From assembly GCA_022750195.1 (NCBI GenBank), contig JAKIWE010000001.1, positions 180,672 through 244,671 on the forward strand: a DNA stretch of 64,000 bases, written 5' to 3'. This document shows, in pieces, positions 1 through 64,000 of the stretch (position 1 is the first letter of the stretch; each line of letters opens with the position of its first letter). Source of the stretch: Thermoplasmata archaeon. Lineage in GTDB: Archaea > Thermoplasmatota > Thermoplasmata > Lutacidiplasmatales > UBA184. Under the pieces are notes generated by a model, which was not told where the DNA came from, ran no database searches, and worked only from the letters and a program-made list of their open reading frames with translations. Position numbers and translations under genes: made by a program.

Positions 1-1
1 G

Positions 2-70
2 CGCCGGGCGGCCCACGTCTCGCGCTCGACGCTCGCTCGGGACGCGGTCGACCTCTTCTTTCACCTCTGA
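2..70 (+). CDS. 3' end of an unidentified gene (partial)
   Basis: One frame is open from the window edge to a TGA at 68-70 and would give a short C-terminus ending in VDLFFHL. It lies on the same strand as amt, about 110 bp upstream of it. The piece is too short to recognise. Ammonium channels are often preceded by a PII (glnB) gene, but this tail does not look like PII. A chance open frame in GC-rich DNA is equally possible. Confidence 0.3.
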   Translation, partial: RRAAHVSRSTLARDAVDLFFHL

Positions 71-182
71 GCGAGGGCCGGGGCGTTCCCTCTCCCGAGA
101 CCGGACCGCTCGGTGGCGTTCCGCTCGGGGGCATGCTTTTTGACCCCCTCCCCACCCATCCACACCCCAGGGTTCGCCAAGC

Positions 183-1496
183 ATGCTCTTCCCGAGCGAC
201 CTGCTCAACAATCTCTGGGTACTCCTCGCCGCGCTGCTCGTCTTCACCATGACCGTCTCGGTCGGGTTCCTCGAGGTCGGCGAGCTCGGCGAACGACTCT
301 CGAGGAGCCTGATGAAGGCGCTCCTGATCACCGGCTCCGCCCTCGTGTTCATGGCCTTCGTCGGGTTCAACACCGCTTTCGCGCCGACGATCGGGCACGG
401 CGTGATCGGGAACCCCACCTACCAGGGACTGTTCCTGGGCGGCTTCGGCGGCAACCCGCAGATCTACGCCTCCCCCTGGTGGTCGATGGTCCCGCCGTAC
501 TCCACCAACGGGCTCACCCTCGGGACCTACTTCCTGTTCGAGACCGCCTTTGCCGCGGTGACCCTCGCCTTGGTCGGCGTCGTCGTGCTCCACAAGATCA
601 AGCTCCGCGCCTTCGCCCTGTTCTCCGTGCCCTACTTCATCCTCATCTGGAACCTGCCGGCCGCCTGGATCTGGAACCCCCAAGGCTGGCTCGCCCAGAT
701 GGGCATGGTCGACTTCGCTGGCGGGCTCGTCGTCCACGCGGCCGCGGGTGCCGCGGGGCTCGCGTTGCTCGTCCAGATCTGGCGCGAGGAGAAGGCCCGG
801 GGGCGGACGACCAGCGAACCGGTCCCTCCGAAGGTGAATCCACCATGGCTCACCCTCGCGGTGCTGCTGCTCTGGGTGGGTTGGTTCGGGTTCAATCCCG
901 GCAGTGTGCTCCAGTTCAATTGGGAGGCGATGGTCGTCGTGCTGACGACGTTCCTCGCCGCGGCCTTCTCGCTCCCCTCGACGATGCTGTCGAGTTGGGC
1001 CGTCAACCGGAATCGGCCCGGCTACCTCGAGGCGGCGAACGGCGTCCTCATGGGTCTCATCGTCATCACGCCCCTCGCCGGGTTTGTAAGCCCTGGCAGC
1101 GCCATCGTCCTCGGCCTGCTCTGCGGACCGGTCTTCGTGTACGCCGAGAAGTTCTTCGCCCGCTTCAAGTGGTTCGCGGACCCCGTGGGGCTGCTCCCCG
1201 GCCATCTCGTCGGAGGGGTCTTTGGCATCGCGATGATCGCGTTCTTCGCCGATCACGCCTACGCCATCGGCTCCAACGCGCTGACGCTCCCCAACGGCCT
1301 CCTGCTCGGGGGAGGCGCCACCGCGGTCCATCAGCTTGGGATCGAGCTGTTCGGTGTGGTGGTGGTCATGGTCGTGGTCTTCGCCCTCTCGTACGCGGCG
1401 ATCGCACTCATCGCCGGTGCACTGCACGGCGTGACCCGTGCCGGGCCCCCGGTGGACGAGGGGATGCCGACCACGGCGGCCGTCTCCGCGGAGTGA
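183..1496 (+). CDS. amt: Ammonium transporter (Amt/Rh family)
   Basis: Integral membrane channel that takes up ammonium and releases it into the cytoplasm. The 437-aa product is a normal Amt length and hydrophobic throughout, with about 11 predicted membrane segments. Family landmarks are visible: DFAGGLVVH at residues 177-185 (the conserved Asp and the first pore His), WVGWFGFNPGS at 231-241, and GHLVGG at 340-345 (the second pore His). The ATG at 183 fits the family N-terminus; a longer overlapping frame from 113 is only a shadow. No PII regulator gene is visible downstream. The next gene (etfA) converges on it with an 18-bp gap. Confidence 0.95.
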   Translation: MLFPSDLLNNLWVLLAALLVFTMTVSVGFLEVGELGERLSRSLMKALLITGSALVFMAFVGFNTAFAPTIGHGVIGNPTYQGLFLGGFGGNPQIYASPWWSMVPPYSTNGLTLGTYFLFETAFAAVTLALVGVVVLHKIKLRAFALFSVPYFILIWNLPAAWIWNPQGWLAQMGMVDFAGGLVVHAAAGAAGLALLVQIWREEKARGRTTSEPVPPKVNPPWLTLAVLLLWVGWFGFNPGSVLQFNWEAMVVVLTTFLAAAFSLPSTMLSSWAVNRNRPGYLEAANGVLMGLIVITPLAGFVSPGSAIVLGLLCGPVFVYAEKFFARFKWFADPVGLLPGHLVGGVFGIAMIAFFADHAYAIGSNALTLPNGLLLGGGATAVHQLGIELFGVVVVMVVVFALSYAAIALIAGALHGVTRAGPPVDEGMPTTAAVSAE

Positions 1497-1514
1497 AGCT
1501 CCGCGACGGCCGCG

Positions 1515-2489
1515 CTAGCCGGCGGAACCCCGGGTCTTCCGGATCTGAGCCGTCAGCGCGGGAAGGATCTTGAACGCGTCTCCGACGATCCCGTAATCGG
1601 CCACCCGGAAGATCGGCGCTTGCGCGTCCACGTTGATGGCGACGATCACGCGCGAGCTCATCATGCCCACGAGGTGCTGGATGGCTCCCGAGATCCCGAC
1701 GGCAATGTACAGCTGCGGGGAGACGCTCTTTCCGGTCTGACCAACCTGCAAGGCCGTCGGCCGCCAGCCGGCGTCGGTGACCGCGCGCGAGGCGCCGACG
1801 GCGGCACCGAGCGATTGGGCGAGCTCCTCGATCAGATGGAAGTTCTCCGGGCTCTTCAGTCCACGACCGCCCGAGACCACGATCGTGGCTTCCCCGAGCT
1901 CCGGCCCTGAGCCACCCCCGGACGGAGAGAAGCCGACGACCTGGTCGGGGGTCCCTTCCGGGACCGGCAGGGGCACGATCGCGGCCGCCGAGTTGCTCGA
2001 GGCGCCTAAGGCGAAGGCGTGGCCCTTGAGGCTCACCACCACGCGCGGGCCGAGGAGCTCGACCTCCTGGGTCGCCCGGCCGCCGAACACCGGGCGGCTG
2101 GCCCGGACCGCCTCGTCCGACGGGAGGTCGATCTTCGTGACGTTCGTCGCCGCCGCAGCATCCCACGCGACGGCGATCCGTCCGACCAGGTCACGACCCC
2201 GACTGGTGCCGTTCACGACAACCATCCGTGCCTTCTGCTCCGTCCCGACGCGCGCGACCGCCTCGGCGATCTGGGCATTGGAGGGCACGACGGACTCCGT
2301 TCGGGCCAGGTGATGGAGTTCGTCGACCCCGCTCTGGGCGAACTCGGCGGCGGCCGCCGCGCTCCCGACGAAGACGCCTACCACGCGCCCGCCGGACCCG
2401 GCCGCGGCCCGAGCGACGCCGGTCACCTCGCGCGCCGGGCCCGGAAGCGTGTCGGCTCGGCTGTCGGCGACCACGACGACGGTCGTCAC
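1515..2489 (-). CDS. etfA: Electron transfer flavoprotein, alpha subunit
   Basis: FAD-binding subunit of the ETF heterodimer, which takes electrons from acyl-CoA dehydrogenases and passes them to the respiratory chain. The 324-aa protein has the N-terminal alpha/beta domain (starting [12 protein letters not shown]) and the conserved C-terminal FAD domain with [34 protein letters not shown] and [13 protein letters not shown]. The start is GTG at 2489; its last bases overlap the TGA of etfB (GTGA), so the two are translationally coupled. Third gene of the operon acyl-CoA dehydrogenase - etfB - etfA. Neither subunit shows the extra features of bifurcating ETFs that I could recognise, so ordinary beta-oxidation service is the simplest reading. 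Confidence 0.93.
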
Positions 2490-3265
2490 GGGAACACCTT
2501 CGCCTCCTCCTTCAGGATCCGAACGAGCGTCTCGGCGGCCTCCTCGGGGCTCTTGTACTCGAGGAGTCGCGCGCCGGTCCTCGGCGGGGGCAGCCGGAAC
2601 CCCGCTGCGCGCACCCGCGAAGCGGGCTGCGGCGAGGGCGCCTCGACCTTCTCGATCGGCATCTTACGGGACTTGAGGATGCTGGGAAGCTTCGCCGTTC
2701 GTGGGTCGTTCCACGCCTGCTGGAGCTCGACGACGCACGGAAGCGAGCTGCGGAGAGACTCGGAGCCGCCGTCGACGGCCCGCTGGAAGGTCAGGCCGTT
2801 CGAGGTCGGATCGACGCGGAGCTCGCTCACGCACCCGAAGTCCGGAACCTTGAGCCTCCCCCCGAGCGCCGGCCCCACGAGCCCGGACTCGTCGTCGCTC
2901 GACTGCTTGCCGACGAGCACGAGGTCGTGCGGATACCGTTCGACCGCACCCGCAAGGAGCTGAGCCGCGGTCAGGGGGTCGAGCTCCACGCCTTTCGGGG
3001 TCTCCACCCAGCTCGCCGTGTCGCATCCGAGGGCGAGCGCGGCCCGGAGGACCTCCTCGCACCGCGGCGCGGGGCCGGCCGTGATCGCTCGCACCTTCGA
3101 TCCCGCTGCGGACTCTTTGAGCAGGAGGGCCTGCTCGACCGCGGACTCGTCGTATCCGGCGAGGACCCACTTCACTCCCTCCCCGTCGAACGCGGTGCCG
3201 TCGGGGGTCGCCCGCAGCTTCGTCTCCGGTTCCGGGACCGGCTTGATCAGGACGACGATCTCCAT
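2486..3265 (-). CDS. etfB: Electron transfer flavoprotein, beta subunit
   Basis: AMP/FAD-binding partner of EtfA. The 259-aa protein begins MEIVVLIKPVPEPETKLR, the usual EtfB N-terminus, and carries the nucleotide-loop region around VLVGKQSSDDESGLVGPALG at about residues 146-165. It starts 13 bp after the upstream acyl-CoA dehydrogenase stop and overlaps etfA by 4 bp, so all three genes are probably one transcript. The pairing indicates that EtfAB is the electron acceptor for the co-transcribed dehydrogenase. Confidence 0.93.
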   Translation of the reverse strand: MEIVVLIKPVPEPETKLRATPDGTAFDGEGVKWVLAGYDESAVEQALLLKESAAGSKVRAITAGPAPRCEEVLRAALALGCDTASWVETPKGVELDPLTAAQLLAGAVERYPHDLVLVGKQSSDDESGLVGPALGGRLKVPDFGCVSELRVDPTSNGLTFQRAVDGGSESLRSSLPCVVELQQAWNDPRTAKLPSILKSRKMPIEKVEAPSPQPASRVRAAGFRLPPPRTGARLLEYKSPEEAAETLVRILKEEAKVFP

Positions 3266-3277
3266 GGCCGACGCGCC

Positions 3278-4426
3278 CTAGGCGTAGGCCCGGAGCAGCT
3301 CGCGAGCGATGACGATCCGCTGGATCTCGTTCGACCCTTCGTAGATCTGGGCGAGCTTGGCGTCGCGCAGCAACTTCTCGACCGGGTACTCTTTCATGTA
3401 GCCGTACCCGCCGAACACCTGGATCGCCTCGTCGGCGATCCGCATCGCCGCGTCCGAGGCGAAGCACTTCGCGATCGACGATTCCAGCGTGCCCTTCGAG
3501 CCGTGATCGATCGTCCAGGCGGCGTGCCAGGTGAGGAGGCGGGCGGCGTGCAGCTCCTGGGCCATGTTGGCGAGCTTGAACTGGATCGCCTGGTGCTCGG
3601 CAATGGGCTTGCCGAAGGTGTGCCGTTGCAGCGAGTAGGCCGCCGCGTGGTCGATCGCGGCTTGGGCGATCCCCGTGGCCAGGGCGCCGATGGGCGTCCG
3701 GGTCTGGTCGAGGGTTCGCATCGCGATCGAGAAGCCTTCCCTCTCCGTTCCCAGGCGGTTCGCCACGGGAACCCGGGCCCCTTCGAACCGTACCGTGCTC
3801 GTGGAGGAGGCGCGGTGACCCATCTTCTCCTCCTCGCGGCCGGGCGTCACGCCGGGGGTGGACCTCGGCACGATGAACGCCGAGATCCCTTTGGCCCGGG
3901 CCACCGGGTCCGTGGACGCGAACACGGTGTAGAGCGAGGCGTGGGGCCCGTTCGTGATGAAGCACTTCTCGCCGTCGAGGACGTAGTCGTCTCCCTCCTT
4001 GCGCGCCCGGGTCTTCATCGCGCTCGCGTCGCTGCCGCTGCTCGGTTCGGTCAGGCAGAACGAGGCGAGGTGATACTCGGCGCAGAACGGCGTCAGGGTC
4101 GCCTGCTTCTGTTCCGGCGACCCGCCGAGGATGATCGGCTCGAGGGCGAGGCAGTTCGCGATGATGGAGGTGGTCATCCCGGCGCAGGCGCGGGAGAGCT
4201 CCTCGACGATGAGCGCCTGCTCGAGCAGTCCGAGACCGCTCCCGCCGAACTCCGTCGGAACGTTCAGGTTCATCAGCCCGAGCTCCCACGCCTTCCGGTA
4301 GATCTCTTCCGGGAACCGTCCGGCCTTGTCGCACTCGGCGGCGTGGGGCGCCATCTCGCTCCGAGCGAACTTGCGAGCGAGCTCCTGCAGGCTGAGCTGC
4401 TCGTCGGTGAGGGCGAAATCGACCAT
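3278..4426 (-). CDS. Acyl-CoA dehydrogenase (operon with etfBA)
   Basis: FAD enzyme that oxidises acyl-CoA to trans-2-enoyl-CoA, handing electrons to EtfAB encoded just downstream. The 382-aa protein has the standard layout: N-terminal helical domain, middle beta domain (FCLTEPSSGSDASAMKT, CFITNGPHASL) and C-terminal helical domain with the family ending GGYGYMKEYPVEKLLRDAK then IYEGSNEIQ, whose Glu is at the catalytic-base position of the family. ATG at 4426 lies about 37 bp from a bidirectional TATA element at 4460-4467. Substrate (straight chain, branched or glutaryl) cannot be told from sequence alone. A second, more divergent paralogue lies at 46765-47883. Confidence 0.92.
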   Translation of the reverse strand: MVDFALTDEQLSLQELARKFARSEMAPHAAECDKAGRFPEEIYRKAWELGLMNLNVPTEFGGSGLGLLEQALIVEELSRACAGMTTSIIANCLALEPIILGGSPEQKQATLTPFCAEYHLASFCLTEPSSGSDASAMKTRARKEGDDYVLDGEKCFITNGPHASLYTVFASTDPVARAKGISAFIVPRSTPGVTPGREEEKMGHRASSTSTVRFEGARVPVANRLGTEREGFSIAMRTLDQTRTPIGALATGIAQAAIDHAAAYSLQRHTFGKPIAEHQAIQFKLANMAQELHAARLLTWHAAWTIDHGSKGTLESSIAKCFASDAAMRIADEAIQVFGGYGYMKEYPVEKLLRDAKLAQIYEGSNEIQRIVIARELLRAYA

Positions 4427-4457
4427 CGTTCCCCGGTGCGGCGCGACCCAGTGGCGT

Positions 4458-4469
4458 CCGCTATATCAG
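4458..4469. promoter_or_regulatory. Bidirectional TATA element between acyl-CoA dehydrogenase operon and larB
   Basis: The short gap holds GCTATATCAGG. Read rightward, the GTG of larB at 4489 sits about 26 bp away, the spacing of a leaderless archaeal transcript. Read leftward, the dehydrogenase ATG at 4426 would have a 5' UTR of about 10 nt. One AT-rich patch serving two divergent genes is inferred from spacing only. Confidence 0.5.
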
Positions 4470-4488
4470 GGCTGTCCGTTCGAAGCCC

Positions 4489-5214
4489 GTGCGTCGGCGA
4501 GCTCGAGCGCGTCGACCGCCCGGAGAGCGGGTGATCCCGGTCGGACGCCACGTACGGTTCGACGCCGGTCGAGGCGCGCGAACGGGCGTTCCGGAGGTCG
4601 TCCTCGCGGAGGGGAAGAGCTCCGACCAGCTCGCTTCGCTGCTCTGGGGACTTCACCGGAAGGGTCACGGCGCCCTGATCTCCCGGCTCTCGCGCGAGCA
4701 GCAGTCCCGGCTGCGCCAGGAGGCGCGCCGTGGTCTTCCGGTCCAGACCGCTCCGGGGCGGAGGTTTGGGCGACTTCGAGGCCCGCTGGGTGCCGAACGG
4801 AGAGGCGGGAAGGTAGCAATCGTCTCGGCGGGCACCGCCGACGTGGAGGTCGCGGACGAGGCCGAAGCGGTGCTTCGGGCCCTCGGGGTCCGGACCGTCA
4901 TCGCGCACGACGTGGGCGTCGCTGGCGTGCACCGGCTCCAGGCGGCCCTGCGAGCTCTCGAGCGGGCCCGGCCCCAGGTCTACCTGGTCTTCGCAGGCCG
5001 GGAGGGCGCTCTCCCGACGGTACTGGCCGGGCTGGTAGGAGCCCCCGTCGTCGGCGTCCCGACCTCGGTCGGCTACGGTCGAGGGGGGAAAGGCGAAGCG
5101 GCGCTCAACGCGATGCTGCAGTCTTGTGCCCCGATCGCGGTCGTGAATATCGATGCCGCGGTCCCCGCCGCGCTGTTCGCCGCCCAGCTGGTCCGGCGCT
5201 CCCCGCAGCGCTAG
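4489..5214 (+). CDS. larB: LarB-type pyridinium-3,5-biscarboxylic acid mononucleotide synthase
   Basis: LarB carboxylates and hydrolyses nicotinic acid adenine dinucleotide, the first step to the nickel-pincer cofactor of lactate racemase-type enzymes. The C-terminal half is the PurE-like fold: VAIVSAGTADVEVADEAE, then DVGVAGVHRL, VYLVFAGREGALPTVLAGL and VVGVPTSVGYG. Before it is the LarB-specific stretch RTGVPEVVLAEGKS at about residues 34-47. LarB rather than PurE is supported by that N-terminal module and the 241-aa length. GTG at 4489 fits leaderless transcription from the TATA at 4460; an in-frame GTG at 4531 with GGAG upstream is the alternative start. No larC or larE is in the window. 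Confidence 0.85.
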   Translation: MRRRARARRPPGERVIPVGRHVRFDAGRGARTGVPEVVLAEGKSSDQLASLLWGLHRKGHGALISRLSREQQSRLRQEARRGLPVQTAPGRRFGRLRGPLGAERRGGKVAIVSAGTADVEVADEAEAVLRALGVRTVIAHDVGVAGVHRLQAALRALERARPQVYLVFAGREGALPTVLAGLVGAPVVGVPTSVGYGRGGKGEAALNAMLQSCAPIAVVNIDAAVPAALFAAQLVRRSPQR

Positions 5215-5267
5215 GCGGAAATGGCGCGACGCGAGCCTTTTTCTTCCCCCGGTGGCGTCCTGCCGGC

Positions 5268-6176
5268 GTGAGTGTGCGCGGGTCGCTCAGCGAAGAGGCC
5301 GAGCGGGAGGAGGCGGAGTACCGCGACCACCGGCGCGCTCTCGAAACGAAGTTCCGCGACCTGCGTACCCGCAGGGAGCTGCTGCTCGCTCAGGTCCACC
5401 AGCTGGTGGATGACCAGAAGCTCCTCTTCGACCGCCAGGCCCCGAAGCAACAGACGCTGGAGGAGTTGCACGAGGACTACCGCGCCATCGGTCACGACCT
5501 CGCCGACCTTCGCCACCAACGCGACAAGGTTCGCAACGAGCTCGAAGGGACGCTCCAGGAGCTCCGGTATGCCCGGAGCGAGCTTCCTCGCGGCGACCGA
5601 CCTCGTCCCGACCAGCTCGAACGCGAGGTCCGACAGCTCGAGCTCAAGCAACAGACGACCGCCCTCCCCCTGACCGAGGAGAACGCGCTCATCGACCGGA
5701 TGCGAGCGCTCCGCCGACAGCTGGACGGGGTCCAGAAGGAGGCGAGCGTGGTTGACGCCCACGAGTCCCGCGTCAAGACGCTGGAGAAGTCGGTCGCCGG
5801 CAAGCGGACCGAGCTCGAGAAGCTGATGGCGGAGTCGGCCCGACTGAAGGTCGAGCGCGACCGCCGGATGGCGAACATGCGCTCGCTGCTCGAGGAGGTC
5901 GGCGCCCTGGTCGGGGAGATCCGGGCCAAGGCCCGAGCCCGCCGGGACACGATGGACAAGGTCCAGGGGTTCAGCCGCCAGCTCGGGGAGATCGACGACG
6001 AGATCCTTCGCCTCGACCGGGGCTCCCGCGCCCGACGCGACGAGGCCCGACGCACGATCCGGGAGTACAGCCGAGGGAGCCGCGACCGGGTCGCCGTGGA
6101 GACCGCCTACGCCAGCGTCGCCGACCAGCAGCTCGAGCAGCTGCTCAAACGCGGACGGATCACGCTCGGCGGCTGA
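5268..6176 (+). CDS. Long coiled-coil protein (COG1340-like)
   Basis: Cytoplasmic protein of 302 aa made almost entirely of charged heptad repeats from about residue 8 to 270, rich in Glu, Arg, Leu and Gln, with no membrane segment or catalytic motif. This composition and length match the uncharacterised archaeal coiled-coil family COG1340; its role is unknown. The start is GTG at 5268 (a second GTG follows at 5274); the much longer open frame reaching back to 4326 runs over larB and is a shadow. A pyrimidine/T-rich tract at 5236-5247 separates it from larB and may end that transcript. Confidence 0.75.
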   Translation: MSVRGSLSEEAEREEAEYRDHRRALETKFRDLRTRRELLLAQVHQLVDDQKLLFDRQAPKQQTLEELHEDYRAIGHDLADLRHQRDKVRNELEGTLQELRYARSELPRGDRPRPDQLEREVRQLELKQQTTALPLTEENALIDRMRALRRQLDGVQKEASVVDAHESRVKTLEKSVAGKRTELEKLMAESARLKVERDRRMANMRSLLEEVGALVGEIRAKARARRDTMDKVQGFSRQLGEIDDEILRLDRGSRARRDEARRTIREYSRGSRDRVAVETAYASVADQQLEQLLKRGRITLGG

Positions 6177-6186
6177 GGCGCGGCCG

Positions 6187-7164
6187 TCAGGCCGTCGTCG
6201 TCGCGGCGACCGGCTCAAAGATGTTGACGACGGTGACGAAGAAGATCAGCGTTTGGCCGGTCACCTCGCTGTTGTAGTCCGCGGTGTAGGTGCCGTTCGC
6301 GAGGTCGACCGCCGTGACGATGAACTTCCCGTGGGCGGAGGCGGAGCACGGCCCCGTACCGAGGTAGTCGGTCCCCACGATCCGTCCGGCCGACTCCGGG
6401 TTGAGCTGGTTGACGAGCGTGATCTGCCCGGTCCCGTTGGCGGTCGAGGTCACGTTCGTGACCAGGAGCGTCCAGCCGGACGGGTCGGCGGCCATTCCCG
6501 GAGAGGCGAGGTTCTCGATCGTCACGAAGGAGGCGTTCGCCGCAAGGATGAGGACGTTCCACCCGTAGTTGGGGTCGCGGAACTCGGTGCCGCTCGTCGC
6601 GAGCTGGGAGGGGTACAGCTTCTGGAAGGTCGTCCCCGGCATCGTGCGGAGGACGGGGAGCTGAAAGCTCAGCGGCTCGGTCCCGATGCACGACGGGTTC
6701 TTCGGCCCGTAGCCGAGGGCGGGGGGCACAACCACGGCCTTCGTTTGGTTTCCCTGCAGGCCCACGAGCCCCTGCCAGAACCCGGTCACGACCTGGATGT
6801 ACGATTGCCCGCCCAGGGAGTAGCCGGCTTGCGGCGTATTGCCGCCGACGTGGACCGGGAGCGGCGTGTAGTTCGCGGCGTTGGCCCGGGCGCTGAACTC
6901 GAGCGACTTCGGGTACGCGGCCCCGTTGATGGAAACGGAGTACAGCGAAGTGTCGAAGACCCGCCCCGAGTCGGGACCGGAGCCGAAGATCCCGATGTAG
7001 TTGACGGTCACGTTGTCGCCGACAGCGACCGTCGGGGGACCCGGCGGGAGGTTCACTTTGTTGTGGAGGTAGAGCGCGGCCGAACCGGCACCGGCGGCGA
7101 CCACGGCCACGACGATGAGCACGATGGCGGGTGTCCAGCTGAACCGGTCGACCATGGTTAGCAC
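6187..7164 (-). CDS. Membrane-anchored FKBP-type peptidyl-prolyl isomerase
   Basis: Predicted extracytoplasmic prolyl isomerase. One N-terminal membrane anchor (about residues 12-33, AIVLIVVAVVAAGAGSAALY) is followed by an FKBP-like domain: VGDNVTVNYIGIFGSG, GRVFDTS, FWQGLVGLQGNQTKAVVVPP and LGYG. The region after residue 200 is longer than a minimal FKBP and contains many Asn-x-Thr/Ser sequons, consistent with an exposed glycosylated domain. The GTG at 7164 starts exactly at the base after the stop of a 22-codon leaderless uORF; an ATG lies 9 bp further in. Active-site residues were not mapped, so catalysis is inferred from the family. Confidence 0.82.
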   Translation of the reverse strand: MLTMVDRFSWTPAIVLIVVAVVAAGAGSAALYLHNKVNLPPGPPTVAVGDNVTVNYIGIFGSGPDSGRVFDTSLYSVSINGAAYPKSLEFSARANAANYTPLPVHVGGNTPQAGYSLGGQSYIQVVTGFWQGLVGLQGNQTKAVVVPPALGYGPKNPSCIGTEPLSFQLPVLRTMPGTTFQKLYPSQLATSGTEFRDPNYGWNVLILAANASFVTIENLASPGMAADPSGWTLLVTNVTSTANGTGQITLVNQLNPESAGRIVGTDYLGTGPCSASAHGKFIVTAVDLANGTYTADYNSEVTGQTLIFFVTVVNIFEPVAATTTA

Positions 7165-7233
7165 CTAGGCGAGGGTGGGGGTCGGCCCGTCGCATCTCTC
7201 GTCACGGAGATCGGAGAGACAGGTGTTCGTCAT
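7165..7233 (-). CDS. Leaderless 22-codon upstream ORF before the FKBP gene
   Basis: ATG at 7233 opens a 22-codon frame (begins MTNTCLSDL) whose TAG at 7165-7167 directly abuts the GTG start of the FKBP gene at 7164. A good TATA box (ATTTATATC, minus strand, 7258-7266) is centred 29 bp before the ATG, the spacing for a leaderless mRNA starting at this ATG. The likely role is translational coupling or control of the isomerase. The peptide resembles nothing I know. Confidence 0.5.
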   Translation of the reverse strand: MTNTCLSDLRDERCDGPTPTLA

Positions 7234-7257
7234 TCCCCCGCCGCCGACACGGGGGGT

Positions 7258-7266
7258 GATATAAAT
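7258..7266 (-). promoter_or_regulatory. TATA box for the uORF-FKBP transcript
   Basis: ATTTATATC on the minus strand lies in a 118-bp gap between the RPA-associated gene and the FKBP gene. It predicts transcription start at about 7233-7238, at the uORF ATG. Confidence 0.55.
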
Positions 7267-7283
7267 CCACACACCGGCGGGGG

Positions 7284-8198
7284 TTACGCCCGGCGCAGCT
7301 TGCCCACGATCGGCTCCTCGAGAACGCCGTCCTCCTCGAGGAAGTTCAGCAGCTCTTCGGCGCGTGCAGCTGTGACCCCGCGGCCCGCCGCCACCTGGAC
7401 GGCTTCGCGCAGGTCCGCGTAGCCATCGACCGAGCCCTCCGCCAGTCCGTCGATGACGTCGAGGAAGGCCGACGCCTCGGCCTGCTCCGCCGCCGACCGT
7501 GGCGTGGGGGCCGGCGGTGGGGGGGTGAGGGTGATGCGAACGGGACCCGGTCGGGCCGACTGGACCGAGGCGGGCGGGCCAGGACGGAGAGTAGAGAGTA
7601 CGCTGGTCAGAGGAGTGCGGTACCGTGACGGGTCGGCGGGTGGGTACCGGGCCTTGACGGCTCGCGCGGCCCGTACCCAATGGGGAGGGTCGCCTCTCGC
7701 TCTCAGCGTGGCGTCATCGGGGGCGGGGTCGTCCGAGAGACGGCGGAGTAGATCTAGGCGGGAGACCGTCTGACCCAACGTCTCGGCGAGAAGCTCCCGG
7801 TAGGCTGTCTCCGGGATCCGGCGAACCCCCTCGGCTCGCACCGAGACGTAGGCGTTCCCGTCCCGCCCGCGGAACAGGTTCACTTTGCCGACCACCAACG
7901 CCAGGGACGGTTCGCTGTGCGCACGGAGCTGAGCGAGGGCACGCGGCTGGAACGACCCCGCGGTGACGCTGATCGTCCCGGTCGGGTCGGCGAGTCGCGC
8001 CCGGAGGAAGGGAGGTCCGTCCGGCTTGCCCACCGGTTCCGGCGAGGTCAGCATGCCGGTCACCAAGACCCGGCTCATCCGGGCGCCGAGCGGCGAGAGG
8101 AGGTAGCTCGCAGCCTTCTCGCCGCTCCCCTTCTCTTCCTCCACGGCCGCGTTGAGCTCGAGCGCGAGGACCCTCCACGCCGGCTCACGCCCGCTCAC
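7284..8198 (-). CDS. RPA-associated protein (archaeal RPA operon partner)
   Basis: Partner of archaeal replication protein A. The 304-aa protein has an N-terminal conserved region with an OB-fold core (RVLVTGMLTSPEP, FLRARLADPTGTISVTAG, GRDGNAYVSVRAEGVRRI), a Pro-rich linker at about 205-235, and a C-terminal winged-helix-like tail (GVTAARAEELLNFLEEDGVL). This order is typical of the COG3390 family. GTG at 8198 overlaps the RPA stop as GTGA, with GGAGGTG inside the RPA tail as ribosome-binding site. Tight coupling with RPA supports a joint single-strand DNA-binding complex. Confidence 0.83.
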   Translation of the reverse strand: MSGREPAWRVLALELNAAVEEEKGSGEKAASYLLSPLGARMSRVLVTGMLTSPEPVGKPDGPPFLRARLADPTGTISVTAGSFQPRALAQLRAHSEPSLALVVGKVNLFRGRDGNAYVSVRAEGVRRIPETAYRELLAETLGQTVSRLDLLRRLSDDPAPDDATLRARGDPPHWVRAARAVKARYPPADPSRYRTPLTSVLSTLRPGPPASVQSARPGPVRITLTPPPPAPTPRSAAEQAEASAFLDVIDGLAEGSVDGYADLREAVQVAAGRGVTAARAEELLNFLEEDGVLEEPIVGKLRRA

Positions 8199-9367
8199 GG
8201 TAGCACCTCCTTCAGCCGGCGCTCAAGTTCCTCGATCGGGGGTGCACGGACGGGGAGTACGCGTTCGATCTTCGACGGGTAGAGGCTCACGCCGAAGTCG
8301 TCGCGGCTGGCGTCGCCCCGTACGCGGAGCCGCTCACCGAAGGTGCGTTCGAACAGCTCCTCCTCGAAGCGGGAGGGGTCGGGCTGGGACCGAAGTCGGC
8401 CGAGCAGCTCCGAGAGCGTGAATCCACCGAGCAGCTCGGTGTCAGCTCGCCCGGCCTGCACCGTGGCGCTGCCGGTCCCGTCGTCGAGGACCAAGCGAGC
8501 CCGAAGGTCGGGCTCGCCCTCGACCCGGCCGTGCAAACGGCAGAGGCCCCCCTGCGTCTGTCGACGGCAGGTCGGGCACCGATAGACGAGCCCGCTCGGG
8601 GGGGAGAGGCCTACCACGATCCCTTCGACGCAGACATCCACTCCCCCGGCGGAGACCTCGAGGTCGGCGATCGAGCGGGGTGGGGCGTTGGCGAACCGCT
8701 CCGGGCCGGGCAGCTCGGCCCCCGAGATGCGGTCGACCTGCGCGCGTTCGTCCAGGACGAGCTGGGGCCTCCCCCGGAAGCTCCCGATGTACCCGCCCGA
8801 GATCCGGAGCGCCTCCCCGGACTTCAACCGGAAGTCGGTCCAACAGGAGAACGCGAGGGTGCCGCTGGCATCCCCGAGCACGCCCTCGTAAACGACGCGC
8901 CGTTCGTCCCCTACGGTCACGTTCTTCTCGCCGATGCGGACGATCCGCGCCTCCAGCGAGAACCCCTCGTCCCGCGGACGGAGCGAAGCGAGCGGCCGCC
9001 TCGGGAGCTCGGCGGACGCGAGTGCCGGTAGCTCGAGCGGGCTCGCCTCCGCGACGCGGCTCCGCCCGTCGAAGCTCACCTCGAGGTGGCCCTGGAACTC
9101 TCGTACTTTCGCGTTCACCGCGCGCAGCACTGTGCCCCGTTCGACCCCTTCGGGGGGCGGGTCCCACCAGGTGAATCGGACCGAGGCTGTACCGTCGGTC
9201 AGGATCCCGGAGAGCATCGTGCGGCGGCCCCCGTCACTTTTCCGGGTGATCTCCCGACGGTTCGCCGACACAACGCGGGCGAGGAGCGCGATCCCGTCGT
9301 CGGTCCGACGGAGGTCCTTGAGCCGAACCTCCGACGGGGCCGAGCTCTCCGGCGGTGTGCTCGACAT
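8195..9367 (-). CDS. rpa: Replication protein A (single-stranded DNA-binding protein)
   Basis: Binds single-stranded DNA during replication, recombination and repair. The 390-aa protein has two OB folds (about residues 25-110 and 135-215) and a third OB region carrying a zinc finger with C264-x2-C267 and C276-x2-H279. That is the euryarchaeal RPA arrangement (COG1599). ATG at 9367 has a T-rich TATA-like tract (CTTTTTAG, minus strand) about 36 bp upstream. It is co-transcribed with the RPA-associated gene. Confidence 0.9.
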   Translation of the reverse strand: MSSTPPESSAPSEVRLKDLRRTDDGIALLARVVSANRREITRKSDGGRRTMLSGILTDGTASVRFTWWDPPPEGVERGTVLRAVNAKVREFQGHLEVSFDGRSRVAEASPLELPALASAELPRRPLASLRPRDEGFSLEARIVRIGEKNVTVGDERRVVYEGVLGDASGTLAFSCWTDFRLKSGEALRISGGYIGSFRGRPQLVLDERAQVDRISGAELPGPERFANAPPRSIADLEVSAGGVDVCVEGIVVGLSPPSGLVYRCPTCRRQTQGGLCRLHGRVEGEPDLRARLVLDDGTGSATVQAGRADTELLGGFTLSELLGRLRSQPDPSRFEEELFERTFGERLRVRGDASRDDFGVSLYPSKIERVLPVRAPPIEELERRLKEVLP

Positions 9368-9489
9368 CGACGACCCGGGAACAGGGAGGAGACCGCGGCT
9401 CCGCTAAAAAGCGTGAGCGCCCGAACGAACGGTGAACCGCGGCTCGCGGAGGTCGCAACCATTTTCCACGGTCGGTCCTGCTGACGACC

Positions 9490-10347
9490 GTGGCCCTCAA
9501 GTTTCAGGCGAAGGTCGACCGCATCCTGTCGGCCCGACGGTCCCTGCTGTGCGTGGGGCTCGACCCCGACCCCGCGCAGATCCCGAAGGTCGTGCGCAAG
9601 GGCTCGGAGATCGCCTCCATGACCCACTTTCTCCACGGTATCCTCGATGCGACGTACGACGTCGCGGCCGCCTACAAGATGCAGCTCGGGGCGTACCTCG
9701 CCTTCGGGCCGGAAGGCGTCGCGCTCCTCCCGAAGCTCACCCGACGGATCGGACCGACGCGCCTCCGGATCCTCGACCTGAAAGCGAACGACATTCCGAA
9801 CACGATGCGACTGTTCCGGGACGCCGCGTTCGACCGGCTCGGCTTCGACGCGGTGACCGTGACCCCCTGGCTCGGTTGGGAGACGGTGGCGCCGTTCCTC
9901 GAGCGCTCCTCGCACGGAGTGTTCGTCATCGCTCACTCCTCGAACCCCGGCGCGGCCGACTTCCAGGAGATCCCCACCCCGCGCGGACCTCTCTGGCTCG
10001 CGGTCGTCTCGGAGGTGCGGCGACTCGCCGACGCCCACGGCAACATCGGCGCGGTCGTCGGCGCCACGTACGCGGACGCGGTCCGACTGGCCCGAGCCGC
10101 GCTCGGCAACGGGGTGCCGATCCTGGTCCCCGGCGTGGGGGCGCAGGGCGGACAGCTGTCGACGACCGTCCGGGAAGGGGTCGATGCGAAGGGTCGCGCG
10201 TTGCTGGTGAACGCGTCGCGCAGCATCCTCTACGCGTCGAGCGGCAAGGACTGGAAGAAGGCCGCCCGCACCGAGGCGCTCCGGCTCTCGACCCAGATCA
10301 ATCAGCTGCGAGCAGGTCTGAGTAAACCCGGAGCAGCTCGCGCGTGA
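9490..10347 (+). CDS. pyrF: Orotidine 5'-phosphate decarboxylase (type 2)
   Basis: Last step of UMP synthesis: decarboxylates OMP. The 285-aa protein carries the catalytic array DLKANDIPNT with D96, K98 and D101, the N-terminal LCVGLDPDP, and phosphate-binding segments LVPGVGAQGG and LLVNASRSILYA. The length and the KAND version of the motif match the longer PyrF type 2 group rather than the roughly 220-aa type usual in archaea, so the gene may have a bacterial history. Its last 50 bp overlap the convergent glycosyltransferase gene. Confidence 0.93.
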   Translation: MALKFQAKVDRILSARRSLLCVGLDPDPAQIPKVVRKGSEIASMTHFLHGILDATYDVAAAYKMQLGAYLAFGPEGVALLPKLTRRIGPTRLRILDLKANDIPNTMRLFRDAAFDRLGFDAVTVTPWLGWETVAPFLERSSHGVFVIAHSSNPGAADFQEIPTPRGPLWLAVVSEVRRLADAHGNIGAVVGATYADAVRLARAALGNGVPILVPGVGAQGGQLSTTVREGVDAKGRALLVNASRSILYASSGKDWKKAARTEALRLSTQINQLRAGLSKPGAARA

Positions 10348-11437
10348 CCACCGGGAGCGCGAAGCGCTCCTCGGCCCTCTGGCGCGCCGCCTGCCCCATC
10401 CGCCGCCGGCGCTCCGGGTCGTCGAGCAGCTCGAGCAGCTTGGCGACCAAGTCCCCGCGGATCATCGGCTCGACGAGCAGACCCTCGCGTCCGGGCTCGA
10501 TCACCTCGCGCACGCCGGGCATGTCGGCGATGACCACGGGTAGCCCCATCGCCATCGCCTCCGCCACGGCGAGCCCGAACCCCTCGAGCCGGTTCTGCGA
10601 GGGGAAGACGAACAGGTCCGCGACCGCCAGGTGGGCCGGGAGCGCTTCGTCCGAGACCGACGGCAGGAACCGGACCCGGTCCTCGACGCCGAGCCGACGC
10701 GCGAGCGAGCGCAAGGCGGTGAGCCGCGGCCCCCGACCGATGACCAGCAGCGCGACGTCCGGGGGGAGATCCGGGAGGACGCGGAGGATGACGTCCACCC
10801 CTTTGTGGGGGACGAGCCGCCCCGCGAACGCGATCACCCGCTTTCCCTCGAGGCCCAGCGACTGACGGACCTCGTCGGCGCCGACCGACGGGCTGAACCG
10901 GCGGACGTCCACCGCGGACGGCACGATCTCGAACGGACGGCCGAGAAGCGCCCCGGAGGTGACGCCGTAGCTCCGCGTATGGACGACGATCCGCGAGGCG
11001 CGCCGAAGCGTCGGGGGCCAGAAGAAGCGCCGGAAGACGCCCGTGACGAGTCGGCCGCCGAACCCGGGCAAGTAGAGGTCGCAGTGGTAGGTGAGACAGA
11101 GCGCGGGCAGCCCCGGAGGGAGGGCCTGGGTGAGGAAGTAGGCGGTCAGCGGGGGCGGGTAGTGGACGTGGACGATCGTTCCGGGACCGGCGAGCTGGCG
11201 AACGACCCGGCCGACCGAGGGGGCGACCGGAGTGTTCCACGCCACGAACCACGCTGGGACGCGAACGATGTGCACGCCGTCGACGACCTCGCTCGGGGGG
11301 AGGGAGCGGTCGTGCTGGGAGGTGACGACCGTGACCTCGTGGCCCTGCCGGTGCATCTCGCCGGCGATCGAACGGACGTGCGATTCCACACCGCCGGCGT
11401 GCGGGTAGAAGAACGGAGCGACCTGGACGATGCGCAC
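10298..11437 (-). CDS. Glycosyltransferase, GT4 family
   Basis: Retaining GT-B glycosyltransferase of 379 aa, probably cytoplasmic and acting on an envelope glycan or glycolipid. The N-terminal Rossmann domain starts RIVQVAPFFYPHAGGVESH, with the GGVE loop of GT4 enzymes. The C-terminal donor-binding domain has AFAGRLVPHKGVD, LLVIGRGP and the E-x7-E region EGFGLAVAEAMAMGLPVV. The start is GTG at 11437. It stands alone, so donor and acceptor cannot be named. Confidence 0.88.
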   Translation of the reverse strand: MRIVQVAPFFYPHAGGVESHVRSIAGEMHRQGHEVTVVTSQHDRSLPPSEVVDGVHIVRVPAWFVAWNTPVAPSVGRVVRQLAGPGTIVHVHYPPPLTAYFLTQALPPGLPALCLTYHCDLYLPGFGGRLVTGVFRRFFWPPTLRRASRIVVHTRSYGVTSGALLGRPFEIVPSAVDVRRFSPSVGADEVRQSLGLEGKRVIAFAGRLVPHKGVDVILRVLPDLPPDVALLVIGRGPRLTALRSLARRLGVEDRVRFLPSVSDEALPAHLAVADLFVFPSQNRLEGFGLAVAEAMAMGLPVVIADMPGVREVIEPGREGLLVEPMIRGDLVAKLLELLDDPERRRRMGQAARQRAEERFALPVVTRELLRVYSDLLAAD

Positions 11438-11504
11438 GGCGAACCTATTACCGGCCCTCTCGGACGCGGGAGCCCGCCGGCGCCCCGCTTGCGGTCGGCA
11501 CCAC

Positions 11505-12425
11505 CTACCGGGACGACGCGGGCTGCGCCTCGCGGCCCTGCATCAGCTCGGCATCGGAGAGGATCGCCACGTCGATCCCGCGCATCGCTTCGCCCAGTCC
11601 GGAGGAGACCCGGGCGAGCACCACGGGGTCGTCGAAGTGGAGGGACGCCTCGACGATCGCCCGGGCGACCTTGCGCGGTTGCTCGGCCTTGAAGATCCCG
11701 CTCCCGACGAAGACGCCGTCGACGCCGAGCTGGCGGCAGAGCGCCGCATCCGCGGGGGTAGCGATACCACCGGCAGCGAAATTGACGACCGGAAGCCGCC
11801 CCAACTTGCGGACCTCGTTGACGAGGGCGTCCGGCACGCGCTCGTGCACGGCCCACGCGCCGACCTCTTTCGGGGCGAGCGCCTTGACCGCCTCGATCTC
11901 CTGCTGGACGGTCCGGATGTGGCGGACCGCCTCGACGATGTTACCGGTCCCCGCCTCGCCCTTGGTACGGATCATCGCCGCGCCCTCGTCGATCCGCCGG
12001 AGCGCCTCCCCCAGGTTGCGGCAGCCGCAGACGAACGGGACCTTGAACTTCTTCTTCGCGACGTGCCGGAACGGGTCGGCGGGGGTCAGCACCTCCGACT
12101 CGTCGACCATGTCGACCCCCAGGCTCTCGAGGATCTGTGCCTCGGCCGTGTGGCCGATGCGGCACTTCGCCATGACCGGGATCGAGACCCGCTCTTTGAT
12201 CTCCTTGATCTTGAGGGGGTCCGCCATTCGTGCGACGCCGCCTACCGCCCGGATGTCGGCCGGGACGCGCTCGAGCGCCATCACCGCGACCGCACCGGCC
12301 TCCTCCGCGATCGCCGCCTGCTCGGCGGTGGTAACGTCCATGATGACCCCGCCCTGGGTCATCTTCGCGAAGCCGCGCTTCACGAGCTCCGTGCCGAACC
12401 GGAGCTTCGACGTGACGTCCGCCAT
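11505..12425 (-). CDS. pdxS: Pyridoxal 5'-phosphate synthase, PdxS subunit
   Basis: Lyase subunit of the DXP-independent vitamin B6 pathway; condenses ribose 5-phosphate, glyceraldehyde 3-phosphate and ammonia to PLP. The 306-aa protein is highly conserved: GGVIMDV (D30), [12 protein letters not shown], the Schiff-base lysine in VMAKCRIGH (K87) and [11 protein letters not shown] (K155). ATG at 12425 is 27 bp from a TATA-like CTTTTAAG, so the mRNA is probably leaderless. The glutaminase partner pdxT is not in the window. Confidence 0.96.
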
Positions 12426-12448
12426 GCCCTCTTGTTGGGCGGCCGGAA

Positions 12449-12456
12449 CTTAAAAG
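12449..12456 (-). promoter_or_regulatory. TATA box of pdxS
   Basis: CTTTTAAG on the minus strand is centred about 27 bp upstream of the pdxS ATG, giving a leaderless transcript. Confidence 0.5.
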
Positions 12457-12500
12457 CATCTCGGCGGAGGGCGGCCGTCGCTCTCGTCGGCTGGCGCACC

Positions 12501-12508
12501 GTAATATG
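12501..12508 (+). promoter_or_regulatory. TATA box of the thiamine transporter operon
   Basis: GTAATATG lies about 25 bp before position 12530, so transcription should begin at or just before the TPP riboswitch core. Confidence 0.5.
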
Positions 12509-12525
12509 GTCCGGCCGGCTCGGAC

Positions 12526-12625
12526 GGAGGCCGGGGGAGCTGTGCAACGGCTGAGAGGACGGGACGCACCCGTCGACCCCACGAACCTGACCGGGGTAAT
12601 GCCCGCGAAGGGATCGCGATGGGTC
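12526..12625 (+). ncRNA. TPP riboswitch (THI element)
   Basis: The conserved blocks of the thiamine pyrophosphate aptamer are in the right order: GGGGG at 12533-12537, CTGAGA at 12551-12556, a variable P3a hairpin (GACGGG/CCCGTC, 12558-12575), ACCCC at 12576-12580, then AACCTGA at 12584-12590, CGGGGTAATGCCCG (P4 with its TAATG loop) and GCGAAGGGA up to 12613. P2 forms between the GGGG and CCCC blocks. I could not find a convincing P1 closing helix. It sits in the leader of thiBPQ, so TPP should lower transporter expression. Confidence 0.88.
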
Positions 12626-12639
12626 GTTTGAGAGCTCCG

Positions 12640-12655
12640 ACCGCGGGAACGCGGT
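12640..12655 (+). promoter_or_regulatory. GNRA hairpin just upstream of thiB, likely riboswitch expression platform
   Basis: ACCGCG-GGAA-CGCGGT forms a perfect 6-bp stem with a GNRA tetraloop, ending 4 nt before the thiB ATG at 12660. There is no T-tract after it, so control at translation start is more likely than termination. This is inference from position. Confidence 0.4.
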
Positions 12656-12659
12656 AGGA

Positions 12660-13823
12660 ATGCAGTCCGAGTCACCGGGCGTACCGCCCGTGGACCGGCG
12701 CCGACCCGGCCACGTCGGTCGAAAATTCTGGGCCGTCGTCGTCGCGCTCGTGCTCGCCGTGCCGGCGTTCGCGGCCTACGTGGAACTGACCTCGGTCCAT
12801 CCCGGGGGGGCGGCGACCCTCACCGTCTACACCTACTCGAGCTTCCTGGGAGGCAACTGCGGCTCCCCGCTGTTCGATGCGGTCTTCGGAGCGTTCGGCC
12901 GCGCCCACGGTGTGCACGTTCAGGTCCTCTGTCCCGGCGGAACCCTCGTCAGCACGCTCGAAGCGGAGGCGAACGCGCCCGTCGCGGACGTCGTCATAGG
13001 GCTGGACGAGCTGACCGCCCCTCAAGCCGACCAACTTGGGCTCCTCGTCCCGTACGTTTCCCCCGGGCTCGCCCACGTCTCCCCAGGGCTCGTCAACGAG
13101 ATCAGCCCCGATCACGTGGTGACTCCGTACGAGTCGGGGTACCTCGCTATCGACTACAACACGAGCTTCGCGAGCGCAACCGGTGGCGCGGTGGCGCATT
13201 CTGCGTTCCCGCAGTTCGTCCAGAACCTCTCCTGGGCCCGGGGCCTGATGATCGAGGACCCGACCACCGACATCACCGGCGAGGAGTTCCTGGCGTGGCA
13301 GATCGCGTTCTACGAGTACGTGCTCCACGAGTCCTGGACGGGGTTCTGGAAGGCGGTCGATAGCTCGGTCCAGATCGCCCCGGACTGGTCGACCGCGTTC
13401 GGAGCCTTCACGTCGCCCGGGGCGGCTCCGTCGACGGTGGTGAGCTACCTCAGCGACCCCGCCTACGCCGCGTTCACGAACAGCTCGGGCGCGTTCAACG
13501 CGACGGTCAGCAGCTGGAACGGGAGCGAGTACGGCTGGCGCACGATCTACGGAGCCGGCATCGTCCACGGTTCGCAGCACTTGGCGCTCGACCAGGAGCT
13601 AATCGACTGGCTCCTCTCCGGGTCGGTCCAGGAGCTGCTCCCCACCTCGGAGTGGGAGATCCCCGCGAACGCGACGGTTCCCCTGCCGAGCGCGTACTCC
13701 GCGATGCCGAACACGACGGTGGTCCAGCCGCTGAACGATTTCGCGACCCCGAACGCGACGGCGGCCGCCCTCACCGGCCTGAACGGCTGGTTGAACACAT
13801 GGCAGAGGCTCGCCAACCAGTAG
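12660..13823 (+). CDS. thiB: Thiamine ABC transporter, substrate-binding protein
   Basis: Extracytoplasmic binding protein that delivers thiamine (or a phosphate ester) to the permease. The 387-aa protein has an N-terminal membrane anchor or signal (about residues 22-40), then a type 2 periplasmic binding fold starting LTVYTYSSFLGGNCGSP, with the ThiB-like ADVVIGLDELTAPQ and TPYESGYLAIDYN. Many N-x-S/T sequons fit an exposed archaeal protein. The TPP riboswitch upstream and thiP/thiQ downstream fix the substrate. Its end overlaps the thiP start by 25 bp. Confidence 0.9.
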   Translation: MQSESPGVPPVDRRRPGHVGRKFWAVVVALVLAVPAFAAYVELTSVHPGGAATLTVYTYSSFLGGNCGSPLFDAVFGAFGRAHGVHVQVLCPGGTLVSTLEAEANAPVADVVIGLDELTAPQADQLGLLVPYVSPGLAHVSPGLVNEISPDHVVTPYESGYLAIDYNTSFASATGGAVAHSAFPQFVQNLSWARGLMIEDPTTDITGEEFLAWQIAFYEYVLHESWTGFWKAVDSSVQIAPDWSTAFGAFTSPGAAPSTVVSYLSDPAYAAFTNSSGAFNATVSSWNGSEYGWRTIYGAGIVHGSQHLALDQELIDWLLSGSVQELLPTSEWEIPANATVPLPSAYSAMPNTTVVQPLNDFATPNATAAALTGLNGWLNTWQRLANQ

Positions 13824-15454
13824 TACGCCTGAGGTGGCCGCGCGGCGAGACGCTCGCACTGCTCCCTGCGCTCCTGTTCGTCGTTCTGTTCGCTGTGGCT
13901 CCCGCGGTTGCGTTGTTCTCCGGAGGATGGATCGCGTCCGGAGGAGCGTCGGGCGTCGCGGCAGCGGTCTCGGACCCGGTCAACGCGAGGGCGCTCGAGA
14001 ACTCGCTCGAACAGGGCGCCTGGAGCGCCCTCGGCGCCACGGCCCTGGGCTACCCCGCGGGACTCCTCCTCGGCCGGTACGAGTTCCCCGGCCGGCGCAC
14101 GCTCTTCGGCGTGCTCCTCGTACCGTTCCTGCTGCCCGCGATTATCGTCGTCGCAGGAGTGCAGTCGCTGTTCGGCGCGAGCGGCTTCGTCACCCAACTC
14201 GCCCCCTGGGTCGGCGTGTTCGGACGCGGCGTGCCGGGGATCGTCGCAGTGAACGTCGTCTTCAACGCTCCGGTGGTCGCCTTGTTCACCTCGACCGGCG
14301 TCGCCGGCGCTTCGGTCGCGTTGGAAGAGACCTCGACGTTGCTCGGTGGCTCGCCCGCGCGTCGGTTTAGGGACGTATGGGGCCCCGCCTCCTGGCTCGG
14401 GGCGGGCGCAGGGGCGTTGCTCACGTTCATCTTCTCGGCCCTCGCCTTCGCGGCCCCGCTCCTGATCTGCGGCGCCCGTTGCTACACGCTCGAGGCGCGG
14501 ATCTTCGCCCTCGACCAGACGTTCCTGGAGCCCCAGACGGCCGCCGTCCTGGCCCTCGTGATGGTCGGCGTGTTCCTGTTGCCCGCGGCGGCGTACGTAC
14601 TGCTCACCCAGCGGCTCCGCACCCGAACGAGCGGGACGCGGACACCCCTACGCCGTCTCCCCTGGCGTTCGATCGCTCTGTGGCCGGCGCTGCTTGCAAC
14701 GGGAGTGTTCGTCGCGTTGATCGTCCTCGTCCTCGGCTCGGTGCTCGCCCGGAGCGTCGGCGTGGCCCCCGGCGCGGCGGGCGGCAGCCACGGTTGGACG
14801 ACCTTGTTCGGTCCCGGGGTAGCGGCCGCGCTCGGGATCTCGATCGGCGGGGCCTTGGCGAACACGCTGCTCTTTGCCGCGCTGGCCAGCGGCATCGCGC
14901 TCGTGCTTGGGGTCGTCGCCGGATTCGCCGTCGGAGCTCCGGGTCGCGGGCCTCGGCTCCTACCGCTCGTGGTCTTCCTCCCGCTGATCATCTCGCCGGT
15001 GGTCCTCTCCTTCTCTCTCGCGACCTTCTGGCGGCCGCTGTTCGGGGGCGCCTCGGCGGTCTGGGTGTTGATCGTGGTCAGCCAAGCGACGCTCGCCCTC
15101 CCGTTCGCCTTCCAAGGGTTCTCGGTGGCGTTGGGGCGTCTCTCCCCACACCGTCGCGAAGCGGCCCGACTGCTCGGAGTCGCTCCGTTCGCGGCGTACC
15201 TCGACGTCGACCTGCCCCTCGCGCGCCGCGGCCTCGTCACCGCCGCCCTCTTCGCTCTCGCGATCGCTCTGGGGGAGTTCACCGCGACGTACTTCCTGGC
15301 CACGCCGAGATTCACCACGCTTCCCGTGGCCCTCTATCGGCTGCTGGCGCTGCGGCTCACGGCGCCGGCCGACGCGCTCGCCGGACTGCTCGTCCTCCTG
15401 ACGCTGGCCATCTTCCTCGTGATCGCCTGGAGGGGAGAGCGTGTCGCCCTCTGA
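13799..15454 (+). CDS. thiP: Thiamine ABC transporter, permease
   Basis: Membrane channel of the thiamine importer. The 551-aa product is a fused two-domain permease, each half of about six membrane segments and each with a cytoplasmic EAA loop for the ATPase (STLLGGSPARRFRDVW in the first half, EAARLLGVAPFAAYLDVD in the second). This tandem form is typical of ThiP. ATG at 13799 lies inside thiB; the open frame that extends back to 13652 is not needed. It overlaps thiQ by 14 bp. Confidence 0.9.
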   Translation: MAEARQPVVRLRWPRGETLALLPALLFVVLFAVAPAVALFSGGWIASGGASGVAAAVSDPVNARALENSLEQGAWSALGATALGYPAGLLLGRYEFPGRRTLFGVLLVPFLLPAIIVVAGVQSLFGASGFVTQLAPWVGVFGRGVPGIVAVNVVFNAPVVALFTSTGVAGASVALEETSTLLGGSPARRFRDVWGPASWLGAGAGALLTFIFSALAFAAPLLICGARCYTLEARIFALDQTFLEPQTAAVLALVMVGVFLLPAAAYVLLTQRLRTRTSGTRTPLRRLPWRSIALWPALLATGVFVALIVLVLGSVLARSVGVAPGAAGGSHGWTTLFGPGVAAALGISIGGALANTLLFAALASGIALVLGVVAGFAVGAPGRGPRLLPLVVFLPLIISPVVLSFSLATFWRPLFGGASAVWVLIVVSQATLALPFAFQGFSVALGRLSPHRREAARLLGVAPFAAYLDVDLPLARRGLVTAALFALAIALGEFTATYFLATPRFTTLPVALYRLLALRLTAPADALAGLLVLLTLAIFLVIAWRGERVAL

Positions 15455-16433
15455 CCGGCTCGAGGTCCACGAACTGAGCGCCGCGTGGGACGGCGTGCCG
15501 GTCGTCCGGTCGGTGAGCTTCTCAGTGACGGCGGGGGAACTCCTGGTCCTGATGGGCCCGAACGGTGGCGGAAAGTCGACCCTGCTCCGGACGATCGCCG
15601 GCCTCGAGCGTCCGACCGGTGGTTCCGTTATCGTCGACGGTCGGCCGCTTCTCGACGTCCCGGCCCACCGTCGAGGGATCGGGATGCTGTTCCAGGAGCC
15701 GGCCCTGTTCCCGCACCGAACCGTCTGGGAGAACGTCGCCTACGGCCTCGAGGTGGCCCGGCGGCCTCCGGCCGAGGTGGAACGGCGCGTCGCGGAGCTG
15801 GCAGAACTGCTCCACCTCGCCTCCCTCCTCGAACGTTCGCCCGAAGGCCTCTCCGGAGGCGAGCAGCAGCGGGTCGCGCTGGCCCGGACCCTCGCGCCCC
15901 GTCCCGCCGTTGTGCTGCTCGACGAGCCCTTCGCGTCGGTCGATCCTGAGCTGCGGGGCCAGCTGGCGTCCGAGTTCCGGAGCGTGCTGAGAGCACAGGG
16001 CGCGACCGCGATCTTCGTCACCCACGACCGCGAGGAGGGGCTCTTCCTGGGGGACCGCGTGGCGCTCTTGTTCGACGGTCGCCTTCTGCAGGTCGGAACG
16101 CCCGACTCCGTGTTCGAGCATCCCTCCACGCCCGCCGTCGCACGGTTCCTCGGCTACAACGTGCTCGAAACCCCGGCCGGAGTTTTCGGAGTCCTCCCCG
16201 GCGATGTGCTCCTGGGAAGGGAGGGCTCGGAGGAGCTCGTGGGGGAAGTGGTCGGCTCCGCGCGCGCCGGGGAGACGACGGTCACCCACCTACGCTCGGC
16301 CCAGGTCGGCCGGGTCGAGGCGCGGGCCCCGTCCAGCGAGCCGCCCCGAACGATCGGGAGCCGGCTGAGCATCGGCTGGCGACGGGCCCTCGAGATCCCC
16401 GGGCGGGACGTCGAACGGCCGACCGGCGGCTAG
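15441..16433 (+). CDS. thiQ: Thiamine ABC transporter, ATP-binding protein
   Basis: ATPase that powers the ThiBP importer. The 330-aa protein has Walker A GPNGGGKST (39-47), Q-loop FQEP, signature LSGGEQQR (137-144), Walker B VVLLDEPF (157-164) and switch His in FVTHDREEG. A C-terminal extension of about 100 residues after 225 resembles the regulatory TOBE-like tail of MalK/PotA-type ATPases. GTG at 15441 follows AGGGGAG, a good ribosome-binding site inside thiP. The stop codon overlaps the stop of the convergent Kelch gene. Confidence 0.92.
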   Translation: MSPSDRLEVHELSAAWDGVPVVRSVSFSVTAGELLVLMGPNGGGKSTLLRTIAGLERPTGGSVIVDGRPLLDVPAHRRGIGMLFQEPALFPHRTVWENVAYGLEVARRPPAEVERRVAELAELLHLASLLERSPEGLSGGEQQRVALARTLAPRPAVVLLDEPFASVDPELRGQLASEFRSVLRAQGATAIFVTHDREEGLFLGDRVALLFDGRLLQVGTPDSVFEHPSTPAVARFLGYNVLETPAGVFGVLPGDVLLGREGSEELVGEVVGSARAGETTVTHLRSAQVGRVEARAPSSEPPRTIGSRLSIGWRRALEIPGRDVERPTGG

Positions 16434-19426
16434 TCCTGGGCCGGTTCCGGGCTCTCGGCCCACTCGGGTTCTTCCTGGGTCGGTTCGTTCGAAGGAGCGG
16501 GCGGCGCGCGGCCACCGCCCCGCCGCCGAACGACGAGCAGCACGACGACGCCCGCGACGACCACGGCGAGCACGATGCCCAGCAGAAGGTACGGACTTCC
16601 GAACGGCGAGCCACCTCCCGAGGAAGAGCTGGGGGGCGTGGGCGACACCACGAGCGTCGCGTTCGACTGCGTCGAAGCGCCGAGCTGGTCGGTGACCGTG
16701 ACGGAGAGGGCGAAGCTTCCCGCGGCCTTGGGCACGCAGCTCAGCGACGACGCATTGGCGGAGGCGCAGCCGGTCGGGAGCCCCGCGTACACGAAGCTCA
16801 ACACCCCGGTGCCCCCGGTCACAGTGACCGAGATCGCGGTCGTGGCGCCGACGACGACCGGGGAGGGGGAGGCAGCGAACGTCGTGACCGACGGGGCGGC
16901 GTGAACGATGAGGGTCGCGGAGCCGGTCGCCGTGAGCCGGAAGAGGTCGGTCACCGTGACGGAGATCGCAAAGGTGCCTTTCTCCGTCGGGCGACAGACG
17001 AAGCCAGCCGTCGTCGCCCCGACGCATCCGGCCGGCAACTGCGTGTAGCTGTAGTGCAGCGGGGCGGTTCCCCCGGCCCCCGTGACGTTGAAGCTCACGT
17101 TCTGGCCGGTGTCGACGACCGTCGGACCGACGTTGAACGACGAGATGCTCGGCACCGGGCTCACCACGAGCGTGGTCGTCGCATTCACCACGAAGCCGGC
17201 CCCGTCGGTGACCATCACCGTGACCGTGAAGGTGCCGGCCGAGGTCGCCTGACAGGTGTTCCCGCTACCGCCGGTAATTGAGCAGCCCGGCGGGAGCCCG
17301 CGGTAGGCGAATGTGTAGGCGCCGGTACCGTTCACGACCGTGAAATTGAGGGTCGTGGTGACGCCCAGGTCGACCTTGTCCGGCCCAAAGGCCAGCCCCA
17401 GGACCGCCGGGTCCGCCGCGACGCTGAGGATGACACTCGAGCGATTGTAGACCCCGAAGGCGTCGGAGGCGTTCACCGTCACGACGAAGATGCCGGGGGC
17501 CCCCGGGCGGCAGGAGAGCTGGTCGGTGTTCGCGCTGGCGCAGCCGGAGGGGAGCCCGGTGTAGACGTAGGAGATGGGAGGTGTGCCCCCGGTCTCGTTG
17601 GCGAGGAACGTGACCCTCTGCCCCACGTCGACCGAGGGACGTGAGGAGGTGAACCCAGCGACGTGGGGGCGGGGGTACACCACGAACGTCACGTTCGCGT
17701 AGCTGGCTTCCCCGACGACGTCCCGCACCACCGCGTGCGCGGTGAACGTGCCGTACACGCTCGGCCGGCAGTTGATCACCGACAAGTTCGCGCCGTTGCA
17801 CCCGGCGGGCAGGCCCGAGTAGCCGTAGGAGAGGGGCGCGGTCCCTGGCAGGGCGGTGACCGTGAGGTTCGTCGAGGTCCCGAGGGTCAGGGCGGACGGA
17901 ACGACGGTGAACAGGGAGATCTGCGGAGGAGGGTTCACCGCGATCGTTACGTTGCGGGTATAGGACGCACCGCCCGTGAGGTTCACGAACCCCTCGATCG
18001 GGTAGGTGCCGGCGGTCGTCGGCACGCAGGTGATCGAGGTGACGTTCGCGCTCGCGCACCCGGGGGGCAAGCCCGCGTACGCGAAGCTATCGGAGCTCGA
18101 CACGGGCCACGCGCCCGCGCCGACGGAGAGGTTCTGGCCGGAGTCCAGGGTCGGGGGCAAGGCGTGGAGGGCCGTGACGATCGCCGGGCCGAAACTCCAG
18201 GTGTCGGCGTAGAAGGTGGTGTAGTCGTACCCCCCGTAGAGGAGGACGTAGCCGTCCCCGGTGTCGTCCGCGAGCGTCTCGTACCCGCGGGCGGAGGGCC
18301 TCGTCGTCAGCGTAAGGGACGACCAGGTCCCGTTCGAGAACAGCCAGGTGTCGCCGAGGGCGCCGGAGGCCGTCGACGTGGCGCCGCCGAACAGGAGGGC
18401 CGCCTTGATCTCGGAGTCGTAGGTGAACCCATAGTAGACCCGGCCGGAGGGGTGGGTGCTCAGGCTCGAGGTCCGGTCGGTCCAGGTCAGATTGTTGTAT
18501 ATCCACGTCTCGGTGCTCGAGGCCGCGCACGTAAGGTCCGTGCAACCGCCGAACAGGACCGCGTGTTTCCCCACCACGTCGTACGCCATGTTCGCACGGT
18601 ACCGCGGGAGCGGATGCCCGCTCGTGTTCGCCGTCAGATTCGTCCACTGACCGCCGACGAACGACCAGGTGTCGTTGAAGATGATCTGCTGGGAGATGTT
18701 GCCGGTGGTCATGCCGGAGCCCCCGAACAGTAGGAGGTAGCTGTCGTTCACATCCCACGTCATCGCCGCCCGCCACCGCGGCGACGGCGCCGTGTTCGGG
18801 GAGAGCGGGGTCCAGGCCCCGTGCAGGAACTCCCAAGTGTCGTTGTAGTAGGTGTTAGGATACTGTCGGCCGCCGAAGAGGACGAGGTACCCGTCTTTGG
18901 CGTCCCAGCCGAAGTTGGCGGCGTACCGCGAGGTGGGGGAGTTGGTGAGGTTCCCTGTCAGGTTCGTCCAGAGCCCGTTGGAGTAGACCCAGGTGTCCCC
19001 GTAGGTCGTCGTCTGGCTCGGCGAAAGGCCGCCGAAATAGACCGCATACTGGTCGACCGGGTCGTACGCCATCATGGCGATCCAGCGCGAACTCGGGCCC
19101 ACGAGGCTCGTGAGGTGGACCCAGTTCTCCGCGCCCCCTGCGGAGGGGTGGGGCGAGAGCGCGCTGGCCGCACAGGTCGCGGTCCCGGACGATGCCGCCG
19201 AACAGAGCACGCTCGCGCCGGCGGCCGGACCATGGCCGGACAGCAACGACGCGCTGGCGGCGGCCAGCGGCGACGAGGCGGCCGAAAGATGCGCCACCTC
19301 GGTCCCCTGGCTCGTGTGGGTGAGCGGACTCGCCAACGATGGCCAGGCCACCACCATGAGGAGCACCACGGCGAAGGAAACGACTGCTCGGCCTAATGCC
19401 CGAGGGGAAGCAGAGGGCGACCCCAT
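16430..19426 (-). CDS. Large surface protein with Kelch repeats, Ig-like repeats and C-terminal anchor
   Basis: Predicted exported, cell-surface protein of 998 aa. Signal peptide at about residues 8-32 (AVVSFAVVLLMVVAWPSLAS). Next come six Kelch-like blades, each with a W/D-D-x-Y-x-x-x-FGG core followed by DTW and a W-(T/S)-x-L motif. Then six roughly 85-residue Ig-like repeats, each with Y-x-x-LP-x-GC, a second Cys 10-15 residues later, and GTF-x-V-x-V-x-V(T)D. A Ser/Gly linker, one membrane segment (YLLLGIVLAVVVAGVVVLLVV) and an acidic tail end it. ATG at 19426 is 28 bp from a TATA box, so the long open frame back to 20104 is excluded. Role unknown; adhesion or S-layer association is possible. 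Confidence 0.85.
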   Translation of the reverse strand: MGSPSASPRALGRAVVSFAVVLLMVVAWPSLASPLTHTSQGTEVAHLSAASSPLAAASASLLSGHGPAAGASVLCSAASSGTATCAASALSPHPSAGGAENWVHLTSLVGPSSRWIAMMAYDPVDQYAVYFGGLSPSQTTTYGDTWVYSNGLWTNLTGNLTNSPTSRYAANFGWDAKDGYLVLFGGRQYPNTYYNDTWEFLHGAWTPLSPNTAPSPRWRAAMTWDVNDSYLLLFGGSGMTTGNISQQIIFNDTWSFVGGQWTNLTANTSGHPLPRYRANMAYDVVGKHAVLFGGCTDLTCAASSTETWIYNNLTWTDRTSSLSTHPSGRVYYGFTYDSEIKAALLFGGATSTASGALGDTWLFSNGTWSSLTLTTRPSARGYETLADDTGDGYVLLYGGYDYTTFYADTWSFGPAIVTALHALPPTLDSGQNLSVGAGAWPVSSSDSFAYAGLPPGCASANVTSITCVPTTAGTYPIEGFVNLTGGASYTRNVTIAVNPPPQISLFTVVPSALTLGTSTNLTVTALPGTAPLSYGYSGLPAGCNGANLSVINCRPSVYGTFTAHAVVRDVVGEASYANVTFVVYPRPHVAGFTSSRPSVDVGQRVTFLANETGGTPPISYVYTGLPSGCASANTDQLSCRPGAPGIFVVTVNASDAFGVYNRSSVILSVAADPAVLGLAFGPDKVDLGVTTTLNFTVVNGTGAYTFAYRGLPPGCSITGGSGNTCQATSAGTFTVTVMVTDGAGFVVNATTTLVVSPVPSISSFNVGPTVVDTGQNVSFNVTGAGGTAPLHYSYTQLPAGCVGATTAGFVCRPTEKGTFAISVTVTDLFRLTATGSATLIVHAAPSVTTFAASPSPVVVGATTAISVTVTGGTGVLSFVYAGLPTGCASANASSLSCVPKAAGSFALSVTVTDQLGASTQSNATLVVSPTPPSSSSGGGSPFGSPYLLLGIVLAVVVAGVVVLLVVRRRGGGRAPPAPSNEPTQEEPEWAESPEPAQD
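16640..18170 (-). repeat. Six tandem Ig-like repeat units within the surface protein
   Basis: About 255 bp per unit, six units in a row, each encoding the same Tyr/Leu-Pro/Gly-Cys pattern with two spaced cysteines, which suggests one disulfide per domain. The units differ clearly in sequence, so the expansion is old. Confidence 0.75.
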
Positions 19427-19448
19427 GGTGGCGCGGGATGTGGGAACG

Positions 19449-19458
19449 GGCCATATAC
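19449..19458 (-). promoter_or_regulatory. TATA box of the Kelch/Ig surface protein gene
   Basis: GGTATATGG on the minus strand is centred 28 bp from the ATG at 19426, supporting that start and a leaderless transcript. Confidence 0.5.
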
Positions 19459-19639
19459 CTTCGGTCTGCGTTCGTTGCGACACGGTACCGTCCCGGCGGA
19501 GGATCGGTGCTCGCCCCGGCATGCCGGCGAGCGAACACCGCCGCGCCGCTCGAGGTGTCAGCCGCCGGGGACGACCCGGAGGCGCGACGCGCCGAAGGCC
19601 AAACGCTAACCCCCCCTCCCGAATCGCGGAACCTCCTCG

Positions 19640-20947
19640 ATGAGCCCTCCCGCAGCCGAATCCGATCCCGCCGCTCCTGAACCGACGCCTCGTCGGCGGA
19701 CCCCGAGCTTCGAGGACCTGCCGCTCCACCCTCGACTGCGGCGTGGCATCGAGGAGATGGGCTACCTCGAGCCGACCCAGATCCAACAGGACGCGATCCC
19801 CGCCGCTGTCGGCGGGCGGGATCTCATCGGCACCGCCCAGACCGGGACCGGCAAGACGGCGGCGTTCCTCCTGCCGCTCCTCGAGCGGTTGCTCAGCGGG
19901 CCTCGGGGCCGGATCCGGGCCCTCGTGGTCACCCCGACGCGTGAGCTGGCGCTCCAGGCGCAGGAGTTCCTCCGCGTGCTCGGGCGTCATGCCGACCTGC
20001 GCTCGGTCGCGGTCTACGGGGGCGTGGGCATGGCGGACCAGGAGAGGGCCCTTCGTGGCGGAGTCGAGATCGTGGTCGCTACCCCGGGCCGTCTGCTCGA
20101 CCACATGAGCCGGCGGTACGTGGATTTCCGCGACCTTCAGGTCCTCGTGCTCGATGAAGCCGACCGGATGCTTGACATGGGCTTCCTCCCGGATGTCCGG
20201 AGGATCCTCGCGAGCCTGCCGCGCCGTCGCCAGACCCTCCTGTTCTCAGCGACGATGCCCGCCGAGGTCATCCAGCTGGCCCGGGAGTTCCTCACCGATC
20301 CGAAGACGGTGCAGGTCGGGGAGACGACCGCCGCCGCGGTCGGTGTCACCCATCTCGCGCTCCCTGTCCCGGCGCACCGAAAGAGCGACCTGTTGAAGGC
20401 GCTCCTCGACGACGCGACGATGAGCAGCGTGCTCGTCTTCACCCGCACGAAGCATCGCGCCGACCGGGTGGCCCGACAGCTCAGCGACGCTCGGATCGAC
20501 GTCGGGGTGATCCACGGCAACCGTAGCCAGAGCCAGCGGGTCACGGCGCTGAGCCGTTTCCGCGAGGGCCGCCACCGGGTCCTCGTCGCCACCGACCTTG
20601 CCGCCCGAGGGATCGACGTCGAGGGGGTCTCGCATGTGGTCAACTACGACCTGCCCGAGGTGCCCGAGGCGTACATCCACCGGGTCGGACGAACGGCCCG
20701 CGCGACGCGCCGCGGCGATGCCTTCTCCCTCGTCTCCCCGGAAGAGGAGAACGACCTCCGAGCGATCGAGCGGCACCTGAACGTAACGATCCCCCGCGCC
20801 CGGTTGCCCGGGTTCGATTACGACCGACCCGCGCCCGCGCCGCCCGCCGGCGGCTATCGGGACCGCGGTCGCCCGTCGAACCGGGGCGGCGGGGGTGGGC
20901 GAGGCCGGCCGCCCCCCCGCGGGCGTCCTCGCTACGCCCGCCGCTAG
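19640..20947 (+). CDS. DEAD-box RNA helicase (RhlE-like)
   Basis: ATP-dependent RNA helicase of 435 aa, probably in ribosome assembly or RNA turnover. Motifs in order: Q motif EPTQIQQDAIP, I AQTGTGKT (66-73), Ia PTRELA, Ib TPGRLLD, II DEAD (172-175), III SAT, then the second RecA domain with FTRTKHRAD, ATDLAARGID and HRVGRTAR. The C-terminal 50 residues are Arg/Gly/Pro-rich, an RNA-binding tail as in RhlE-type enzymes. ATG at 19640 is the first reasonable start. Confidence 0.93.
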   Translation: MSPPAAESDPAAPEPTPRRRTPSFEDLPLHPRLRRGIEEMGYLEPTQIQQDAIPAAVGGRDLIGTAQTGTGKTAAFLLPLLERLLSGPRGRIRALVVTPTRELALQAQEFLRVLGRHADLRSVAVYGGVGMADQERALRGGVEIVVATPGRLLDHMSRRYVDFRDLQVLVLDEADRMLDMGFLPDVRRILASLPRRRQTLLFSATMPAEVIQLAREFLTDPKTVQVGETTAAAVGVTHLALPVPAHRKSDLLKALLDDATMSSVLVFTRTKHRADRVARQLSDARIDVGVIHGNRSQSQRVTALSRFREGRHRVLVATDLAARGIDVEGVSHVVNYDLPEVPEAYIHRVGRTARATRRGDAFSLVSPEEENDLRAIERHLNVTIPRARLPGFDYDRPAPAPPAGGYRDRGRPSNRGGGGGRGRPPPRGRPRYARR

Positions 20948-21131
20948 TCGCGCCCCTCGGCGGACTCCGCACCGCGACCCCTAGGGCCCGACCTCTCCAG
21001 AGGATCGGTCGCGCCCCACGCCGGCCCGATCGGGCCGTGGTATCCCGGGGTGCCGGGTGACTCGACAGGATGATAAACCGAGCCCAGGCTACCCAGAACT
21101 ACCGAGACGGAACACCTCGGTCCGAGCGATC

Positions 21132-21785
21132 ATGGCGGTGAGCTTTCCCCCGGAGTCACTAGCTCCGACGGACTGGTTCGCACGGTTTCGCGAGCGGTAT
21201 GACCTCGCGGCTTCGGACCCAACGACCGAGCTCGGGGTCTTCTACGACCGCCATGTACGCTTCGAGCAGGGTCCCCACTCCGAGACCGAGGTCTTCGGAG
21301 AGTACACCACCGCCGAGTGGAACGCGATCATGACCGGGCTCATGGGCGACCTCGCCCGGGAGTACGGTTTCTACCAAACGACCGACCCGTCACCACGGCA
21401 GGACGTCCTGTGGTTCCGGCCGGTCGAGCCGATGACCCTCGCCGCCATGATCGTCCAGGAGGACCAGGCGACCGAAGCGGTGGCCGAGCTCGAGATCCCC
21501 CACGTCCTCAGCGGTGGGGCCGAGCTCGGGGTGCTGGTGCTCTACCCGGATTACCCGATGCCGCAAGGGGCACGCGACCTCGACGAAGCGACCGAGCTGT
21601 GGAAGCACCGGGTCGAGGCCGAGCTCGCACGCCACCGACCGGACCGGGACTTCCTCCTCCTGACCCTGGGCACCAATTCCTGGGATCTCCCGAGCCGGTG
21701 GCGCGGCTACGCCTGGGATACCTCCACCCACCGGCTGAGGCTGCTCACCACGACCGATGCCTCGCAGTCGTCGGCCTCGAGGTAG
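21132..21785 (+). CDS. Protein of unknown function
   Basis: A 217-aa soluble protein that I do not recognise. It is acidic and aromatic-rich with no membrane segment. The central part alternates predicted strands and helices: QDVLWFRPVEP, AAMIVQEDQATEA and LGVLVLYPDYPM. The spacing of a D, then an E-D-x pair in a strand, then a hydrophobic strand is reminiscent of PD-(D/E)xK nuclease folds, but I see no clear lysine motif, so this is only a suggestion. ATG at 21132 is preferred; an in-frame GTG at 21057 would add 25 residues of low-complexity sequence. It stands alone between the helicase and a convergent MFS gene. Confidence 0.65.
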   Translation: MAVSFPPESLAPTDWFARFRERYDLAASDPTTELGVFYDRHVRFEQGPHSETEVFGEYTTAEWNAIMTGLMGDLAREYGFYQTTDPSPRQDVLWFRPVEPMTLAAMIVQEDQATEAVAELEIPHVLSGGAELGVLVLYPDYPMPQGARDLDEATELWKHRVEAELARHRPDRDFLLLTLGTNSWDLPSRWRGYAWDTSTHRLRLLTTTDASQSSASR

Positions 21786-21935
21786 GGCTACGGGAGTCAG
21801 GTTCCCCCTTGCGGGGCGGGGGACCAAGGGGGATGGCGGGGACCGACCCGAGACTCCTTCCTCAGAGCCGGGGGGGCCGAGAGATGGTCCTGAGCCTTCC
21901 AGAAATGTCGGATGCCCCGGACTCGCCGAAGGCGT

Positions 21936-23207
21936 TCAGCCCGCGCTCTCGGCGCCCGGGGCGGAAGGTCGAATCGCGTGGGGGTCGTACCCGACACGCC
22001 GAATCTCCGAGACGAACAGGAACGCGATGCCCACCGCGACCGAGCCGATCCCGGCGAGGAGGAACGTGAACGAAAGTCCCCACGTGACGATCAGCACGCC
22101 GCCCAAGATCTGGGCGACGGGGATCGCAGCGAAGCTCACCATGTTGTCGGTCGCCAGGTACCGGCCTTGGAGCCGCTCCGGGACCGTCGCTTGAACCGTG
22201 CTCAGCCAGGCGACGTTCAGTACTCCCGAAAGTACGCCGAAGGCGGCGAACATCGCGACCGCAATGACCGGGATGGGCACGACGACAAGGAGCGCAACCG
22301 CGACGCCCTGTACGAACGCAGAGTACACCCACAGCCGGCCAGTGTACCGGGTGAGTCGCCATCGCCCCACAACTAGGCCGCCTATCCCCCAGCCCGCAGC
22401 GAGAACGGCTTCGAGGATCGCGTACAGGAGCGGGCCGCCGTGGAGGACGACCGTGGAGTACACCACGAGGAACGTTAGGACGAAGGCAAACAGGAAGTTT
22501 AGCACCAACGCGAGCACAGTCATCTCGAGCAATCCGACCGCTCCGCGCAAGTAGCGCAGGCCTTCCCGAACTTCCGCCAGCACCGAGGGGGACTTGGTCA
22601 AGGCCGGCGTCGGAGGAGGGGCGGTCGCCACCGTACCGATCAGGAGGACGAACACGGCGGCGAGGAGGTACGCGACCGCATCGATCCCGAGACTCGGGAC
22701 CGCTCCGAGGACGACGAGGAGGACGCCTCCGAGAGAGTTGCCAGCGATGCCGACCACCGCCTCGGTGGATTCGAACAGGCCGTTCGCGTCGGCGAGGGAG
22801 CCGCGGCGTACGATCTCGGGGAGGAGCGCCTGACTCGCCGGGCCGTAGAACGTGGCGAAGACCGAGAAGAGGAGGTTCGCTGCGAGCAGGGCAACGAGCT
22901 GGAATCCGAGGAGCTGAAGCGTCAGGACCAACGCGCCCATCGAAACAGCCCGTCCCAGGGTGGAAAGGAGGACCACTCTGCGGCGGTCCAAGCGGTCGAC
23001 CACGGCGCCCGAGAACACGCCGATGGCGACCGTGGGGAGGAAGCCGGCGAGCACTACGTAGGCGACCGCCAACGGCGAGCCGGTCTGCGCGAAGGTGAGC
23101 CAGAGCAGGACAACGTAGGAGATTGCTGATCCGAATCGGGAGACGACCCGGGCGGCCCAGAGCCGAGCGAAATTCCGGTTTGCCCACAGGGCCTCCCCAC
23201 CGCTCAT
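21936..23207 (-). CDS. MFS transporter (drug/siderophore exporter type)
   Basis: Twelve-helix major facilitator of 423 aa. The N-terminus NRNFARLWAARVVSRFGSAI and the loop SGAVVDRLDRRRVVL (motif A, D-R-x-D-R-R) are typical of the MFS_3 group, which includes EntS-like and macrolide exporters. The second half repeats the fold, with GRYLATDNMVSF near the end. Substrate unknown. It has no close partner gene, which fits a stand-alone accessory exporter. Confidence 0.87.
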   Translation of the reverse strand: MSGGEALWANRNFARLWAARVVSRFGSAISYVVLLWLTFAQTGSPLAVAYVVLAGFLPTVAIGVFSGAVVDRLDRRRVVLLSTLGRAVSMGALVLTLQLLGFQLVALLAANLLFSVFATFYGPASQALLPEIVRRGSLADANGLFESTEAVVGIAGNSLGGVLLVVLGAVPSLGIDAVAYLLAAVFVLLIGTVATAPPPTPALTKSPSVLAEVREGLRYLRGAVGLLEMTVLALVLNFLFAFVLTFLVVYSTVVLHGGPLLYAILEAVLAAGWGIGGLVVGRWRLTRYTGRLWVYSAFVQGVAVALLVVVPIPVIAVAMFAAFGVLSGVLNVAWLSTVQATVPERLQGRYLATDNMVSFAAIPVAQILGGVLIVTWGLSFTFLLAGIGSVAVGIAFLFVSEIRRVGYDPHAIRPSAPGAESAG

Positions 23208-23446
23208 TCGACGAGCCGGCAGGTACTCGCCCCCCTACAAAGCGAGGGACGGCGGCAGGCTCCGACGGCTGGGAGCACTCTGGCGAGCGGCTCCTCTCTC
23301 GGCCTTGAGGTGCGCTCGCCCCCGATTCAGGCCCTTGACAGCCCGACGGAAGGATCTTCACCCGACGGCTTCCCGCGGCAGGCGAAAGCGCGAGCGCCCC
23401 TTCCTCGGCGAGCCGTCGGGTAGTACCGGCCCTCCCCTCTCAGAGT

Positions 23447-24148
23447 TCACCGACAGCGGAACCCGTAGAGCCCCAGACCTGCGCGGCGTGCCGGCGCGGC
23501 GTGATGCTGTCGCGCCCACTTCCGGAGGGCGAGGCACAGCCCTCCGCCCGGACCGTGGTCCGCGATCGCCACGCCGCCGGGGTGAAGCAACGGCGAGAGG
23601 CCCCGGAACTCCTTCCAACTCTCCGCGTCGTCGTGCGGCACGTCGTAGACGAAGAGATCGATGCGGGGCAGCTCCTTACCGAAGAGCGGCAGCAGGTCGC
23701 GCTTGTTCCCGAGCCGCAGGTCCCAACGCTTGCGCAGCGCGAACGGGACCGCCCACCCGGACTGGCGGCCTGCCGGGATCGACCAGGAGGCGTCGGTGCT
23801 CTGGGTCCCCGCCGGGCGGGGGGATGGAAGCTTCGGAAGGTCGATCGAGTGGAGCGTCCCCTTTCCGTTCCGGTCCAGCGCCTGGAGGAGGTACGCCGAT
23901 GAGACTCCGGAGGAGACGCCGACCTCGACGACGTGGAGTGGCGTCAACAGCCGGGCCAAGGCGTACAATTCGAGAGGGGCATCGATCTCGATGTAGTTCG
24001 TCCGTCCTTCGGCCCGGTGTTGACGGGCGAGATGCTGAAAGAGGCGGCGTTCGCCGGAGGCCTCCACCACGGCTGCGCGACCTAGTCGCTCTTCAACGGC
24101 GCCCAGTTCCACGACCCAGCTCACGTCGGGGTTCGTTTCGACCTGCAT
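23447..24148 (-). CDS. Class I SAM-dependent methyltransferase
   Basis: A 233-aa protein with a Rossmann methyltransferase core: motif I VVEVGVSSGVSSAYLLQAL at about residues 72-90, an acidic end to strand 2 (LHSIDLP), and IDLFVYDVPHDDAESWKEF as the strand 4 region. The layout matches Methyltransf_24 enzymes that act on small molecules or glycans. Substrate unknown. ATG at 24148. It stands alone after the MFS gene, with a gap of about 240 bp and no shared promoter evident. Confidence 0.78.
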   Translation of the reverse strand: MQVETNPDVSWVVELGAVEERLGRAAVVEASGERRLFQHLARQHRAEGRTNYIEIDAPLELYALARLLTPLHVVEVGVSSGVSSAYLLQALDRNGKGTLHSIDLPKLPSPRPAGTQSTDASWSIPAGRQSGWAVPFALRKRWDLRLGNKRDLLPLFGKELPRIDLFVYDVPHDDAESWKEFRGLSPLLHPGGVAIADHGPGGGLCLALRKWARQHHAAPARRAGLGLYGFRCR

Positions 24149-24546
24149 GGTCCGAAGTTACGCTCCGAGCGCCCGGCAGCGTGCCCATCGCCCCAGAGTC
24201 CCCGTGACCCCACGGCGCCTCACAATCCTGCCGTGGGGGCGAGATTGGTCGCGCTGATCGGCAGCCAGGGGTGGTTGCGCCTCGTCGGTCCCCATCACGT
24301 AGCCGGACCCGTTAGGGGGGTGTAAGCCCACGATGACCTGTAACTCCGGCAGGGTGACTTATCCATCTCGCCAAACGTAGTTCCCTCCGGGGGTCTCGAG
24401 ATCCGAAGGGCTCGGGGGGCAGAGATTCCCCTCCATCTCGAAAGCGTTCGTCCTTGTAACTGCCGGGTTCCCTATCCGTTGGAACGTACTCCCGGAACGA
24501 GGGTCGCGGGCCCGGTATTCCCTCGTCGGGGGAGTTAAGGCCCAGG
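24149..24546. other. 398-bp non-coding gap
   Basis: No convincing ORF, tRNA or strong hairpin. The stretch at about 24310-24350 (GTTAGGGGGG, then TGTAAGCCCACGATGACC) loosely resembles the stretch around the start of the next gene at 24526-24560 (GTCGGGGGAGTTAAGGCCCA, then GGATGACGG), perhaps a decayed partial duplication of that gene start. Confidence 0.4.
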
Positions 24547-24957
24547 ATGACGGTCGCTGGCAGATCGGGGCGGGTGTTGGCGAGAAAAGTCGCCCTGTCG
24601 AGGTTGGCGAGGCTCCGCGCTGTGATCGCGGCAATCCCCAGGGGGCGGGTCATCACCTACGGGCAGGTGGCCGAAGCCGGAGGCTCCCCGGGGGCCGCAC
24701 GCCTCGCCGTTCGGGCCCTCCAAGGCTCTGGAGCTCTGCCGTGGCACCGCGTGGTGGCCGCGGGTGGTCGGATCGCGCTCGAAGGCGAGCCAGGTCGCGA
24801 GCAGCGGCTCCGGCTCGAGCTCGAAGGGGTCACTTTTCGCCGAGGTCGGGTACGGATGGACCATCATGGCTGGGTCCCGAGACGCAAGGCGCGCCAGAGC
24901 CGACGACGAGCGACGCCGGGAATGCGACCGAGCGGAGTGAAGGCGGGGGGATCTTGA
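24547..24957 (+). CDS. Alkyltransferase-like protein (ATL), DNA base-flipping
   Basis: Relative of O6-alkylguanine-DNA alkyltransferase. The 136-aa protein has the DNA-binding helix-turn-helix region GRVITYGQVAEAGGSPGAAR and the active-site loop, but the catalytic PCHRV is PWHRV at about residues 65-69: the acceptor Cys is Trp. In known ATLs this change turns the enzyme into a lesion-binding, base-flipping protein that marks O6-alkylguanine for excision repair. An Arg/Lys-rich tail follows residue 100. Its stop overlaps the TTG start of the AlkZ-like gene (TTGA), so the two are translationally coupled, which suggests joint action on alkylated DNA. Confidence 0.88.
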   Translation: MTVAGRSGRVLARKVALSRLARLRAVIAAIPRGRVITYGQVAEAGGSPGAARLAVRALQGSGALPWHRVVAAGGRIALEGEPGREQRLRLELEGVTFRRGRVRMDHHGWVPRRKARQSRRRATPGMRPSGVKAGGS

Positions 24958-26204
24958 GCCGAGCACCCGTCACTGCCACGCTAGGCTCGGTGCGCCGCCT
25001 CACCGTCACCAAGCAGCACCTGGGGGGTAAGCGCCCGGTCCGGGCTACCACGACGTCGATCCCCGCGCTGGTGAGGGAACTACCGTACGTCCAGTGGGAC
25101 CCGGTCAGCATCGTTGCGCCATCGCACCTGCTCTCCCTATGGAGCCGGCTCAGCGACTTCCGACCGGCGCAACTCGAGCGGCTGCTGTGGAAGGACCGGT
25201 CGCTCTTCTTGCACTGGACGCCGATCGCGTCGATCGTTGCGACGCAGGACTACCCGCTCTACGGCTCCCTGATGCGCGGGTATCCCGATTCGCTCTCGAA
25301 CTCCTGGGGTGCTCAACGGGCGGCGGCGAGGGCGTTCCTCGCCGGCCGCGCCGAGCTCCGAAAGAAGATCCTGAACGAGCTCCGCGACGGACCGCTCCAA
25401 CTCGGCGAGTTCGACGACCACCGTCGGACCAAGCGGAGCGACGGCGAGTGGAGCCCCGGTAGCGATGTCTCGCTGATGCTCTTTCATCTCTCGATGAGCG
25501 GCGACGTGATGGTCGTGGGTCACCGGGGCGGCCAGAACCTCTGGGGACTCCGCGACCATTTCCTCCCGGGCGTGGACGGGGCGTCGACGATGTCGGAGGA
25601 GGAGGTCGATGGCGAAGCCGCCCAGCGGGCCATCCGCGCGCTGGGCACGGCCACGCCCACCGAGATCAACTACTACTTCGTCCGCGGGAGGTACTGGAAC
25701 CTGCGCTCGACCCTGGCCCGCCTGGAAGCCGAAGCGACGATCCATCGTGTGGCGGTGAAGGAGCTCGGGCCTCGGGACGAACGGTACGTGCACGATCGGG
25801 ACGTGGAACTGCTCGACTCGGTCGGGGCCTCGGCGTGGGAACCGCGCCTCTCCCTGCTCCCGCCGTTCGACAATCTCCTCGCCAGCACCGCCCGGACGTC
25901 CCGGATCTTCGGGTTCGAGTACGTGCGGGAGCAGTTCTTGCCGAAGGAGAAACGGAGATTCGGTACCTACGTGCTGCCGATCCTTTGGGGGGATCGACTG
26001 ATCGGGCGGATCGACCCGCGGCTCGACAAAGCGAGCAGGACGCTAGAGATCAACGCCGTCCATGCCGAGCCGAACGCGCCCCGTGACCGCGAAGTGGCCG
26101 CTGGTCTGAGAGAGACGATCGCCCGATTGGGCTCCTTTCTCGGTGCCACGAACGTGAGGTACAGCGCGCGAGTGCCGCCGGCCTGGAAGAGCTCGCTTGG
26201 CTGA
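24954..26204 (+). CDS. AlkZ/YcaQ-like DNA glycosylase (winged-helix, HTH_42)
   Basis: Family of glycosylases that remove bulky N-alkylated bases and unhook interstrand crosslinks. The 416-aa protein fits the family length and has tandem winged-helix character: N-terminal VRRLTVTKQHL, the catalytic Q-x-D type motif in YVQWDPVSIV at about residues 42-51, SLFLHWTPIASIV, and a C-terminal LSLLPPFDNLLASTARTSRI then WGDRLIGRIDPRLDK. Start TTG at 24954 overlaps the ATL stop by 4 bp; the open frame back to 24741 is a shadow of the ATL gene. The pairing with ATL supports a role in alkylation repair. Confidence 0.82.
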   Translation: MSRAPVTATLGSVRRLTVTKQHLGGKRPVRATTTSIPALVRELPYVQWDPVSIVAPSHLLSLWSRLSDFRPAQLERLLWKDRSLFLHWTPIASIVATQDYPLYGSLMRGYPDSLSNSWGAQRAAARAFLAGRAELRKKILNELRDGPLQLGEFDDHRRTKRSDGEWSPGSDVSLMLFHLSMSGDVMVVGHRGGQNLWGLRDHFLPGVDGASTMSEEEVDGEAAQRAIRALGTATPTEINYYFVRGRYWNLRSTLARLEAEATIHRVAVKELGPRDERYVHDRDVELLDSVGASAWEPRLSLLPPFDNLLASTARTSRIFGFEYVREQFLPKEKRRFGTYVLPILWGDRLIGRIDPRLDKASRTLEINAVHAEPNAPRDREVAAGLRETIARLGSFLGATNVRYSARVPPAWKSSLG

Positions 26205-26356
26205 TTCAGCTCCCCTCCCGCGATTCCCGCTCCCGGTTGGCGGCGTCGTAAGCCCCTGCCGCCGAACCGCACCGATTCGCCCTTACTCCCCCGGGCCCTC
26301 GAACGTGCTCGCGTCGCGCTAGGACCGACCACCTCCAGGGGATCGTCGATCGGCGC

Positions 26357-26590
26357 TCAGGTCATGGTGACCGAGACGAGCTTGGCCTGGTTGCCCCCGG
26401 TCGCGAGATTCAAGCTCGCGGTGGCGTTGTTGCTCCCCGGACCTGTCTCCGCGAACACGATGCCGTAGACGAACAGTTGGAGGTAGTAGGAGTGCGTGGA
26501 TACTAGCGTCGCGTTGATGTCGTCGACCAGGTGTTTGGACCCGTGCCAACTCACCACGCCGGCCGTCGTGGCATTCACGATCCTCGAGGA
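26357..26590 (-). pseudogene. 3' remnant of a secreted-protein gene (paralogue of 52681-53466)
   Basis: The last 75 codons before the TGA at 26357 read like the end of the intact secreted protein at 52681-53466: both have H-x-Y-x-x-x-F, a Gly/Asn/Thr-rich loop, then N-(L/M)-ATGG/ATAG-x-x-AKL-x-S-x-T at the very end. Upstream of about 26590 the resemblance stops and the frame turns into Arg/Ser-rich shadow sequence with no signal peptide. A truncated, presumably non-functional copy is the simplest reading. Confidence 0.5.
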
Positions 26591-26937
26591 GTCGCCGGGT
26601 ACGCTCCGAGACCGTGATCGTAGTCGGGCGATCGAGGGTCGAAGCCACGGACTTGAATGGAAGTCAATTGTGATGTGCCTCCCGTAGAGAGGGGAGGAGG
26701 CGCGTTCCGGGAACCGACCGTACTTTTCGCGGCGGCCTCTCCTTGGTGCGGGAGTGACGGACAACGCCGTGTCTGATCGAACACCCGAGACTGTTACCCT
26801 CTCCTCCGCATCGGGCGACGATTGTCGGATCCCACATCGTGGCACAGGCCGTCACCTTCCGACCGCTGTCAACGGGGTACAAAGTTCGTTGCGCCCATGG
26901 GGGGCCACCGAGGCGGGGGTCGGGCCCGGAGGGTAAG

Positions 26938-26955
26938 CGCCCGTGCTGGGATTCG
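26938..26955 (-). repeat. 18-bp direct repeat of the tRNA-Arg 3' end (putative att site)
   Basis: CGCCCGTGCTGGGATTCG is identical to 28180-28197, which covers the T-arm 3' half, acceptor 3' strand and discriminator base of tRNA-Arg. Same orientation, 1242 bp apart. This is the pattern left when an element integrates at a tRNA 3' end. Confidence 0.55.
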
Positions 26956-27170
26956 TTAGGCTTGGCACGCGAATCGACGTAACGGCACCCCACCGGAGGC
27001 CATTCAATCGACCCGTCGAGGCAGGGAACCCGCTCGCGATGGGCTTCGACCAAGCATTCTGGCCACGGGACTCCCTCTGCGGAACACGGACGGGGGGAGC
27101 CCCCTTCCGGCCGGACCCGAATTCGCCGCAGCTGGAGCCGATGCTCAAGTCCTGCCGGGTTCCTCCCCTC

Positions 27171-27743
27171 TCATCGGCGCCCGGCGGACGACCGCCGGGC
27201 TCCTGCGGCCTTTTTCAGCCGAGCCAATGCTCCTTCGACCTTTTCGTATCGGGCCTCGCTCTCGAGATAGTCCCAGTCGAGACTCCCCATCTTGGCGAGG
27301 GCGACCGCTTGGTCGAAGAGGGCGGTCGAGGATTCTCGCTCCGCACGCATCAGTCGGCGGATGATGAGGGGTTCAGGGGCGCTCAGCCTCACCGGCCCAT
27401 GCGGAGTTTGGATCGTCTGGGGAGGCAAGCCCGAGCGGTCCGCCAAACCAACCAGGTCGACAAGGCCGACCAAGATGTCGGTCCAATAGTGGCGGCGACT
27501 TCGGCCCTCGACCTCTCGGAATCCCCAGGCGCGGAGGACCGACTCGATGGCCGTTCGATCTCCGACGATATCGATGTCTTCGGAAGTGTAGGCCGAGGCG
27601 GTGAGGTAGATCTCGATGGCCGAACCCCCGACGACTTCTATCTCGGCGCCGACCGCGCGACCGAGGAGCGCCCCAAACCAAGCGACCCGTTCATCCGCCG
27701 ACCGCGCCGTCCGGATCGTCCTACGGAACTCACTGGCGTCCAT
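27171..27743 (-). CDS. Nucleotidyltransferase-fold protein (DUF6036/AbiEii-like)
   Basis: A 190-aa protein with the minimal nucleotidyltransferase signature: GGSAIEIYLTASAYTSEDID at about residues 38-57, that is G-G-x-A then T/S-x-D-x-D with the two metal-binding acids, followed by a later catalytic-strand region (DILVGLVDLVGLADRSG). This is the pattern of DUF6036 and AbiEii-type toxins. ATG at 27743 overlaps the end of the upstream regulator by 14 bp; an in-frame start at 27767 is also open. Pairing with a small DNA-binding protein suggests a toxin-antitoxin-like module, but neither activity is shown by sequence. Confidence 0.72.
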   Translation of the reverse strand: MDASEFRRTIRTARSADERVAWFGALLGRAVGAEIEVVGGSAIEIYLTASAYTSEDIDIVGDRTAIESVLRAWGFREVEGRSRRHYWTDILVGLVDLVGLADRSGLPPQTIQTPHGPVRLSAPEPLIIRRLMRAERESSTALFDQAVALAKMGSLDWDYLESEARYEKVEGALARLKKAAGARRSSAGRR

Positions 27744-28047
27744 GCGCTCTCCGGGGACGGAACCCAAGCCCGATCAGTAGCTCGTCCTTCTCCTGTCGAT
27801 GCTCCAGTTCCTCGCGTCTCAATTCGTCCCGGATAAAGTGCCGAAGGTGATCGTTCGTAAGCGACCAGCCGTTGTGGGTGTGCCGTACCAGGCCAGGCGG
27901 GAGCGCCTTGAGGATCCCGAGGACCTGAATCGGCTGCGCCCCGATCACCTTCGCCAGATGATAGGCGGAAAGGGGCTTAGAGGTCGAAGCGAGCGTCTCG
28001 AGGGTCTCGGCCCGGACTCGACCCCCGAACAGGCGGGAGGTACTCAT
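27730..28047 (-). CDS. Small winged-helix DNA-binding protein (putative antitoxin/regulator)
   Basis: A 105-aa protein. Residues 10-75 form a winged helix: TLETLASTSKPLSAYHLAKV (helices 1-2), IGAQPIQVLGILKAL (recognition helix), then LVRHTHNGWSLTN (wing). The tail is a charged helix (RDELRREELEHRQEKDELL). ATG at 28047 is 28 bp from a strong TATA box (28072-28079), so the mRNA is leaderless; the in-frame ATG at 28089 lies inside the promoter and is rejected. It overlaps the nucleotidyltransferase gene by 14 bp. By analogy with AbiE-type pairs it may repress the operon and neutralise its partner. Confidence 0.72.
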   Translation of the reverse strand: MSTSRLFGGRVRAETLETLASTSKPLSAYHLAKVIGAQPIQVLGILKALPPGLVRHTHNGWSLTNDHLRHFIRDELRREELEHRQEKDELLIGLGFRPRRAHGRQ

Positions 28048-28071
28048 GACCTTGAAGCATGTCGCATTTAC

Positions 28072-28098
28072 ATAATATACATTTCCCATAATATATCG
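28072..28098 (-). promoter_or_regulatory. AT-rich promoter of the regulator/nucleotidyltransferase pair
   Basis: Two TATA-like blocks, GTATATTATG (28071-28080) and GATATATTATGGG further upstream, form the most AT-rich patch of the region. The proximal block predicts transcription start at the ATG at 28047. The duplicated ATATTATG could also be an operator for the regulator. Confidence 0.55.
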
Positions 28099-28180
28099 GA
28101 TGGATCCGGGTAGAATGTCGACCCGGGGCGCGGGCGGGGTTCACCGGGAAGTAAACCAATCCGCCGAATTGCGGGACACC

Positions 28181-28285
28181 GCCCGTGCTGGGATTCGAAC
28201 CCAGGTCTGAGGCTCCGCAGGCCTCTAGGATAATCCATTGCAGCGGGATCGGTTGGTTCCGATCCCGTAGCTACCCCACACGGGC
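28181..28285 (-). tRNA. tRNA-Arg (GCG) with a D-loop insertion
   Basis: Read on the minus strand: acceptor GCCCGTG/CACGGGC, D-stem GGGT/ATCC, anticodon stem GAGGC/GCCTC with loop CTGCGGA (anticodon GCG, Arg), variable AGAC, T-stem CTGGG/CCCAG with loop TTCGAAT, discriminator G. CCA is not encoded. The D-loop is 41 nt instead of about 8-11: it contains a 9-bp hairpin CGGGATCGG-AACCAA-CCGATCCCG (28244-28267). The extra 30 or so nt are probably an intron at a non-canonical position. The 3' end is duplicated at 26938. Confidence 0.88.
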
Positions 28286-28466
28286 ATGCGACCTTCCGCC
28301 GTCGGCGTAGGCGCGCGAGGTGGGTGCGGTATAAGAATCCACGTGCGGCCCTTCCCCTACACTTATTACCGGGCGGACTCCTCCGCGCCTTGGTGGGCGC
28401 ACGGGCCGAGCCGTCTAGGAGGTAGGCGCGACGACCGACCCGCTCGAAATCCTTCGGCGGCTTCCG

Positions 28467-29741
28467 ATGGGCGAGGAGGTGACCGTCACGAACCCCGACG
28501 GACATCCCTGGCGTGGGCGTCTCGTGCCCGCCCACGAGCTCTCGGACCGCCGGGTGATTCAGCTCAAGCTCGAGAGCGGCTACAACGTCGGAGTGAGGAT
28601 CGACCCCGGCGCCAAAATCGAGCGTCACTCCGGGGCTTCGCGCGAACCGACGTCGGTGGTGGCTACGTCGAACACCCCTTCCCCTTCGGGTCCGGCCGAG
28701 GCTCGGCCGGTCGTGGTCCTTACCACCGGCGGGACGATCGCATCGCGGATCGACTACCACACCGGCGGCGTGCGGCCCGTCACGGACGAGCGCGAGATCC
28801 TCAATTTCTACCCCGAGCTCGAACACTCCGGCCCGGTCCGGGTGGTCCACGTGCTCGACAAGCTGAGCGAGGACATCTCGCGGGAGGATTGGATGACGCT
28901 CGCGCACCAGGTAGCGAACGCCTTCCAGGCTGGTGCTGGGGGCGTCGTCATCGCGCACGGGACCGACACGCTGCATTTCACGGCCAGCGCGCTCAGCTTC
29001 CTGCTCGGCGGTCTCCCGGGTCCGGTCGTCCTGGTCGGCGCGCAACGCTCTCCGGACCGGCCCTCCTCCGATGGGTTCTCCAACATGACCGCGGCGGTTC
29101 GCGTCGCCCGCGAGGCAGGCCTCTTCGAGGTGGTGGTGGTGATGCACGCCGGTCTCTCCGACGACCGCTGGGCGATCCACCGGGGAACCCGGGTGCGCAA
29201 GATGCACTCGAGCCGTCGTGACGCCTTCGCGAGCCGGAACGGGCCCCCGCTCGGGCTGCTCGCCAACGGGACCGTAACCTGGCAGTCAGATCGACGAAAG
29301 CGGTCTGGCCGGTCGTTGGAGGTCTCCCGGCCGCCGGACGGTCAAGCGGCCCTGCTGTGGACCTTTCCCGGGTTGGAGCCATCGCGCGCCGAGGCGTTCG
29401 TGGCCGGGTTGCGGGGGGTGGTGATCGCCGGGACCGGGCTCGGCCACACGGCGCACGACCACTTCGCGTGGATCCGGGCGGCGACCGAGCGCGGGGTGCT
29501 CGTCGCGATGACCACCCAGTGCCTCGCCGGCAGCGTCGACCCGTACGTCTACGCCACGGGTCGGGAACTGTTGAAGGCCGGCGTGGTCTTCGCAGGGGAC
29601 ATGCTGCCCGAGACGGCCTACACGAAGCTCCTCTGGGCCCTCGGGCAGAGCGACGACGCGGCCGAAGTGACGCGCCGGTTCCTGGAGGACCGGGCGGGGG
29701 AGATGGCGCCCCGGCGCACAGACACCGAGGCGGTCGGGTGA
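28467..29741 (+). CDS. gatD: Glu-tRNA(Gln) amidotransferase subunit D (asparaginase-like)
   Basis: GatD releases ammonia from glutamine or asparagine for GatE, which amidates Glu-tRNA(Gln); found only in archaea. The 424-aa protein has the small N-terminal beta-barrel (MGEEVTVTNPDGHPWRGRLV), then the L-asparaginase fold with nucleophile loop TTGGTIAS (86-93) and HGTDT (164-168). ATG at 28467 is the first canonical start, although the frame upstream to 28419 reads like a continued GatD N-terminus (LEILRRLP) without a start codon. Its stop overlaps the gatE GTG by 4 bp. Head of a four-gene operon. Confidence 0.94.
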   Translation: MGEEVTVTNPDGHPWRGRLVPAHELSDRRVIQLKLESGYNVGVRIDPGAKIERHSGASREPTSVVATSNTPSPSGPAEARPVVVLTTGGTIASRIDYHTGGVRPVTDEREILNFYPELEHSGPVRVVHVLDKLSEDISREDWMTLAHQVANAFQAGAGGVVIAHGTDTLHFTASALSFLLGGLPGPVVLVGAQRSPDRPSSDGFSNMTAAVRVAREAGLFEVVVVMHAGLSDDRWAIHRGTRVRKMHSSRRDAFASRNGPPLGLLANGTVTWQSDRRKRSGRSLEVSRPPDGQAALLWTFPGLEPSRAEAFVAGLRGVVIAGTGLGHTAHDHFAWIRAATERGVLVAMTTQCLAGSVDPYVYATGRELLKAGVVFAGDMLPETAYTKLLWALGQSDDAAEVTRRFLEDRAGEMAPRRTDTEAVG

Positions 29742-31609
29742 AGGCGGGCCTCGAGGTCCACCAGCAACTGTCGACGACGAAGCTGTTCTGCCCCTGTCCC
29801 GCGGAGCTGTCGGAAACGGTCCTCGGCTCCTTCCGCCGCACGCTGCGCGCCACGGGCGGCGAGGAGAACCTTGTCGATGCTGCGGCCGCCTTCCAGGCGT
29901 CGCGGGGCCTTGTTTTTCGCTACGAGACGGTTCCGTCGAGCTGCCTCGTCGACCTCGACGAGGAGCCGCCTCGTCCGATCAATCCGGAGGCGCTCGACGT
30001 GGCCCTGACCGTGGCGATGATGCTCGACGCGCGTCTTCTCGATGAGGTCGAAGTGATGCGCAAGATCGTGGTCGATGGGTCGAACACCACCGGCTTTCAG
30101 CGGACGGCGCTCGTGGCCGTCGACGGCTCGATCGAGGTGCGGGGCCGACGGTACACGATCGACACCGTCGCGCTCGAAGAGGACGCAGCGCGTCGGATGG
30201 ACGGCGACGGCGCGGAAGTAGGATTCCGTCTCGACCGCCTAGGAGTCCCGCTGGTCGAGATCGCGACGGCCCCGGAGATCACGAACGGTGCCGAGGCCCG
30301 GGCCGTGGCCGAGGAGATCGGTGCCGTCCTGCGCTCAACGCATCGCGTCCGCCGCGGCATCGGGACGATCCGCGAGGATCTCAACGTCTCGACGCAGGGG
30401 GGCTCGCGCGTGGAGATCAAGGGCGTCCAACAGCTGCGGCTGATCGAGCGGTACGCCGACTCCGAGGAGGCCCGTCAGCGCTGGCTTCTCGAGGTCGCTC
30501 AGCAGCTGCGCAGTCGACGCGCGGTCCCTCCGGCGGGCCCGGGGGTGCCGTTGACGAAGCTGGTGGAGGAGGTCACCGACGGGCCCCTTCGAAACGCGGG
30601 CCGCGGGACCGTCGTTGGGCTCCTTCTTCCGGGGTTCGGTGGCCTGCTTCGTTCGCGGACGCCCGAAGGTCCCCGCTTGGGACGCGAGCTCGCCGACCAC
30701 GCTCGCTCCGCCGGCGTTCGGGGGATCCTCCACTCCGATGAGCTGCCCGGCCATGGTGTCAGCGCGGAGTTGCTCGAACGAGTGCGCCAAGAGCTCCACG
30801 CCGGAACCGAGGACGCGATCGTGCTCGTCGCCGGCGCCGACCCCGCTCGCATCGCCCGCGCCGTCGAGCGTATCGTGGAGCGTGCTCGCGTCGCCCTCGA
30901 GGGGGTCCCGGCCGAGACGAGAGATCCGTTGCCGGACGGCAGCACGAGGTACTCCCGCCCCCTCGCTGGCCGAAATCGGATGTACCCGGAGACCGACGTC
31001 CCGCCGACGATCATTGACCCAGAGCGCCGCGAGCGACTCCGCGCGGCTCTCCCCGAGCGACCGGCGGAGACGCGACGGAGGTTGGCGACGGAGTACGCCC
31101 TCGCCGACGAGGTCGCCGATCACCTGCTGCGGCTAGGAGAGGTGGGCCGCTTCGAGTCCCTGGTCCACGGCGGCCGGGCCCCCGGGAATGTCGCGAGGCT
31201 GCTCACCCAGGAGCTGCCGGCGGCAGCGGCCCGGAGAGGGCCCGACGGACCGGACGATGTTCCCGAAGAGCATCTTGCAGCGCTCCTGACCGTCGTCGAA
31301 TCCGGGGAGATCGCCAAGGAAGCGATACCCCCACTCTTGGACGACCTCCTGGCGGGGGCTGGCTCGGTCAGCGAGGCGGCGAAGCGACGAGGGCTGGTGA
31401 GCGTGACGCTGGAAGAACTCGACCGGATGGCCGCGCAGGTCGTCTCCTCCAATCTCGAGCTGGTCCGATCGAAAGGACCCGGGGCGTTCTCGCCGCTCAT
31501 GGGCGACCTCATGAAGCAGGTCCGCGGCCGACGAGACGGCCAGGAGGTGGCCGCGGCGTTGCGCCGGAGACTCGCCGAGGTCCCTCCCGAAGCAGGCTCC
31601 TCTCCATGA
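29738..31609 (+). CDS. gatE: Glu-tRNA(Gln) amidotransferase subunit E
   Basis: Kinase/amidase half of the archaeal tRNA-dependent amidotransferase; with GatD makes Gln-tRNA(Gln) in the cytoplasm. The 623-aa protein starts MKAGLEVHQQLSTTKLFCPC with the GatB/E cradle motif and zinc-type cysteines, then EEDAARRMDGDGAEVGFRLD and GVPLVEIATAPEITN. An AspRS-like insertion domain lies at about 280-420 and a helical plus YqeY-like tail runs to the end (LDRMAAQVVSSN, SPLMGDLMKQVRGR). Start GTG at 29738 overlaps gatD (GTGA); the stop overlaps pgp (ATGA). The open frame back to 29357 is a shadow of gatD. Confidence 0.95.
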   Translation: MKAGLEVHQQLSTTKLFCPCPAELSETVLGSFRRTLRATGGEENLVDAAAAFQASRGLVFRYETVPSSCLVDLDEEPPRPINPEALDVALTVAMMLDARLLDEVEVMRKIVVDGSNTTGFQRTALVAVDGSIEVRGRRYTIDTVALEEDAARRMDGDGAEVGFRLDRLGVPLVEIATAPEITNGAEARAVAEEIGAVLRSTHRVRRGIGTIREDLNVSTQGGSRVEIKGVQQLRLIERYADSEEARQRWLLEVAQQLRSRRAVPPAGPGVPLTKLVEEVTDGPLRNAGRGTVVGLLLPGFGGLLRSRTPEGPRLGRELADHARSAGVRGILHSDELPGHGVSAELLERVRQELHAGTEDAIVLVAGADPARIARAVERIVERARVALEGVPAETRDPLPDGSTRYSRPLAGRNRMYPETDVPPTIIDPERRERLRAALPERPAETRRRLATEYALADEVADHLLRLGEVGRFESLVHGGRAPGNVARLLTQELPAAAARRGPDGPDDVPEEHLAALLTVVESGEIAKEAIPPLLDDLLAGAGSVSEAAKRRGLVSVTLEELDRMAAQVVSSNLELVRSKGPGAFSPLMGDLMKQVRGRRDGQEVAAALRRRLAEVPPEAGSSP

Positions 31610-32328
31610 CCGCCCGAAGGGTGCGGGCTCCCCCCACGCCGATCCGTGCCATCGTTACCGATATCGACGGCACCTTGACCGACGCTCGGCGAGTGCTCGA
31701 CCTCGAGGTGGTCGCCCTCCTTCGGGCCGCGGAAGCGCAAGGGACCCCCGTCGCCCTCGCCACCGGCAACGTCCTCCCCATCGCGCTCGCCATCCACCGG
31801 TCGATCGGCCTGAGCGGGCCGATCGTGGCTGAGGACGGCGGGCTGCTGTACGACACCGTCGACGGCGATCCCAGGGTCGAGAGGTGCGCGGATCGACGCG
31901 TGGCGCTCGAAGCGTTCGAGCGTCTGCGCTCCGCCGGGCTACCCGTCCGGCGCCTGTTCACCGACCGATGGCGGGAGACCGAGGTCGCGATCGAGCCGAC
32001 CGTCCCGTTGCGTCGTCTCCGCGAGCACCTCGACCCGTCGAAGGTTCGCGTCGAGGCGACGGGCTACGCGACCCACCTGATCGAGAAGGGCTGCGGGAAG
32101 CTCCCGACGCTGCGACGGGCGCTCGCCCGCCGCGGCCTTGTCCCGTCGGAGTGTCTGATCGCCGGCGATGGCGACAACGACGTGACGATGCTCCGGGCCG
32201 CGGGCTGGGCCCTCAGCTTTGCTCGCGCAAGCCCCCGGGCACGCGCGGCCGCCGACTTCGTCTCGAGCGAGGCGAACGCTCGCGGCTTCGTGGAAGGTGT
32301 TATTCGCAGCAAAGTCGTCGCCCGCTGA
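31606..32328 (+). CDS. pgp: Phosphoglycolate phosphatase (archaeal, HAD superfamily)
   Basis: HAD hydrolase of 240 aa, of the archaeal PGP/Cof type. Motif I DIDGTLT (19-25) supplies the nucleophile and acid Asp; motif II is LATGN; the cap domain is C2-type; motif III K and motif IV GDGDNDVTML near residue 186 bind magnesium. In related archaea the enzyme clears 2-phosphoglycolate, but Cof-like enzymes have wide substrate ranges. ATG overlaps the gatE stop by 4 bp, so it belongs to the gat operon. Confidence 0.85.
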   Translation: MTARRVRAPPTPIRAIVTDIDGTLTDARRVLDLEVVALLRAAEAQGTPVALATGNVLPIALAIHRSIGLSGPIVAEDGGLLYDTVDGDPRVERCADRRVALEAFERLRSAGLPVRRLFTDRWRETEVAIEPTVPLRRLREHLDPSKVRVEATGYATHLIEKGCGKLPTLRRALARRGLVPSECLIAGDGDNDVTMLRAAGWALSFARASPRARAAADFVSSEANARGFVEGVIRSKVVAR

Positions 32329-32351
32329 GGCGAACGGTGGGAGGATTCCCG

Positions 32352-32534
32352 GTGCTGGTCGGTAGCTGCTACCGCTGCGGAGCTCCCGCGACGCTTCGGT
32401 GCGCGATGTGCGGGCGCACGCTGTGCCGGAACTGCCTCGACTCGGACGAACGGTACTGTCCGGACTGCCAGGCGCTTCAGAAACAGCAGAAAGGCCCTAC
32501 GGGTGGCCGGATGCCGCCGTCCCGCCGGATGTAG
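32352..32534 (+). CDS. Small B-box-like zinc-finger protein
   Basis: A 60-aa protein with eight cysteines in pairs: CYRCG, CAMCG, CRNCL and CPDC, the pattern of a B-box or double zinc ribbon in which two zinc ions are bound in cross-brace fashion. GTG at 32352 follows GGAGG at good distance; an in-frame GTG at 32337 is the alternative. It starts 23 bp after pgp and is probably the last gene of the gatDE-pgp operon. Function unknown; RNA or protein binding is likely. Its 3' end overlaps the convergent membrane gene by 38 bp. Confidence 0.68.
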   Translation: MLVGSCYRCGAPATLRCAMCGRTLCRNCLDSDERYCPDCQALQKQQKGPTGGRMPPSRRM

Positions 32535-32880
32535 TCTCGGTCGTTGCTTCCCCGACGGGCCACGGGTACGGCGCGCCGGGAAGTACGAACCGTCCCTTCG
32601 GCGAGCCTCGCGCGAGAGCGAGCAACACGACTCCCACGATTCCGCTGACGGTCCCGAACGCCAGGGTCGCCTTGGCGTAGCTGCCGAGAGTGGAGCTGAG
32701 ATGGATCGTCCAGAGCGAGTAGCTGCCTCCGGCAGCGGCGGCGTGGAGAAGGAGGTTCAGTCCGACCGCGACGCCCCAGCCGAAGACGATCAGGGCTCCC
32801 CCGGCCACGAAATAGCCGAGTCGCTCGTCGGCCCCTTCGTCCACCGGAGGGACCGCAGGCGTCTCTTGGAGGTCGGTCAC
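32497..32880 (-). CDS. Small membrane protein of unknown function
   Basis: A 127-aa protein with an acidic N-terminus (about 20 residues), two hydrophobic segments (YFVAGGALIVFGWGVAVGLN at about 23-42, and LAFGTVSGIVGVVLLALA at about 73-90) and a Pro/Thr-rich tail. Unrecognised. It starts just upstream of the hsp20 promoter region on the opposite strand and converges on the zinc-finger gene. Confidence 0.6.
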   Translation of the reverse strand: MTDLQETPAVPPVDEGADERLGYFVAGGALIVFGWGVAVGLNLLLHAAAAGGSYSLWTIHLSSTLGSYAKATLAFGTVSGIVGVVLLALARGSPKGRFVLPGAPYPWPVGEATTETTSGGTAASGHP

Positions 32881-33037
32881 CAGCGACCGTTCGAGGTCAG
32901 CGCGGATTTAGGGGTTGCTACGAACTCTCTCACCGGCCGTCGGCTCTGCTCCTTCCGTCTCGGGAATCAACGGTCCTCGCACGGTGCCCCGTTCGACCGC
33001 TGGCACCTCTGAACCAGGAGTTTCGGCCACCTGCTTT

Positions 33038-33048
33038 GCTTATATAGA
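33038..33048 (+). promoter_or_regulatory. TATA box of hsp20
   Basis: CTTATATAGAA is a near-consensus archaeal TATA box; it predicts transcription start at about 33066-33070 and a 5' UTR of about 15-20 nt before the ATG at 33086. Confidence 0.7.
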
Positions 33049-33063
33049 ATTACAAACATACTG

Positions 33064-33073
33064 TTTACGTAAA
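33064..33073 (+). promoter_or_regulatory. Palindromic operator candidate in the hsp20 promoter
   Basis: TTTACGTAAA is a perfect 10-bp palindrome lying exactly at the predicted transcription start. A repressor bound there would block polymerase, as the archaeal heat-shock regulator Phr does at its targets. The regulator itself is not in the window. Confidence 0.5.
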
Positions 33074-33085
33074 TCTAGGGCGACC

Positions 33086-33577
33086 ATGACCGAAAACACC
33101 TCTAGCAGCAGCATCGACACGGCCGAACGAACCCGCCCCCTGAGCGACCTGGACCGGCTCCTCGAGAGCGTCCGTGGCCGCGTCTTCAACGCCCTCGGGC
33201 TCCACCCGTGGACGTTCGTAGAGTTCGACGACGGGACCCCCGTGCTTCGGGCGGCCCGCGCGGACATCTCCGACACCGGAACGGCGTTCAAGATCGTCGC
33301 GGAGATCCCGGGCATCCCGAAGGACCGTCTCGACATCCGCGTCCGCGGCACGAACGTCCAGATCCGCGCCGAGCAGAACGAGGAGACCAAGAACGACGGG
33401 AAGGAGTACCTCTACCGGGAACGGACGTTCCAGGGATTCTTCCGCGACTTCGAGCTGCCCGAGCCCGTGATCGCCTCGAAAGCGACCGCGAAGTTCGAGA
33501 ACGGCCTTCTCGAGCTCGAGCTGCCGAAGGAGCACCCGACCTCGGAGCCCGCCGAGGTCAAGGTCCCCGTCGCGTAA
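33086..33577 (+). CDS. hsp20: Small heat shock protein (Hsp20/alpha-crystallin)
   Basis: ATP-independent holdase chaperone. The 163-aa protein has a flexible N-terminal arm (about 50 residues), the alpha-crystallin domain from DISDTGTAFKIVAEIPGI through YRERTFQGFFRDFELPEPV and ATAKFENGLLELELPK, and a short C-terminal tail. The AxxxNGxLxxxLPK block is the family signature. ATG at 33086; the open frame back to 32915 crosses the promoter and is not used. Strong TATA box and palindrome upstream, strong hairpin terminator downstream: a single-gene, stress-inducible unit. Confidence 0.94.
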   Translation: MTENTSSSSIDTAERTRPLSDLDRLLESVRGRVFNALGLHPWTFVEFDDGTPVLRAARADISDTGTAFKIVAEIPGIPKDRLDIRVRGTNVQIRAEQNEETKNDGKEYLYRERTFQGFFRDFELPEPVIASKATAKFENGLLELELPKEHPTSEPAEVKVPVA

Positions 33578-33591
33578 GCGAACCCAACCCA

Positions 33592-33623
33592 GCCCCCGGC
33601 AACGCCGGGGGCCCCTTCTTTTT
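33592..33623 (+). terminator. Hairpin plus T-tract after hsp20
   Basis: CCCCCGGC-AAC-GCCGGGGG forms a perfect 8-bp stem at 33593-33611, followed by CCCCTTCTTTTT. Position 15 bp after the hsp20 stop and the T-tract fit transcription termination on the plus strand. It may also separate the convergent ftsZ-rpl11 operon. Confidence 0.7.
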
Positions 33624-33657
33624 GGATCCGTTCGGCGAGGGCGGCGGTTCGCTCGAG

Positions 33658-33954
33658 CTAACCGAAGCCCGGGATCGACTTGGTGTCCTTGCCGCCGGGC
33701 CGTAGCGGAGCCTTCCGAAGCTCCTTCGGTGACTCGACGAGCCGGATCATCGGCGCGGACTGCACGACGTAGGCGGGGAGCCCCGTGTTCGGGTCGTTGC
33801 CGGCCCGAAGGATGTTCATGATCTCGAGCTTCACCTCGATGATCGAGCCGTCCTTGAGCTTCAACCGGACCCGTCCGTCGCCCTCGATGACCGAGTAGTC
33901 GACGATCTCGGCGTTGGAGAGGTCGGGGACCTGCCCGCCCGGACCGCCGATCAT
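33658..33954 (-). CDS. Conserved-looking small protein at the end of the ftsZ-rpl11 operon
   Basis: A 98-aa soluble protein that I do not recognise. The core is strand-rich: NAEIVDYSVIEGDGRVRLKL, DGSIIEVKLEIMNILRAGND, AYVVQSAPMIRLVE. A basic tail (RKAPLRPGGKDTK) follows. No cysteines or catalytic motif. It overlaps the rpl11 stop by 4 bp, so it is translated with ribosomal and transcription proteins and may bind RNA or the ribosome, which is inference from context. Confidence 0.65.
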   Translation of the reverse strand: MIGGPGGQVPDLSNAEIVDYSVIEGDGRVRLKLKDGSIIEVKLEIMNILRAGNDPNTGLPAYVVQSAPMIRLVESPKELRKAPLRPGGKDTKSIPGFG

Positions 33955-34427
33955 CGGGCCCCGCGCGCCGCGAGACGTTCCTTGAGGAGAGCCCGTGGGT
34001 CCTGGCCGTCGACCGTGAGGCCCATCGACACGCAGGTGCCGATCACCTGGTTCATCTTTGCGTCCATGTCGTTGCCTTCGAGGTCGGAGCCTTTGGCTTC
34101 CGCGACTTTCTGGACCGCGTCCATCGTCACGTCGCCGACGGTCTCGGTCTTCGACTTCCCCGAGCCTTTCGCCTGACCGGCTTCCTTGAGGAGGAGGGCC
34201 GCCACCGGGGGCCGACCGACCCTCAGCGTGAAGCTGCGGGTCGCGGGGTCGACCCGCACGACGACCGGCACACGCATGCCGGCGAAGCCCTTGGTCTGCT
34301 CGTTGATCTGCTGGACGACCTGCCCAACGTTGACGCCGAGCGGTCCGAGCGCCGCGCCGAGCGTGGCGCCGGCGGTCGCCTTGCCGCCCTCGACGAGGAC
34401 GCTCACCTCATCCGCCAGGCTTCCCAC
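33951..34427 (-). CDS. rpl11: Ribosomal protein uL11
   Basis: Stalk-base protein of the large subunit, at the GTPase-associated centre. The 158-aa protein has the N-terminal domain with GPLGVNVGQVVQQINEQTK and FAGMRVPVVV and the rRNA-binding C-terminal domain with TMDAVQKVAE, MDAKMNQVIGTCVSMGLTV. The usually invariant proline-rich loop (ATPGPPLGPALG in archaea) reads ATAGATLGAALG here, losing four prolines. GTG at 34427 overlaps the end of spt5 by 20 bp. Part of the ftsZ-secE-spt5-rpl11 operon. Confidence 0.93.
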   Translation of the reverse strand: MGSLADEVSVLVEGGKATAGATLGAALGPLGVNVGQVVQQINEQTKGFAGMRVPVVVRVDPATRSFTLRVGRPPVAALLLKEAGQAKGSGKSKTETVGDVTMDAVQKVAEAKGSDLEGNDMDAKMNQVIGTCVSMGLTVDGQDPRALLKERLAARGAR

Positions 34428-35400
34428 CTCCCCGCTCCAGCATCCGCACGTGGTCGCCCCGGACCGTGACCGGGATCGGGACGACCGCTTCGATCAGTTC
34501 GACCGTGATCTCTTCTTTCGCCTGGTCGATCTTCTTCACGCGCGCCTTCTCGCCCTTGAACGGTCCGCTGATCAGCTCGACGATCGCGCCCTCGACGAAC
34601 CCTTCGACCGTGATCTTCGGGACGAGGAGCGGCTCGACCTCCTTGAGCGTGGTCTCGCCGGCGACGAGGCCCCGGGCCTTGCGGATCCCCTTGAGCATCT
34701 CGCGAACGCCCTCGAAGCTCATCCCTTCGGCGAAGACGTAGCCGCGCAGGGCGGCGGGAACGAGCAGGGCGAAAACGACGTCGGGTTTCTCCTCCGCCCG
34801 GGCGAGCAGGGTGTCGGCGACCTCGCGCTCGTAGCCGCGGGAGGTCTTGATCGCGAGCACCGCCTGGCGGGCGACGCACGCAAGCGTGAGCTTCGCCGGG
34901 CGCCCGCCCTCGGCCCATTCGGCGGTGAGGTGGACCTCGAGCCGGTCGCCGTACCGCACGCCGACCGGCGCGGTGACCTCGAAGGTGAACGGGACCGGGA
35001 CGCTCGGCTGGAGCGTCATCGTGGTCTTCTCCTTCCGGGCGACGAGCTCGTTGAACGACCGCTTGCCCGGCGGCATCCAGGCGACGGGCCACTCGGCGCC
35101 CTCGCCCGGATAGGTCGAGGTGTAGTGGATCTCGACGTGGACGGTGGCGCTACCGGGCGCGGCGTGCGTGCTCGTCAGGACCGCGCTCATGGTCGTGACG
35201 GTCCCCGCGGTCACGTTCCGGATCGGGTCGTCGGCGGCGACGAGCGTGAGGGGCGACGGGACCTCCGGCTTGGGAACGGCCGGGGCGACGGCGGGCGCCG
35301 GGGTGGGAGCCGCGCCGGGGGTCGCGGGAGCGGTCCGAGGATGGGCCGCCTCCTCCCCGGTCAGTAGCCCAATACCCTCGTCGTCCGGATTCCCCTGCAC
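34408..35400 (-). CDS. spt5: Transcription elongation factor Spt5 with N-terminal extra domain
   Basis: Binds RNA polymerase and stimulates elongation. The conserved part is the NGN domain (about residues 180-262, starting AVLAIKTSRGYEREVADTL) and KOW domain (266-320, EGAIVELISGPFKGEKARVK). That is normally nearly the whole archaeal protein (about 150 aa). Here 330 aa are present: a Pro/Ala-rich linker (20-48) and an extra strand-rich region (about 50-175, TVHVEIHYTSTYPG, FTFEVTAPVGVRYGDRLEVH) that looks like an Ig-like beta sandwich. Start lies 33 bp after secE; overlaps rpl11. Confidence 0.9.
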   Translation of the reverse strand: MQGNPDDEGIGLLTGEEAAHPRTAPATPGAAPTPAPAVAPAVPKPEVPSPLTLVAADDPIRNVTAGTVTTMSAVLTSTHAAPGSATVHVEIHYTSTYPGEGAEWPVAWMPPGKRSFNELVARKEKTTMTLQPSVPVPFTFEVTAPVGVRYGDRLEVHLTAEWAEGGRPAKLTLACVARQAVLAIKTSRGYEREVADTLLARAEEKPDVVFALLVPAALRGYVFAEGMSFEGVREMLKGIRKARGLVAGETTLKEVEPLLVPKITVEGFVEGAIVELISGPFKGEKARVKKIDQAKEEITVELIEAVVPIPVTVRGDHVRMLERGGGKPGG

Positions 35401-35433
35401 GATGCCCAGCTCCCCAACTGTGACGGGGGGCGG

Positions 35434-35679
35434 CTACAGGCCGCTAAAAACGTTGTTCCACAGCCAGGGGCCGGCCTGCGTGAAGAAGATGTAGATGATG
35501 AACCCGACCGTACCGATGATCACGGCGCCGAGCCAGGTGACCTCGAGCACTTTGACGTACTCGTCGACGGCGGGTTTCCGGGCCATCCGGAGAATACGGC
35601 CGAACTTCCCGTGGCCGACGCCCCGGAGGCGTCCGTCGAACTGGTCTTGCACGTGCCGTGCGCGGTCCAGGAAGGCCAT
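35434..35679 (-). CDS. secE: Preprotein translocase subunit SecE/Sec61-gamma
   Basis: Clamp subunit of the SecYEG translocon. The 81-aa protein has the amphipathic helix with the conserved block RMARKPAVDEYVKVLEVTWL and one membrane segment (GAVIIGTVGFIIYIFFTQAG). The length is slightly longer than the archaeal norm because of the N-terminal helix. It lies 10 bp after ftsZ and before spt5, the same secE-nusG linkage as in bacteria and many archaea. Confidence 0.93.
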   Translation of the reverse strand: MAFLDRARHVQDQFDGRLRGVGHGKFGRILRMARKPAVDEYVKVLEVTWLGAVIIGTVGFIIYIFFTQAGPWLWNNVFSGL

Positions 35680-35688
35680 CGCTAGGTC

Positions 35689-36810
35689 CTAGCGGACGAC
35701 GTCGAGCTCCGGTCCCGCTTTGCGGGGCGGATTCGGGCCGGCCGCCCCGGCGAAAATCTGGGGGGATTTAACTCCGGTGACCACGAGCATGACCCGGATC
35801 GTGCTCTGCATCGTCGGGTCGACGGCCGCCCCCCAGATGATCCGCGCGGTCGGGCTCACCGCCTTCTGCACGACCTCCGCGGCCTTCTGCGCCTCGCTGA
35901 CGGTCATGTCCGGCCCGCCGGTGACGTTGATGAGCGCCCCGGTCGCGCCGGAGATATCGACCTTGAGGAGCGGCGAGTTGATCGCCTCCAGCACGGCGTC
36001 CTCGGCCCGGTTCTCGCTCTCGCTCTCTCCGATGCCGATCAGGGCGACCCCGCCGCCTTTCATGATCGTCCTCAGGTCGTTGAAATCCAGGTTAACGAGC
36101 CCGGGGCGGGTGATGATCTCCGTAATCCCGCGGATCGCCCGCGCGAGGACGCTGTCGGCGACCTTGAACGCCGTCTGGATCGGGAGACGAGGCACGAGCT
36201 CGAGGAGCCGGTCGTTGGGGATCGTGATGACCGTGTCGATCGTCTGGCGGAGCCGCTCGAGCCCCCACATCGCGTTCTCGGTCCGAACGAGCCCTTCGCT
36301 GGAGAACGGGAGCGTGCAGACCGCGATCGTGAGCGCGTTACCGCCGTTCGAGTCCTTGGCCGACTGCGCGACCACCGGCGCCGAGCCGGTCCCGGTGCCG
36401 CCGCCGAGTCCCAGGGTTATGAACACCATGTCCGAGTTCGTGAGCACCTTCTTGAGCTCGTCCTCGGCCTCGCGGGCCGCTTGCTCGCCCACCTGAGGGA
36501 GCGCCCCGGCCCCGAGCCCGCGCGTCAGGCGTCGGCCGAGGAGGATCTTTTTCGGGGCGTGGATCGCGAGGAGGTGCTGCGCGTCGGTGTTGCACGCGAT
36601 CATCTCCGAGCCAGCGAGCCCCTCTTCGGCGAGACGGTTGATCGTGTTGCAGCCTCCGCCGCCGCAGCCGACCACCTTGATGTTCGTCTTCAGCGAGGCG
36701 AGGACGGCCTCGAGCTCGGCGTCGTCGTTCGAGGGCGGAGGGGGAGTTTCCGTCGGTCGTTTTCCTTCGGTCGGGAGGTGAGCGAGAATCTCCTGCGCGA
36801 GCGGTCGCAT
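35689..36810 (-). CDS. ftsZ: Cell division GTPase FtsZ
   Basis: Tubulin-like GTPase that forms the division ring. The 373-aa protein has [16 protein letters not shown] at 45-60, the tubulin signature GGGTGTG at 136-142 and the synergy-loop region [12 protein letters not shown] at about 236-247. A 35-residue disordered N-terminus precedes the core. The tail after 345 is short (PQIFAG), as in archaeal FtsZ1. First gene of the operon ftsZ-secE-spt5-rpl11-unknown; TATA element at 36847-36856 upstream. Confidence 0.95.
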
Positions 36811-36845
36811 CGGTGTCCGTCCTCAGTGCTCGAGAGCAGAAGGCG

Positions 36846-36856
36846 CCTTATATATC
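36846..36856. promoter_or_regulatory. Symmetric TATA element upstream of ftsZ
   Basis: CCTTATATATCG. On the minus strand it lies about 40 bp before the ftsZ ATG (5' UTR about 10-15 nt). On the plus strand it could also drive mptE with a longer leader. Confidence 0.6.
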
Positions 36857-36972
36857 GTTGGCCCGAGAATTTTGCGGCGGAGCTAGGAAATCGGAACCGG
36901 TGGACCCGGACGAGCCGGCAACCCGCTACGACCCCTCCCTGGGTCCGATACGGGCCGACCCACACCGTTTTT

Positions 36973-36988
36973 CCACCCGTACGGGTGG
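36973..36988 (+). promoter_or_regulatory. 16-bp perfect palindrome before mptE
   Basis: CCACCCGT-ACGGGTGG, preceded by a run of five T. It lies 17 bp upstream of the preferred mptE start. It may be an operator or an RNA hairpin close to the ribosome-binding region. Confidence 0.35.
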
Positions 36989-37004
36989 TGAGGCCAGGCA
37001 CCCT

Positions 37005-37739
37005 GTGGAGTACGAGAGCTGGGCCCCCCGGTACCGCGAGATCCAGAGCACGTTCGGCTTCCCGATCGAGAAGGAGGAGCTTTCGGCCCGTCGGCTCGTA
37101 GCCCTTCTTCCGGAAGAGGCGCGGGCCGACTCCCTGGAGCGGATCGGACGGCGGCTCTCGGGGCGAACGGTCGTCGTCGTGGGGCAGGCCCCCCGGTTGG
37201 ACGCGCCCCCGCTGTGGAAGCTTCCCGCGGAGGACCCTCGTCCGGTCCTCATGGCCGCCGACGGGGCGACGTTGCGGTGCCTCGAAGGCGGACTGATCCC
37301 GGACGTCGTGACGACCGACCTCGATGGGCCCGTCGCCTCCGAGGTGGCGGCGAACGCGCGCGGCTCCCTCGTCGCCATCCACGCCCACGGCGACAACCTG
37401 GCGGAGATCGAGCGTTGGGTGCCGGAGTTCGGCGGCGAGCTGGCGGGCTCCTGGGCCGGGCCGCCGCGCGACGGGCTGTTCGATGTCGGCGGGTTCACGG
37501 ACGGGGACCGCGCCGCGTACCTCGCCGAACATGTCGGCGCGCGCCGCATCCTGCTTTGGGCGTTCGATTTCGAGCAGGTCGACGAAGCCGAGTCGGCGCC
37601 CCGGAAGCTCGAGAAGCTCGGCTGGGCGCGGCGGCTCCTCCTCGAGCTCGCGGAGCACGGGCGCGCGTCGATCTGGAATTGGGCGCCCGACGGAAGCCTG
37701 CACCGCTACGGGGGCAGCGCGTCGCCGTCGACCCAGTAG
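37005..37739 (+). CDS. mptE: 6-hydroxymethyl-7,8-dihydropterin pyrophosphokinase (archaeal MptE, DUF115)
   Basis: Archaeal enzyme of the methanopterin/folate pathway; transfers pyrophosphate from ATP to 6-hydroxymethyldihydropterin. The 244-aa product matches the DUF115 core: VVVVGQAPRLD, PVLMAADGATLRCLEGGLIP, DVVTTDLDGP, IHAHGDN, FDVGGFTDGDRAAYLAEH and a final LLWAFDFEQ. GTG at 37005 gives the typical MptE start (EYESWAPRYREIQSTFGF); a GTG at 36900 would add 35 residues not expected in the family. Its end overlaps the convergent membrane gene by 34 bp. Confidence 0.88.
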   Translation: MEYESWAPRYREIQSTFGFPIEKEELSARRLVALLPEEARADSLERIGRRLSGRTVVVVGQAPRLDAPPLWKLPAEDPRPVLMAADGATLRCLEGGLIPDVVTTDLDGPVASEVAANARGSLVAIHAHGDNLAEIERWVPEFGGELAGSWAGPPRDGLFDVGGFTDGDRAAYLAEHVGARRILLWAFDFEQVDEAESAPRKLEKLGWARRLLLELAEHGRASIWNWAPDGSLHRYGGSASPSTQ

Positions 37740-39457
37740 ACCACCTGTGGCCCGTTCTCGTAGAGCGGTACGAACGGTGGCTGGCCGAGCCACTGCTGGG
37801 CGGCCGTCGACAGCGGGTTGGCCTGGGCGCTGGGGTCGAGAGCTACCCCCCCGTACATGGTCGCGTCCACAGCGACCGCCCACACCGGGAGGTAGGTGTA
37901 GTACGGCAGGTCGGCGTGCGGAGCGTAGCTGCCTCGCAGCTCGTCGAAGGCGGCCGCTGAGCGGTTACCCGTGAACAGCGCCGGCGTGGAGTCCCAGGTC
38001 GCTCGATTCCCATCAAACCCGAAGATCATCGAGCTGAGCCGGTGGTCGGAAGCGACCACCGCCCCGGTCGGGATGCCGATCCCGACCCACATCCACAGGC
38101 CGGCATCGGCCTGAGTGAGTCCCTCCTGAAACCCGCCGAAGTCGCCGGGCGGGGGGTAGACAATGGCGGCGTTCGCGGCCACGACGACCACGAGCGCGAG
38201 CCCACCCGCGACCCACGCCGAGCGGCTCCGGCCCTCCGCGCCGCGAGCGACGAGCCGTCCAAGACTGACGGCCACGAGGAGCATCACGGGGATCAGCAGG
38301 TACTCCGGGTGGCGCGAGGGGATCACCACGGGGTTCGCGGTGGCGAGGCCTAGGATCGCCGAGGCCCCGACGGCCGCGGTCCACGTCGCGCCCAAAGGAC
38401 CGAGCCGGTGGAAGGCGATGAGACGCCGGCTGCCCGAGGCGCCGGCGAGGGTGAGGAGCAACGGCGTGAAGAACAGGAGGCCCGCGGGGGTCGTAGTCTG
38501 GCTGGTGCCCGGGATCGCGTGGACGAGCAGGAGCGCGATCCCCCCGAAGGTGGCGCCCACGATCACGACCGCGTCGCGGACGACGCTCCGGTCCGAAGGG
38601 AGCTTCACGCTGGGACCTCGGCGGCGCGGGCGGGCTCTGCGCCAACGAATGAGCGCGCCGCTTCCGACGAGCAGCGCCGCGAGGATCACGGCGAGTCCGG
38701 CCGGAACGACGGCCGGGGAGTTCAATCCCGGGACCCCCTGTCCGACGACCGACGCGAACGATCGAGCGTACGCGAACCAGTAGAGGACGAGTACGCCGGA
38801 GAACCCCGCGAGAAAAGCGAGTTCGCGGGCCGGGAACCGTCGGCTCCACGCGCCGGGGCGAACGAGCTCGAGGAGGACGAGCCCTCCGAGCGCTGAGACC
38901 AGGAAGAAGTAGCTCGAGAGGTGATGCGTCGCGATCAGCGCGAGCGCGGTCAGCCCGAGGGGGAGGTACCACCGACGGTCCCGCCGGCCCTCGACGAACA
39001 TCCAGAGCGCAGCCACAACGAGAAAGTCGCCGAGCGCCAGGGGAGCGGGATGGGCGATCGAGAACAGGCGGGGCATGGCCACGGTGGCGAGCGCGGCGCC
39101 GAGCACGGCGACTCCGTCGTGGTCGATGAGGCGACGGAAGAGCAGGAACAGCGGGAGGATCGAGAGCACGGCGACGACGGGGATCACGAGGGTCAGGGCG
39201 GTGAGGGCATCCACGCCCGTGGCGCCGGCGGCGGCCCCGGCAAGCAGGTAGATCCCCGGGAAGTCCGGATAGGCGAACCCCCAGCCGAGGTACGAGCTCC
39301 CGCGAGGGATCCCGCCGTTGGCGACGAGGCTGGAGGTGAGCCGAAAGTATTCTCCCGTGTCCGATCCGAACAGCGCGAAGGAGAGCAGGGGCTCGAGCGC
39401 GAGGAACGCTACGAGGAAGACCGCGGCGAGAAGAAAGCAGAACGTCGCCCGGTTCAT
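37706..39457 (-). CDS. Multi-pass membrane protein, possible GT-C glycosyltransferase
   Basis: A 583-aa protein with roughly a dozen hydrophobic segments from residue 5 to 430 and a C-terminal extracytoplasmic domain of about 140 residues (after YPPPGDFGGFQEG). The first external loop has FGSDTGEYFRL, an acidic motif placed like the catalytic D/E of GT-C enzymes (STT3, Dol-P-sugar transferases). This is the only support for glycosyltransferase activity, so an unknown transporter-like protein remains possible. No partner gene. Confidence 0.65.
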   Translation of the reverse strand: MNRATFCFLLAAVFLVAFLALEPLLSFALFGSDTGEYFRLTSSLVANGGIPRGSSYLGWGFAYPDFPGIYLLAGAAAGATGVDALTALTLVIPVVAVLSILPLFLLFRRLIDHDGVAVLGAALATVAMPRLFSIAHPAPLALGDFLVVAALWMFVEGRRDRRWYLPLGLTALALIATHHLSSYFFLVSALGGLVLLELVRPGAWSRRFPARELAFLAGFSGVLVLYWFAYARSFASVVGQGVPGLNSPAVVPAGLAVILAALLVGSGALIRWRRARPRRRGPSVKLPSDRSVVRDAVVIVGATFGGIALLLVHAIPGTSQTTTPAGLLFFTPLLLTLAGASGSRRLIAFHRLGPLGATWTAAVGASAILGLATANPVVIPSRHPEYLLIPVMLLVAVSLGRLVARGAEGRSRSAWVAGGLALVVVVAANAAIVYPPPGDFGGFQEGLTQADAGLWMWVGIGIPTGAVVASDHRLSSMIFGFDGNRATWDSTPALFTGNRSAAAFDELRGSYAPHADLPYYTYLPVWAVAVDATMYGGVALDPSAQANPLSTAAQQWLGQPPFVPLYENGPQVVYWVDGDALPP

Positions 39458-39615
39458 CTCAGGGCCGGCCCGCGGCGGCCGCGGGACCGGGGGCGATGGT
39501 CGGTCGACCGCCTAAAGGTTCCCGGGGCCGGCTCCGGGGTCGAGGAGAACCACGGAGCGTGCGCCGTCGTGCGTCGCGCGCCGTGAGTTTACGAGCATTC
39601 AAATAGGGGGGCCAA

Positions 39616-40038
39616 GTGGGGCCCGAGTCGAGGTTTGACCCTTTGGCCTCCAAAAAGCCGGCGAAACGCTCGGCCCCGTCGAGGGCCAAACGGCCGGCCA
39701 AGCCGACCCGTCCAGCGCCGAAGAAGAAGGCGCCCCCATCTCATGCCAAGCCCGCGGCGAAGCCCGTCGCCAAGCCCGCCCCGGGGAAACCCAAAGCCCT
39801 CGCGAAGGGCTCGAAGAAGGCGGCGCCCGAGGCGGCCGAAGAGGCCCTCGCGGCACCGGTCGCGCCTCGTCTCGGCGACGGGCGGCGCCACGTCCTCTCG
39901 CTCTCGTTCCTGCGCGATGGCGACGAGTTCCTGGCCCGGTTGGAGAGCGACAGCGGCCAGATCACCGAGCTCAAGAACCGGTCGCTCGACCAGCTCCTCA
40001 CGCTGGTCGCGAGCGAGCTCGAAGACCTGCTCGAGTGA
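39616..40038 (+). CDS. Small protein with histone H1-like Lys/Pro/Ala tail
   Basis: A 140-aa protein in two parts. Residues 13-75 are a low-complexity Lys/Ala/Pro tail (KKPAKRSAPSRAKRPAKP and so on), like the tails of histone H1 and bacterial HupB. Residues 85-140 are a compact conserved-looking domain (HVLSLSFLRDGDEFLARLES, ITELKNRSLDQLLTLVASEL). The tail suggests DNA or RNA binding. GTG at 39616 is used; an in-frame TTG at 39643 fits a TATA-like ATTCAAATA at 39597 better. Single gene; family unknown to me. Confidence 0.65.
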   Translation: MGPESRFDPLASKKPAKRSAPSRAKRPAKPTRPAPKKKAPPSHAKPAAKPVAKPAPGKPKALAKGSKKAAPEAAEEALAAPVAPRLGDGRRHVLSLSFLRDGDEFLARLESDSGQITELKNRSLDQLLTLVASELEDLLE

Positions 40039-40045
40039 GCCGGTC

Positions 40046-40570
40046 TCAGACGTCGGCGTTCGGGTCGAGGAAGCCTCGGCCGACGAGATAGTTGCCCCGG
40101 CGGCCGTCGGCGTCGGTGACCGTCACGAGTTCCGTTGGGTCCGTGGAGAGGAAGCCCGGGGTGTACCGGTAGACGACCGAGACCTGGAGTCCAGCCCGCC
40201 GGAACCGGCGCAGCTTCCCGAGTCGTTCCCGGACCAGGAGATGTTCGCTCCTCCAAGCCGCGGCCCGGGGGGCCCGGCCGAGGGTGATGAAGAAGCCGAC
40301 GAGCGCGATGAGCGCCGCGACCATCGTGAGCACGACGTACACCGCGGGATTGTCCTTCACGCCGCTCGTAGGGGAGCTCGCCGCCAACCCGACGAACGTC
40401 ACGTAGACCGCCAGCGCCACGACGACGAAGAGCAGGAACAGACGAACCCCACGTTGGGCTCCGCCCCGATTGGGGGCGAAGGGAGTCGCGCCCGCTCCCC
40501 CGCTCCCGACGATCACCGACGAGGCCTCCAGCGGGGTTCGCGCGATCCGGACGGCGCGAGAGGTCGACAC
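40046..40570 (-). CDS. Two-helix membrane protein of unknown function
   Basis: A 174-aa protein: polar N-terminus of about 40 residues, two membrane segments (VRLFLLFVVVALAVYVTFVG at about 42-61; YVVLTMVAALIALVGFFITL at about 78-97) and a C-terminal soluble part of about 75 residues with a basic Arg-rich stretch (RERLGKLRRFRRAG) and strand-forming sequence. Unrecognised. Convergent with the H1-tail gene (8-bp gap). Confidence 0.6.
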   Translation of the reverse strand: MSTSRAVRIARTPLEASSVIVGSGGAGATPFAPNRGGAQRGVRLFLLFVVVALAVYVTFVGLAASSPTSGVKDNPAVYVVLTMVAALIALVGFFITLGRAPRAAAWRSEHLLVRERLGKLRRFRRAGLQVSVVYRYTPGFLSTDPTELVTVTDADGRRGNYLVGRGFLDPNADV

Positions 40571-40636
40571 AGCCCGCTACCTTCGTAGTCGGTTCGGCGG
40601 TGGCTTAAACTCTGCGTTCGCGCTCGAGCGAGCCCG

Positions 40637-41047
40637 ATGACCAGCCACACGGAGTACCTCTGGTTCGAGACGCGTCTCGCTCGCGAGTTCCTGAACATCA
40701 CCGACAAGGTTCGCACCGTCGTGAAGGCGAGCGGGGTCAAGGACGGCCTCGTGCTCGTCTCGGCGATGCACATCACGGCGACGGTGTACGTCAACGACGA
40801 CGAGTCCGGGCTCATCCACGACATCGAAGCGTGGGCGGACCGGCTCGCACCGCCCGGGGACTACCAGCACCACCGGACCGGGGAGTCGAACGGGGACGCC
40901 CACCTCAAAAATCTCCTGCTCGGCCACCAGGTCGTGTTGCCGATCACGAACGGCGACCTCGACCTCGGTCCGTGGGAGCAGGTGTTCTACGGGGAGTTCG
41001 ACGGCCAGCGGCGCAAACGCGTCGTCGTCAAGGTCCTAGGGGAGTAA
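40637..41047 (+). CDS. UPF0047/YjbQ family protein
   Basis: A 136-aa single-domain protein of the YjbQ family. Conserved features are present: [20 protein letters not shown], then [20 protein letters not shown] with the clustered His/Asp/Asn that form the putative active site, and [14 protein letters not shown]. Some members show weak thiamine-phosphate synthase activity, which is notable beside the TPP riboswitch elsewhere, but the physiological role is unsettled. Short single gene; ATG at 40637. Confidence 0.88.
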
Positions 41048-41068
41048 CCCCCCGCCTCGGCCCCGCGG

Positions 41069-42184
41069 TCAGCTGGCCAGGGACTCGTCCTGGACCGGGG
41101 GGGCCGCGGAGAGTCTCGGGGGACGGGGGCGCGGCGCGTCGAGGTCGACGTTGGGGATCTGACGCGCGATCTCCCGCGCCATCGCCGAGCAGGTCGACGC
41201 CGGGACCGGTCGGGAGGTGTACCCCGGGAGCGCGAGGTCGTAGGTGACGACCTTCTTCTCGGCGACCGTCGCCCAGACGGCCCGGTAGACCCGCTCGGCC
41301 GCCTCGCGCTCGCCCAAGTGGCGGTAAAGGAGCTCGAGGCAGAGGATCTCGGCGACCGGGTCGGCCTTGTCGAGACCCGCGTACTTCGGCGCCGAGCCGT
41401 GAACCGGCTCGAAGACGGCCAAGCTCTCGCCGTAGAGCGCCCCGGGGGCGATCCCGAGACCCCCGGCGAGCCCCGCGCAGAGGTCGCTGAGGATGTCTCC
41501 GAAGAGGTTCGTCGTAACGATCACGTCGTACTCGTCCGGTTTCTTGACCAGCTGCATGCACATGTTGTCGACGAGCCGCTCGTCGGCGGGGATGTCCGGG
41601 TACTTTGCCGCCACCTCGCGGAAGACGGCCTGGAAGAGACCGCCGGTGTTCTTCATGATGTTCGCCTTGTGAACCCCGGTGACCTTGCGGCGGTGCTCGC
41701 GCCGCGCAAGTTCGAAGGCGAATCGGCAGATCCGCTCGGAAGCTTTCCGCGTCACGATCGCCATCGTCTCGGCCCGACTGTGCTCGGGGTCCCCCCAGCT
41801 CTCGACGCCGGAGTAGAGCCCTTCGGTCGCCTCGCGGACGACGATCAGGTCCGTCTCGGGGAACCGAGTCCCCTCCCCGGCGATGGCGCGCGCGGGGCGG
41901 ACGGAGGCGTAAAGGTCGAGGCGCTGGCGCAGCGCGACGTTCACGCTGCGGAACCCGCCCCCGATCGGCGTAGTGATCGGACCCTTCAGCGCCACCTTGG
42001 TCCGCCGGATCGACTCGAGCACGTCGTCGGGGAGCGGCGTGCCGCGGGTCTCGATCGCTTTCTCTCCCGCGTCGACGATCGTCCAATCGATCGACACGCC
42101 GGCGGCGTCGGCCACGGTCCGGGCGGCCGCCGTGACCTCCGGTCCGATCCCGTCCCCGGGGATGAGGGTCACCTGGTAGCCCAT
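41069..42184 (-). CDS. NAD(P)-dependent isocitrate dehydrogenase-type enzyme
   Basis: Beta-decarboxylating dehydrogenase of 371 aa, most likely the TCA-cycle isocitrate dehydrogenase that works after the aconitase at 59.6 kb. Family motifs: [14 protein letters not shown], the substrate loop [13 protein letters not shown] (IDH-like, not the RELTGGIYFG of isopropylmalate dehydrogenase), [34 protein letters not shown] and [12 protein letters not shown]. Homoisocitrate or tartrate dehydrogenase cannot be fully excluded. ATG at 42184 is chosen because it gives the canonical N-terminus; the frame back to 42397 is non-coding and overlaps the mscS gene. Confidence 0.88.
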
Positions 42185-42302
42185 CGACGCCCGCCCGAGC
42201 GCGCGAGCGGTGGCCGGGTTTAAAGGTTCGTCCAAGTCGATCGCTCGGGCCGGCGAAATCCTTCGCGGGGCGGCGGCGGTGCGGACCGGGAGTTGCTGGG
42301 GC

Positions 42303-43280
42303 CTACGTGGATTTCGTCGCCTTCGCAGCGGGAACACCCTTGCCGGTACCGCCCCGGTCCGCCAAGCGTCGCAGCACCCCGTCGACCACCGGCTCATCGC
42401 GTGGGGTCTCGCTCCACACCTCGATGAGAGCGTCCCAGGTGGTCGCCGTTACGTCGACCACGAAGCATCGGGGCTGGGGGACGACGCCGGACGGGACGGC
42501 GAACTCTCGAGCGAAGGCCTGGATCTCGCTCTCGAGCTCGGCGACCGGAAGACTGCGGGGTAGCGTGAGCCGGATCCGTGTCAGCCGGTACCGGGTCTGG
42601 CTCAGGTTGGTCACCACCGCGCCGTAGACGACGCCGTTCGGGATCCGAGCGGTCCGGCCGTCGTCGAGCCGGAGCACCGTGTAGAGCAGACCGACCTCCC
42701 GGACCGTACCGCGGATCTCCGGGGCCGTCGCCTCGTGCGGGTAGCTCGGTCCAATCTGCGGATACGGCGCCAGCACGAGCCCGATGCGGTCGCCGGTGCG
42801 GAAAGGTCCGGCGAAGACGATGATCAGCCCGGCGAACATGTTCGAGAGGACGGTCTGGCTGGCGAGGCCCAGGACGATCCCGGCGAAGGCGCTCCCGAAG
42901 AGGATCGACTGGACGTCGGTGATGCGGAAGACGAAGAGCAACGCGAGGAACATCAGGGTACCGATGACGATGTCCACGACCAGCCGGACCGTGCCGGCGT
43001 ACCGGACGTTGCCCGCCTCATCGAGGGAGGTCCGGACCGCGCGACCGAACGCGCGCGCCGTGAGGTACCCGACGAGCACCACCGCGCCGGCTTCGGCCAG
43101 CGTGAACAGGATCGGAGGGTTCGACCCGAAACAGACGGTGCAGAACTGGCGGGCGAGCAGCGCGAGCGCGATCCCGAGCCCGAGCGCGACGGCCAGCGTG
43201 CCCAGCAGCTCCGCGGCGAGGCGCGTGATGACGCTACGACGACGCTTCGCCATCGGTGGCCCGGAGAGGGGTTGCGCCAT
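42303..43280 (-). CDS. MscS-family mechanosensitive ion channel
   Basis: Membrane channel of 325 aa that opens under osmotic down-shock. Three or four N-terminal membrane segments are followed by the pore-lining helix and beta domain signature: [41 protein letters not shown], and [19 protein letters not shown], with [15 protein letters not shown]. The C-terminal alpha/beta domain is shorter than in E. coli MscS. ATG at 43280 sits about 28 bp from an AT-rich patch shared with the divergent Orc1/Cdc6-like gene. Confidence 0.9.
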
Positions 43281-43303
43281 AGGGTTTCCGGAGGTGAACG
43301 ATG

Positions 43304-43322
43304 AAATCTAAGATTTCTTATA
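43304..43322. promoter_or_regulatory. AT-rich promoter patch between mscS and the Orc1/Cdc6-like gene
   Basis: AAATCTAAGATTT (5-bp inverted arms) runs into CTTATAG. The latter is about 26 bp from the ATG at 43345 (plus strand). The minus-strand reading of the palindrome is about 28 bp from the mscS ATG. Another short palindrome, ATGGAAATTCCAT, follows at 43327-43339. Confidence 0.45.
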
Positions 43323-43344
43323 GCTCATGGAAATTCCATACTCG

Positions 43345-44652
43345 ATGATGCCCCTCGTTCGCGCCGAGGTGTTCGGTCCGGAGTTCGTGCCCCCGGTGCC
43401 TGTCGGTCGGCGAGGTGAGCTCGCGACCATCAGCGAGTGGTTAGGCGACCCGCAGCCCTCCTCCCCTCCCCCCTGGGCGGCGGCCGTGGTGGGCCCCCGG
43501 GGTTCCGGCTCGTCCACGGTCGCCCGGCTCGCCGCCCGACGTCTCAACGAGTCGATCCGCCGCGAGCACGGGGGTGTAGGAGCCCGAACGGTCACCGTGC
43601 GGGTCCGAGGCTTGCGCGGGGCGCACGCCGTCGCGACGAGCCTGCTCACCCAGCTGGACCCGGGGTTCCGGGGGCGGGGGTTCCGGGTCGTGGAGATAGC
43701 CGCGGGCCTCCTCCGACGGTTACGCCGAGACGGACGGCCGGTCATCGTCCTCCTCGACGACATCGCCCCGGGCGTCGGGGATCTCTCCGACCTGCTGCGC
43801 GCCTTCCTCCAGCCGGCCCGGTTCCTGCCCGAGGGCGCGGAGCGAATGGACCGGATCTGGCTCCTCCTAAGCGGAGTGCCGGAGGCCGTCGGGACCTGGG
43901 AGCGGTCGGTCGCGTTTGGACTCCCGGGAGGGAACGTGCTCCGCCTGCGACCGTACTCTGCCGAGGACCTTCGCCAGATCGTTCGCGACCGCGCCGAGCG
44001 GGCGTTGGGGCGCGAGGCACCTCGCGACCTCGTGACGCGCGTTCTCGCTCGCGTTCAGCGCGAAGGGGCCGGGGCGGAACGGGCGGTCGAACTCCTGCGA
44101 CGAGAGCTCCTGGGTCCCGAACCGCGTCCGCCGCTCGGGCCGCTCTCGGCGTCCTCGAGGGAAGCCCCGATCGAGCGTAGAGTCCTGACGGCGCTCCACC
44201 GGGCGGGGGCCTATCACGGCGTTCGACTCCGTGACGTCCGAGTCTGGGAGGCGCGGCTCGCCCACGAGGAAGGTCTCGGTCCGATGCCGGCGACCACGCT
44301 CTGGCGTCGAATGGTGCAGCTGGAGGCGGCGGGTCTCCTTCGGCGAAGGGTCCGACCCGGTGGCGTCGGCGGGACCGAGTCGATCGTCGAGCTCACGGAC
44401 GCGGCCGAGGTTACGCCGGGTGCTCCGGATACTCGTCCAATCGTCGATGCCCTCGGCGCGGCGTACCGGCCCCGGGCGACGGGGCCGGAGCCGCCGGCGG
44501 CTCCATGGCAATCTCCTTTGGCGGGGATCCGGCCTCCGGATGTCGGAGTTGCAAGGCGACCTGGCGGGCGAGCGTGGGGGAGCGTAGCACCGACGCGATC
44601 CGGTCCAGCGGCGCCTGGCGGAGCGCCTCCCGATCGGCGTAGCCGGCGCTGA
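43345..44652 (+). CDS. Orc1/Cdc6-like AAA+ protein with degenerate ATP site
   Basis: Paralogue of the archaeal replication initiator. The 435-aa protein has the Orc1/Cdc6 order: P-V-GRRGEL at the N-terminus, P-loop region VVGPRGSGSSTVARLAARRL, Walker B VIVLLDDI, sensor-1 region WLLLSGVPEAVG, the PYSAEDLRQIVRDRAERALG block and GAERAVELLRRELLG, then a winged helix (about 280-350). The Walker A lysine is Ser (GSGSST) and Walker B has DD instead of DE, so ATP hydrolysis is doubtful. ATG at 43345 fits the promoter; 43327 is the upstream alternative. The Pro/Gly/Arg tail after about 355 overlaps hel308 for 242 bp. Confidence 0.75.
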   Translation: MMPLVRAEVFGPEFVPPVPVGRRGELATISEWLGDPQPSSPPPWAAAVVGPRGSGSSTVARLAARRLNESIRREHGGVGARTVTVRVRGLRGAHAVATSLLTQLDPGFRGRGFRVVEIAAGLLRRLRRDGRPVIVLLDDIAPGVGDLSDLLRAFLQPARFLPEGAERMDRIWLLLSGVPEAVGTWERSVAFGLPGGNVLRLRPYSAEDLRQIVRDRAERALGREAPRDLVTRVLARVQREGAGAERAVELLRRELLGPEPRPPLGPLSASSREAPIERRVLTALHRAGAYHGVRLRDVRVWEARLAHEEGLGPMPATTLWRRMVQLEAAGLLRRRVRPGGVGGTESIVELTDAAEVTPGAPDTRPIVDALGAAYRPRATGPEPPAAPWQSPLAGIRPPDVGVARRPGGRAWGSVAPTRSGPAAPGGAPPDRRSRR

Positions 44653-46714
44653 ACAGGAGCCGCCCTCGAGCCCGTCCGATCCCGCGCAGCCGGACCAGGT
44701 CGAGGAGTTCCTCCTTGACCCCATACCGGACCCGCAGCGCGAGGTCGTCGACGGGACGAGCGAGCGGCTTGCGGAAGGCGGCCGCGATCCGCGAGAGGCC
44801 GAACAGGAGCCATTCCGCGTCCTCCGCCTTGGCGTGCAGGTCGCCCGCGCCGATCCCGAACCGTTCGGTCAACGCCACGATCGGCGTCTCGTCGAGCCAG
44901 GCTTCGAGCACGGCGGCGGTCTTGAGCGAGCCGAGCATCAGTTCGAGCGGCGTGTCGAGCGGCTCCTCCTCGGCCTTGACGAGCAGTTCCACCTCCTCCT
45001 CGGCGTACCGCGCGACGAACTCCGCCTCCTCGCCACGCCGAAGGAACAGCGGCGGGAGGTCGGGCGTCGCGGCGACGGCGGCGAGGAGGGCGAACGGGCG
45101 GACCCCGATCGGAGCCCTCTCGATCGCGCGGCGCAGCGCCACCGCGCTCATCGGGTCGAGGTAGAGGTCGCTCGTCAGTTCGCCGAAGCCCGTCGCGCGA
45201 AGTCCGGGGCCCGGTTCCAGGAGCCCGTGGCCTTCCAGGAAGCCGCGGACGGCTTCGACCTTCTCCGTCAGCGCGTCGAGGGGGAGGGTGCGGCCGTAGA
45301 AGGTGCCTCGGAAGAACGTCGCGAGCTCCTCGCGCGAACGGACCTCCCCGCTCGCGACGAGCGCGAGAAGATGCATCCGCAGCGCCGGCTCGGCGGCGAG
45401 ACGGGACTCCACATCCTCGGGGGGCGCCCCGAGCACGTCGTCGAGGAGCCGCGCTTCGTCCTCCGGGTGACGCGCGATCACGATCGCCTCGCCGACGCGG
45501 TCGAACCGTGGACGGCCCGCGCGACCGCACATCTGTTGGATCTCCAGCGCCGGGATCGGCGCCTGCATCCCGAGGTGGTCGTCGTACCGGGTCGTGTCGC
45601 GGATGATCACCCGCCGGGCCGGCAGGTTGATCCCGGCCGCGAGCGTCGGCGTCGCGGCGAGCACCTTGAGCTTCCGCGTGAGGAACGCCCTCTCTAGCAG
45701 CCGGCGCTCGGCGTTGTCGAGGGCGGCGTTGTGGAAGGCGACGCCGCGCGGCACGAGGCCGGCGAGGTGTCGGAGACCCTCGGTCTCCTCCTCCGCGACC
45801 AGGTGCAACTGCTGGGCGACCTCGGCCGCGGCGGCTTTCTCCTCCGCGGAGAGCGTCGCCGCGACGAGCGGCGCGACGTGCTGGGCCGCCTGCTCGCTCC
45901 CGCGGCGGGTGCTGACGAAGATGATCGCCTGTCCGCCTCCGGCCAGCGTCTCCCGGACGAGCCGTTGGACCCCGTCGCCCGGGGGGCCGACCTCGCGCGT
46001 CTCGAGGTCGGTGAAGGTGACGCGCCCGTCGAGGTAGACTCCGCTTCGTAACGGGACCGGACGGAAGTCGCTCGCGACGTGCACGGCATCGAGCCACGAG
46101 GCGAGCTCGGCGGAGTTGCCGACCGTCGCCGACAGGGCGACGATCTGGAGGTCCTTGTGGCGCCGGCGAAGCCGGGTGAGCGTGACCTCGAGCGTCGGCC
46201 CGCGATCCGGGTCGCGCATGAGGTGGACCTCGTCCGCGACCACGACCCCGAGGCGGTCGAGCCAGGGCGACCCGCGACGGAGCAGGCCGTCCGCCTTTTC
46301 GCTCGTCGCGACCAGGAGATCGAGCCGCTCGAGCTTGGCGGCGGGTAGGTCGAAGTCGCCGATCGACAGGCCGACCTTGAAGCCCAGCGACGCAAACTCG
46401 GAGAGCTCGTCGAACTTCTCCTGCGCGAGCGCGCGGAGCGGCACGAGGTAGAGCCCGGTCCGGTGCTCGCGCACGGCGCGGAGCAGAGCGAGATACGCGA
46501 CGAGCGACTTTCCGCTCGCCGTCGGGCAGGCGAGGACCAGGCTTCGCCCGCTCAGCACGTGGGGCAGCGCTTCGGCCTGGGGCGGGTAGAGCGCCTCGAT
46601 CCCGTGGGCGCGAAGCACCGCGCGGATCTCGGGGTCCAGCGGCAGATCATCGACGGTCGACGGCCGTAGGGAAGGGGACGGGGGAACGGCCGGTCCTGTC
46701 GTCCGACGCCCCAT
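44411..46714 (-). CDS. hel308: Hel308-type superfamily 2 DNA helicase
   Basis: Ski2-like 3'-5' helicase acting at stalled forks and in recombination. The 767-aa protein has Q-motif region LYPPQAEAL, motif I CPTASGKS (63-70), DEVH in ADEVHLMRD, SATVGN, the second RecA domain with FVSTRRGSE and TLAAGINLPARRV, motif VI QQMCGRAGRP, then winged-helix and ratchet domains and a final HhH (RLRGIGRARGRLLFSAGY). ATG at 46714 is the natural start; the open frame back to 47818 is a shadow of the acyl-CoA dehydrogenase. Its 3' end overlaps the convergent Orc1/Cdc6-like gene. Confidence 0.93.
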   Translation of the reverse strand: MGRRTTGPAVPPSPSLRPSTVDDLPLDPEIRAVLRAHGIEALYPPQAEALPHVLSGRSLVLACPTASGKSLVAYLALLRAVREHRTGLYLVPLRALAQEKFDELSEFASLGFKVGLSIGDFDLPAAKLERLDLLVATSEKADGLLRRGSPWLDRLGVVVADEVHLMRDPDRGPTLEVTLTRLRRRHKDLQIVALSATVGNSAELASWLDAVHVASDFRPVPLRSGVYLDGRVTFTDLETREVGPPGDGVQRLVRETLAGGGQAIIFVSTRRGSEQAAQHVAPLVAATLSAEEKAAAAEVAQQLHLVAEEETEGLRHLAGLVPRGVAFHNAALDNAERRLLERAFLTRKLKVLAATPTLAAGINLPARRVIIRDTTRYDDHLGMQAPIPALEIQQMCGRAGRPRFDRVGEAIVIARHPEDEARLLDDVLGAPPEDVESRLAAEPALRMHLLALVASGEVRSREELATFFRGTFYGRTLPLDALTEKVEAVRGFLEGHGLLEPGPGLRATGFGELTSDLYLDPMSAVALRRAIERAPIGVRPFALLAAVAATPDLPPLFLRRGEEAEFVARYAEEEVELLVKAEEEPLDTPLELMLGSLKTAAVLEAWLDETPIVALTERFGIGAGDLHAKAEDAEWLLFGLSRIAAAFRKPLARPVDDLALRVRYGVKEELLDLVRLRGIGRARGRLLFSAGYADREALRQAPLDRIASVLRSPTLARQVALQLRHPEAGSPPKEIAMEPPAAPAPSPGAGTPRRGHRRLDEYPEHPA

Positions 46715-46764
46715 CGGACCGACCGACGGGTGCGCGGTACTAAGCGTGGCGGGGGGGCGTGAAC

Positions 46765-47883
46765 TCAGCCGGTGAGCAGGGAGCGCCCTAGGATGAGTTC
46801 CTGGATCTCCGTCGAGCCTTCGACGATCGGGAAGACACGCGCGTCTCGGAGGACTCGACCCACTTCGGAATCCGAGAGGGCGGCCGAAGGCCCCGAGAGG
46901 GCGAAGGCGCGTTGGGCGTTGCGGTTGGCGGCTTGGGAGGCGAAGAGCTTCGCGGCTGAAGCGGCCTGCACGAAGGCGACGCCGGCGTCCTTCCGGTCGG
47001 CGGCGCGCTCGACGAGGGCGCGTGCCGCCTCGACCTCGACGAAGGCGCGTGCCACCTCCGCCCGCTTCCAATCCTCCGGGTTCGCCGACGCGGCGGCCCG
47101 CGCCAACTCGAACGCGCGTCGGGCGACGCCGAGTGCGCAAGCGGCGATGCCGACGCGTCCTCCCGCGAGCGCCTCCATCGCGATCTTGAATCCGTCCCCT
47201 TCGGCCCCGAGCAGACAGCGCGACGCCACCTCGGCCTCCTCGAAGACGAGCTCCGTCGTCTCGCTCCCTCGGAGGCCGAGCTTGTCGAGGCGCTGGGCGA
47301 CGGTCAGCCCCGGAGTGGAGGCGGGGATGACGAACGCGGAGATCCCCCGGTGCCCCGAGCCAGGCTCCTTCGTGGCGAACGATAGGATCGTCCCCGCCGT
47401 CGCGGCGTTGGTGATGAACATCTTCGAGCCGGTGAGCCGGAACCCCGAGGGGGCCGGCGCGTACCAGCACGCGAGATGTGCGGCATCCGAGCCGACCCCC
47501 GGCTCGCTGAGCGCGAAAGCGCCGAGACGCTCGCCCTTGGCGAGCGGAGGAACGAACTCGTCGATCTGGCTTTCCGTGCCGAACTGGACGATCGGCTGCG
47601 CCGCGACGGCGATGTGGACGGAGAGGAGGGTGGCGACGGCCGCGCTCGCCGACGCGATCTCCTCGAGAACGGCGGCCAGGGTCCGGTTCGAGGTCGGCGT
47701 GCCTCCGCAGGAGGCGGGGAGTGCGAGACCCATGAGCCCGGAGCCGGCAAGCGCCGGCAGTAGGCCGTCCGGGAGGCGGTCGGCGCGGTCGATGGTGGCG
47801 GCGTTCGGGGTGAGCCAACTCCGGGCGAACTCCACGGCTCGCGCACGCCAGCAGGCGACCTCCAACTCCCGCTCTTCGCCCAC
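46765..47883 (-). CDS. Acyl-CoA dehydrogenase family protein (second copy)
   Basis: FAD-dependent acyl-CoA dehydrogenase of 372 aa. Helical N-domain, middle strand domain (LGAFALSEPGVGSDAAHLAC, MFITNAATAG), C-domain with IAMEALAGGRVGIAACALGV and the family end RVLRDARVFPIVEGSTEIQE, keeping the catalytic-base Glu. The GGYGY region before it is changed to ALSGPSAAL, so it is a divergent paralogue of the copy at 3278-4426. GTG at 47883 is 27 bp from a shared TATA and gives a normal N-terminus; an ATG at 47943 would overlap the start codon of rqcH. EtfAB from 1.5 kb is the probable electron acceptor. Confidence 0.87.
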   Translation of the reverse strand: MGEERELEVACWRARAVEFARSWLTPNAATIDRADRLPDGLLPALAGSGLMGLALPASCGGTPTSNRTLAAVLEEIASASAAVATLLSVHIAVAAQPIVQFGTESQIDEFVPPLAKGERLGAFALSEPGVGSDAAHLACWYAPAPSGFRLTGSKMFITNAATAGTILSFATKEPGSGHRGISAFVIPASTPGLTVAQRLDKLGLRGSETTELVFEEAEVASRCLLGAEGDGFKIAMEALAGGRVGIAACALGVARRAFELARAAASANPEDWKRAEVARAFVEVEAARALVERAADRKDAGVAFVQAASAAKLFASQAANRNAQRAFALSGPSAALSDSEVGRVLRDARVFPIVEGSTEIQELILGRSLLTG

Positions 47884-47904
47884 GGCGAGGCCGACCCGCG
47901 CAGC

Positions 47905-47914
47905 CTCATATGGC
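47905..47914. promoter_or_regulatory. Single TATA element serving divergent acyl-CoA dehydrogenase and rqcH
   Basis: CTCATATGGC is the only AT-rich patch between the genes. It lies 27 bp from the GTG at 47883 on the minus strand and 32 bp from the ATG at 47942 on the plus strand, so both mRNAs would be (nearly) leaderless. Confidence 0.5.
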
Positions 47915-47941
47915 CCCTCCCTCGTGGAGGTCCGAGGGTCC

Positions 47942-49852
47942 ATGGCCGCACCGCAGACGCCGGCGGCCAAGGACCGTTTCACGGCCATCGACACGCTCGC
48001 CGTCGTCCGGGAGCTCCGCGCGGCCGGTCGACTCCGCGTCGACAAGGCGTTCGACCTGCCCGACGGGGGTCTCTCGATCGCCTTCCGCGCGCCGGGGGCG
48101 GGGCGCAAGGAGCTCGTCCTCCAACCGGGGCGATACGCCGCCTTCCTCCCGGAGCGGCCCGACCACGCCGAAGAGCTCAGCCCGATGGCGAAGGAGCTTC
48201 GTCGCCTCCTCACCGGGGCGGTCGTCACCGCGGTCGCCGACCCGGCGGGAGAGCGGGCGCTCGAGCTCGAGCTTCGTCGCGGGGACACTCCCGACCCGTT
48301 CCACCTCGTCGTCGAGCTGTTCGGGACCGGGAACCTGCTGGTCGTGCGCGGCCCCACGATCGTCGCCGTGCTCCGGCCCCGTGCCTGGGCCCACCGGCTC
48401 CTGCGCGTGGGGGCTCCGTACCAGCGACCACCGCAGCGGGGGAATCCGTGGTCGGCCTCGACCGCGGAGCTGGCGGCGCAGCTCGCCAGCTCACGGACGG
48501 ACCGCATCAGCACGCTCGCCGCTCGGCTCGCGCTCGGAGGACCCCTCGCCGAGGAACTGGTCGTACGGGCCGGTCTCGCCGCGGAAGTGCCGGGCCCGAC
48601 GGAGGCCACGTCGAGCGCTGCCCTGCTCCGGGCCGCGATGGACGAGCTCCTGACGGAGGTCGGCGAGGTCCCTAAGGGATACCTCTACCGCCGGGGCGAG
48701 GTCTCCGCGGACGTCGAGCCGTTCCAAGCGCGGCGCTGGCGGGACCAGCCCGACGTCGAGGAGGTCGCCCACCCGACCTTCTCGGAGGCGGCCCACCTGT
48801 ACTTCCGATCGCCCCCTCCGGCCCCCCCGCCCACCCCCTCGGAGAAGCGCGTCGAGGAACTTCGGCGTCAGAAGGAGCGTCAGGAGGTCGCGATCGTCGA
48901 ACACCGTACCGAAGTGGCTCGGCTCGTGAGCTCGGCCGACGCCCTGTTCTCCCACTTCGCTGAGGTCGAAGCCCAACGCGTTGCCTCCGAGGCCGACCCT
49001 GAAGCCAGCGAGCCGACGATCGAGGTGGAGCTCAACGGGACGAAGATCCCCGTCTATCGCCAACGGCCGCTCGCCGAGTCCGCGCGCGAGCTGTACGAGG
49101 AATCCAAACGGGTACGGTCGAAACTGGAGGGGGCGGTCGCGGCGCTGGCCGAGACCGACCGGGGGATCCTCCGCGCGGAGGGCGAGGGTGCTTCCGCCAC
49201 CGAGGCCCGGGCGAAGCGCGCGGGGGAGCCCGAACGCCGCACGCCGTTCTGGTTCGAGCGGTTCCGCTGGTTCCTCTCCTCCGAAGGGTTCCTCGTCCTC
49301 GGGGGTAGGGACGCGGGCTCGAACGAACAGCTCGTCCGTCGGTACTTGCACGCCCGAGACCTCTACGTTCACGCCGATATCCACGGCGCGCCGAGCGTGG
49401 TGGTCCGGGCGGGGGAGGTCGCGGGCGCCGCCCCGACCGAGGTCACGCTCAAGGAGGCCGGCCAGTTCGGCGTGGCCTTCTCCAAGGCTTGGAAGGCTGG
49501 GCTCGCGTCGTCGACCGCGTACTGGGTGACCTCGGAGCAGGTCTCGAAGGCGGGGGCGAGCGGGGAGTTCGTCCCTCGGGGGGCGTTCGTCATCCACGGG
49601 ACCCGGCATCCGCTCGGTGACCTACCGACGGAGCTCGGCATTGGCCGCGTCCAGTACGAAGGCGTGGAGCTGTGGTCCGTCGGGCCGCCGTCGGCCCTTC
49701 AGGGCCGCGGGGCGCTCCGTTTCCGGCTGACTCCGGGCGAGGAACGGGAACGTGCTCGGTCGGAGTCCGAACTGGCCCGCGAGCTCGGGGTATCTCGGAA
49801 TCTGCTCCAGTCGCTCCTGCCGTCCGGAGGGCTGACCGCCCTGCGGGCGTAG
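47942..49852 (+). CDS. rqcH: Ribosome rescue factor RqcH (NEMF/Rqc2, NFACT family)
   Basis: Binds split large subunits with stalled nascent chains and recruits alanyl-tRNA for C-terminal tailing. The 636-aa protein has the NFACT-N domain (TAIDTLAVVRELRAAGRLRV start; NLLVVRGPTIVAVLRP), a helical/coiled-coil middle (about 300-410) and the NFACT-R domain (FRWFLSSEGFLVLGGRDAGS, ARDLYVHADIHGAPSVVVRA). ATG at 47942 matches the family start; the open frame back to 46772 is antisense to the dehydrogenase. Its end overlaps the convergent zinc-finger gene by 154 bp. Confidence 0.93.
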   Translation: MAAPQTPAAKDRFTAIDTLAVVRELRAAGRLRVDKAFDLPDGGLSIAFRAPGAGRKELVLQPGRYAAFLPERPDHAEELSPMAKELRRLLTGAVVTAVADPAGERALELELRRGDTPDPFHLVVELFGTGNLLVVRGPTIVAVLRPRAWAHRLLRVGAPYQRPPQRGNPWSASTAELAAQLASSRTDRISTLAARLALGGPLAEELVVRAGLAAEVPGPTEATSSAALLRAAMDELLTEVGEVPKGYLYRRGEVSADVEPFQARRWRDQPDVEEVAHPTFSEAAHLYFRSPPPAPPPTPSEKRVEELRRQKERQEVAIVEHRTEVARLVSSADALFSHFAEVEAQRVASEADPEASEPTIEVELNGTKIPVYRQRPLAESARELYEESKRVRSKLEGAVAALAETDRGILRAEGEGASATEARAKRAGEPERRTPFWFERFRWFLSSEGFLVLGGRDAGSNEQLVRRYLHARDLYVHADIHGAPSVVVRAGEVAGAAPTEVTLKEAGQFGVAFSKAWKAGLASSTAYWVTSEQVSKAGASGEFVPRGAFVIHGTRHPLGDLPTELGIGRVQYEGVELWSVGPPSALQGRGALRFRLTPGEERERARSESELARELGVSRNLLQSLLPSGGLTALRA

Positions 49853-50478
49853 ACCCGCCCAACTTCGGCAGCCGCGAACTCGTCGCCGGGGCGGGAGAAG
49901 GTCCGCCCTCGCGCGCGCAGGGCGACGACGCTCCATCGGTCGCCGTCGATCTGCAACGTTCCGCCGATCGCGAGCCGGTCGTCCTCCTGGAACTCGAGGG
50001 TCCGCGAGACCGTCGAAGCCCCCCGGATCAGCGAGACCGGGACCCTCGGGCCGGTCTCATCGATGAGCCAGAGCGTGGCGATCCTCCCCGCCGTGGCGTC
50101 ACCTACCGATCGACCGCCCTGGAGCTCGATCTTACGAACGCGAGCGGGCGGAAGGATTCCGGGCGCGAGTTCGTTGACCGCAAGCTCGACGCCGGGATCG
50201 AGCTCGACGGTACTCCTCTCCGATCGCGGTCCGACTGAGCGGATGACCGAGACGCGGACCGCGCGCGAAGGACGGACCTCGAACGGATGAGTCGTTCGGC
50301 AGACCTGGCAGCGGGCGACCCCCTGACGAACCGCGGAAGTGGGGCGTCGCCCAGGGGTCGACATGCGAAGGATACGGTGTCCGGTTTCGAGCTGACAGCT
50401 CTCGCACCAGAGCGTGGCCACCCCGATGCGGGGAGGCCCCCGCCGGGAGGTACTACCGGAGGCCTCCTTCCCCGCCAT
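49699..50478 (-). CDS. Archaeal zinc-finger protein (HVO_0476/COG1326 type)
   Basis: A 259-aa protein with an N-terminal zinc finger formed by C-E-S-C (WCESCQLETGHRILR) and C-Q-V-C (ARCQVCRTTHPFEV), followed by a strand-rich domain with LIDETGPRVPVSLIRGASTV and DDRLAIGGTLQIDGDRWSVV. This arrangement matches the uncharacterised archaeal Zn-finger family COG1326. ATG at 50478 is chosen because upstream sequence to 50661 is Arg-rich and non-conserved. The last 50 residues are Ser/Arg-rich and lie opposite the end of rqcH; they may be readthrough without function. Confidence 0.75.
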   Translation of the reverse strand: MAGKEASGSTSRRGPPRIGVATLWCESCQLETGHRILRMSTPGRRPTSAVRQGVARCQVCRTTHPFEVRPSRAVRVSVIRSVGPRSERSTVELDPGVELAVNELAPGILPPARVRKIELQGGRSVGDATAGRIATLWLIDETGPRVPVSLIRGASTVSRTLEFQEDDRLAIGGTLQIDGDRWSVVALRARGRTFSRPGDEFAAAEVGRVYARRAVSPPDGRSDWSRFRDTPSSRASSDSDRARSRSSPGVSRKRSAPRP

Positions 50479-50632
50479 ACCTGACCGTCCGGTCGTTCGC
50501 CACCGCCGGGCATAACGGTTCGCGCTCCTCGACCCAAGGGCGGGCGAACCGCACCGAGCGTCCCGGTTCTTGCTTCCGTTAGCCCCCGCCGGAGCCGTCA
50601 TATCGGCGCCCACCCGTTGCCTCGGCGGAACA

Positions 50633-52090
50633 GTGGCGAGCGAGAGCCCCATCCTGCCCAACTATGTCGACGGCGCGTGGCGGCAGGTGGACGGCGTCGC
50701 GAGCGTCGAGCTCCCCGACCCGGCCACCAACGCGGTCCTCGCCCGCGTCCCGCTCTCCCCCGACGGCGTGGTCGACACGGCCGTGCGAGCGGCACGAACC
50801 GCCCTCCCCGGCTGGTCCGCGGTTCCCGTCGCGGAGCGGGCCCGGTGCCTGGCACGGTTTCGGGCCAAGCTCGAGGAGGCCGCGGGCGACCTCGCGCGGA
50901 CGATCGTCCGGGAGAACGGCAAGACCCTCGCGGAGGCCGAAGGATCCGTCCGGAGGGGCTTGGAGGCCGCCGAGTTCGCCCTCTCGGCCCCGACCCTGCT
51001 GCAAGGTTCGGCCCTGCGCAATGTTGCCCCCGGCGTCGATGTGGAATCGATGCGGGTGCCGGTCGGAGTCGTCGCCGGGATCACCCCGTTCAACTTCCCA
51101 GTGATGGTCCCGCTCTGGATGGCGCCGCTGGCCCTCGTCTGCGGGAACAGCTTCATCCTGAAGCCCTCGGAACGGGCCGCCCTCTCCGCGCAGGCGATCG
51201 CTCGGCTGTTCGTGGAGTGCGGGCTGCCGGCGGGCGCCTTCGGTCTCGTCCACGGGGCGGCTGCGACCGCCTCTGCTCTCGTGGCGCATCCCGGCGTCGA
51301 TGCGATCGCTTTCGTCGGGTCGGCTCCCGCGGCGAAGGAGGTCTACACCCGGGCGGCGGCCGGCGGTAAGCGGGTCTTGGCGCTCGCCGGGGCCAAGAAC
51401 CACCTGCTCGTCCTCCCGGACGCGGACCTCGACCGCACCGTCCCCGCCATCCTTTCGAGCGCCTTCGGCTCGGCCGGCGAGCGCTGCCTAGCCGCCAGCG
51501 TCGTCGTGGCCGTCGATCCGGTCGGGGACGAACTCGTGAGGCGGCTCGCCGAGAAAGTCCGTTCGCTTCGCCTGGGCGCCGGCGGGGACGCGGAGAGCGA
51601 GATGGGGCCGTTGATCCGAGGAGAGCATCGGGCCCGGGTCGAGGAGTGGATCCGCCGGGGCGAGGCGGAGGGCGCCCAGATCGCCGCGCGTGGAGTAATT
51701 CCCCCGGGTTCGCCGGGCAACTTCCTCGCCCCGGTCCTGTTCGACCGGGTCCGCCCGGAGATGGCGGTCGCGCAGGAGGAGATCTTCGGACCGGTTCTCT
51801 GCGTCGTCCGGAGCCCCTCGCTCGGCGATGCGATCGACGTCGCGAACCGGTCCCGATTCGGCAATGCTGCCTCGATCTTCACGGCGGACGGGCGTTCCGC
51901 CCGCGAGTTCACCGAGCGCATCGAGGCGGGCATGGTGGGCGTGAACATCGGCGTGCCGGCGCCGCCAGCGTTTTTCCCTTTCGTCGGGTGGAAAGGGTCG
52001 GTGTACGGAGACCTCGCCGCGACGGGGCGGGAGTCCGTTCTCTTCTACACCCGCCCGAAGACCGTCGTCAGTCGCTGGTTCGCGCGGTAG
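50633..52090 (+). CDS. mmsA: Methylmalonate-semialdehyde dehydrogenase (CoA-acylating)
   Basis: Aldehyde dehydrogenase of 485 aa that converts methylmalonate semialdehyde (valine and thymine catabolism) to propionyl-CoA. The MmsA-specific loop TPFNFPVMVPLWMAP is present instead of the generic PWNFPL, together with a Rossmann segment AFVGSAPAAKEVYTRAAAGG, catalytic Cys285 in GSAGERCLAA, and EEIFGPVLCVV. GTG at 50633 follows a TATA-like GTCATATCGG about 33 bp upstream. With acyl-CoA dehydrogenases and EtfAB this suggests branched-chain amino-acid oxidation. Confidence 0.87.
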   Translation: MASESPILPNYVDGAWRQVDGVASVELPDPATNAVLARVPLSPDGVVDTAVRAARTALPGWSAVPVAERARCLARFRAKLEEAAGDLARTIVRENGKTLAEAEGSVRRGLEAAEFALSAPTLLQGSALRNVAPGVDVESMRVPVGVVAGITPFNFPVMVPLWMAPLALVCGNSFILKPSERAALSAQAIARLFVECGLPAGAFGLVHGAAATASALVAHPGVDAIAFVGSAPAAKEVYTRAAAGGKRVLALAGAKNHLLVLPDADLDRTVPAILSSAFGSAGERCLAASVVVAVDPVGDELVRRLAEKVRSLRLGAGGDAESEMGPLIRGEHRARVEEWIRRGEAEGAQIAARGVIPPGSPGNFLAPVLFDRVRPEMAVAQEEIFGPVLCVVRSPSLGDAIDVANRSRFGNAASIFTADGRSAREFTERIEAGMVGVNIGVPAPPAFFPFVGWKGSVYGDLAATGRESVLFYTRPKTVVSRWFAR

Positions 52091-52202
52091 GACCGGCCGG
52101 CCCCACACCTCCGCGAGCGAACACCTTGCGCAGACCCCGCAGCCCGCGGAATCTGAGGGGGCGGCGCTCGGCTCATCTCGCGAGGGGACCTCGGGGGCCA
52201 AC

Positions 52203-52562
52203 GTGACGCATTGGCGAACGGAGCCGGCGCGCGCACGACCGGCCGGAATCAAGGTAAGCTACCGGGAGCTGAAGCGGGTTCCTGACCTCAGCGTTGGACT
52301 CTATCGGCTGCCGGCAGGCGCGAAGGACCCGCAGGGGCCGCACACCGAGGACGAGGTGTATGTCGTCCTTTCGGGTCGGGCGCGTTTCCGTTGCGGTCGT
52401 AGCGACTACCGGGTGGGTCCGGGCAGCATCCTTTACGTCCCCGCCGGTGCCCGGCACTCGTTCCAGAAGATCGAACAGGAGCTTCGTGTCGTGGTCCTCT
52501 TCGCACCGGCCGAATACTCGCGTGACCTCGGACGACGCGGTCGTCGACGGACCGTTGCGTAG
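52203..52562 (+). CDS. Small cupin-domain protein
   Basis: Single-cupin protein of 119 aa. Motif 1 is GPHTEDEVYVVLSGRARFRC (H and E metal ligands), motif 2 GPGSILYVPAGARHSF (second His). The fold binds a divalent metal; small stand-alone cupins range from isomerases to binding proteins, so no reaction can be named. Start GTG at 52203. It follows mmsA by 112 bp on the same strand. Confidence 0.8.
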   Translation: MTHWRTEPARARPAGIKVSYRELKRVPDLSVGLYRLPAGAKDPQGPHTEDEVYVVLSGRARFRCGRSDYRVGPGSILYVPAGARHSFQKIEQELRVVVLFAPAEYSRDLGRRGRRRTVA

Positions 52563-52680
52563 CCACTCCGGCCGCCCGCCCCTCCCGCCGGTTCCCCGCC
52601 ACTGGGTCACGGCTCGCCGACGGGTCGAACTACTCGTGCCCACGGAGGAGTAATACCCGACCGCCTTAGGGCCCAACAGG

Positions 52681-53466
52681 GTGCCCATGAGTTCAGGCCG
52701 AGTGCTTCGCCCGTCGCGCGCCGGGATTCGTTGGGTTTGGCTCCCGACCGTTCTATTCGCCGCGCTGTTCGCGCTCCCCGCCGGGGCGATGGGCGTGCCG
52801 ACTCCGGTGAAGCACGTCGCTCCGTTCCACGGGACGGTCCACGTCGCTTCCACCGTGACGAGCAGCGGCTGCGGGGCCTCCGCGTCGCTGACGGTGCCCC
52901 CTTCGTTCAACTTGACCACCGGCGTGGGTCGTGAACTCATCAAGTCGTCCGCGACCGGCTGCGGTCCTCCAGGTTTCTCGGACTATGCGGCCGTCGCCGC
53001 GACGACCGGACTCGACAGCTCGGTCGTGGTCATGACGGCCCCCACCGCGCACAACTTCAGCCTCGTGGGGCGCATGAACGCCTCGTACGTCCTTTCGGCG
53101 ACGCCGCAGAGCCTTGCTGGGGGCCCGTTCGCCTGGGCCCCGGTCGACGCGATCATCGAAGTCGACCTCAGGGACCTCACGAACTCGACCGACCGAGCGG
53201 GATACATCAACACCTTCTTGGGACCCTCGACCAACGGCACCGCCACCGGGAACGTCTCCGGATACTTTTCGACCCCGTTGGGGTTCACCGTGTTCACGTC
53301 GGGGAAGATGACCGTCGTCGGCCACCACTACATCCGCATCTTCTGGGTCGAACTCCTCGAGTGGTCGTACGCCCCCTCCGGTACTTCGCTGCACGCCTCG
53401 GCGCATTGGAACATGGCCACCGCCGGCCATGACGCCAAGCTGACGTCGTGGACGCTAGCGAAGTGA
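52681..53466 (+). CDS. Secreted protein of unknown function
   Basis: A 261-aa exported protein: signal peptide at about residues 16-38 (GIRWVWLPTVLFAALFALPA), then a strand-rich, Thr/Ser-rich domain with several N-x-S/T sequons and two Cys (SSGCGAS, TGCGPPG) that could pair. It ends with the motif ASAHWNMATAGHDAKLTSWT, also recognisable in a broken copy at 26357-26590, so this is a small paralogous family. GTG at 52681 or ATG at 52687; a TATA-like AGTAATACC lies 27 bp upstream. Role unknown. Confidence 0.7.
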   Translation: MPMSSGRVLRPSRAGIRWVWLPTVLFAALFALPAGAMGVPTPVKHVAPFHGTVHVASTVTSSGCGASASLTVPPSFNLTTGVGRELIKSSATGCGPPGFSDYAAVAATTGLDSSVVVMTAPTAHNFSLVGRMNASYVLSATPQSLAGGPFAWAPVDAIIEVDLRDLTNSTDRAGYINTFLGPSTNGTATGNVSGYFSTPLGFTVFTSGKMTVVGHHYIRIFWVELLEWSYAPSGTSLHASAHWNMATAGHDAKLTSWTLAK

Positions 53467-53581
53467 CCCTGGGAGCTCGGGTGCCTCCGGCACCTGCCCT
53501 CCAGCTAGGTTCGGGGCCGGCCGCCACGACGACGAACCCCGGAAAGGGCTCGGCCAACAGCGAACGGAGTCACCCGGCCAT

Positions 53582-53688
53582 GGGGCTGCCCGAATTTGAA
53601 TCGGGGTCCCGGGCTCCCAAAGCCCGAAGGATGGACCAGTAGAGCGGGACGGGCGTTGGGCCCGACCCCGTAGCTACCCCACAGCCCC
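53582..53688 (-). tRNA. tRNA-Pro (TGG) with a D-loop insertion
   Basis: Minus strand: acceptor GGGGCTG/CAGCCCC, D-stem GGGT/ATCC, anticodon stem CGGGC/GCCCG with loop TTTGGGA (anticodon TGG, Pro), variable GGAC, T-stem CCCGA/TCGGG with loop TTCAAAT, discriminator A, no encoded CCA. The D-loop is 43 nt: AGCTA, a 26-nt imperfect hairpin (CGGGGTCGGGC-CCAAC-GCCCGTCCCG) and a 12-nt 3' part. Position and flanks are the same as in the tRNA-Arg insertion, so both are probably related non-canonical introns. Confidence 0.88.
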
Positions 53689-53697
53689 GCATCCCGG

Positions 53698-54126
53698 TTA
53701 CCGTGCCTCGATCTTGCGGAGACTCCGGCCGATGCGGCACTCCGCCGGCCCTGATTCTACTTTGTCCACGACGAACCGCTGCTTCGGCGGCAGGGAGGGA
53801 CCGGCGCAGATCCCCCAGTTCGGGCAGTCGACCCGCACGCAGGCGAACCGCCCGACCTCGACCGTGCTGCCGACGATCGCCCGGGGCGTCTCCACCACGA
53901 GCGAACGAGGGATCGGCGCGACCTCGACCACGTTCGCCTCCGTCTCCTGGAGGGCGCAAGGGTGCGTGACCGGACGGACCGCGGTGATGCGGTAGCTGCG
54001 CCCGGCGTCGAGCGTGAGGCACGCGTGACGGTAGGGACAGGTCCGACATACCGGCGCGCCGCCGAGGTAGACGAACTCGAATCCCGGGTGGGCCTCGCTT
54101 CGCGCGATGAGTGTGATCTCGGCCAT
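53698..54126 (-). CDS. UPF0179 family protein
   Basis: A 142-aa archaeal protein of unknown role. The family's conserved cysteines are present: VCRTCPYRHAC, PCALQE, CVRVDCPNWGICAG and ECRIGRSLRKIE, a pattern suited to binding an Fe-S cluster or zinc. It starts 5 bp after the G1P dehydrogenase stop on the same strand and is probably co-transcribed with it. Confidence 0.88.
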   Translation of the reverse strand: MAEITLIARSEAHPGFEFVYLGGAPVCRTCPYRHACLTLDAGRSYRITAVRPVTHPCALQETEANVVEVAPIPRSLVVETPRAIVGSTVEVGRFACVRVDCPNWGICAGPSLPPKQRFVVDKVESGPAECRIGRSLRKIEAR

Positions 54127-54130
54127 GGAT

Positions 54131-55240
54131 TCACCCGATCACGCCGGTGACGGTCGCCAGGCGCTCGGCCGCCTCCTTGCTGAGCCCATTGTCGCCGAGG
54201 ATCGTGTACCGTTCGGGGCGTACGCGGTGGGCCTGCACTAGGGCCTCGATGACCTCCTCGGGGCTCACCCCGAGCTCGCGGGCGGTCGTCGGCGCACCGA
54301 TGGCGTGGAGCGCCGTACGAAGCCGGCGCCAGTCGCCGCCGTGAAGGTACATCATCATCACCGCCCCGACGCCGCACTGTTCGCCGTGGAGCGCCGGCCG
54401 CCGGGCCGCTCGGTCGAGCGCGTGGCTGAACAGGTGCTCGCTCCCGGAGCACGGGCGTGACGAGCCCGCGACGCTCATCGCGATCCCGGCAACGATCATC
54501 GGTCGGATCGCGATCCAGACCGACTCTTCCAGGTTCGGCTTGATCAGCGGCGCGTGGTCGGCGATCTCCTGCGCCGCGTACTCTGCGAGCGTAGCGGCGG
54601 TGCTGGAGAACTCCTCGTTGCGCAGCCGCTGGGCGAGCTTCCAGTCGAGCACGGCCGTGACGTTCGAAACGACGTCCGCGCAGCCCGAAGCGAGCAGGCG
54701 GAAGGGGGCCTGCACGATCACCGAGGTGTCCGCGATGACGCCAACCGGCACGACCGCCTGGGTGCTCGTGACGGTCTCGGAACCCTTGATGGAGGCGCGG
54801 GGTGAGGAGATGCCGTCGTGGGCCGCGGAGGTCGGAACGGAGACGAACGGGATCTTCAGGCGGGCCGCGACGACCTTCGTGATGTCGATCTTGCTCCCGC
54901 CTCCGACGGCGACCAGGAACCGGGCCTTGGCGGCCTCCGCCTCCTGACTGACCCGGTCGACCTCGGTGACGGTCGACTCGTGCGCGAGGATCGTGGTCAC
55001 TTCGAAGCCGGCTTCTTTGAGAATGGACCCCGCACGGTCGCCGGCGAGCGCCTGGGTCTTCGGACCGGTCACGACGACGCCGCGCTCGGCGAAATCGAAC
55101 TGCTGACAGGTCGCGCCCAGCTCGTTCAGCACGCCGTGCCCCGCGAGCACCGTGCGCGGAAAGACCATCGACCGGATCCGCCCGAACGGGCTGTCCGGCC
55201 CCTGCACGACGGTCCGGGCCGCCGGGGACTCTCCTACCAT
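54131..55240 (-). CDS. egsA: sn-Glycerol-1-phosphate dehydrogenase
   Basis: Reduces dihydroxyacetone phosphate to sn-glycerol 1-phosphate, the archaeal membrane-lipid backbone. The 369-aa protein has VFPRTVLAGHGVL at the N-terminus, the NAD(P)-binding VAVGGGSKIDITKVVAARL, the signature VPTSAAHDGISSPRASI and the zinc-binding region SGSEHLFSHALD ... LHGEQCGVG. ATG at 55240 lies 35 bp from a TATA box. The open frame further upstream is antisense shadow of queE/leuS sequence. Essential marker gene for an archaeal host. Confidence 0.96.
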   Translation of the reverse strand: MVGESPAARTVVQGPDSPFGRIRSMVFPRTVLAGHGVLNELGATCQQFDFAERGVVVTGPKTQALAGDRAGSILKEAGFEVTTILAHESTVTEVDRVSQEAEAAKARFLVAVGGGSKIDITKVVAARLKIPFVSVPTSAAHDGISSPRASIKGSETVTSTQAVVPVGVIADTSVIVQAPFRLLASGCADVVSNVTAVLDWKLAQRLRNEEFSSTAATLAEYAAQEIADHAPLIKPNLEESVWIAIRPMIVAGIAMSVAGSSRPCSGSEHLFSHALDRAARRPALHGEQCGVGAVMMMYLHGGDWRRLRTALHAIGAPTTARELGVSPEEVIEALVQAHRVRPERYTILGDNGLSKEAAERLATVTGVIG

Positions 55241-55270
55241 CGGCGGAACCGGTCGAGGAGGAGGGTGACC

Positions 55271-55280
55271 GGTATAAGAG
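55271..55280 (-). promoter_or_regulatory. TATA box of the G1P dehydrogenase gene
   Basis: CTCTTATACC on the minus strand, 35 bp before the ATG at 55240, giving a 5' UTR of about 8 nt. A similar GGTATAAGA sits at 28329-28337 near tRNA-Arg and gatD. Confidence 0.55.
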
Positions 55281-55299
55281 TCCGCGCCGGTGAGAATCA

Positions 55300-55929
55300 C
55301 TACCGGCCCGGGACCTCCCCCCAGAGGAGCTTGTGCTCCTGGAGGAGGATCCTCGCGTCGAGCCGGTCGTGCAAGACCCAGTCGGCGAGCTTCCCTGCGT
55401 CGGTCCCCCAGACCGGCTGGAAGACGACGTTCTCGGTCATCGGGCGATCGCGCAGCGCCCGCCGCGCGTAGAGGTAGTCGGTCCGGTCCTGGATGACGAA
55501 CTTCACCACGTCGGTGGGGCGAAGCAGCCCCAGGTTCTCCCACCGATTCTTCGTCGACATCCCCGAGGCGGGACATTTCACATCGACGCTCAGCACCACC
55601 CGAGGGATCCCGAGGTAGGGGCTGACGTCGAGCGAGCCGCCCGTCTCGATCACGGTCGCATACCCACGCTTCGAGAGCTCCCGGACGAGCTCGAGGCTGG
55701 CCGACTGCAGGAGCGGCTCACCGCCGGTCAGGCAGACGTACTTCGTCCGGTGACGCGTGACCTCGGCGAGGAGGGAGGGGATCGACCTCTCGCGACCCGC
55801 GCCGAAGGAGTAGGTGGTGTCGCACCAGGAGCAGCGCAGATTGCACCGCGCCGTGCGGATGAACGAGGTGCGCAGTCCGGTGAACGGCCCCTCCCCCTGG
55901 ATGGAGTGGAACACCTCGATGATGCGCAT
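55300..55929 (-). CDS. queE: 7-carboxy-7-deazaguanine synthase
   Basis: Radical SAM enzyme that contracts 6-carboxytetrahydropterin to 7-carboxy-7-deazaguanine, for archaeosine/queuosine in tRNA. The 209-aa protein starts MRIIEVFHSIQGEGPFTG, the QueE N-terminus, with the cluster motif CNLRCSWCDT (C-x3-C-x2-C), SAM-binding LTGGEPLLQ and VVLSVDVKCPASGM. ATG at 55929; the upstream extension to 56253 lies opposite leuS and is not used. Divergent from leuS; the two starts are 99 bp apart. Confidence 0.92.
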   Translation of the reverse strand: MRIIEVFHSIQGEGPFTGLRTSFIRTARCNLRCSWCDTTYSFGAGRERSIPSLLAEVTRHRTKYVCLTGGEPLLQSASLELVRELSKRGYATVIETGGSLDVSPYLGIPRVVLSVDVKCPASGMSTKNRWENLGLLRPTDVVKFVIQDRTDYLYARRALRDRPMTENVVFQPVWGTDAGKLADWVLHDRLDARILLQEHKLLWGEVPGR

Positions 55930-55997
55930 CGCAGAGGCGACGGGCGGGCCGCGCAAAAGGGAATCGCTCGGCGGCGCCCACCGCGCCCTCGGCACCG

Positions 55998-56006
55998 CCA
56001 AATACG
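55998..56006 (+). promoter_or_regulatory. TATA-like box of leuS
   Basis: CCAAATACG lies 27-28 bp upstream of the ATG at 56029, giving a leaderless leuS mRNA. Confidence 0.4.
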
Positions 56007-56028
56007 ACGCCGCCTCCTCTCGGCGTCG

Positions 56029-58962
56029 ATGGACCCTTCCCGGGAGCGGCATTGGCAGGAGGCCTGGGCGCGGGCAGGGCTCGCGCGGGCCGTCCGGGCG
56101 GACGGACAACCGAAGTTCTACGCGCTCCACACCTACCCGACGCCGAGCGGCTTCCTTCACGTCGGTCACTTTCGAGGGCTGACGGTCGCGGACGTCCTCC
56201 ACCGGTACCACCGGATGAAGGGGTACCGGGTCTTCTTTCCGAACGGCACCCACGGCTCGGGGCTGCCGACGGTCACCTTCGCGCAGCGGGTGAAGGACCG
56301 GGAGCCGATCATCCTCGAGCAGCTGCGTGAGGCCGGTGTCCCCGAATCGGAGTGGGCGGCCCTTGCCGACCCGGAGGCCGCGGTCCGGTTCCTAGGTCGC
56401 ACCTACCTCGAGCTCTTCCGTCGCTTCGGCCTGTTGATCGACGAACGCGCGTACGTCACGACCGTCGACGAGGATTACCGGTCGTTCATCCGCTGGCAGT
56501 TTCACCGGCTCCACGACCGCGGCGCCCTCGTCAAGGGCCCGTACTTCGCGGCGGTCTGTCCGGTGTGCGGACCGGTCTCGGTGGACGCGTCGGAGACCGA
56601 CCTGTCGAGCGGCGGGGACGCGGAGCGGGTCATCTACACCGCCATCTCCTTCCGTTTGCCCGACGGGCGGTACCTGCTGACCGCCACCCTGCGGCCGGAG
56701 ACGATCTACGGCGTCACCAATCTTTGGATCACGGAGGACGGATGGCTGGTGCCCTGGACCTGGAACGAAAAGACGTACCTCGTGAGCCCCGCGGCCGGTC
56801 AGCGGCTCGTGGAGCAGCTCGGCGGCCATCTCGGGAAATCTGAAGAGGTGACCGGCTTTCACGGGGTGACGGTCCGCGCCCCTCTCTCGGGGCACGAGGT
56901 CCCGGTGCTCCGGAGTCCCGTCGTCGACGCCGCGATAGGTACCGGCGTCGTCATGTCCGTTCCGGCCCATGCTCCTGCCGACTGGCTCGCCGTCACCGCC
57001 CTACCTCCGAGCGACCGCGATCGCCTCCCTCCCATCCCCACCATTGTCGAGCTTCCCGACGAGGGGACGCTCACCAGTTCCGAACGTGAGCTCAGGCAGG
57101 GCCACGGACCCCCGGCCCAGCGCGCCGTGACTGCGACCGGGGCGAACACCCTCGCGGACGAGGCGCAGCTCGAAGCGGCGACGGAGCGACTGTACCGGCT
57201 CGAGTTCGTCCGGGGCCGGATGCGCGCCGACCTGCTCGGAGGCGCCCCCGTGGGGGAGGCGCGTCTCGCCGCCTCGCGGGCGCTCGCCTCCGCGGGCGAA
57301 GGGTTCGAATTCCACGAGTTTGACCGCCCGGTCATCTGCCGCAACGGGCACGCGGTCGTCATTCGGCGTATCGATGATCAATGGTTCTTGCACTACGGCG
57401 ACCCCGAATGGAAGAACGCCACGCGGGAGCTCGTGGCGCGTCTCGCGACGCACCCCGAGGAGTACGCTTCCGAGCTGCCCGGGATCCTGGACTGGTTCCA
57501 GGACCGCCCGTGCACGCGGCGCGGTCGGTGGCTGGGCACGAAGTTCCCGTACGCCACCGACGCCGTGATCGAGCCGATCGCCGACTCTACGTTCTACCCA
57601 GCGTACTTCGTCGTCCGCCCGTACGTCGCCGACGGGCGCCTCCCACTGAGCGCCCTCACCGACGCGTTCTTCGACTTCGTCTTCTTGGGCGAAGGTACCG
57701 GCGAACCCTCGGTGGATCGGGCCCTGATCGAGGAGGTCCGTCGCGAATTCCTGTACTGGTACCCGCTCGACCTCAACCTCGGCGGAAAGGAGCACAAGCG
57801 CGTCCACTTCCCGGCGTTCCTCTACACGCATGTCAAGCTCCTCCCCCCGGAGCTTCAACCCCGCGGGCTGTTCGTCCACTCCTGGCTCACGGGACCTGGC
57901 GGAAGCAAGATCTCGAAGAAAGAGATCTCGAGCAAGGGCGGCAAGATCCCCCCGGTGGACGCCGCGATCGATCGCTGGGGCGCCGACGGTCTCCGATTGT
58001 TCCTCCTGACGGCTGCCTCGCCCTACCAGGATGTGGAGTGGGATCCCGAGGTTGCGGACGCGGCTCAACGACGCCTCGTCGACGTTGAGCGGCTCGTCCG
58101 GACCGCCCAGGGCGACGGCTCCGGTGGCCCCCCGGAGCTCGACGCCTGGCTCCTGAGCTCGCTGAGGTCGGCGCTCGAGCGGGCGGTGGCGGGCTATGCC
58201 GACTTCGCGCTTCGCGAGGTCGCCGAGGCCGTCTACGTCACCCTGCCCGCGCTCCAACGCCGCTACTTGGCCCGCGGCGGGTCGCCGGGCCCGGCCCTTC
58301 AGAAGCTCGCGGGGGTCTGGGTGCGGATGCTCGTACCGATGACCCCCCACCTCGCCGAGGAGCTAGGGGACGGCCGCGAGTCCACGTTGGTCTCCGCCCT
58401 TCCGTTCCCGGATCCCGCGGACCTCCCTCACGCTCCTTCGGCGGTGGCCGCCGAAGAGTACCTCGACCGGGTCGAGGAGGATCTTCGGAGCGTCCTACGA
58501 CCCGCCGAGGTCCGGGGCGAGGTGCCCGATGGGGTCACGTTCTTCATCGCCGAACCGTGGAAGAGGACGGTGGAGCAGTGGCTCCGCGAGGGACTCAACA
58601 CTCCCGCGGGAGGACCGGCGATCCGGTCCGTCATGGAGCGCGCGAAGGCCCACCCCGACCTCCGCCCTTTCCTCGCTGAGATTCCGACGTACGTCGAGCG
58701 CCTGCTCCCCCAGCTCCGGTCGGACGCGAGTCCCACCCCTCCGGAGGTCGACGAGGCCGCGATCCTGCGCTCGGCCGAGGGGTATCTTGCGCGACGGTTC
58801 AATTTCGGCTTCGTAGGGGTCCACCGTGAGTCGTTGGGCGCCGACCACGACCCGTTGGAGCGACGTCACCGGGCCCGGCCGGGTCGTCCGGCGTTCTATC
58901 TCGTCCCCGGGGGCGCGGGGCGCGCGGTCACGACCGCGGCCGGCGACGCTTCGGGAAGTTGA
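56029..58962 (+). CDS. leuS: Leucyl-tRNA synthetase (archaeal type)
   Basis: Charges tRNA-Leu. The 977-aa protein is a class I synthetase: HIGH box as HVGH (44-47, in TPSGFLHVGHFRG), HGSGLPTV, editing domain with TLRPETIYGVTNLW, zinc-type CPVCG, WFQDRPCTRRGRWLGTKFP, and WYPLDLNLGGKEHKRVHFP before the KMSKS loop. That loop is unusual: GGSKISKKEISSKGGKIPP. Length and the ATLRPET/TNLW context identify LeuRS over Ile/ValRS. A C-terminal extension after 850 is present as in archaeal LeuRS. The 3' end overlaps the convergent dcd by 35 bp. Confidence 0.87.
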   Translation: MDPSRERHWQEAWARAGLARAVRADGQPKFYALHTYPTPSGFLHVGHFRGLTVADVLHRYHRMKGYRVFFPNGTHGSGLPTVTFAQRVKDREPIILEQLREAGVPESEWAALADPEAAVRFLGRTYLELFRRFGLLIDERAYVTTVDEDYRSFIRWQFHRLHDRGALVKGPYFAAVCPVCGPVSVDASETDLSSGGDAERVIYTAISFRLPDGRYLLTATLRPETIYGVTNLWITEDGWLVPWTWNEKTYLVSPAAGQRLVEQLGGHLGKSEEVTGFHGVTVRAPLSGHEVPVLRSPVVDAAIGTGVVMSVPAHAPADWLAVTALPPSDRDRLPPIPTIVELPDEGTLTSSERELRQGHGPPAQRAVTATGANTLADEAQLEAATERLYRLEFVRGRMRADLLGGAPVGEARLAASRALASAGEGFEFHEFDRPVICRNGHAVVIRRIDDQWFLHYGDPEWKNATRELVARLATHPEEYASELPGILDWFQDRPCTRRGRWLGTKFPYATDAVIEPIADSTFYPAYFVVRPYVADGRLPLSALTDAFFDFVFLGEGTGEPSVDRALIEEVRREFLYWYPLDLNLGGKEHKRVHFPAFLYTHVKLLPPELQPRGLFVHSWLTGPGGSKISKKEISSKGGKIPPVDAAIDRWGADGLRLFLLTAASPYQDVEWDPEVADAAQRRLVDVERLVRTAQGDGSGGPPELDAWLLSSLRSALERAVAGYADFALREVAEAVYVTLPALQRRYLARGGSPGPALQKLAGVWVRMLVPMTPHLAEELGDGRESTLVSALPFPDPADLPHAPSAVAAEEYLDRVEEDLRSVLRPAEVRGEVPDGVTFFIAEPWKRTVEQWLREGLNTPAGGPAIRSVMERAKAHPDLRPFLAEIPTYVERLLPQLRSDASPTPPEVDEAAILRSAEGYLARRFNFGFVGVHRESLGADHDPLERRHRARPGRPAFYLVPGGAGRAVTTAAGDASGS

Positions 58963-59485
58963 GGTGCATCCGGGACGGGACGGGGTGGGAGGAGACTTTC
59001 CGGTACTTCGCCGAGCTCTTCACCCCGTACGGGTGGGCGACGTCGCCGGCGACCTCGAAGTAGATCAGCTGGCCGATCGGCATCCCCCGGTAGACGCGGA
59101 CCGGGAGCTTGACCGACATTTCGAGCGTCCAGTAGTTGCAGAAGCCTACGTCCCCCTTCCCTGCGGTCGAGTGGATGTCGACGCCGAGCCGGCCGACGCT
59201 GGACTTTCCCTCCAGGAAAGGAACGAACCGATGGGTCTCGGTGTACTCCTCCGTCACGCCGAGGTACAGCTGGCCCGGGACGAGCACGAACCCCTCCTTC
59301 GGGATCCGGAACTCGTCGACCACGTTCGGACGGCGGGCGTCGAGCGCCCCGTCGCGGTACGTGGAGAGGTACGGACCGAGGTGGACGTCGTACGAGTTGG
59401 AGCCGAGGCAACGAGGCCGGAACGGCCGAATGACGATCTCGCCTTCGCGCATGGCCCGGAGGATGCGCGTGTCGCTGAGGATCAT
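58928..59485 (-). CDS. dcd: dCTP deaminase
   Basis: Converts dCTP to dUTP for thymidylate synthesis. The 185-aa trimeric-fold protein begins MILSDTRILRAMREGEIVI and has PRCLGSNSYDVHLG, FLEGKSSVGRLGVDIHSTAG, the catalytic-Glu strand FCNYWTLEMSV and MPIGQLIYFEV, ending in YGVKSSAKYRK. Mono- or bifunctional (dUTPase) activity cannot be separated by eye. ATG at 59485; an AT-rich patch (AGTAATTAAAG) 33 bp upstream is shared with aconitase. Confidence 0.92.
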   Translation of the reverse strand: MILSDTRILRAMREGEIVIRPFRPRCLGSNSYDVHLGPYLSTYRDGALDARRPNVVDEFRIPKEGFVLVPGQLYLGVTEEYTETHRFVPFLEGKSSVGRLGVDIHSTAGKGDVGFCNYWTLEMSVKLPVRVYRGMPIGQLIYFEVAGDVAHPYGVKSSAKYRKVSSHPVPSRMHLNFPKRRRPRS

Positions 59486-59512
59486 CTCGGTCGCCCCCCG
59501 GGGCGGGCCGCG

Positions 59513-59523
59513 AAGTAATTAAA
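59513..59523. promoter_or_regulatory. Shared TATA-like patch between dcd and aconitase
   Basis: AGTAATTAAAG is the only AT-rich patch in the 103-bp divergent gap: 33 bp from the dcd ATG (minus), and predicting plus-strand start at about 59545 upstream of the 9-codon uORF. Confidence 0.45.
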
Positions 59524-59562
59524 GAGGAGGCGGCGCCGCGCCCGCGGCGAAGGGAAGGCGTC

Positions 59563-59592
59563 ATGAAGCGCCCGGGGGTCGAGCCGCCATGA
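59563..59592 (+). CDS. Nine-codon upstream ORF coupled to aconitase
   Basis: ATG at 59563, behind GGGAAGG, opens the frame MKRPGVEPP and stops at a TGA (59590-59592) that overlaps the aconitase ATG as ATGA. The layout is that of a leader peptide with translational coupling. Too short for compositional proof. Confidence 0.4.
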   Translation: MKRPGVEPP

Positions 59593-62294
59593 ACCCCTCG
59601 CCGAGCCACGACCCGTTCGGCGTCCTCGACGAACTGACCACCCCGACCGCGCGCCTCTCCTTTTTCCGGCCGTCGAAGCTCGACGGCGTGGACGCCGAGA
59701 AGCTGGCCCGCCGCCCTCGGACCATCCGGATCCTGCTCGAAAACCTCGTCCGCCGGGCGCACGACTCCGGTGTGGACCCGTCGTTCGTCCGGGACCTCGC
59801 CAACGGTCGGGCCCTACCCTCCGAGCTCGACGTTCCGTTCTATCCTGCGCGCGTCCTGCTTCAGGACTTCACCGGGATTCCCGTGCTCGTTGACCTAGGC
59901 GCGATGAGGTCGGCCGCCCGCGCCCGCGGGATCGATCCTGCCCGGGTCAATCCGCTGGTGCCCGTCGACCTCGTCATCGACCACTCGGTCCAGGTCGACA
60001 GCTTCCGTGGCCCCCACCCCTTGCTCCTGAATCTCGAGCGCGAGTTCGGCCGCAACCACGAGCGGTACCGATTCCTCAAGTGGGCGCCGCAGGCCTTCCA
60101 TCACCTCCGTGTGGTCCCGCCTGGGAACGGCATCGTCCACCAGGTGAACCTCGAATATCTCGCCAGCGTCGTCGCCGCCCCGAACGGTCACGGCTCCGCC
60201 GTCGCGTTCCCCGACACGCTCGTGGGGACGGACTCCCACACGACGATGGTCAACGGGCTCGGCGTACTGGCCTGGGGCGTCGGGGGGATCGAAGCCGAGT
60301 CGGTGATGCTGGGGGAACCGACGCTGCTCCCGCCGATCGAGGTCGTCGGGGTCCGACTGACCGGTCGGCTCCCGGAGGGCGCGACCGCCACCGACGTCGT
60401 CCTCGAGCTTACGAAAACGCTGCGCACCAAGGGCGTCGTCGAGAAGTTCGTCGAGTTCTACGGCCCAGGCGTCGCGGCCCTTTCGGTGCCGGACCGCGCG
60501 ACGATCTCGAACATGTGCCCCGAATACGGTGCGACCTCGGCGCTTTTCCCCGTGGACGAGGCGAGTCTCGAGTACCTGCGCGGCACGGGACGCGAGCCCG
60601 AGGTGATCGCACGCGTCGAGGCGTACGTACGGGCGCAGGGCTGGTGGCCGTCCGAGCACGACGCCCCCCTGGAGTTCTCCGAGCACCTCGCCTTCGACCT
60701 CAGCTCCGTCGTTCCGACCGTGGCGGGACCGAAGAACCCCGAAGAGAGCATGCCGCTCCCCCAGGTCCCGGGGTCGTTCCGGCGGGCCGTCGAGGGCTAT
60801 CGGACGAGTCATCCCTCGCGCGCCGAGCCCGGCGGATCGAACGGGGTCCGGGACGGCTCGGTGGTCATCGCGGCCATCACGAGCTGCACGAACACCTCGA
60901 ACCCGATGGTCATGCTCGGCGCCGGCATGCTCGCCCGGAACGCCTTGGCTCGGGGGCTCAAGGTGCCGTCGTTCGTCAAGACCTCGTTCGCCCCGGGCTC
61001 GAAGGTCGTCACGAGCTACCTCGACCGGGCGGGGCTCATGGCCCCGTTGGACGAGCTCGGATTCCATCTCGTCGGCTACGGCTGCACCACGTGCATCGGC
61101 AACAGCGGTCCGCTTCCGCCGGAGGTCGCCAAGGAGGTCGAGGACCGCGACCTCTACGTGGCGGCGGTCCTGAGCGGCAACCGCAATTTTGAGGCGCGGA
61201 TCCACAACCAGGTCCGGGCGAACTACCTCGCCTCGCCGCTGCTCGTCGTGGCGTATGCCCTCGCCGGTCGCGTGGACCTCGACGTGAGCCGCGACCCGCT
61301 CGGGCTCGACGCGGAGGGCAAGCCCGTGTACTTGCGCGAGATCTGGCCGGCCGCCGAAGAGGTCCGTCGCGCGGTCGCGAGCTCGCTGGACCCGGAGATG
61401 TTCAGGGCCAAGTACCGGGAGATCACGGTCGGGGACCCGCACTGGAACGCTCTCGACAGCCTCGATGCGCCGGAGTACCCGGCCGATCCGGCCTCGACCT
61501 ATCTGCGCCTTCCGCCGTACTTCGACCTTCCCGCCCCGGTCGTCGGGGCCGGCGGGCAGGTCATCCAGGACGGTCGCGTGCTGGTAATGCTGGGCGACCG
61601 AGTCACCACCGACCACATTTCGCCGGCCGGGGAGATCCCCTCCGACAGCCCGGCCGGCCTCTACCTCAAGGAACACGGGGTGCCCGAGTCCGAGTTCAAC
61701 ACCTACGGCGCGAGGCGCGGCAACCACGAGGTGATGGTGCGCGGCACCTTCGCGAACGTGCGACTCCGCAACGTGATGGCGGCGGGCAAGGAAGGCGGGT
61801 GGACGACCCACCAGCCGAGCGGCGAACTGCTGACCATCTACGACGCGGCCCTCCGCTATCGAACGACCCAGACCCCGCTGTTGGTCATCGCCGGCGCCTC
61901 GTATGGACAGGGGAGTTCCAGGGATTGGGCCGCGAAGGGGCCGCTGCTGCTCGGGGTCCGTGCGGTCCTCGCCGAGAGCTACGAGAGGATCCATCGGAGC
62001 AACTTGGTCGGCATGGGTGTGCTCCCGCTCGAGTTCTCCAGCCTCGGCGCGTGCAAGAAGCTCGGCCTGACCGGAACCGAGACGATCTCTCTCACCACCG
62101 ACCCGGCCACGCCGTTGGCCCCCCGATCGACCGTGCGTGCTGAGGCCGTGCGCGCGGACGGGAGTAAGTTCTCCTTCGATCTGCGGTGCCGTATCGACGG
62201 TCCGGCCGAGCTCGCGTACTTCCGAGCCGGCGGGCTGTTGCCGTACGTGCTCGGGAAGGTAGGCGCCTCCGCAGGGACCCCCACGGCACGGTGA
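59589..62294 (+). CDS. acnA: Aconitate hydratase (AcnA type)
   Basis: TCA-cycle enzyme interconverting citrate and isocitrate through a 4Fe-4S cluster. The 901-aa protein has the full AcnA/IRP layout: LLQDFTGIPVLVDLGAMR, GTDSHTTMVNGLGVLAWGVG, cluster cysteines in TSCTNTSNP and GYGCTTCIGNSGP, the linker, and the swivel domain with YGQGSSRDWAAKGP and the SNLVGMGVLPLEF region. ATG at 59589 overlaps a 9-codon uORF. With the isocitrate dehydrogenase-type gene at 41 kb it supports an oxidative TCA cycle. Confidence 0.96.
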   Translation: MNPSPSHDPFGVLDELTTPTARLSFFRPSKLDGVDAEKLARRPRTIRILLENLVRRAHDSGVDPSFVRDLANGRALPSELDVPFYPARVLLQDFTGIPVLVDLGAMRSAARARGIDPARVNPLVPVDLVIDHSVQVDSFRGPHPLLLNLEREFGRNHERYRFLKWAPQAFHHLRVVPPGNGIVHQVNLEYLASVVAAPNGHGSAVAFPDTLVGTDSHTTMVNGLGVLAWGVGGIEAESVMLGEPTLLPPIEVVGVRLTGRLPEGATATDVVLELTKTLRTKGVVEKFVEFYGPGVAALSVPDRATISNMCPEYGATSALFPVDEASLEYLRGTGREPEVIARVEAYVRAQGWWPSEHDAPLEFSEHLAFDLSSVVPTVAGPKNPEESMPLPQVPGSFRRAVEGYRTSHPSRAEPGGSNGVRDGSVVIAAITSCTNTSNPMVMLGAGMLARNALARGLKVPSFVKTSFAPGSKVVTSYLDRAGLMAPLDELGFHLVGYGCTTCIGNSGPLPPEVAKEVEDRDLYVAAVLSGNRNFEARIHNQVRANYLASPLLVVAYALAGRVDLDVSRDPLGLDAEGKPVYLREIWPAAEEVRRAVASSLDPEMFRAKYREITVGDPHWNALDSLDAPEYPADPASTYLRLPPYFDLPAPVVGAGGQVIQDGRVLVMLGDRVTTDHISPAGEIPSDSPAGLYLKEHGVPESEFNTYGARRGNHEVMVRGTFANVRLRNVMAAGKEGGWTTHQPSGELLTIYDAALRYRTTQTPLLVIAGASYGQGSSRDWAAKGPLLLGVRAVLAESYERIHRSNLVGMGVLPLEFSSLGACKKLGLTGTETISLTTDPATPLAPRSTVRAEAVRADGSKFSFDLRCRIDGPAELAYFRAGGLLPYVLGKVGASAGTPTAR

Positions 62295-62357
62295 TCGGCG
62301 GGTAGCCTCGGACCGCTTGACCTCCGTCCGTCGACCGCGGCGCTAGGTAGCGACGGA

Positions 62358-63212
62358 CTACAACGGCTCGGCGGATTCGAGCAGAAGAGAAGCGTACCCG
62401 ACGACCGTGGACATCTCCTCGACCTCGCCCGAGTGGCCCCACCGTAGGAGTCGTGCCGTGAGCGGCTCGCCCTCGAGGGCCGCGAGCATGGAAGTCGTGG
62501 GGGCGATGCCGCACATCGAGATGTCGTCCCGAAGCACCGTCTCGTACAGCCCCTTCGGGTCGAGCGCCAGAATCCGGTCGATCGCGCGGCGGTCGAGCTG
62601 TTCCGCCCGGGCCGGTGGGATGTAGTGCGAGAAATCCGTCGAAGCGAGAAGCAGGATGTCCTGATCGCGCACCGCCTCTCGCACGACCCTTGCGACCTGC
62701 TCGAGGAACCCCAGCGTTCCGTACCGGACCATCAAGGCGACGAACTTCGGGTGGGGCAGCACGTAGTCGAGGAACGGCAGCTGCACCTCGATGGAGTGCT
62801 CGGGGAGGTGCGTCGCCTCGTCGACGACGATCGGTCGCTGGGCGAGGGCGTTGACGAGCGCGGAGTCGGTCTGCACCGGCCCGAGGGGGGTCATCCAGGC
62901 CCGGTCGGAGAGGGCCGCGGGCTCCCCTTCGCCCGCATGGTTGACCCCGAGGATCAGCACCGAGGCGGGCGGCCGCTCGGCGGCGATGGCGGCGTAAGCG
63001 TGGGCGGCGATCGCCCCGGAGTAGCTCAGCCCCGCGTGCGGAACCACCGCGGCCCGGATATGCCGCTCCGGGCTCCGATGGCGAACGGGGAGGTGCCCCG
63101 GACCTCTCGGGTCGACGAAGCAACCTTCGATCTCGCGCGCGAGCTCGGCACCGTCCCCGGCGTAGAACCGCCCCGCGACCGCGGGAGGGCGAGGGGGACC
63201 GGGGGTGCTCAT
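62358..63212 (-). CDS. MEMO1 family protein
   Basis: A 284-aa protein of the MEMO family (dioxygenase LigB-like fold). Conserved residues: RPPAVAGRFYAGD start, VPHAGLSYSGAIAAHAYAAI, LGVNHAGEG, EHSIEVQLPFLDYV, STDFSHY, and MCGIAPTT near the end. These His/Asp/Cys positions line the metal-binding pocket. In other archaea MEMO genes neighbour AMMECR1 and radical SAM genes (AmmeMemoRadiSam); neither is seen here. ATG at 63212 overlaps the stop of the HIT gene by 4 bp (ATGA), so they form an operon. Confidence 0.9.
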   Translation of the reverse strand: MSTPGPPRPPAVAGRFYAGDGAELAREIEGCFVDPRGPGHLPVRHRSPERHIRAAVVPHAGLSYSGAIAAHAYAAIAAERPPASVLILGVNHAGEGEPAALSDRAWMTPLGPVQTDSALVNALAQRPIVVDEATHLPEHSIEVQLPFLDYVLPHPKFVALMVRYGTLGFLEQVARVVREAVRDQDILLLASTDFSHYIPPARAEQLDRRAIDRILALDPKGLYETVLRDDISMCGIAPTTSMLAALEGEPLTARLLRWGHSGEVEEMSTVVGYASLLLESAEPL

Positions 63213-63631
63213 TCGGCACCAAGGAGGCCGACCAGCTCGAGGGCCTCCCGTTGTTCGAGCGGAGGGCGTGAGGTCGAGTTGAACGGGTTCCTTCGGTCGT
63301 ACCGGGGGATCACGTGGAAGTGCAGGTGGAAGACGATCTGACCGGCCAAAGCGCCCTGATTGAGCGAGATGTTGTAGTCTCGACTCAGCCGCTCCATGCG
63401 CCGGCACACGGCAGCGACGCTGGCCAGAAGCTTCCCGGGTTCATCGTCCTTGAGGTCGGTCAGCCGGTCGACGTGCCGGCGGGGGACTACCAGGGCATGT
63501 CCGCGCGTGAACGGGAAGATGTCGAGGAACGCGACCGCCGTCGGGTCCTCGTAGAACAGGTACGCGGGAGCCCGACGGGCGATGATCGGACAGAAGATGC
63601 ACTCCTCGGGGCCGTGCCCCGCGGGGACCAT
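63209..63631 (-). CDS. HIT family nucleotide hydrolase
   Basis: Histidine-triad protein of 140 aa from the chosen ATG. The triad motif is HLHFHVIPR at about residues 112-120; the N-terminus CIFCPII and the strand FPFTRGHALVVPRRHV are standard for the Hint/Ap4A hydrolase-type branch. A TTG at 63658 would add nine residues and fits the TATA-like patch at 63690 slightly better, so the start is open. It overlaps the MEMO gene by 4 bp. Confidence 0.88.
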   Translation of the reverse strand: MVPAGHGPEECIFCPIIARRAPAYLFYEDPTAVAFLDIFPFTRGHALVVPRRHVDRLTDLKDDEPGKLLASVAAVCRRMERLSRDYNISLNQGALAGQIVFHLHFHVIPRYDRRNPFNSTSRPPLEQREALELVGLLGAE

Positions 63632-63685
63632 GAGGCGACGCACAATCCCCTTGGGCAAAAAGGCTGGCGTCGGCCGGCCGCGCCG

Positions 63686-63697
63686 CGCCCGTTATCT
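63686..63697. promoter_or_regulatory. TATA-like patch between HIT and S53-type genes
   Basis: CGTTATCTCGAA is about 28 bp from the GTG at 63720 (plus strand) and about 34 bp from the TTG at 63658 (minus strand). Confidence 0.35.
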
Positions 63698-63719
63698 CGA
63701 ACACCTGCGTAGAAACGGT

Positions 63720-64000
63720 GTGGGGAGCGCGGGGTGGAGCGCGGGAGCTTGGGTCCTGCTGGCCTCGGTGCTCTGCGCCATGCCGGCGATGGGAGCCCAC
63801 AGCGCCTCCGGGGCTCCTCCCCGAGAGCTCGTCGCAACCGACCGCGCGAAGGTCCCCCCAGGAGTCGAGTCCCAACCCCTGCCCGCGGCGACCTCAGTGC
63901 ACCTTACGGTCGTTCTCCGGCCCCTCAACGCCTCCGGTCTCGTGCAGCTCGACCGAGCGCTGGCGGCCGCGCGCTCGGGGTCGCCTCCCCCCTTCCTGAC
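63720..64000 (+). CDS. N-terminus of a secreted S53 (kumamolisin-like) peptidase (partial)
   Basis: The frame from GTG at 63720 is open to the window end (93 codons). It encodes a signal peptide (SAGAWVLLASVLCAMPAMGA at about residues 3-22) and then VHLTVVLRPLNASGLVQLD, the start of the pro-kumamolisin activation domain found in S53 serine-carboxyl peptidases. A leaderless start fits the TATA-like patch. The overlapping frame from 63718 is a shadow. The catalytic part lies outside the window, so activity cannot be judged. Confidence 0.6.
   Translation, partial: MGSAGWSAGAWVLLASVLCAMPAMGAHSASGAPPRELVATDRAKVPPGVESQPLPAATSVHLTVVLRPLNASGLVQLDRALAAARSGSPPPFL

Follow-up and report, generated by a model that had tools for sequence, protein, structure and literature searches.

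The window, that is, the whole stretch of 64,000 nucleotides analysed, carries an intact tRNA-Arg(GCG) gene whose 3' end is repeated on the far side of a short two-gene unit. The features of this locus are the following:

26938-26955, plus strand: distal repeat, a putative attachment-site copy, exact match to the last 18 nt of tRNA-Arg(GCG) (pattern search)
26956-28179, no strand assigned: putative cassette, the 1224-bp unit between the repeats (sequence)
27171-27743, minus strand: nucleotidyltransferase (NTase) gene, 190 aa, MenT/AbiEii-like fold with a GGSA...DxD motif, predicted toxin
27730-28047, minus strand: gene of a winged-helix protein, 105 aa (119 aa from an earlier start), predicted antitoxin or regulator
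28180-28197, plus strand: proximal repeat, the tRNA gene's 3' end, T-loop through discriminator base (pattern search, alignment)
28180-28285, minus strand: tRNA-Arg(GCG), intact, with a predicted D-loop intron at about 28238-28268
28467-29741, plus strand: gatD, a conserved neighbouring gene serving as anchor of the tRNA locus across the genus

The 18-mer CGCCCGTGCTGGGATTCG occurs at 26938-26955 and 28180-28197 on the same strand with a period of 1242 bp, and pattern searches of both window and genome confirmed the original prediction of an exact, direct copy of the tRNA-Arg(GCG) end at this distance. With up to three mismatches allowed, the window holds two matches in total (0.25 expected), and two or more matches were obtained in 0 of 100 shuffles. 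In the 2.45 Mb of the own genome the window pair are the only exact copies; one copy with a single mismatch (contig C32) and one with two (C44) were also found, and the backward pattern had zero matches there. The rarity of the 18-mer in window and genome, together with the controls of the own-genome census of tRNA ends given below, rules out a chance repeat. We also rejected a larger element extending past 26938, the window having no further copy with up to three mismatches, and a Guanidine-II match at 27180-27212 (20.7 bits, cut-off 32) was taken as chance.

The tRNA had been described as intact on one side of the unit, and a complete tRNA-Arg(GCG) is indeed present there. ARAGORN detected no tRNA in the window and Rfam listed none at its gathering cut-off, the tRNA-Arg scoring 27.9 bits at a looser threshold (cut-off 29), because the D-loop contains a hairpin insertion, predicted to be 31 nt long, on the minus strand. 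This hairpin is present in all 18 aligned sequences of the genus (the window and loci L036-L061), in which the tRNA body is near-invariant, and 7 of the 32 predicted pairs are altered on both sides, these compensatory changes lying mostly within the hairpin. The insertion is most plausibly a conserved non-canonical tRNA intron, which would be removed by splicing. Genome G022 seemingly has two complete tRNA-Arg(GCG) genes on different contigs, L073 (C6, tRNA end 7493) and L163 (C16, tRNA ending at 124), one of them adjoining gatD and the other located at the start of a contig and followed by an 8.7-kb unit bounded by repeats.

Between the repeats, the winged-helix gene overlaps the NTase gene by 14 bp, and none of the five places matched by the Pfam integrase model (PF00589) in the own genome is inside the unit, in agreement with the earlier claim that it contains only a regulator and a nucleotidyltransferase and no integrase. 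The NTase has the nucleotidyltransferase fold with the GS...DxD motif, as expected of a MenT/AbiEii toxin. Pfam gave no AbiEii match for it, PADLOC AbiEii reached an E value of 0.028 (below the strength demanded by the family-model cut-off), and the PDB profile match to the Rv1045 toxin has an E value of 0.34; aminoglycoside nucleotidyltransferases fit the fold about equally well. DUF6036 was matched weakly by 15 of 36 NTase homologues in Pfam (best 0.00032). MenAT and AbiE are toxin-antitoxin systems with nucleotidyltransferase toxins, as described in the accessible text of PMC10435456, PMC11541572 and PMC3985639; the window NTase is far from these families in sequence and its toxicity is only predicted. 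The two genes are predicted to form a toxin-antitoxin pair.

Homologues of the NTase were found in 40 of the 106 genomes of the order, and 42 loci, drawn from 64 matches, were examined. In 11 of them the gene lies no more than 1 kb 3' of a tRNA (Arg, Leu, Ala, Gln or Lys), against about one expected by a hand estimate, and in seven (L065, L133, L135, L136, L146, L147 and L155) it stands directly between copies of one tRNA end (Arg, Gln, Lys or Ala). At the other 31 loci, some of them cut by contig ends, no tRNA was found within 1 kb on the 3' side, which counts against the cassette account. The closest match listed to the window NTase (66%, G083) is located behind a tRNA-Leu. A protein search returned 106 proteins, the few with an organism name being Thermoplasmata, and viral contigs yielded no relative of the NTase (searched as a profile) or of the recombinase of G019 described below, so that no viral carrier was found.

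The surroundings of the tRNA-Arg gene in related genomes combine a constant and a variable side. GatD was found in 35 of 41 genomes, and the tRNA end adjoins gatD in 18 of 20 loci of the genus, the other two running into a contig end nearby. Beyond the 3' end of the tRNA, most of 16 compared loci differ in their DNA, with some genes common to G001, G002, G009 and G020, one common to G009 and G012, and large repeat-rich proteins that match among several loci; the recombinase gene of G022 and G019 described below (431 and 478 aa, 42% identical) starts about 50 bp past the tRNA. A difference of about 0.3 kb between G001 and G002/G069 at this position is without a clear repeat and was set aside. 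When the 18-nt Arg end was searched with at most one mismatch in the 106 genomes of the order, the own genome included, 86 had a match and 64 of these, by hand count, a single one; extra copies on the same contig occur in 11 of the 86 genomes and amount to 14, all direct. The comparison proposed with the original prediction, which looked for empty sites or other cargo in relatives, thus gave both, single copies in the 64 genomes and different cargo between the repeats in others.

Similar arrangements are found at other tRNA genes. The tRNA-Gln end was matched in 84 of the 106 genomes, and eight of the 84 have 11 extra copies within 10 kb, all direct, a count that leaves out two own-genome copies 598 kb apart. 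Wherever a tRNA could be read in a row of copies it is the first copy (none was read in L165, L173 and L174), and copy spacings range from 0.75 to 12.8 kb. Rows of at least three copies are present in G066, G086, G099, G102 and G017 and, at tRNA-Ala, in G104; in G066, G099, G102, G017 and G104 they consist of small gene units in tandem between like sites, as in integrons. The window holds a single unit between its tRNA-Arg end copies and no row. Compared with their own tRNA, 31 distal copies keep identity, with one mismatch allowed, for 14-26 nt into the T-arm and mostly stop 0-2 nt past the tRNA end, a boundary at the discriminator that is partly built in because most distal copies were found with patterns ending there. 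In an unconstrained search of the own genome, six of seven copies reach the discriminator exactly or overrun it by at most two bases, and the seventh falls one base short of it; a Gln copy of G099 stops 7 nt short.

The unit ORFs scanned, 30 proteins plus 10 from own-genome units, are a subset of all unit ORFs. Cargo among the 30 includes RHH with PIN, VapB-like with ParE, AbiEii, Fic and methyltransferases, and also thymidylate kinase, NmrA, an FMN oxidoreductase and hemerythrin, with many proteins lacking a match and one being a PF00589 recombinase (G007, 5.7e-13). Many units between copies of the same or of other tRNA 3' ends had no integrase among the ORFs scanned. The window unit thus has numerous tRNA-anchored counterparts in the genus, of which some stand in tandem.

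We next consider the own genome, where a census covered 32 tRNA genes, comprising 31 of 34 matches (two at a contig end and one fragment were dropped) and the window tRNA. Seven of the 32 have an exact direct copy of their own end, at least 13 nt long, within 8 kb downstream; the controls gave 0/32 for inverted copies, 0/32 for reversed ones and 13 of 990 pairings for the ends of other tRNAs. Units at Lys(CTT), Glu and Arg(CCG) encode an antitoxin with a PIN toxin, and with the window unit four of the seven are of the toxin-antitoxin type. Five of the seven PIN genes of this genome are found on the 3' side of a tRNA and no more than 1.5 kb from it, two of them behind the same tRNA-Lys, an enrichment with a binomial probability of about 8e-8 if they are independent. 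The effect is weaker in eight relatives, with 4 of 33 PIN genes downstream of a tRNA and one upstream (0.47 expected per side; 150 of the 255 tRNAs were listed by the tool, and one PIN match under the cut-off was dropped), which counts against a cassette interpretation.

Several comparisons bear on movement between genomes. The upstream flanks of tRNA-Gln align as one chromosomal place with 67-71% DNA identity in the compared pairs, while the DNA past the tRNA is 86.4% (G021/G096), 89.9% (G096/G017), 89.3% (G102/G017) and 86.4% (G099/G021) identical; at the level of aligned DNA, several tRNA-Gln units are thus shown to have a much higher identity between genomes than the flank adjoining that tRNA. 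The unit touching tRNA-Gln in G096 is the second one in G021, behind an HTH-NTase unit, and G102 and G111 have one unit in common from repeat to repeat (86.5%). The gene pair occurs at tRNA-Gln in G021 and at tRNA-Ala in G104 with proteins 74% and 82% identical. In the 96% identical genomes G002 and G001 divergence begins at the final nucleotide of tRNA-Gln; a search of G001 for the continuing part of the G002 element gave no match, so that this pair fixes the tRNA-side boundary only. Of the 70 internal ends in the full set of alignments, only 10 are no more than 25 bp away from a repeat, compared with 3.3 expected; at 85% identity or more the figure, by hand count, is 9 of 16, a subset picked after the rows had been seen and not independent. 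Some units are mosaic, L175 matching L173 in one part and L172 in another.

Tyrosine-recombinase genes adjoin the same tRNA ends in three relatives, at tRNA-Arg in G019 and G022 and at tRNA-Gln in G007, in the last case inside a 9.5-kb unit. The G019 and G022 recombinases matched Pfam weakly (0.024, under the cut-off) or gave no match, and no NCBIfam model matched that of G019; their assignment follows from the conserved R, K, YxxR, H and Y positions of tyrosine recombinases in three aligned sequences. For the G007 recombinase the integron-integrase model scored 20.5 bits (cut-off 265) and archaeal XerA was best with 54.1 (cut-off 220), both far under their cut-offs.

Three further places in the own genome were recorded. 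L120 (G000:C32:217284-217301) is an orphan Arg-end copy with one mismatch, about 14 kb from a recombinase gene, and its variant letters are those of the distal copy in the integrase-bearing element of G019. L235 (G000:C11:903756-904382) is an orphan exact copy of the tRNA-Gln end, 598 kb from the tRNA-Gln gene, adjoining a recombinase-gene fragment with an internal stop. At L210 (G000:C11:447714-448900) a tRNA with anticodon GAT is followed immediately on its 3' side by a tyrosine recombinase gene that faces it; a search over 8 kb gave no end repeat, and the gene possibly encodes a resident recombinase of this genome.

Considering these results, the locus is a real insertion footprint at a tRNA gene and one member of a recurrent set. 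Integration at the tRNA end, as originally proposed, is supported: both exact copies of the 18-bp motif in the own genome are in the window, and the gene pair is far from being at this place in all relatives, a related NTase standing at tRNA-Arg in only one of 15 other genus loci compared (G010) and, as found later, in G066. On balance, the 1.2-kb unit is probably a non-autonomous mobile cassette, likely inserted site-specifically at the 3' end of tRNA-Arg(GCG) and belonging to a genus-wide set, and since relatives hold other such pieces, alone or in rows, at several tRNAs, a mobile cassette system using tRNA docks is likely. In such a system a tyrosine recombinase of a resident element that uses the same tRNA end would act in trans on a circular cassette, and recombination within the T-arm/acceptor segment would rebuild the tRNA. 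Each integration would add one copy of the 3' end, by which cassettes could stack. The cargo may be kept as a toxin-antitoxin or defence module, in which the nucleotidyltransferase would act on the ends of tRNA or other RNA, like MenT toxins, and its winged-helix partner would restrain it. More tentatively, Lutacidiplasmatales might possess an integron-like system in which host tRNA genes serve as docks, their 3' end being both platform and cassette site, and resident tyrosine recombinases, acting in trans, capture integrase-less cassettes of about 0.7-3.5 kb and stack them, with toxin-antitoxin pairs as a leading cargo.

The unit could instead be the decayed remnant of a larger integrase-bearing element that lost its integrase and most of its genes and is now immobile. 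Integrase-bearing elements do use the same tRNA ends in relatives, several repeats have mismatches such as old copies would show, and the accessible text of PMC8371274 reads integrase-less archaeal elements as having lost the integrase after integration. We nevertheless consider such decay unlikely here, given that units of 0.75-2 kb, with compact gene pairs and intact repeats, are seen again and again at different tRNA genes and in rows, that the same pair is found at both tRNA-Gln and tRNA-Ala and that whole units are shared repeat to repeat with an identity above that of the flank; independent decay is less likely to have produced one compact form every time. Among the options offered by the original prediction, a non-autonomous element and a toxin-antitoxin cargo kept at a hotspot therefore fit together best, and a remnant is less favoured.

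Quite improbable is a route with no site-specific recombinase at all, in which incoming DNA carrying a tRNA 3' end would recombine by homologous or short-homology recombination and duplicate that end. No recombinase was found in the window unit, the near-identical tRNA bodies of the genus offer ready homology, and mosaic units such as L175 exist; the copies, however, are short (14-26 nt), always direct and, where the tRNA is readable, on its 3' side, and tyrosine-recombinase genes are present at the same ends in relatives. That the gene pair is an old vertical module of the locus, its 18-bp copy being fortuitous, is scarcely credible. The unit of G010 recurs in G066 within colinear DNA (78%), which indicates some vertical persistence of units, and no second repeat was found beside the NTase at tRNA-Arg in G010, a point against the cassette account; but the scarcity of the NTase at this locus, the position of the best listed match behind tRNA-Leu and the exclusion of a chance repeat by the pattern searches and the census all disfavour this alternative.

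The set to which the putative cassette of the window belongs resembles several known systems without coinciding with any of them. Islander islands, in the accessible text of PMC4383910, are likewise bounded by a directly repeated tRNA 3' end with an intact tRNA on one side, and tandem arrays of them are known (125 with two or more members and 4 with three or more, of 3919 islands); an integrase gene is required there for each island and each tandem member, and sizes peak at 13.6 and 39.9 kbp. The window unit has the repeat and the intact tRNA but, unlike those islands and the G007 unit at tRNA-Gln, no tyrosine integrase gene inside; it is 1.2 kb long, and such units form rows. Archaeal integrated elements likewise have tyrosine recombinases, tRNA targets, some members without an integrase and tandem integrations, including tandem casposons in thaumarchaea, and the portions of PMC8371274 and PMC6563490 concerned describe them as viruses, plasmids or casposons and not as 1-2 kb toxin-antitoxin units at several tRNA genes. 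In archaea, elements of 9-23 kb are known to leave tRNA fragments behind (PMC9897764, accessible text). Integron cassette arrays, including those of archaea, are alike in consisting of small units of one or two genes arranged in tandem, with short recombination sites between them, yet depend on folded attC elements read by IntI, whereas here the repeat is the tRNA 3' end (PMC9668308, accessible text). At the window unit neither attC nor IntI was found, the repeat being the T-arm/acceptor 3' half of the tRNA, and the sole Rfam match in the window that reaches the gathering cut-off is a TPP riboswitch. The cassette-like set is accordingly filed neither as an integron, no attC-type site having been seen, nor as an Islander-type island, there being no integrase inside. 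Tycheposons are elements of Prochlorococcus. Among titles and the opening lines of abstracts, a scope with subscription papers and preprints outside it, no description of integrase-less cassette rows at tRNA genes was found, nor do the consulted passages of the papers cited above describe toxin-antitoxin cassettes lacking an integrase in rows at several tRNA genes. The genus belongs to Ca. Lutacidiplasmatales, an order apparently included in the genome table of PMC9287336, and the words integrase, toxin and mobile are absent from the main text of that paper.

Because Islander, as described in PMC4383910, requires an integrase, finders of this kind discard such units, and a layer of archaeal gene exchange may go unseen. 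If the cassettes move in trans, tRNA genes would be capture platforms that work with neither attC nor IntI. This would account for toxin-antitoxin genes adjoining tRNA genes, as the PIN genes of the own genome do, and toxins predicted to hit tRNA (the MenT-like NTase and PIN) would make loss of the cassette, and perhaps of the dock, costly. Elsewhere in the window, the TPP riboswitch aptamer is located at 12523-12631 on the plus strand and scores 57.8 bits, above the Rfam cut-off of 54.3.
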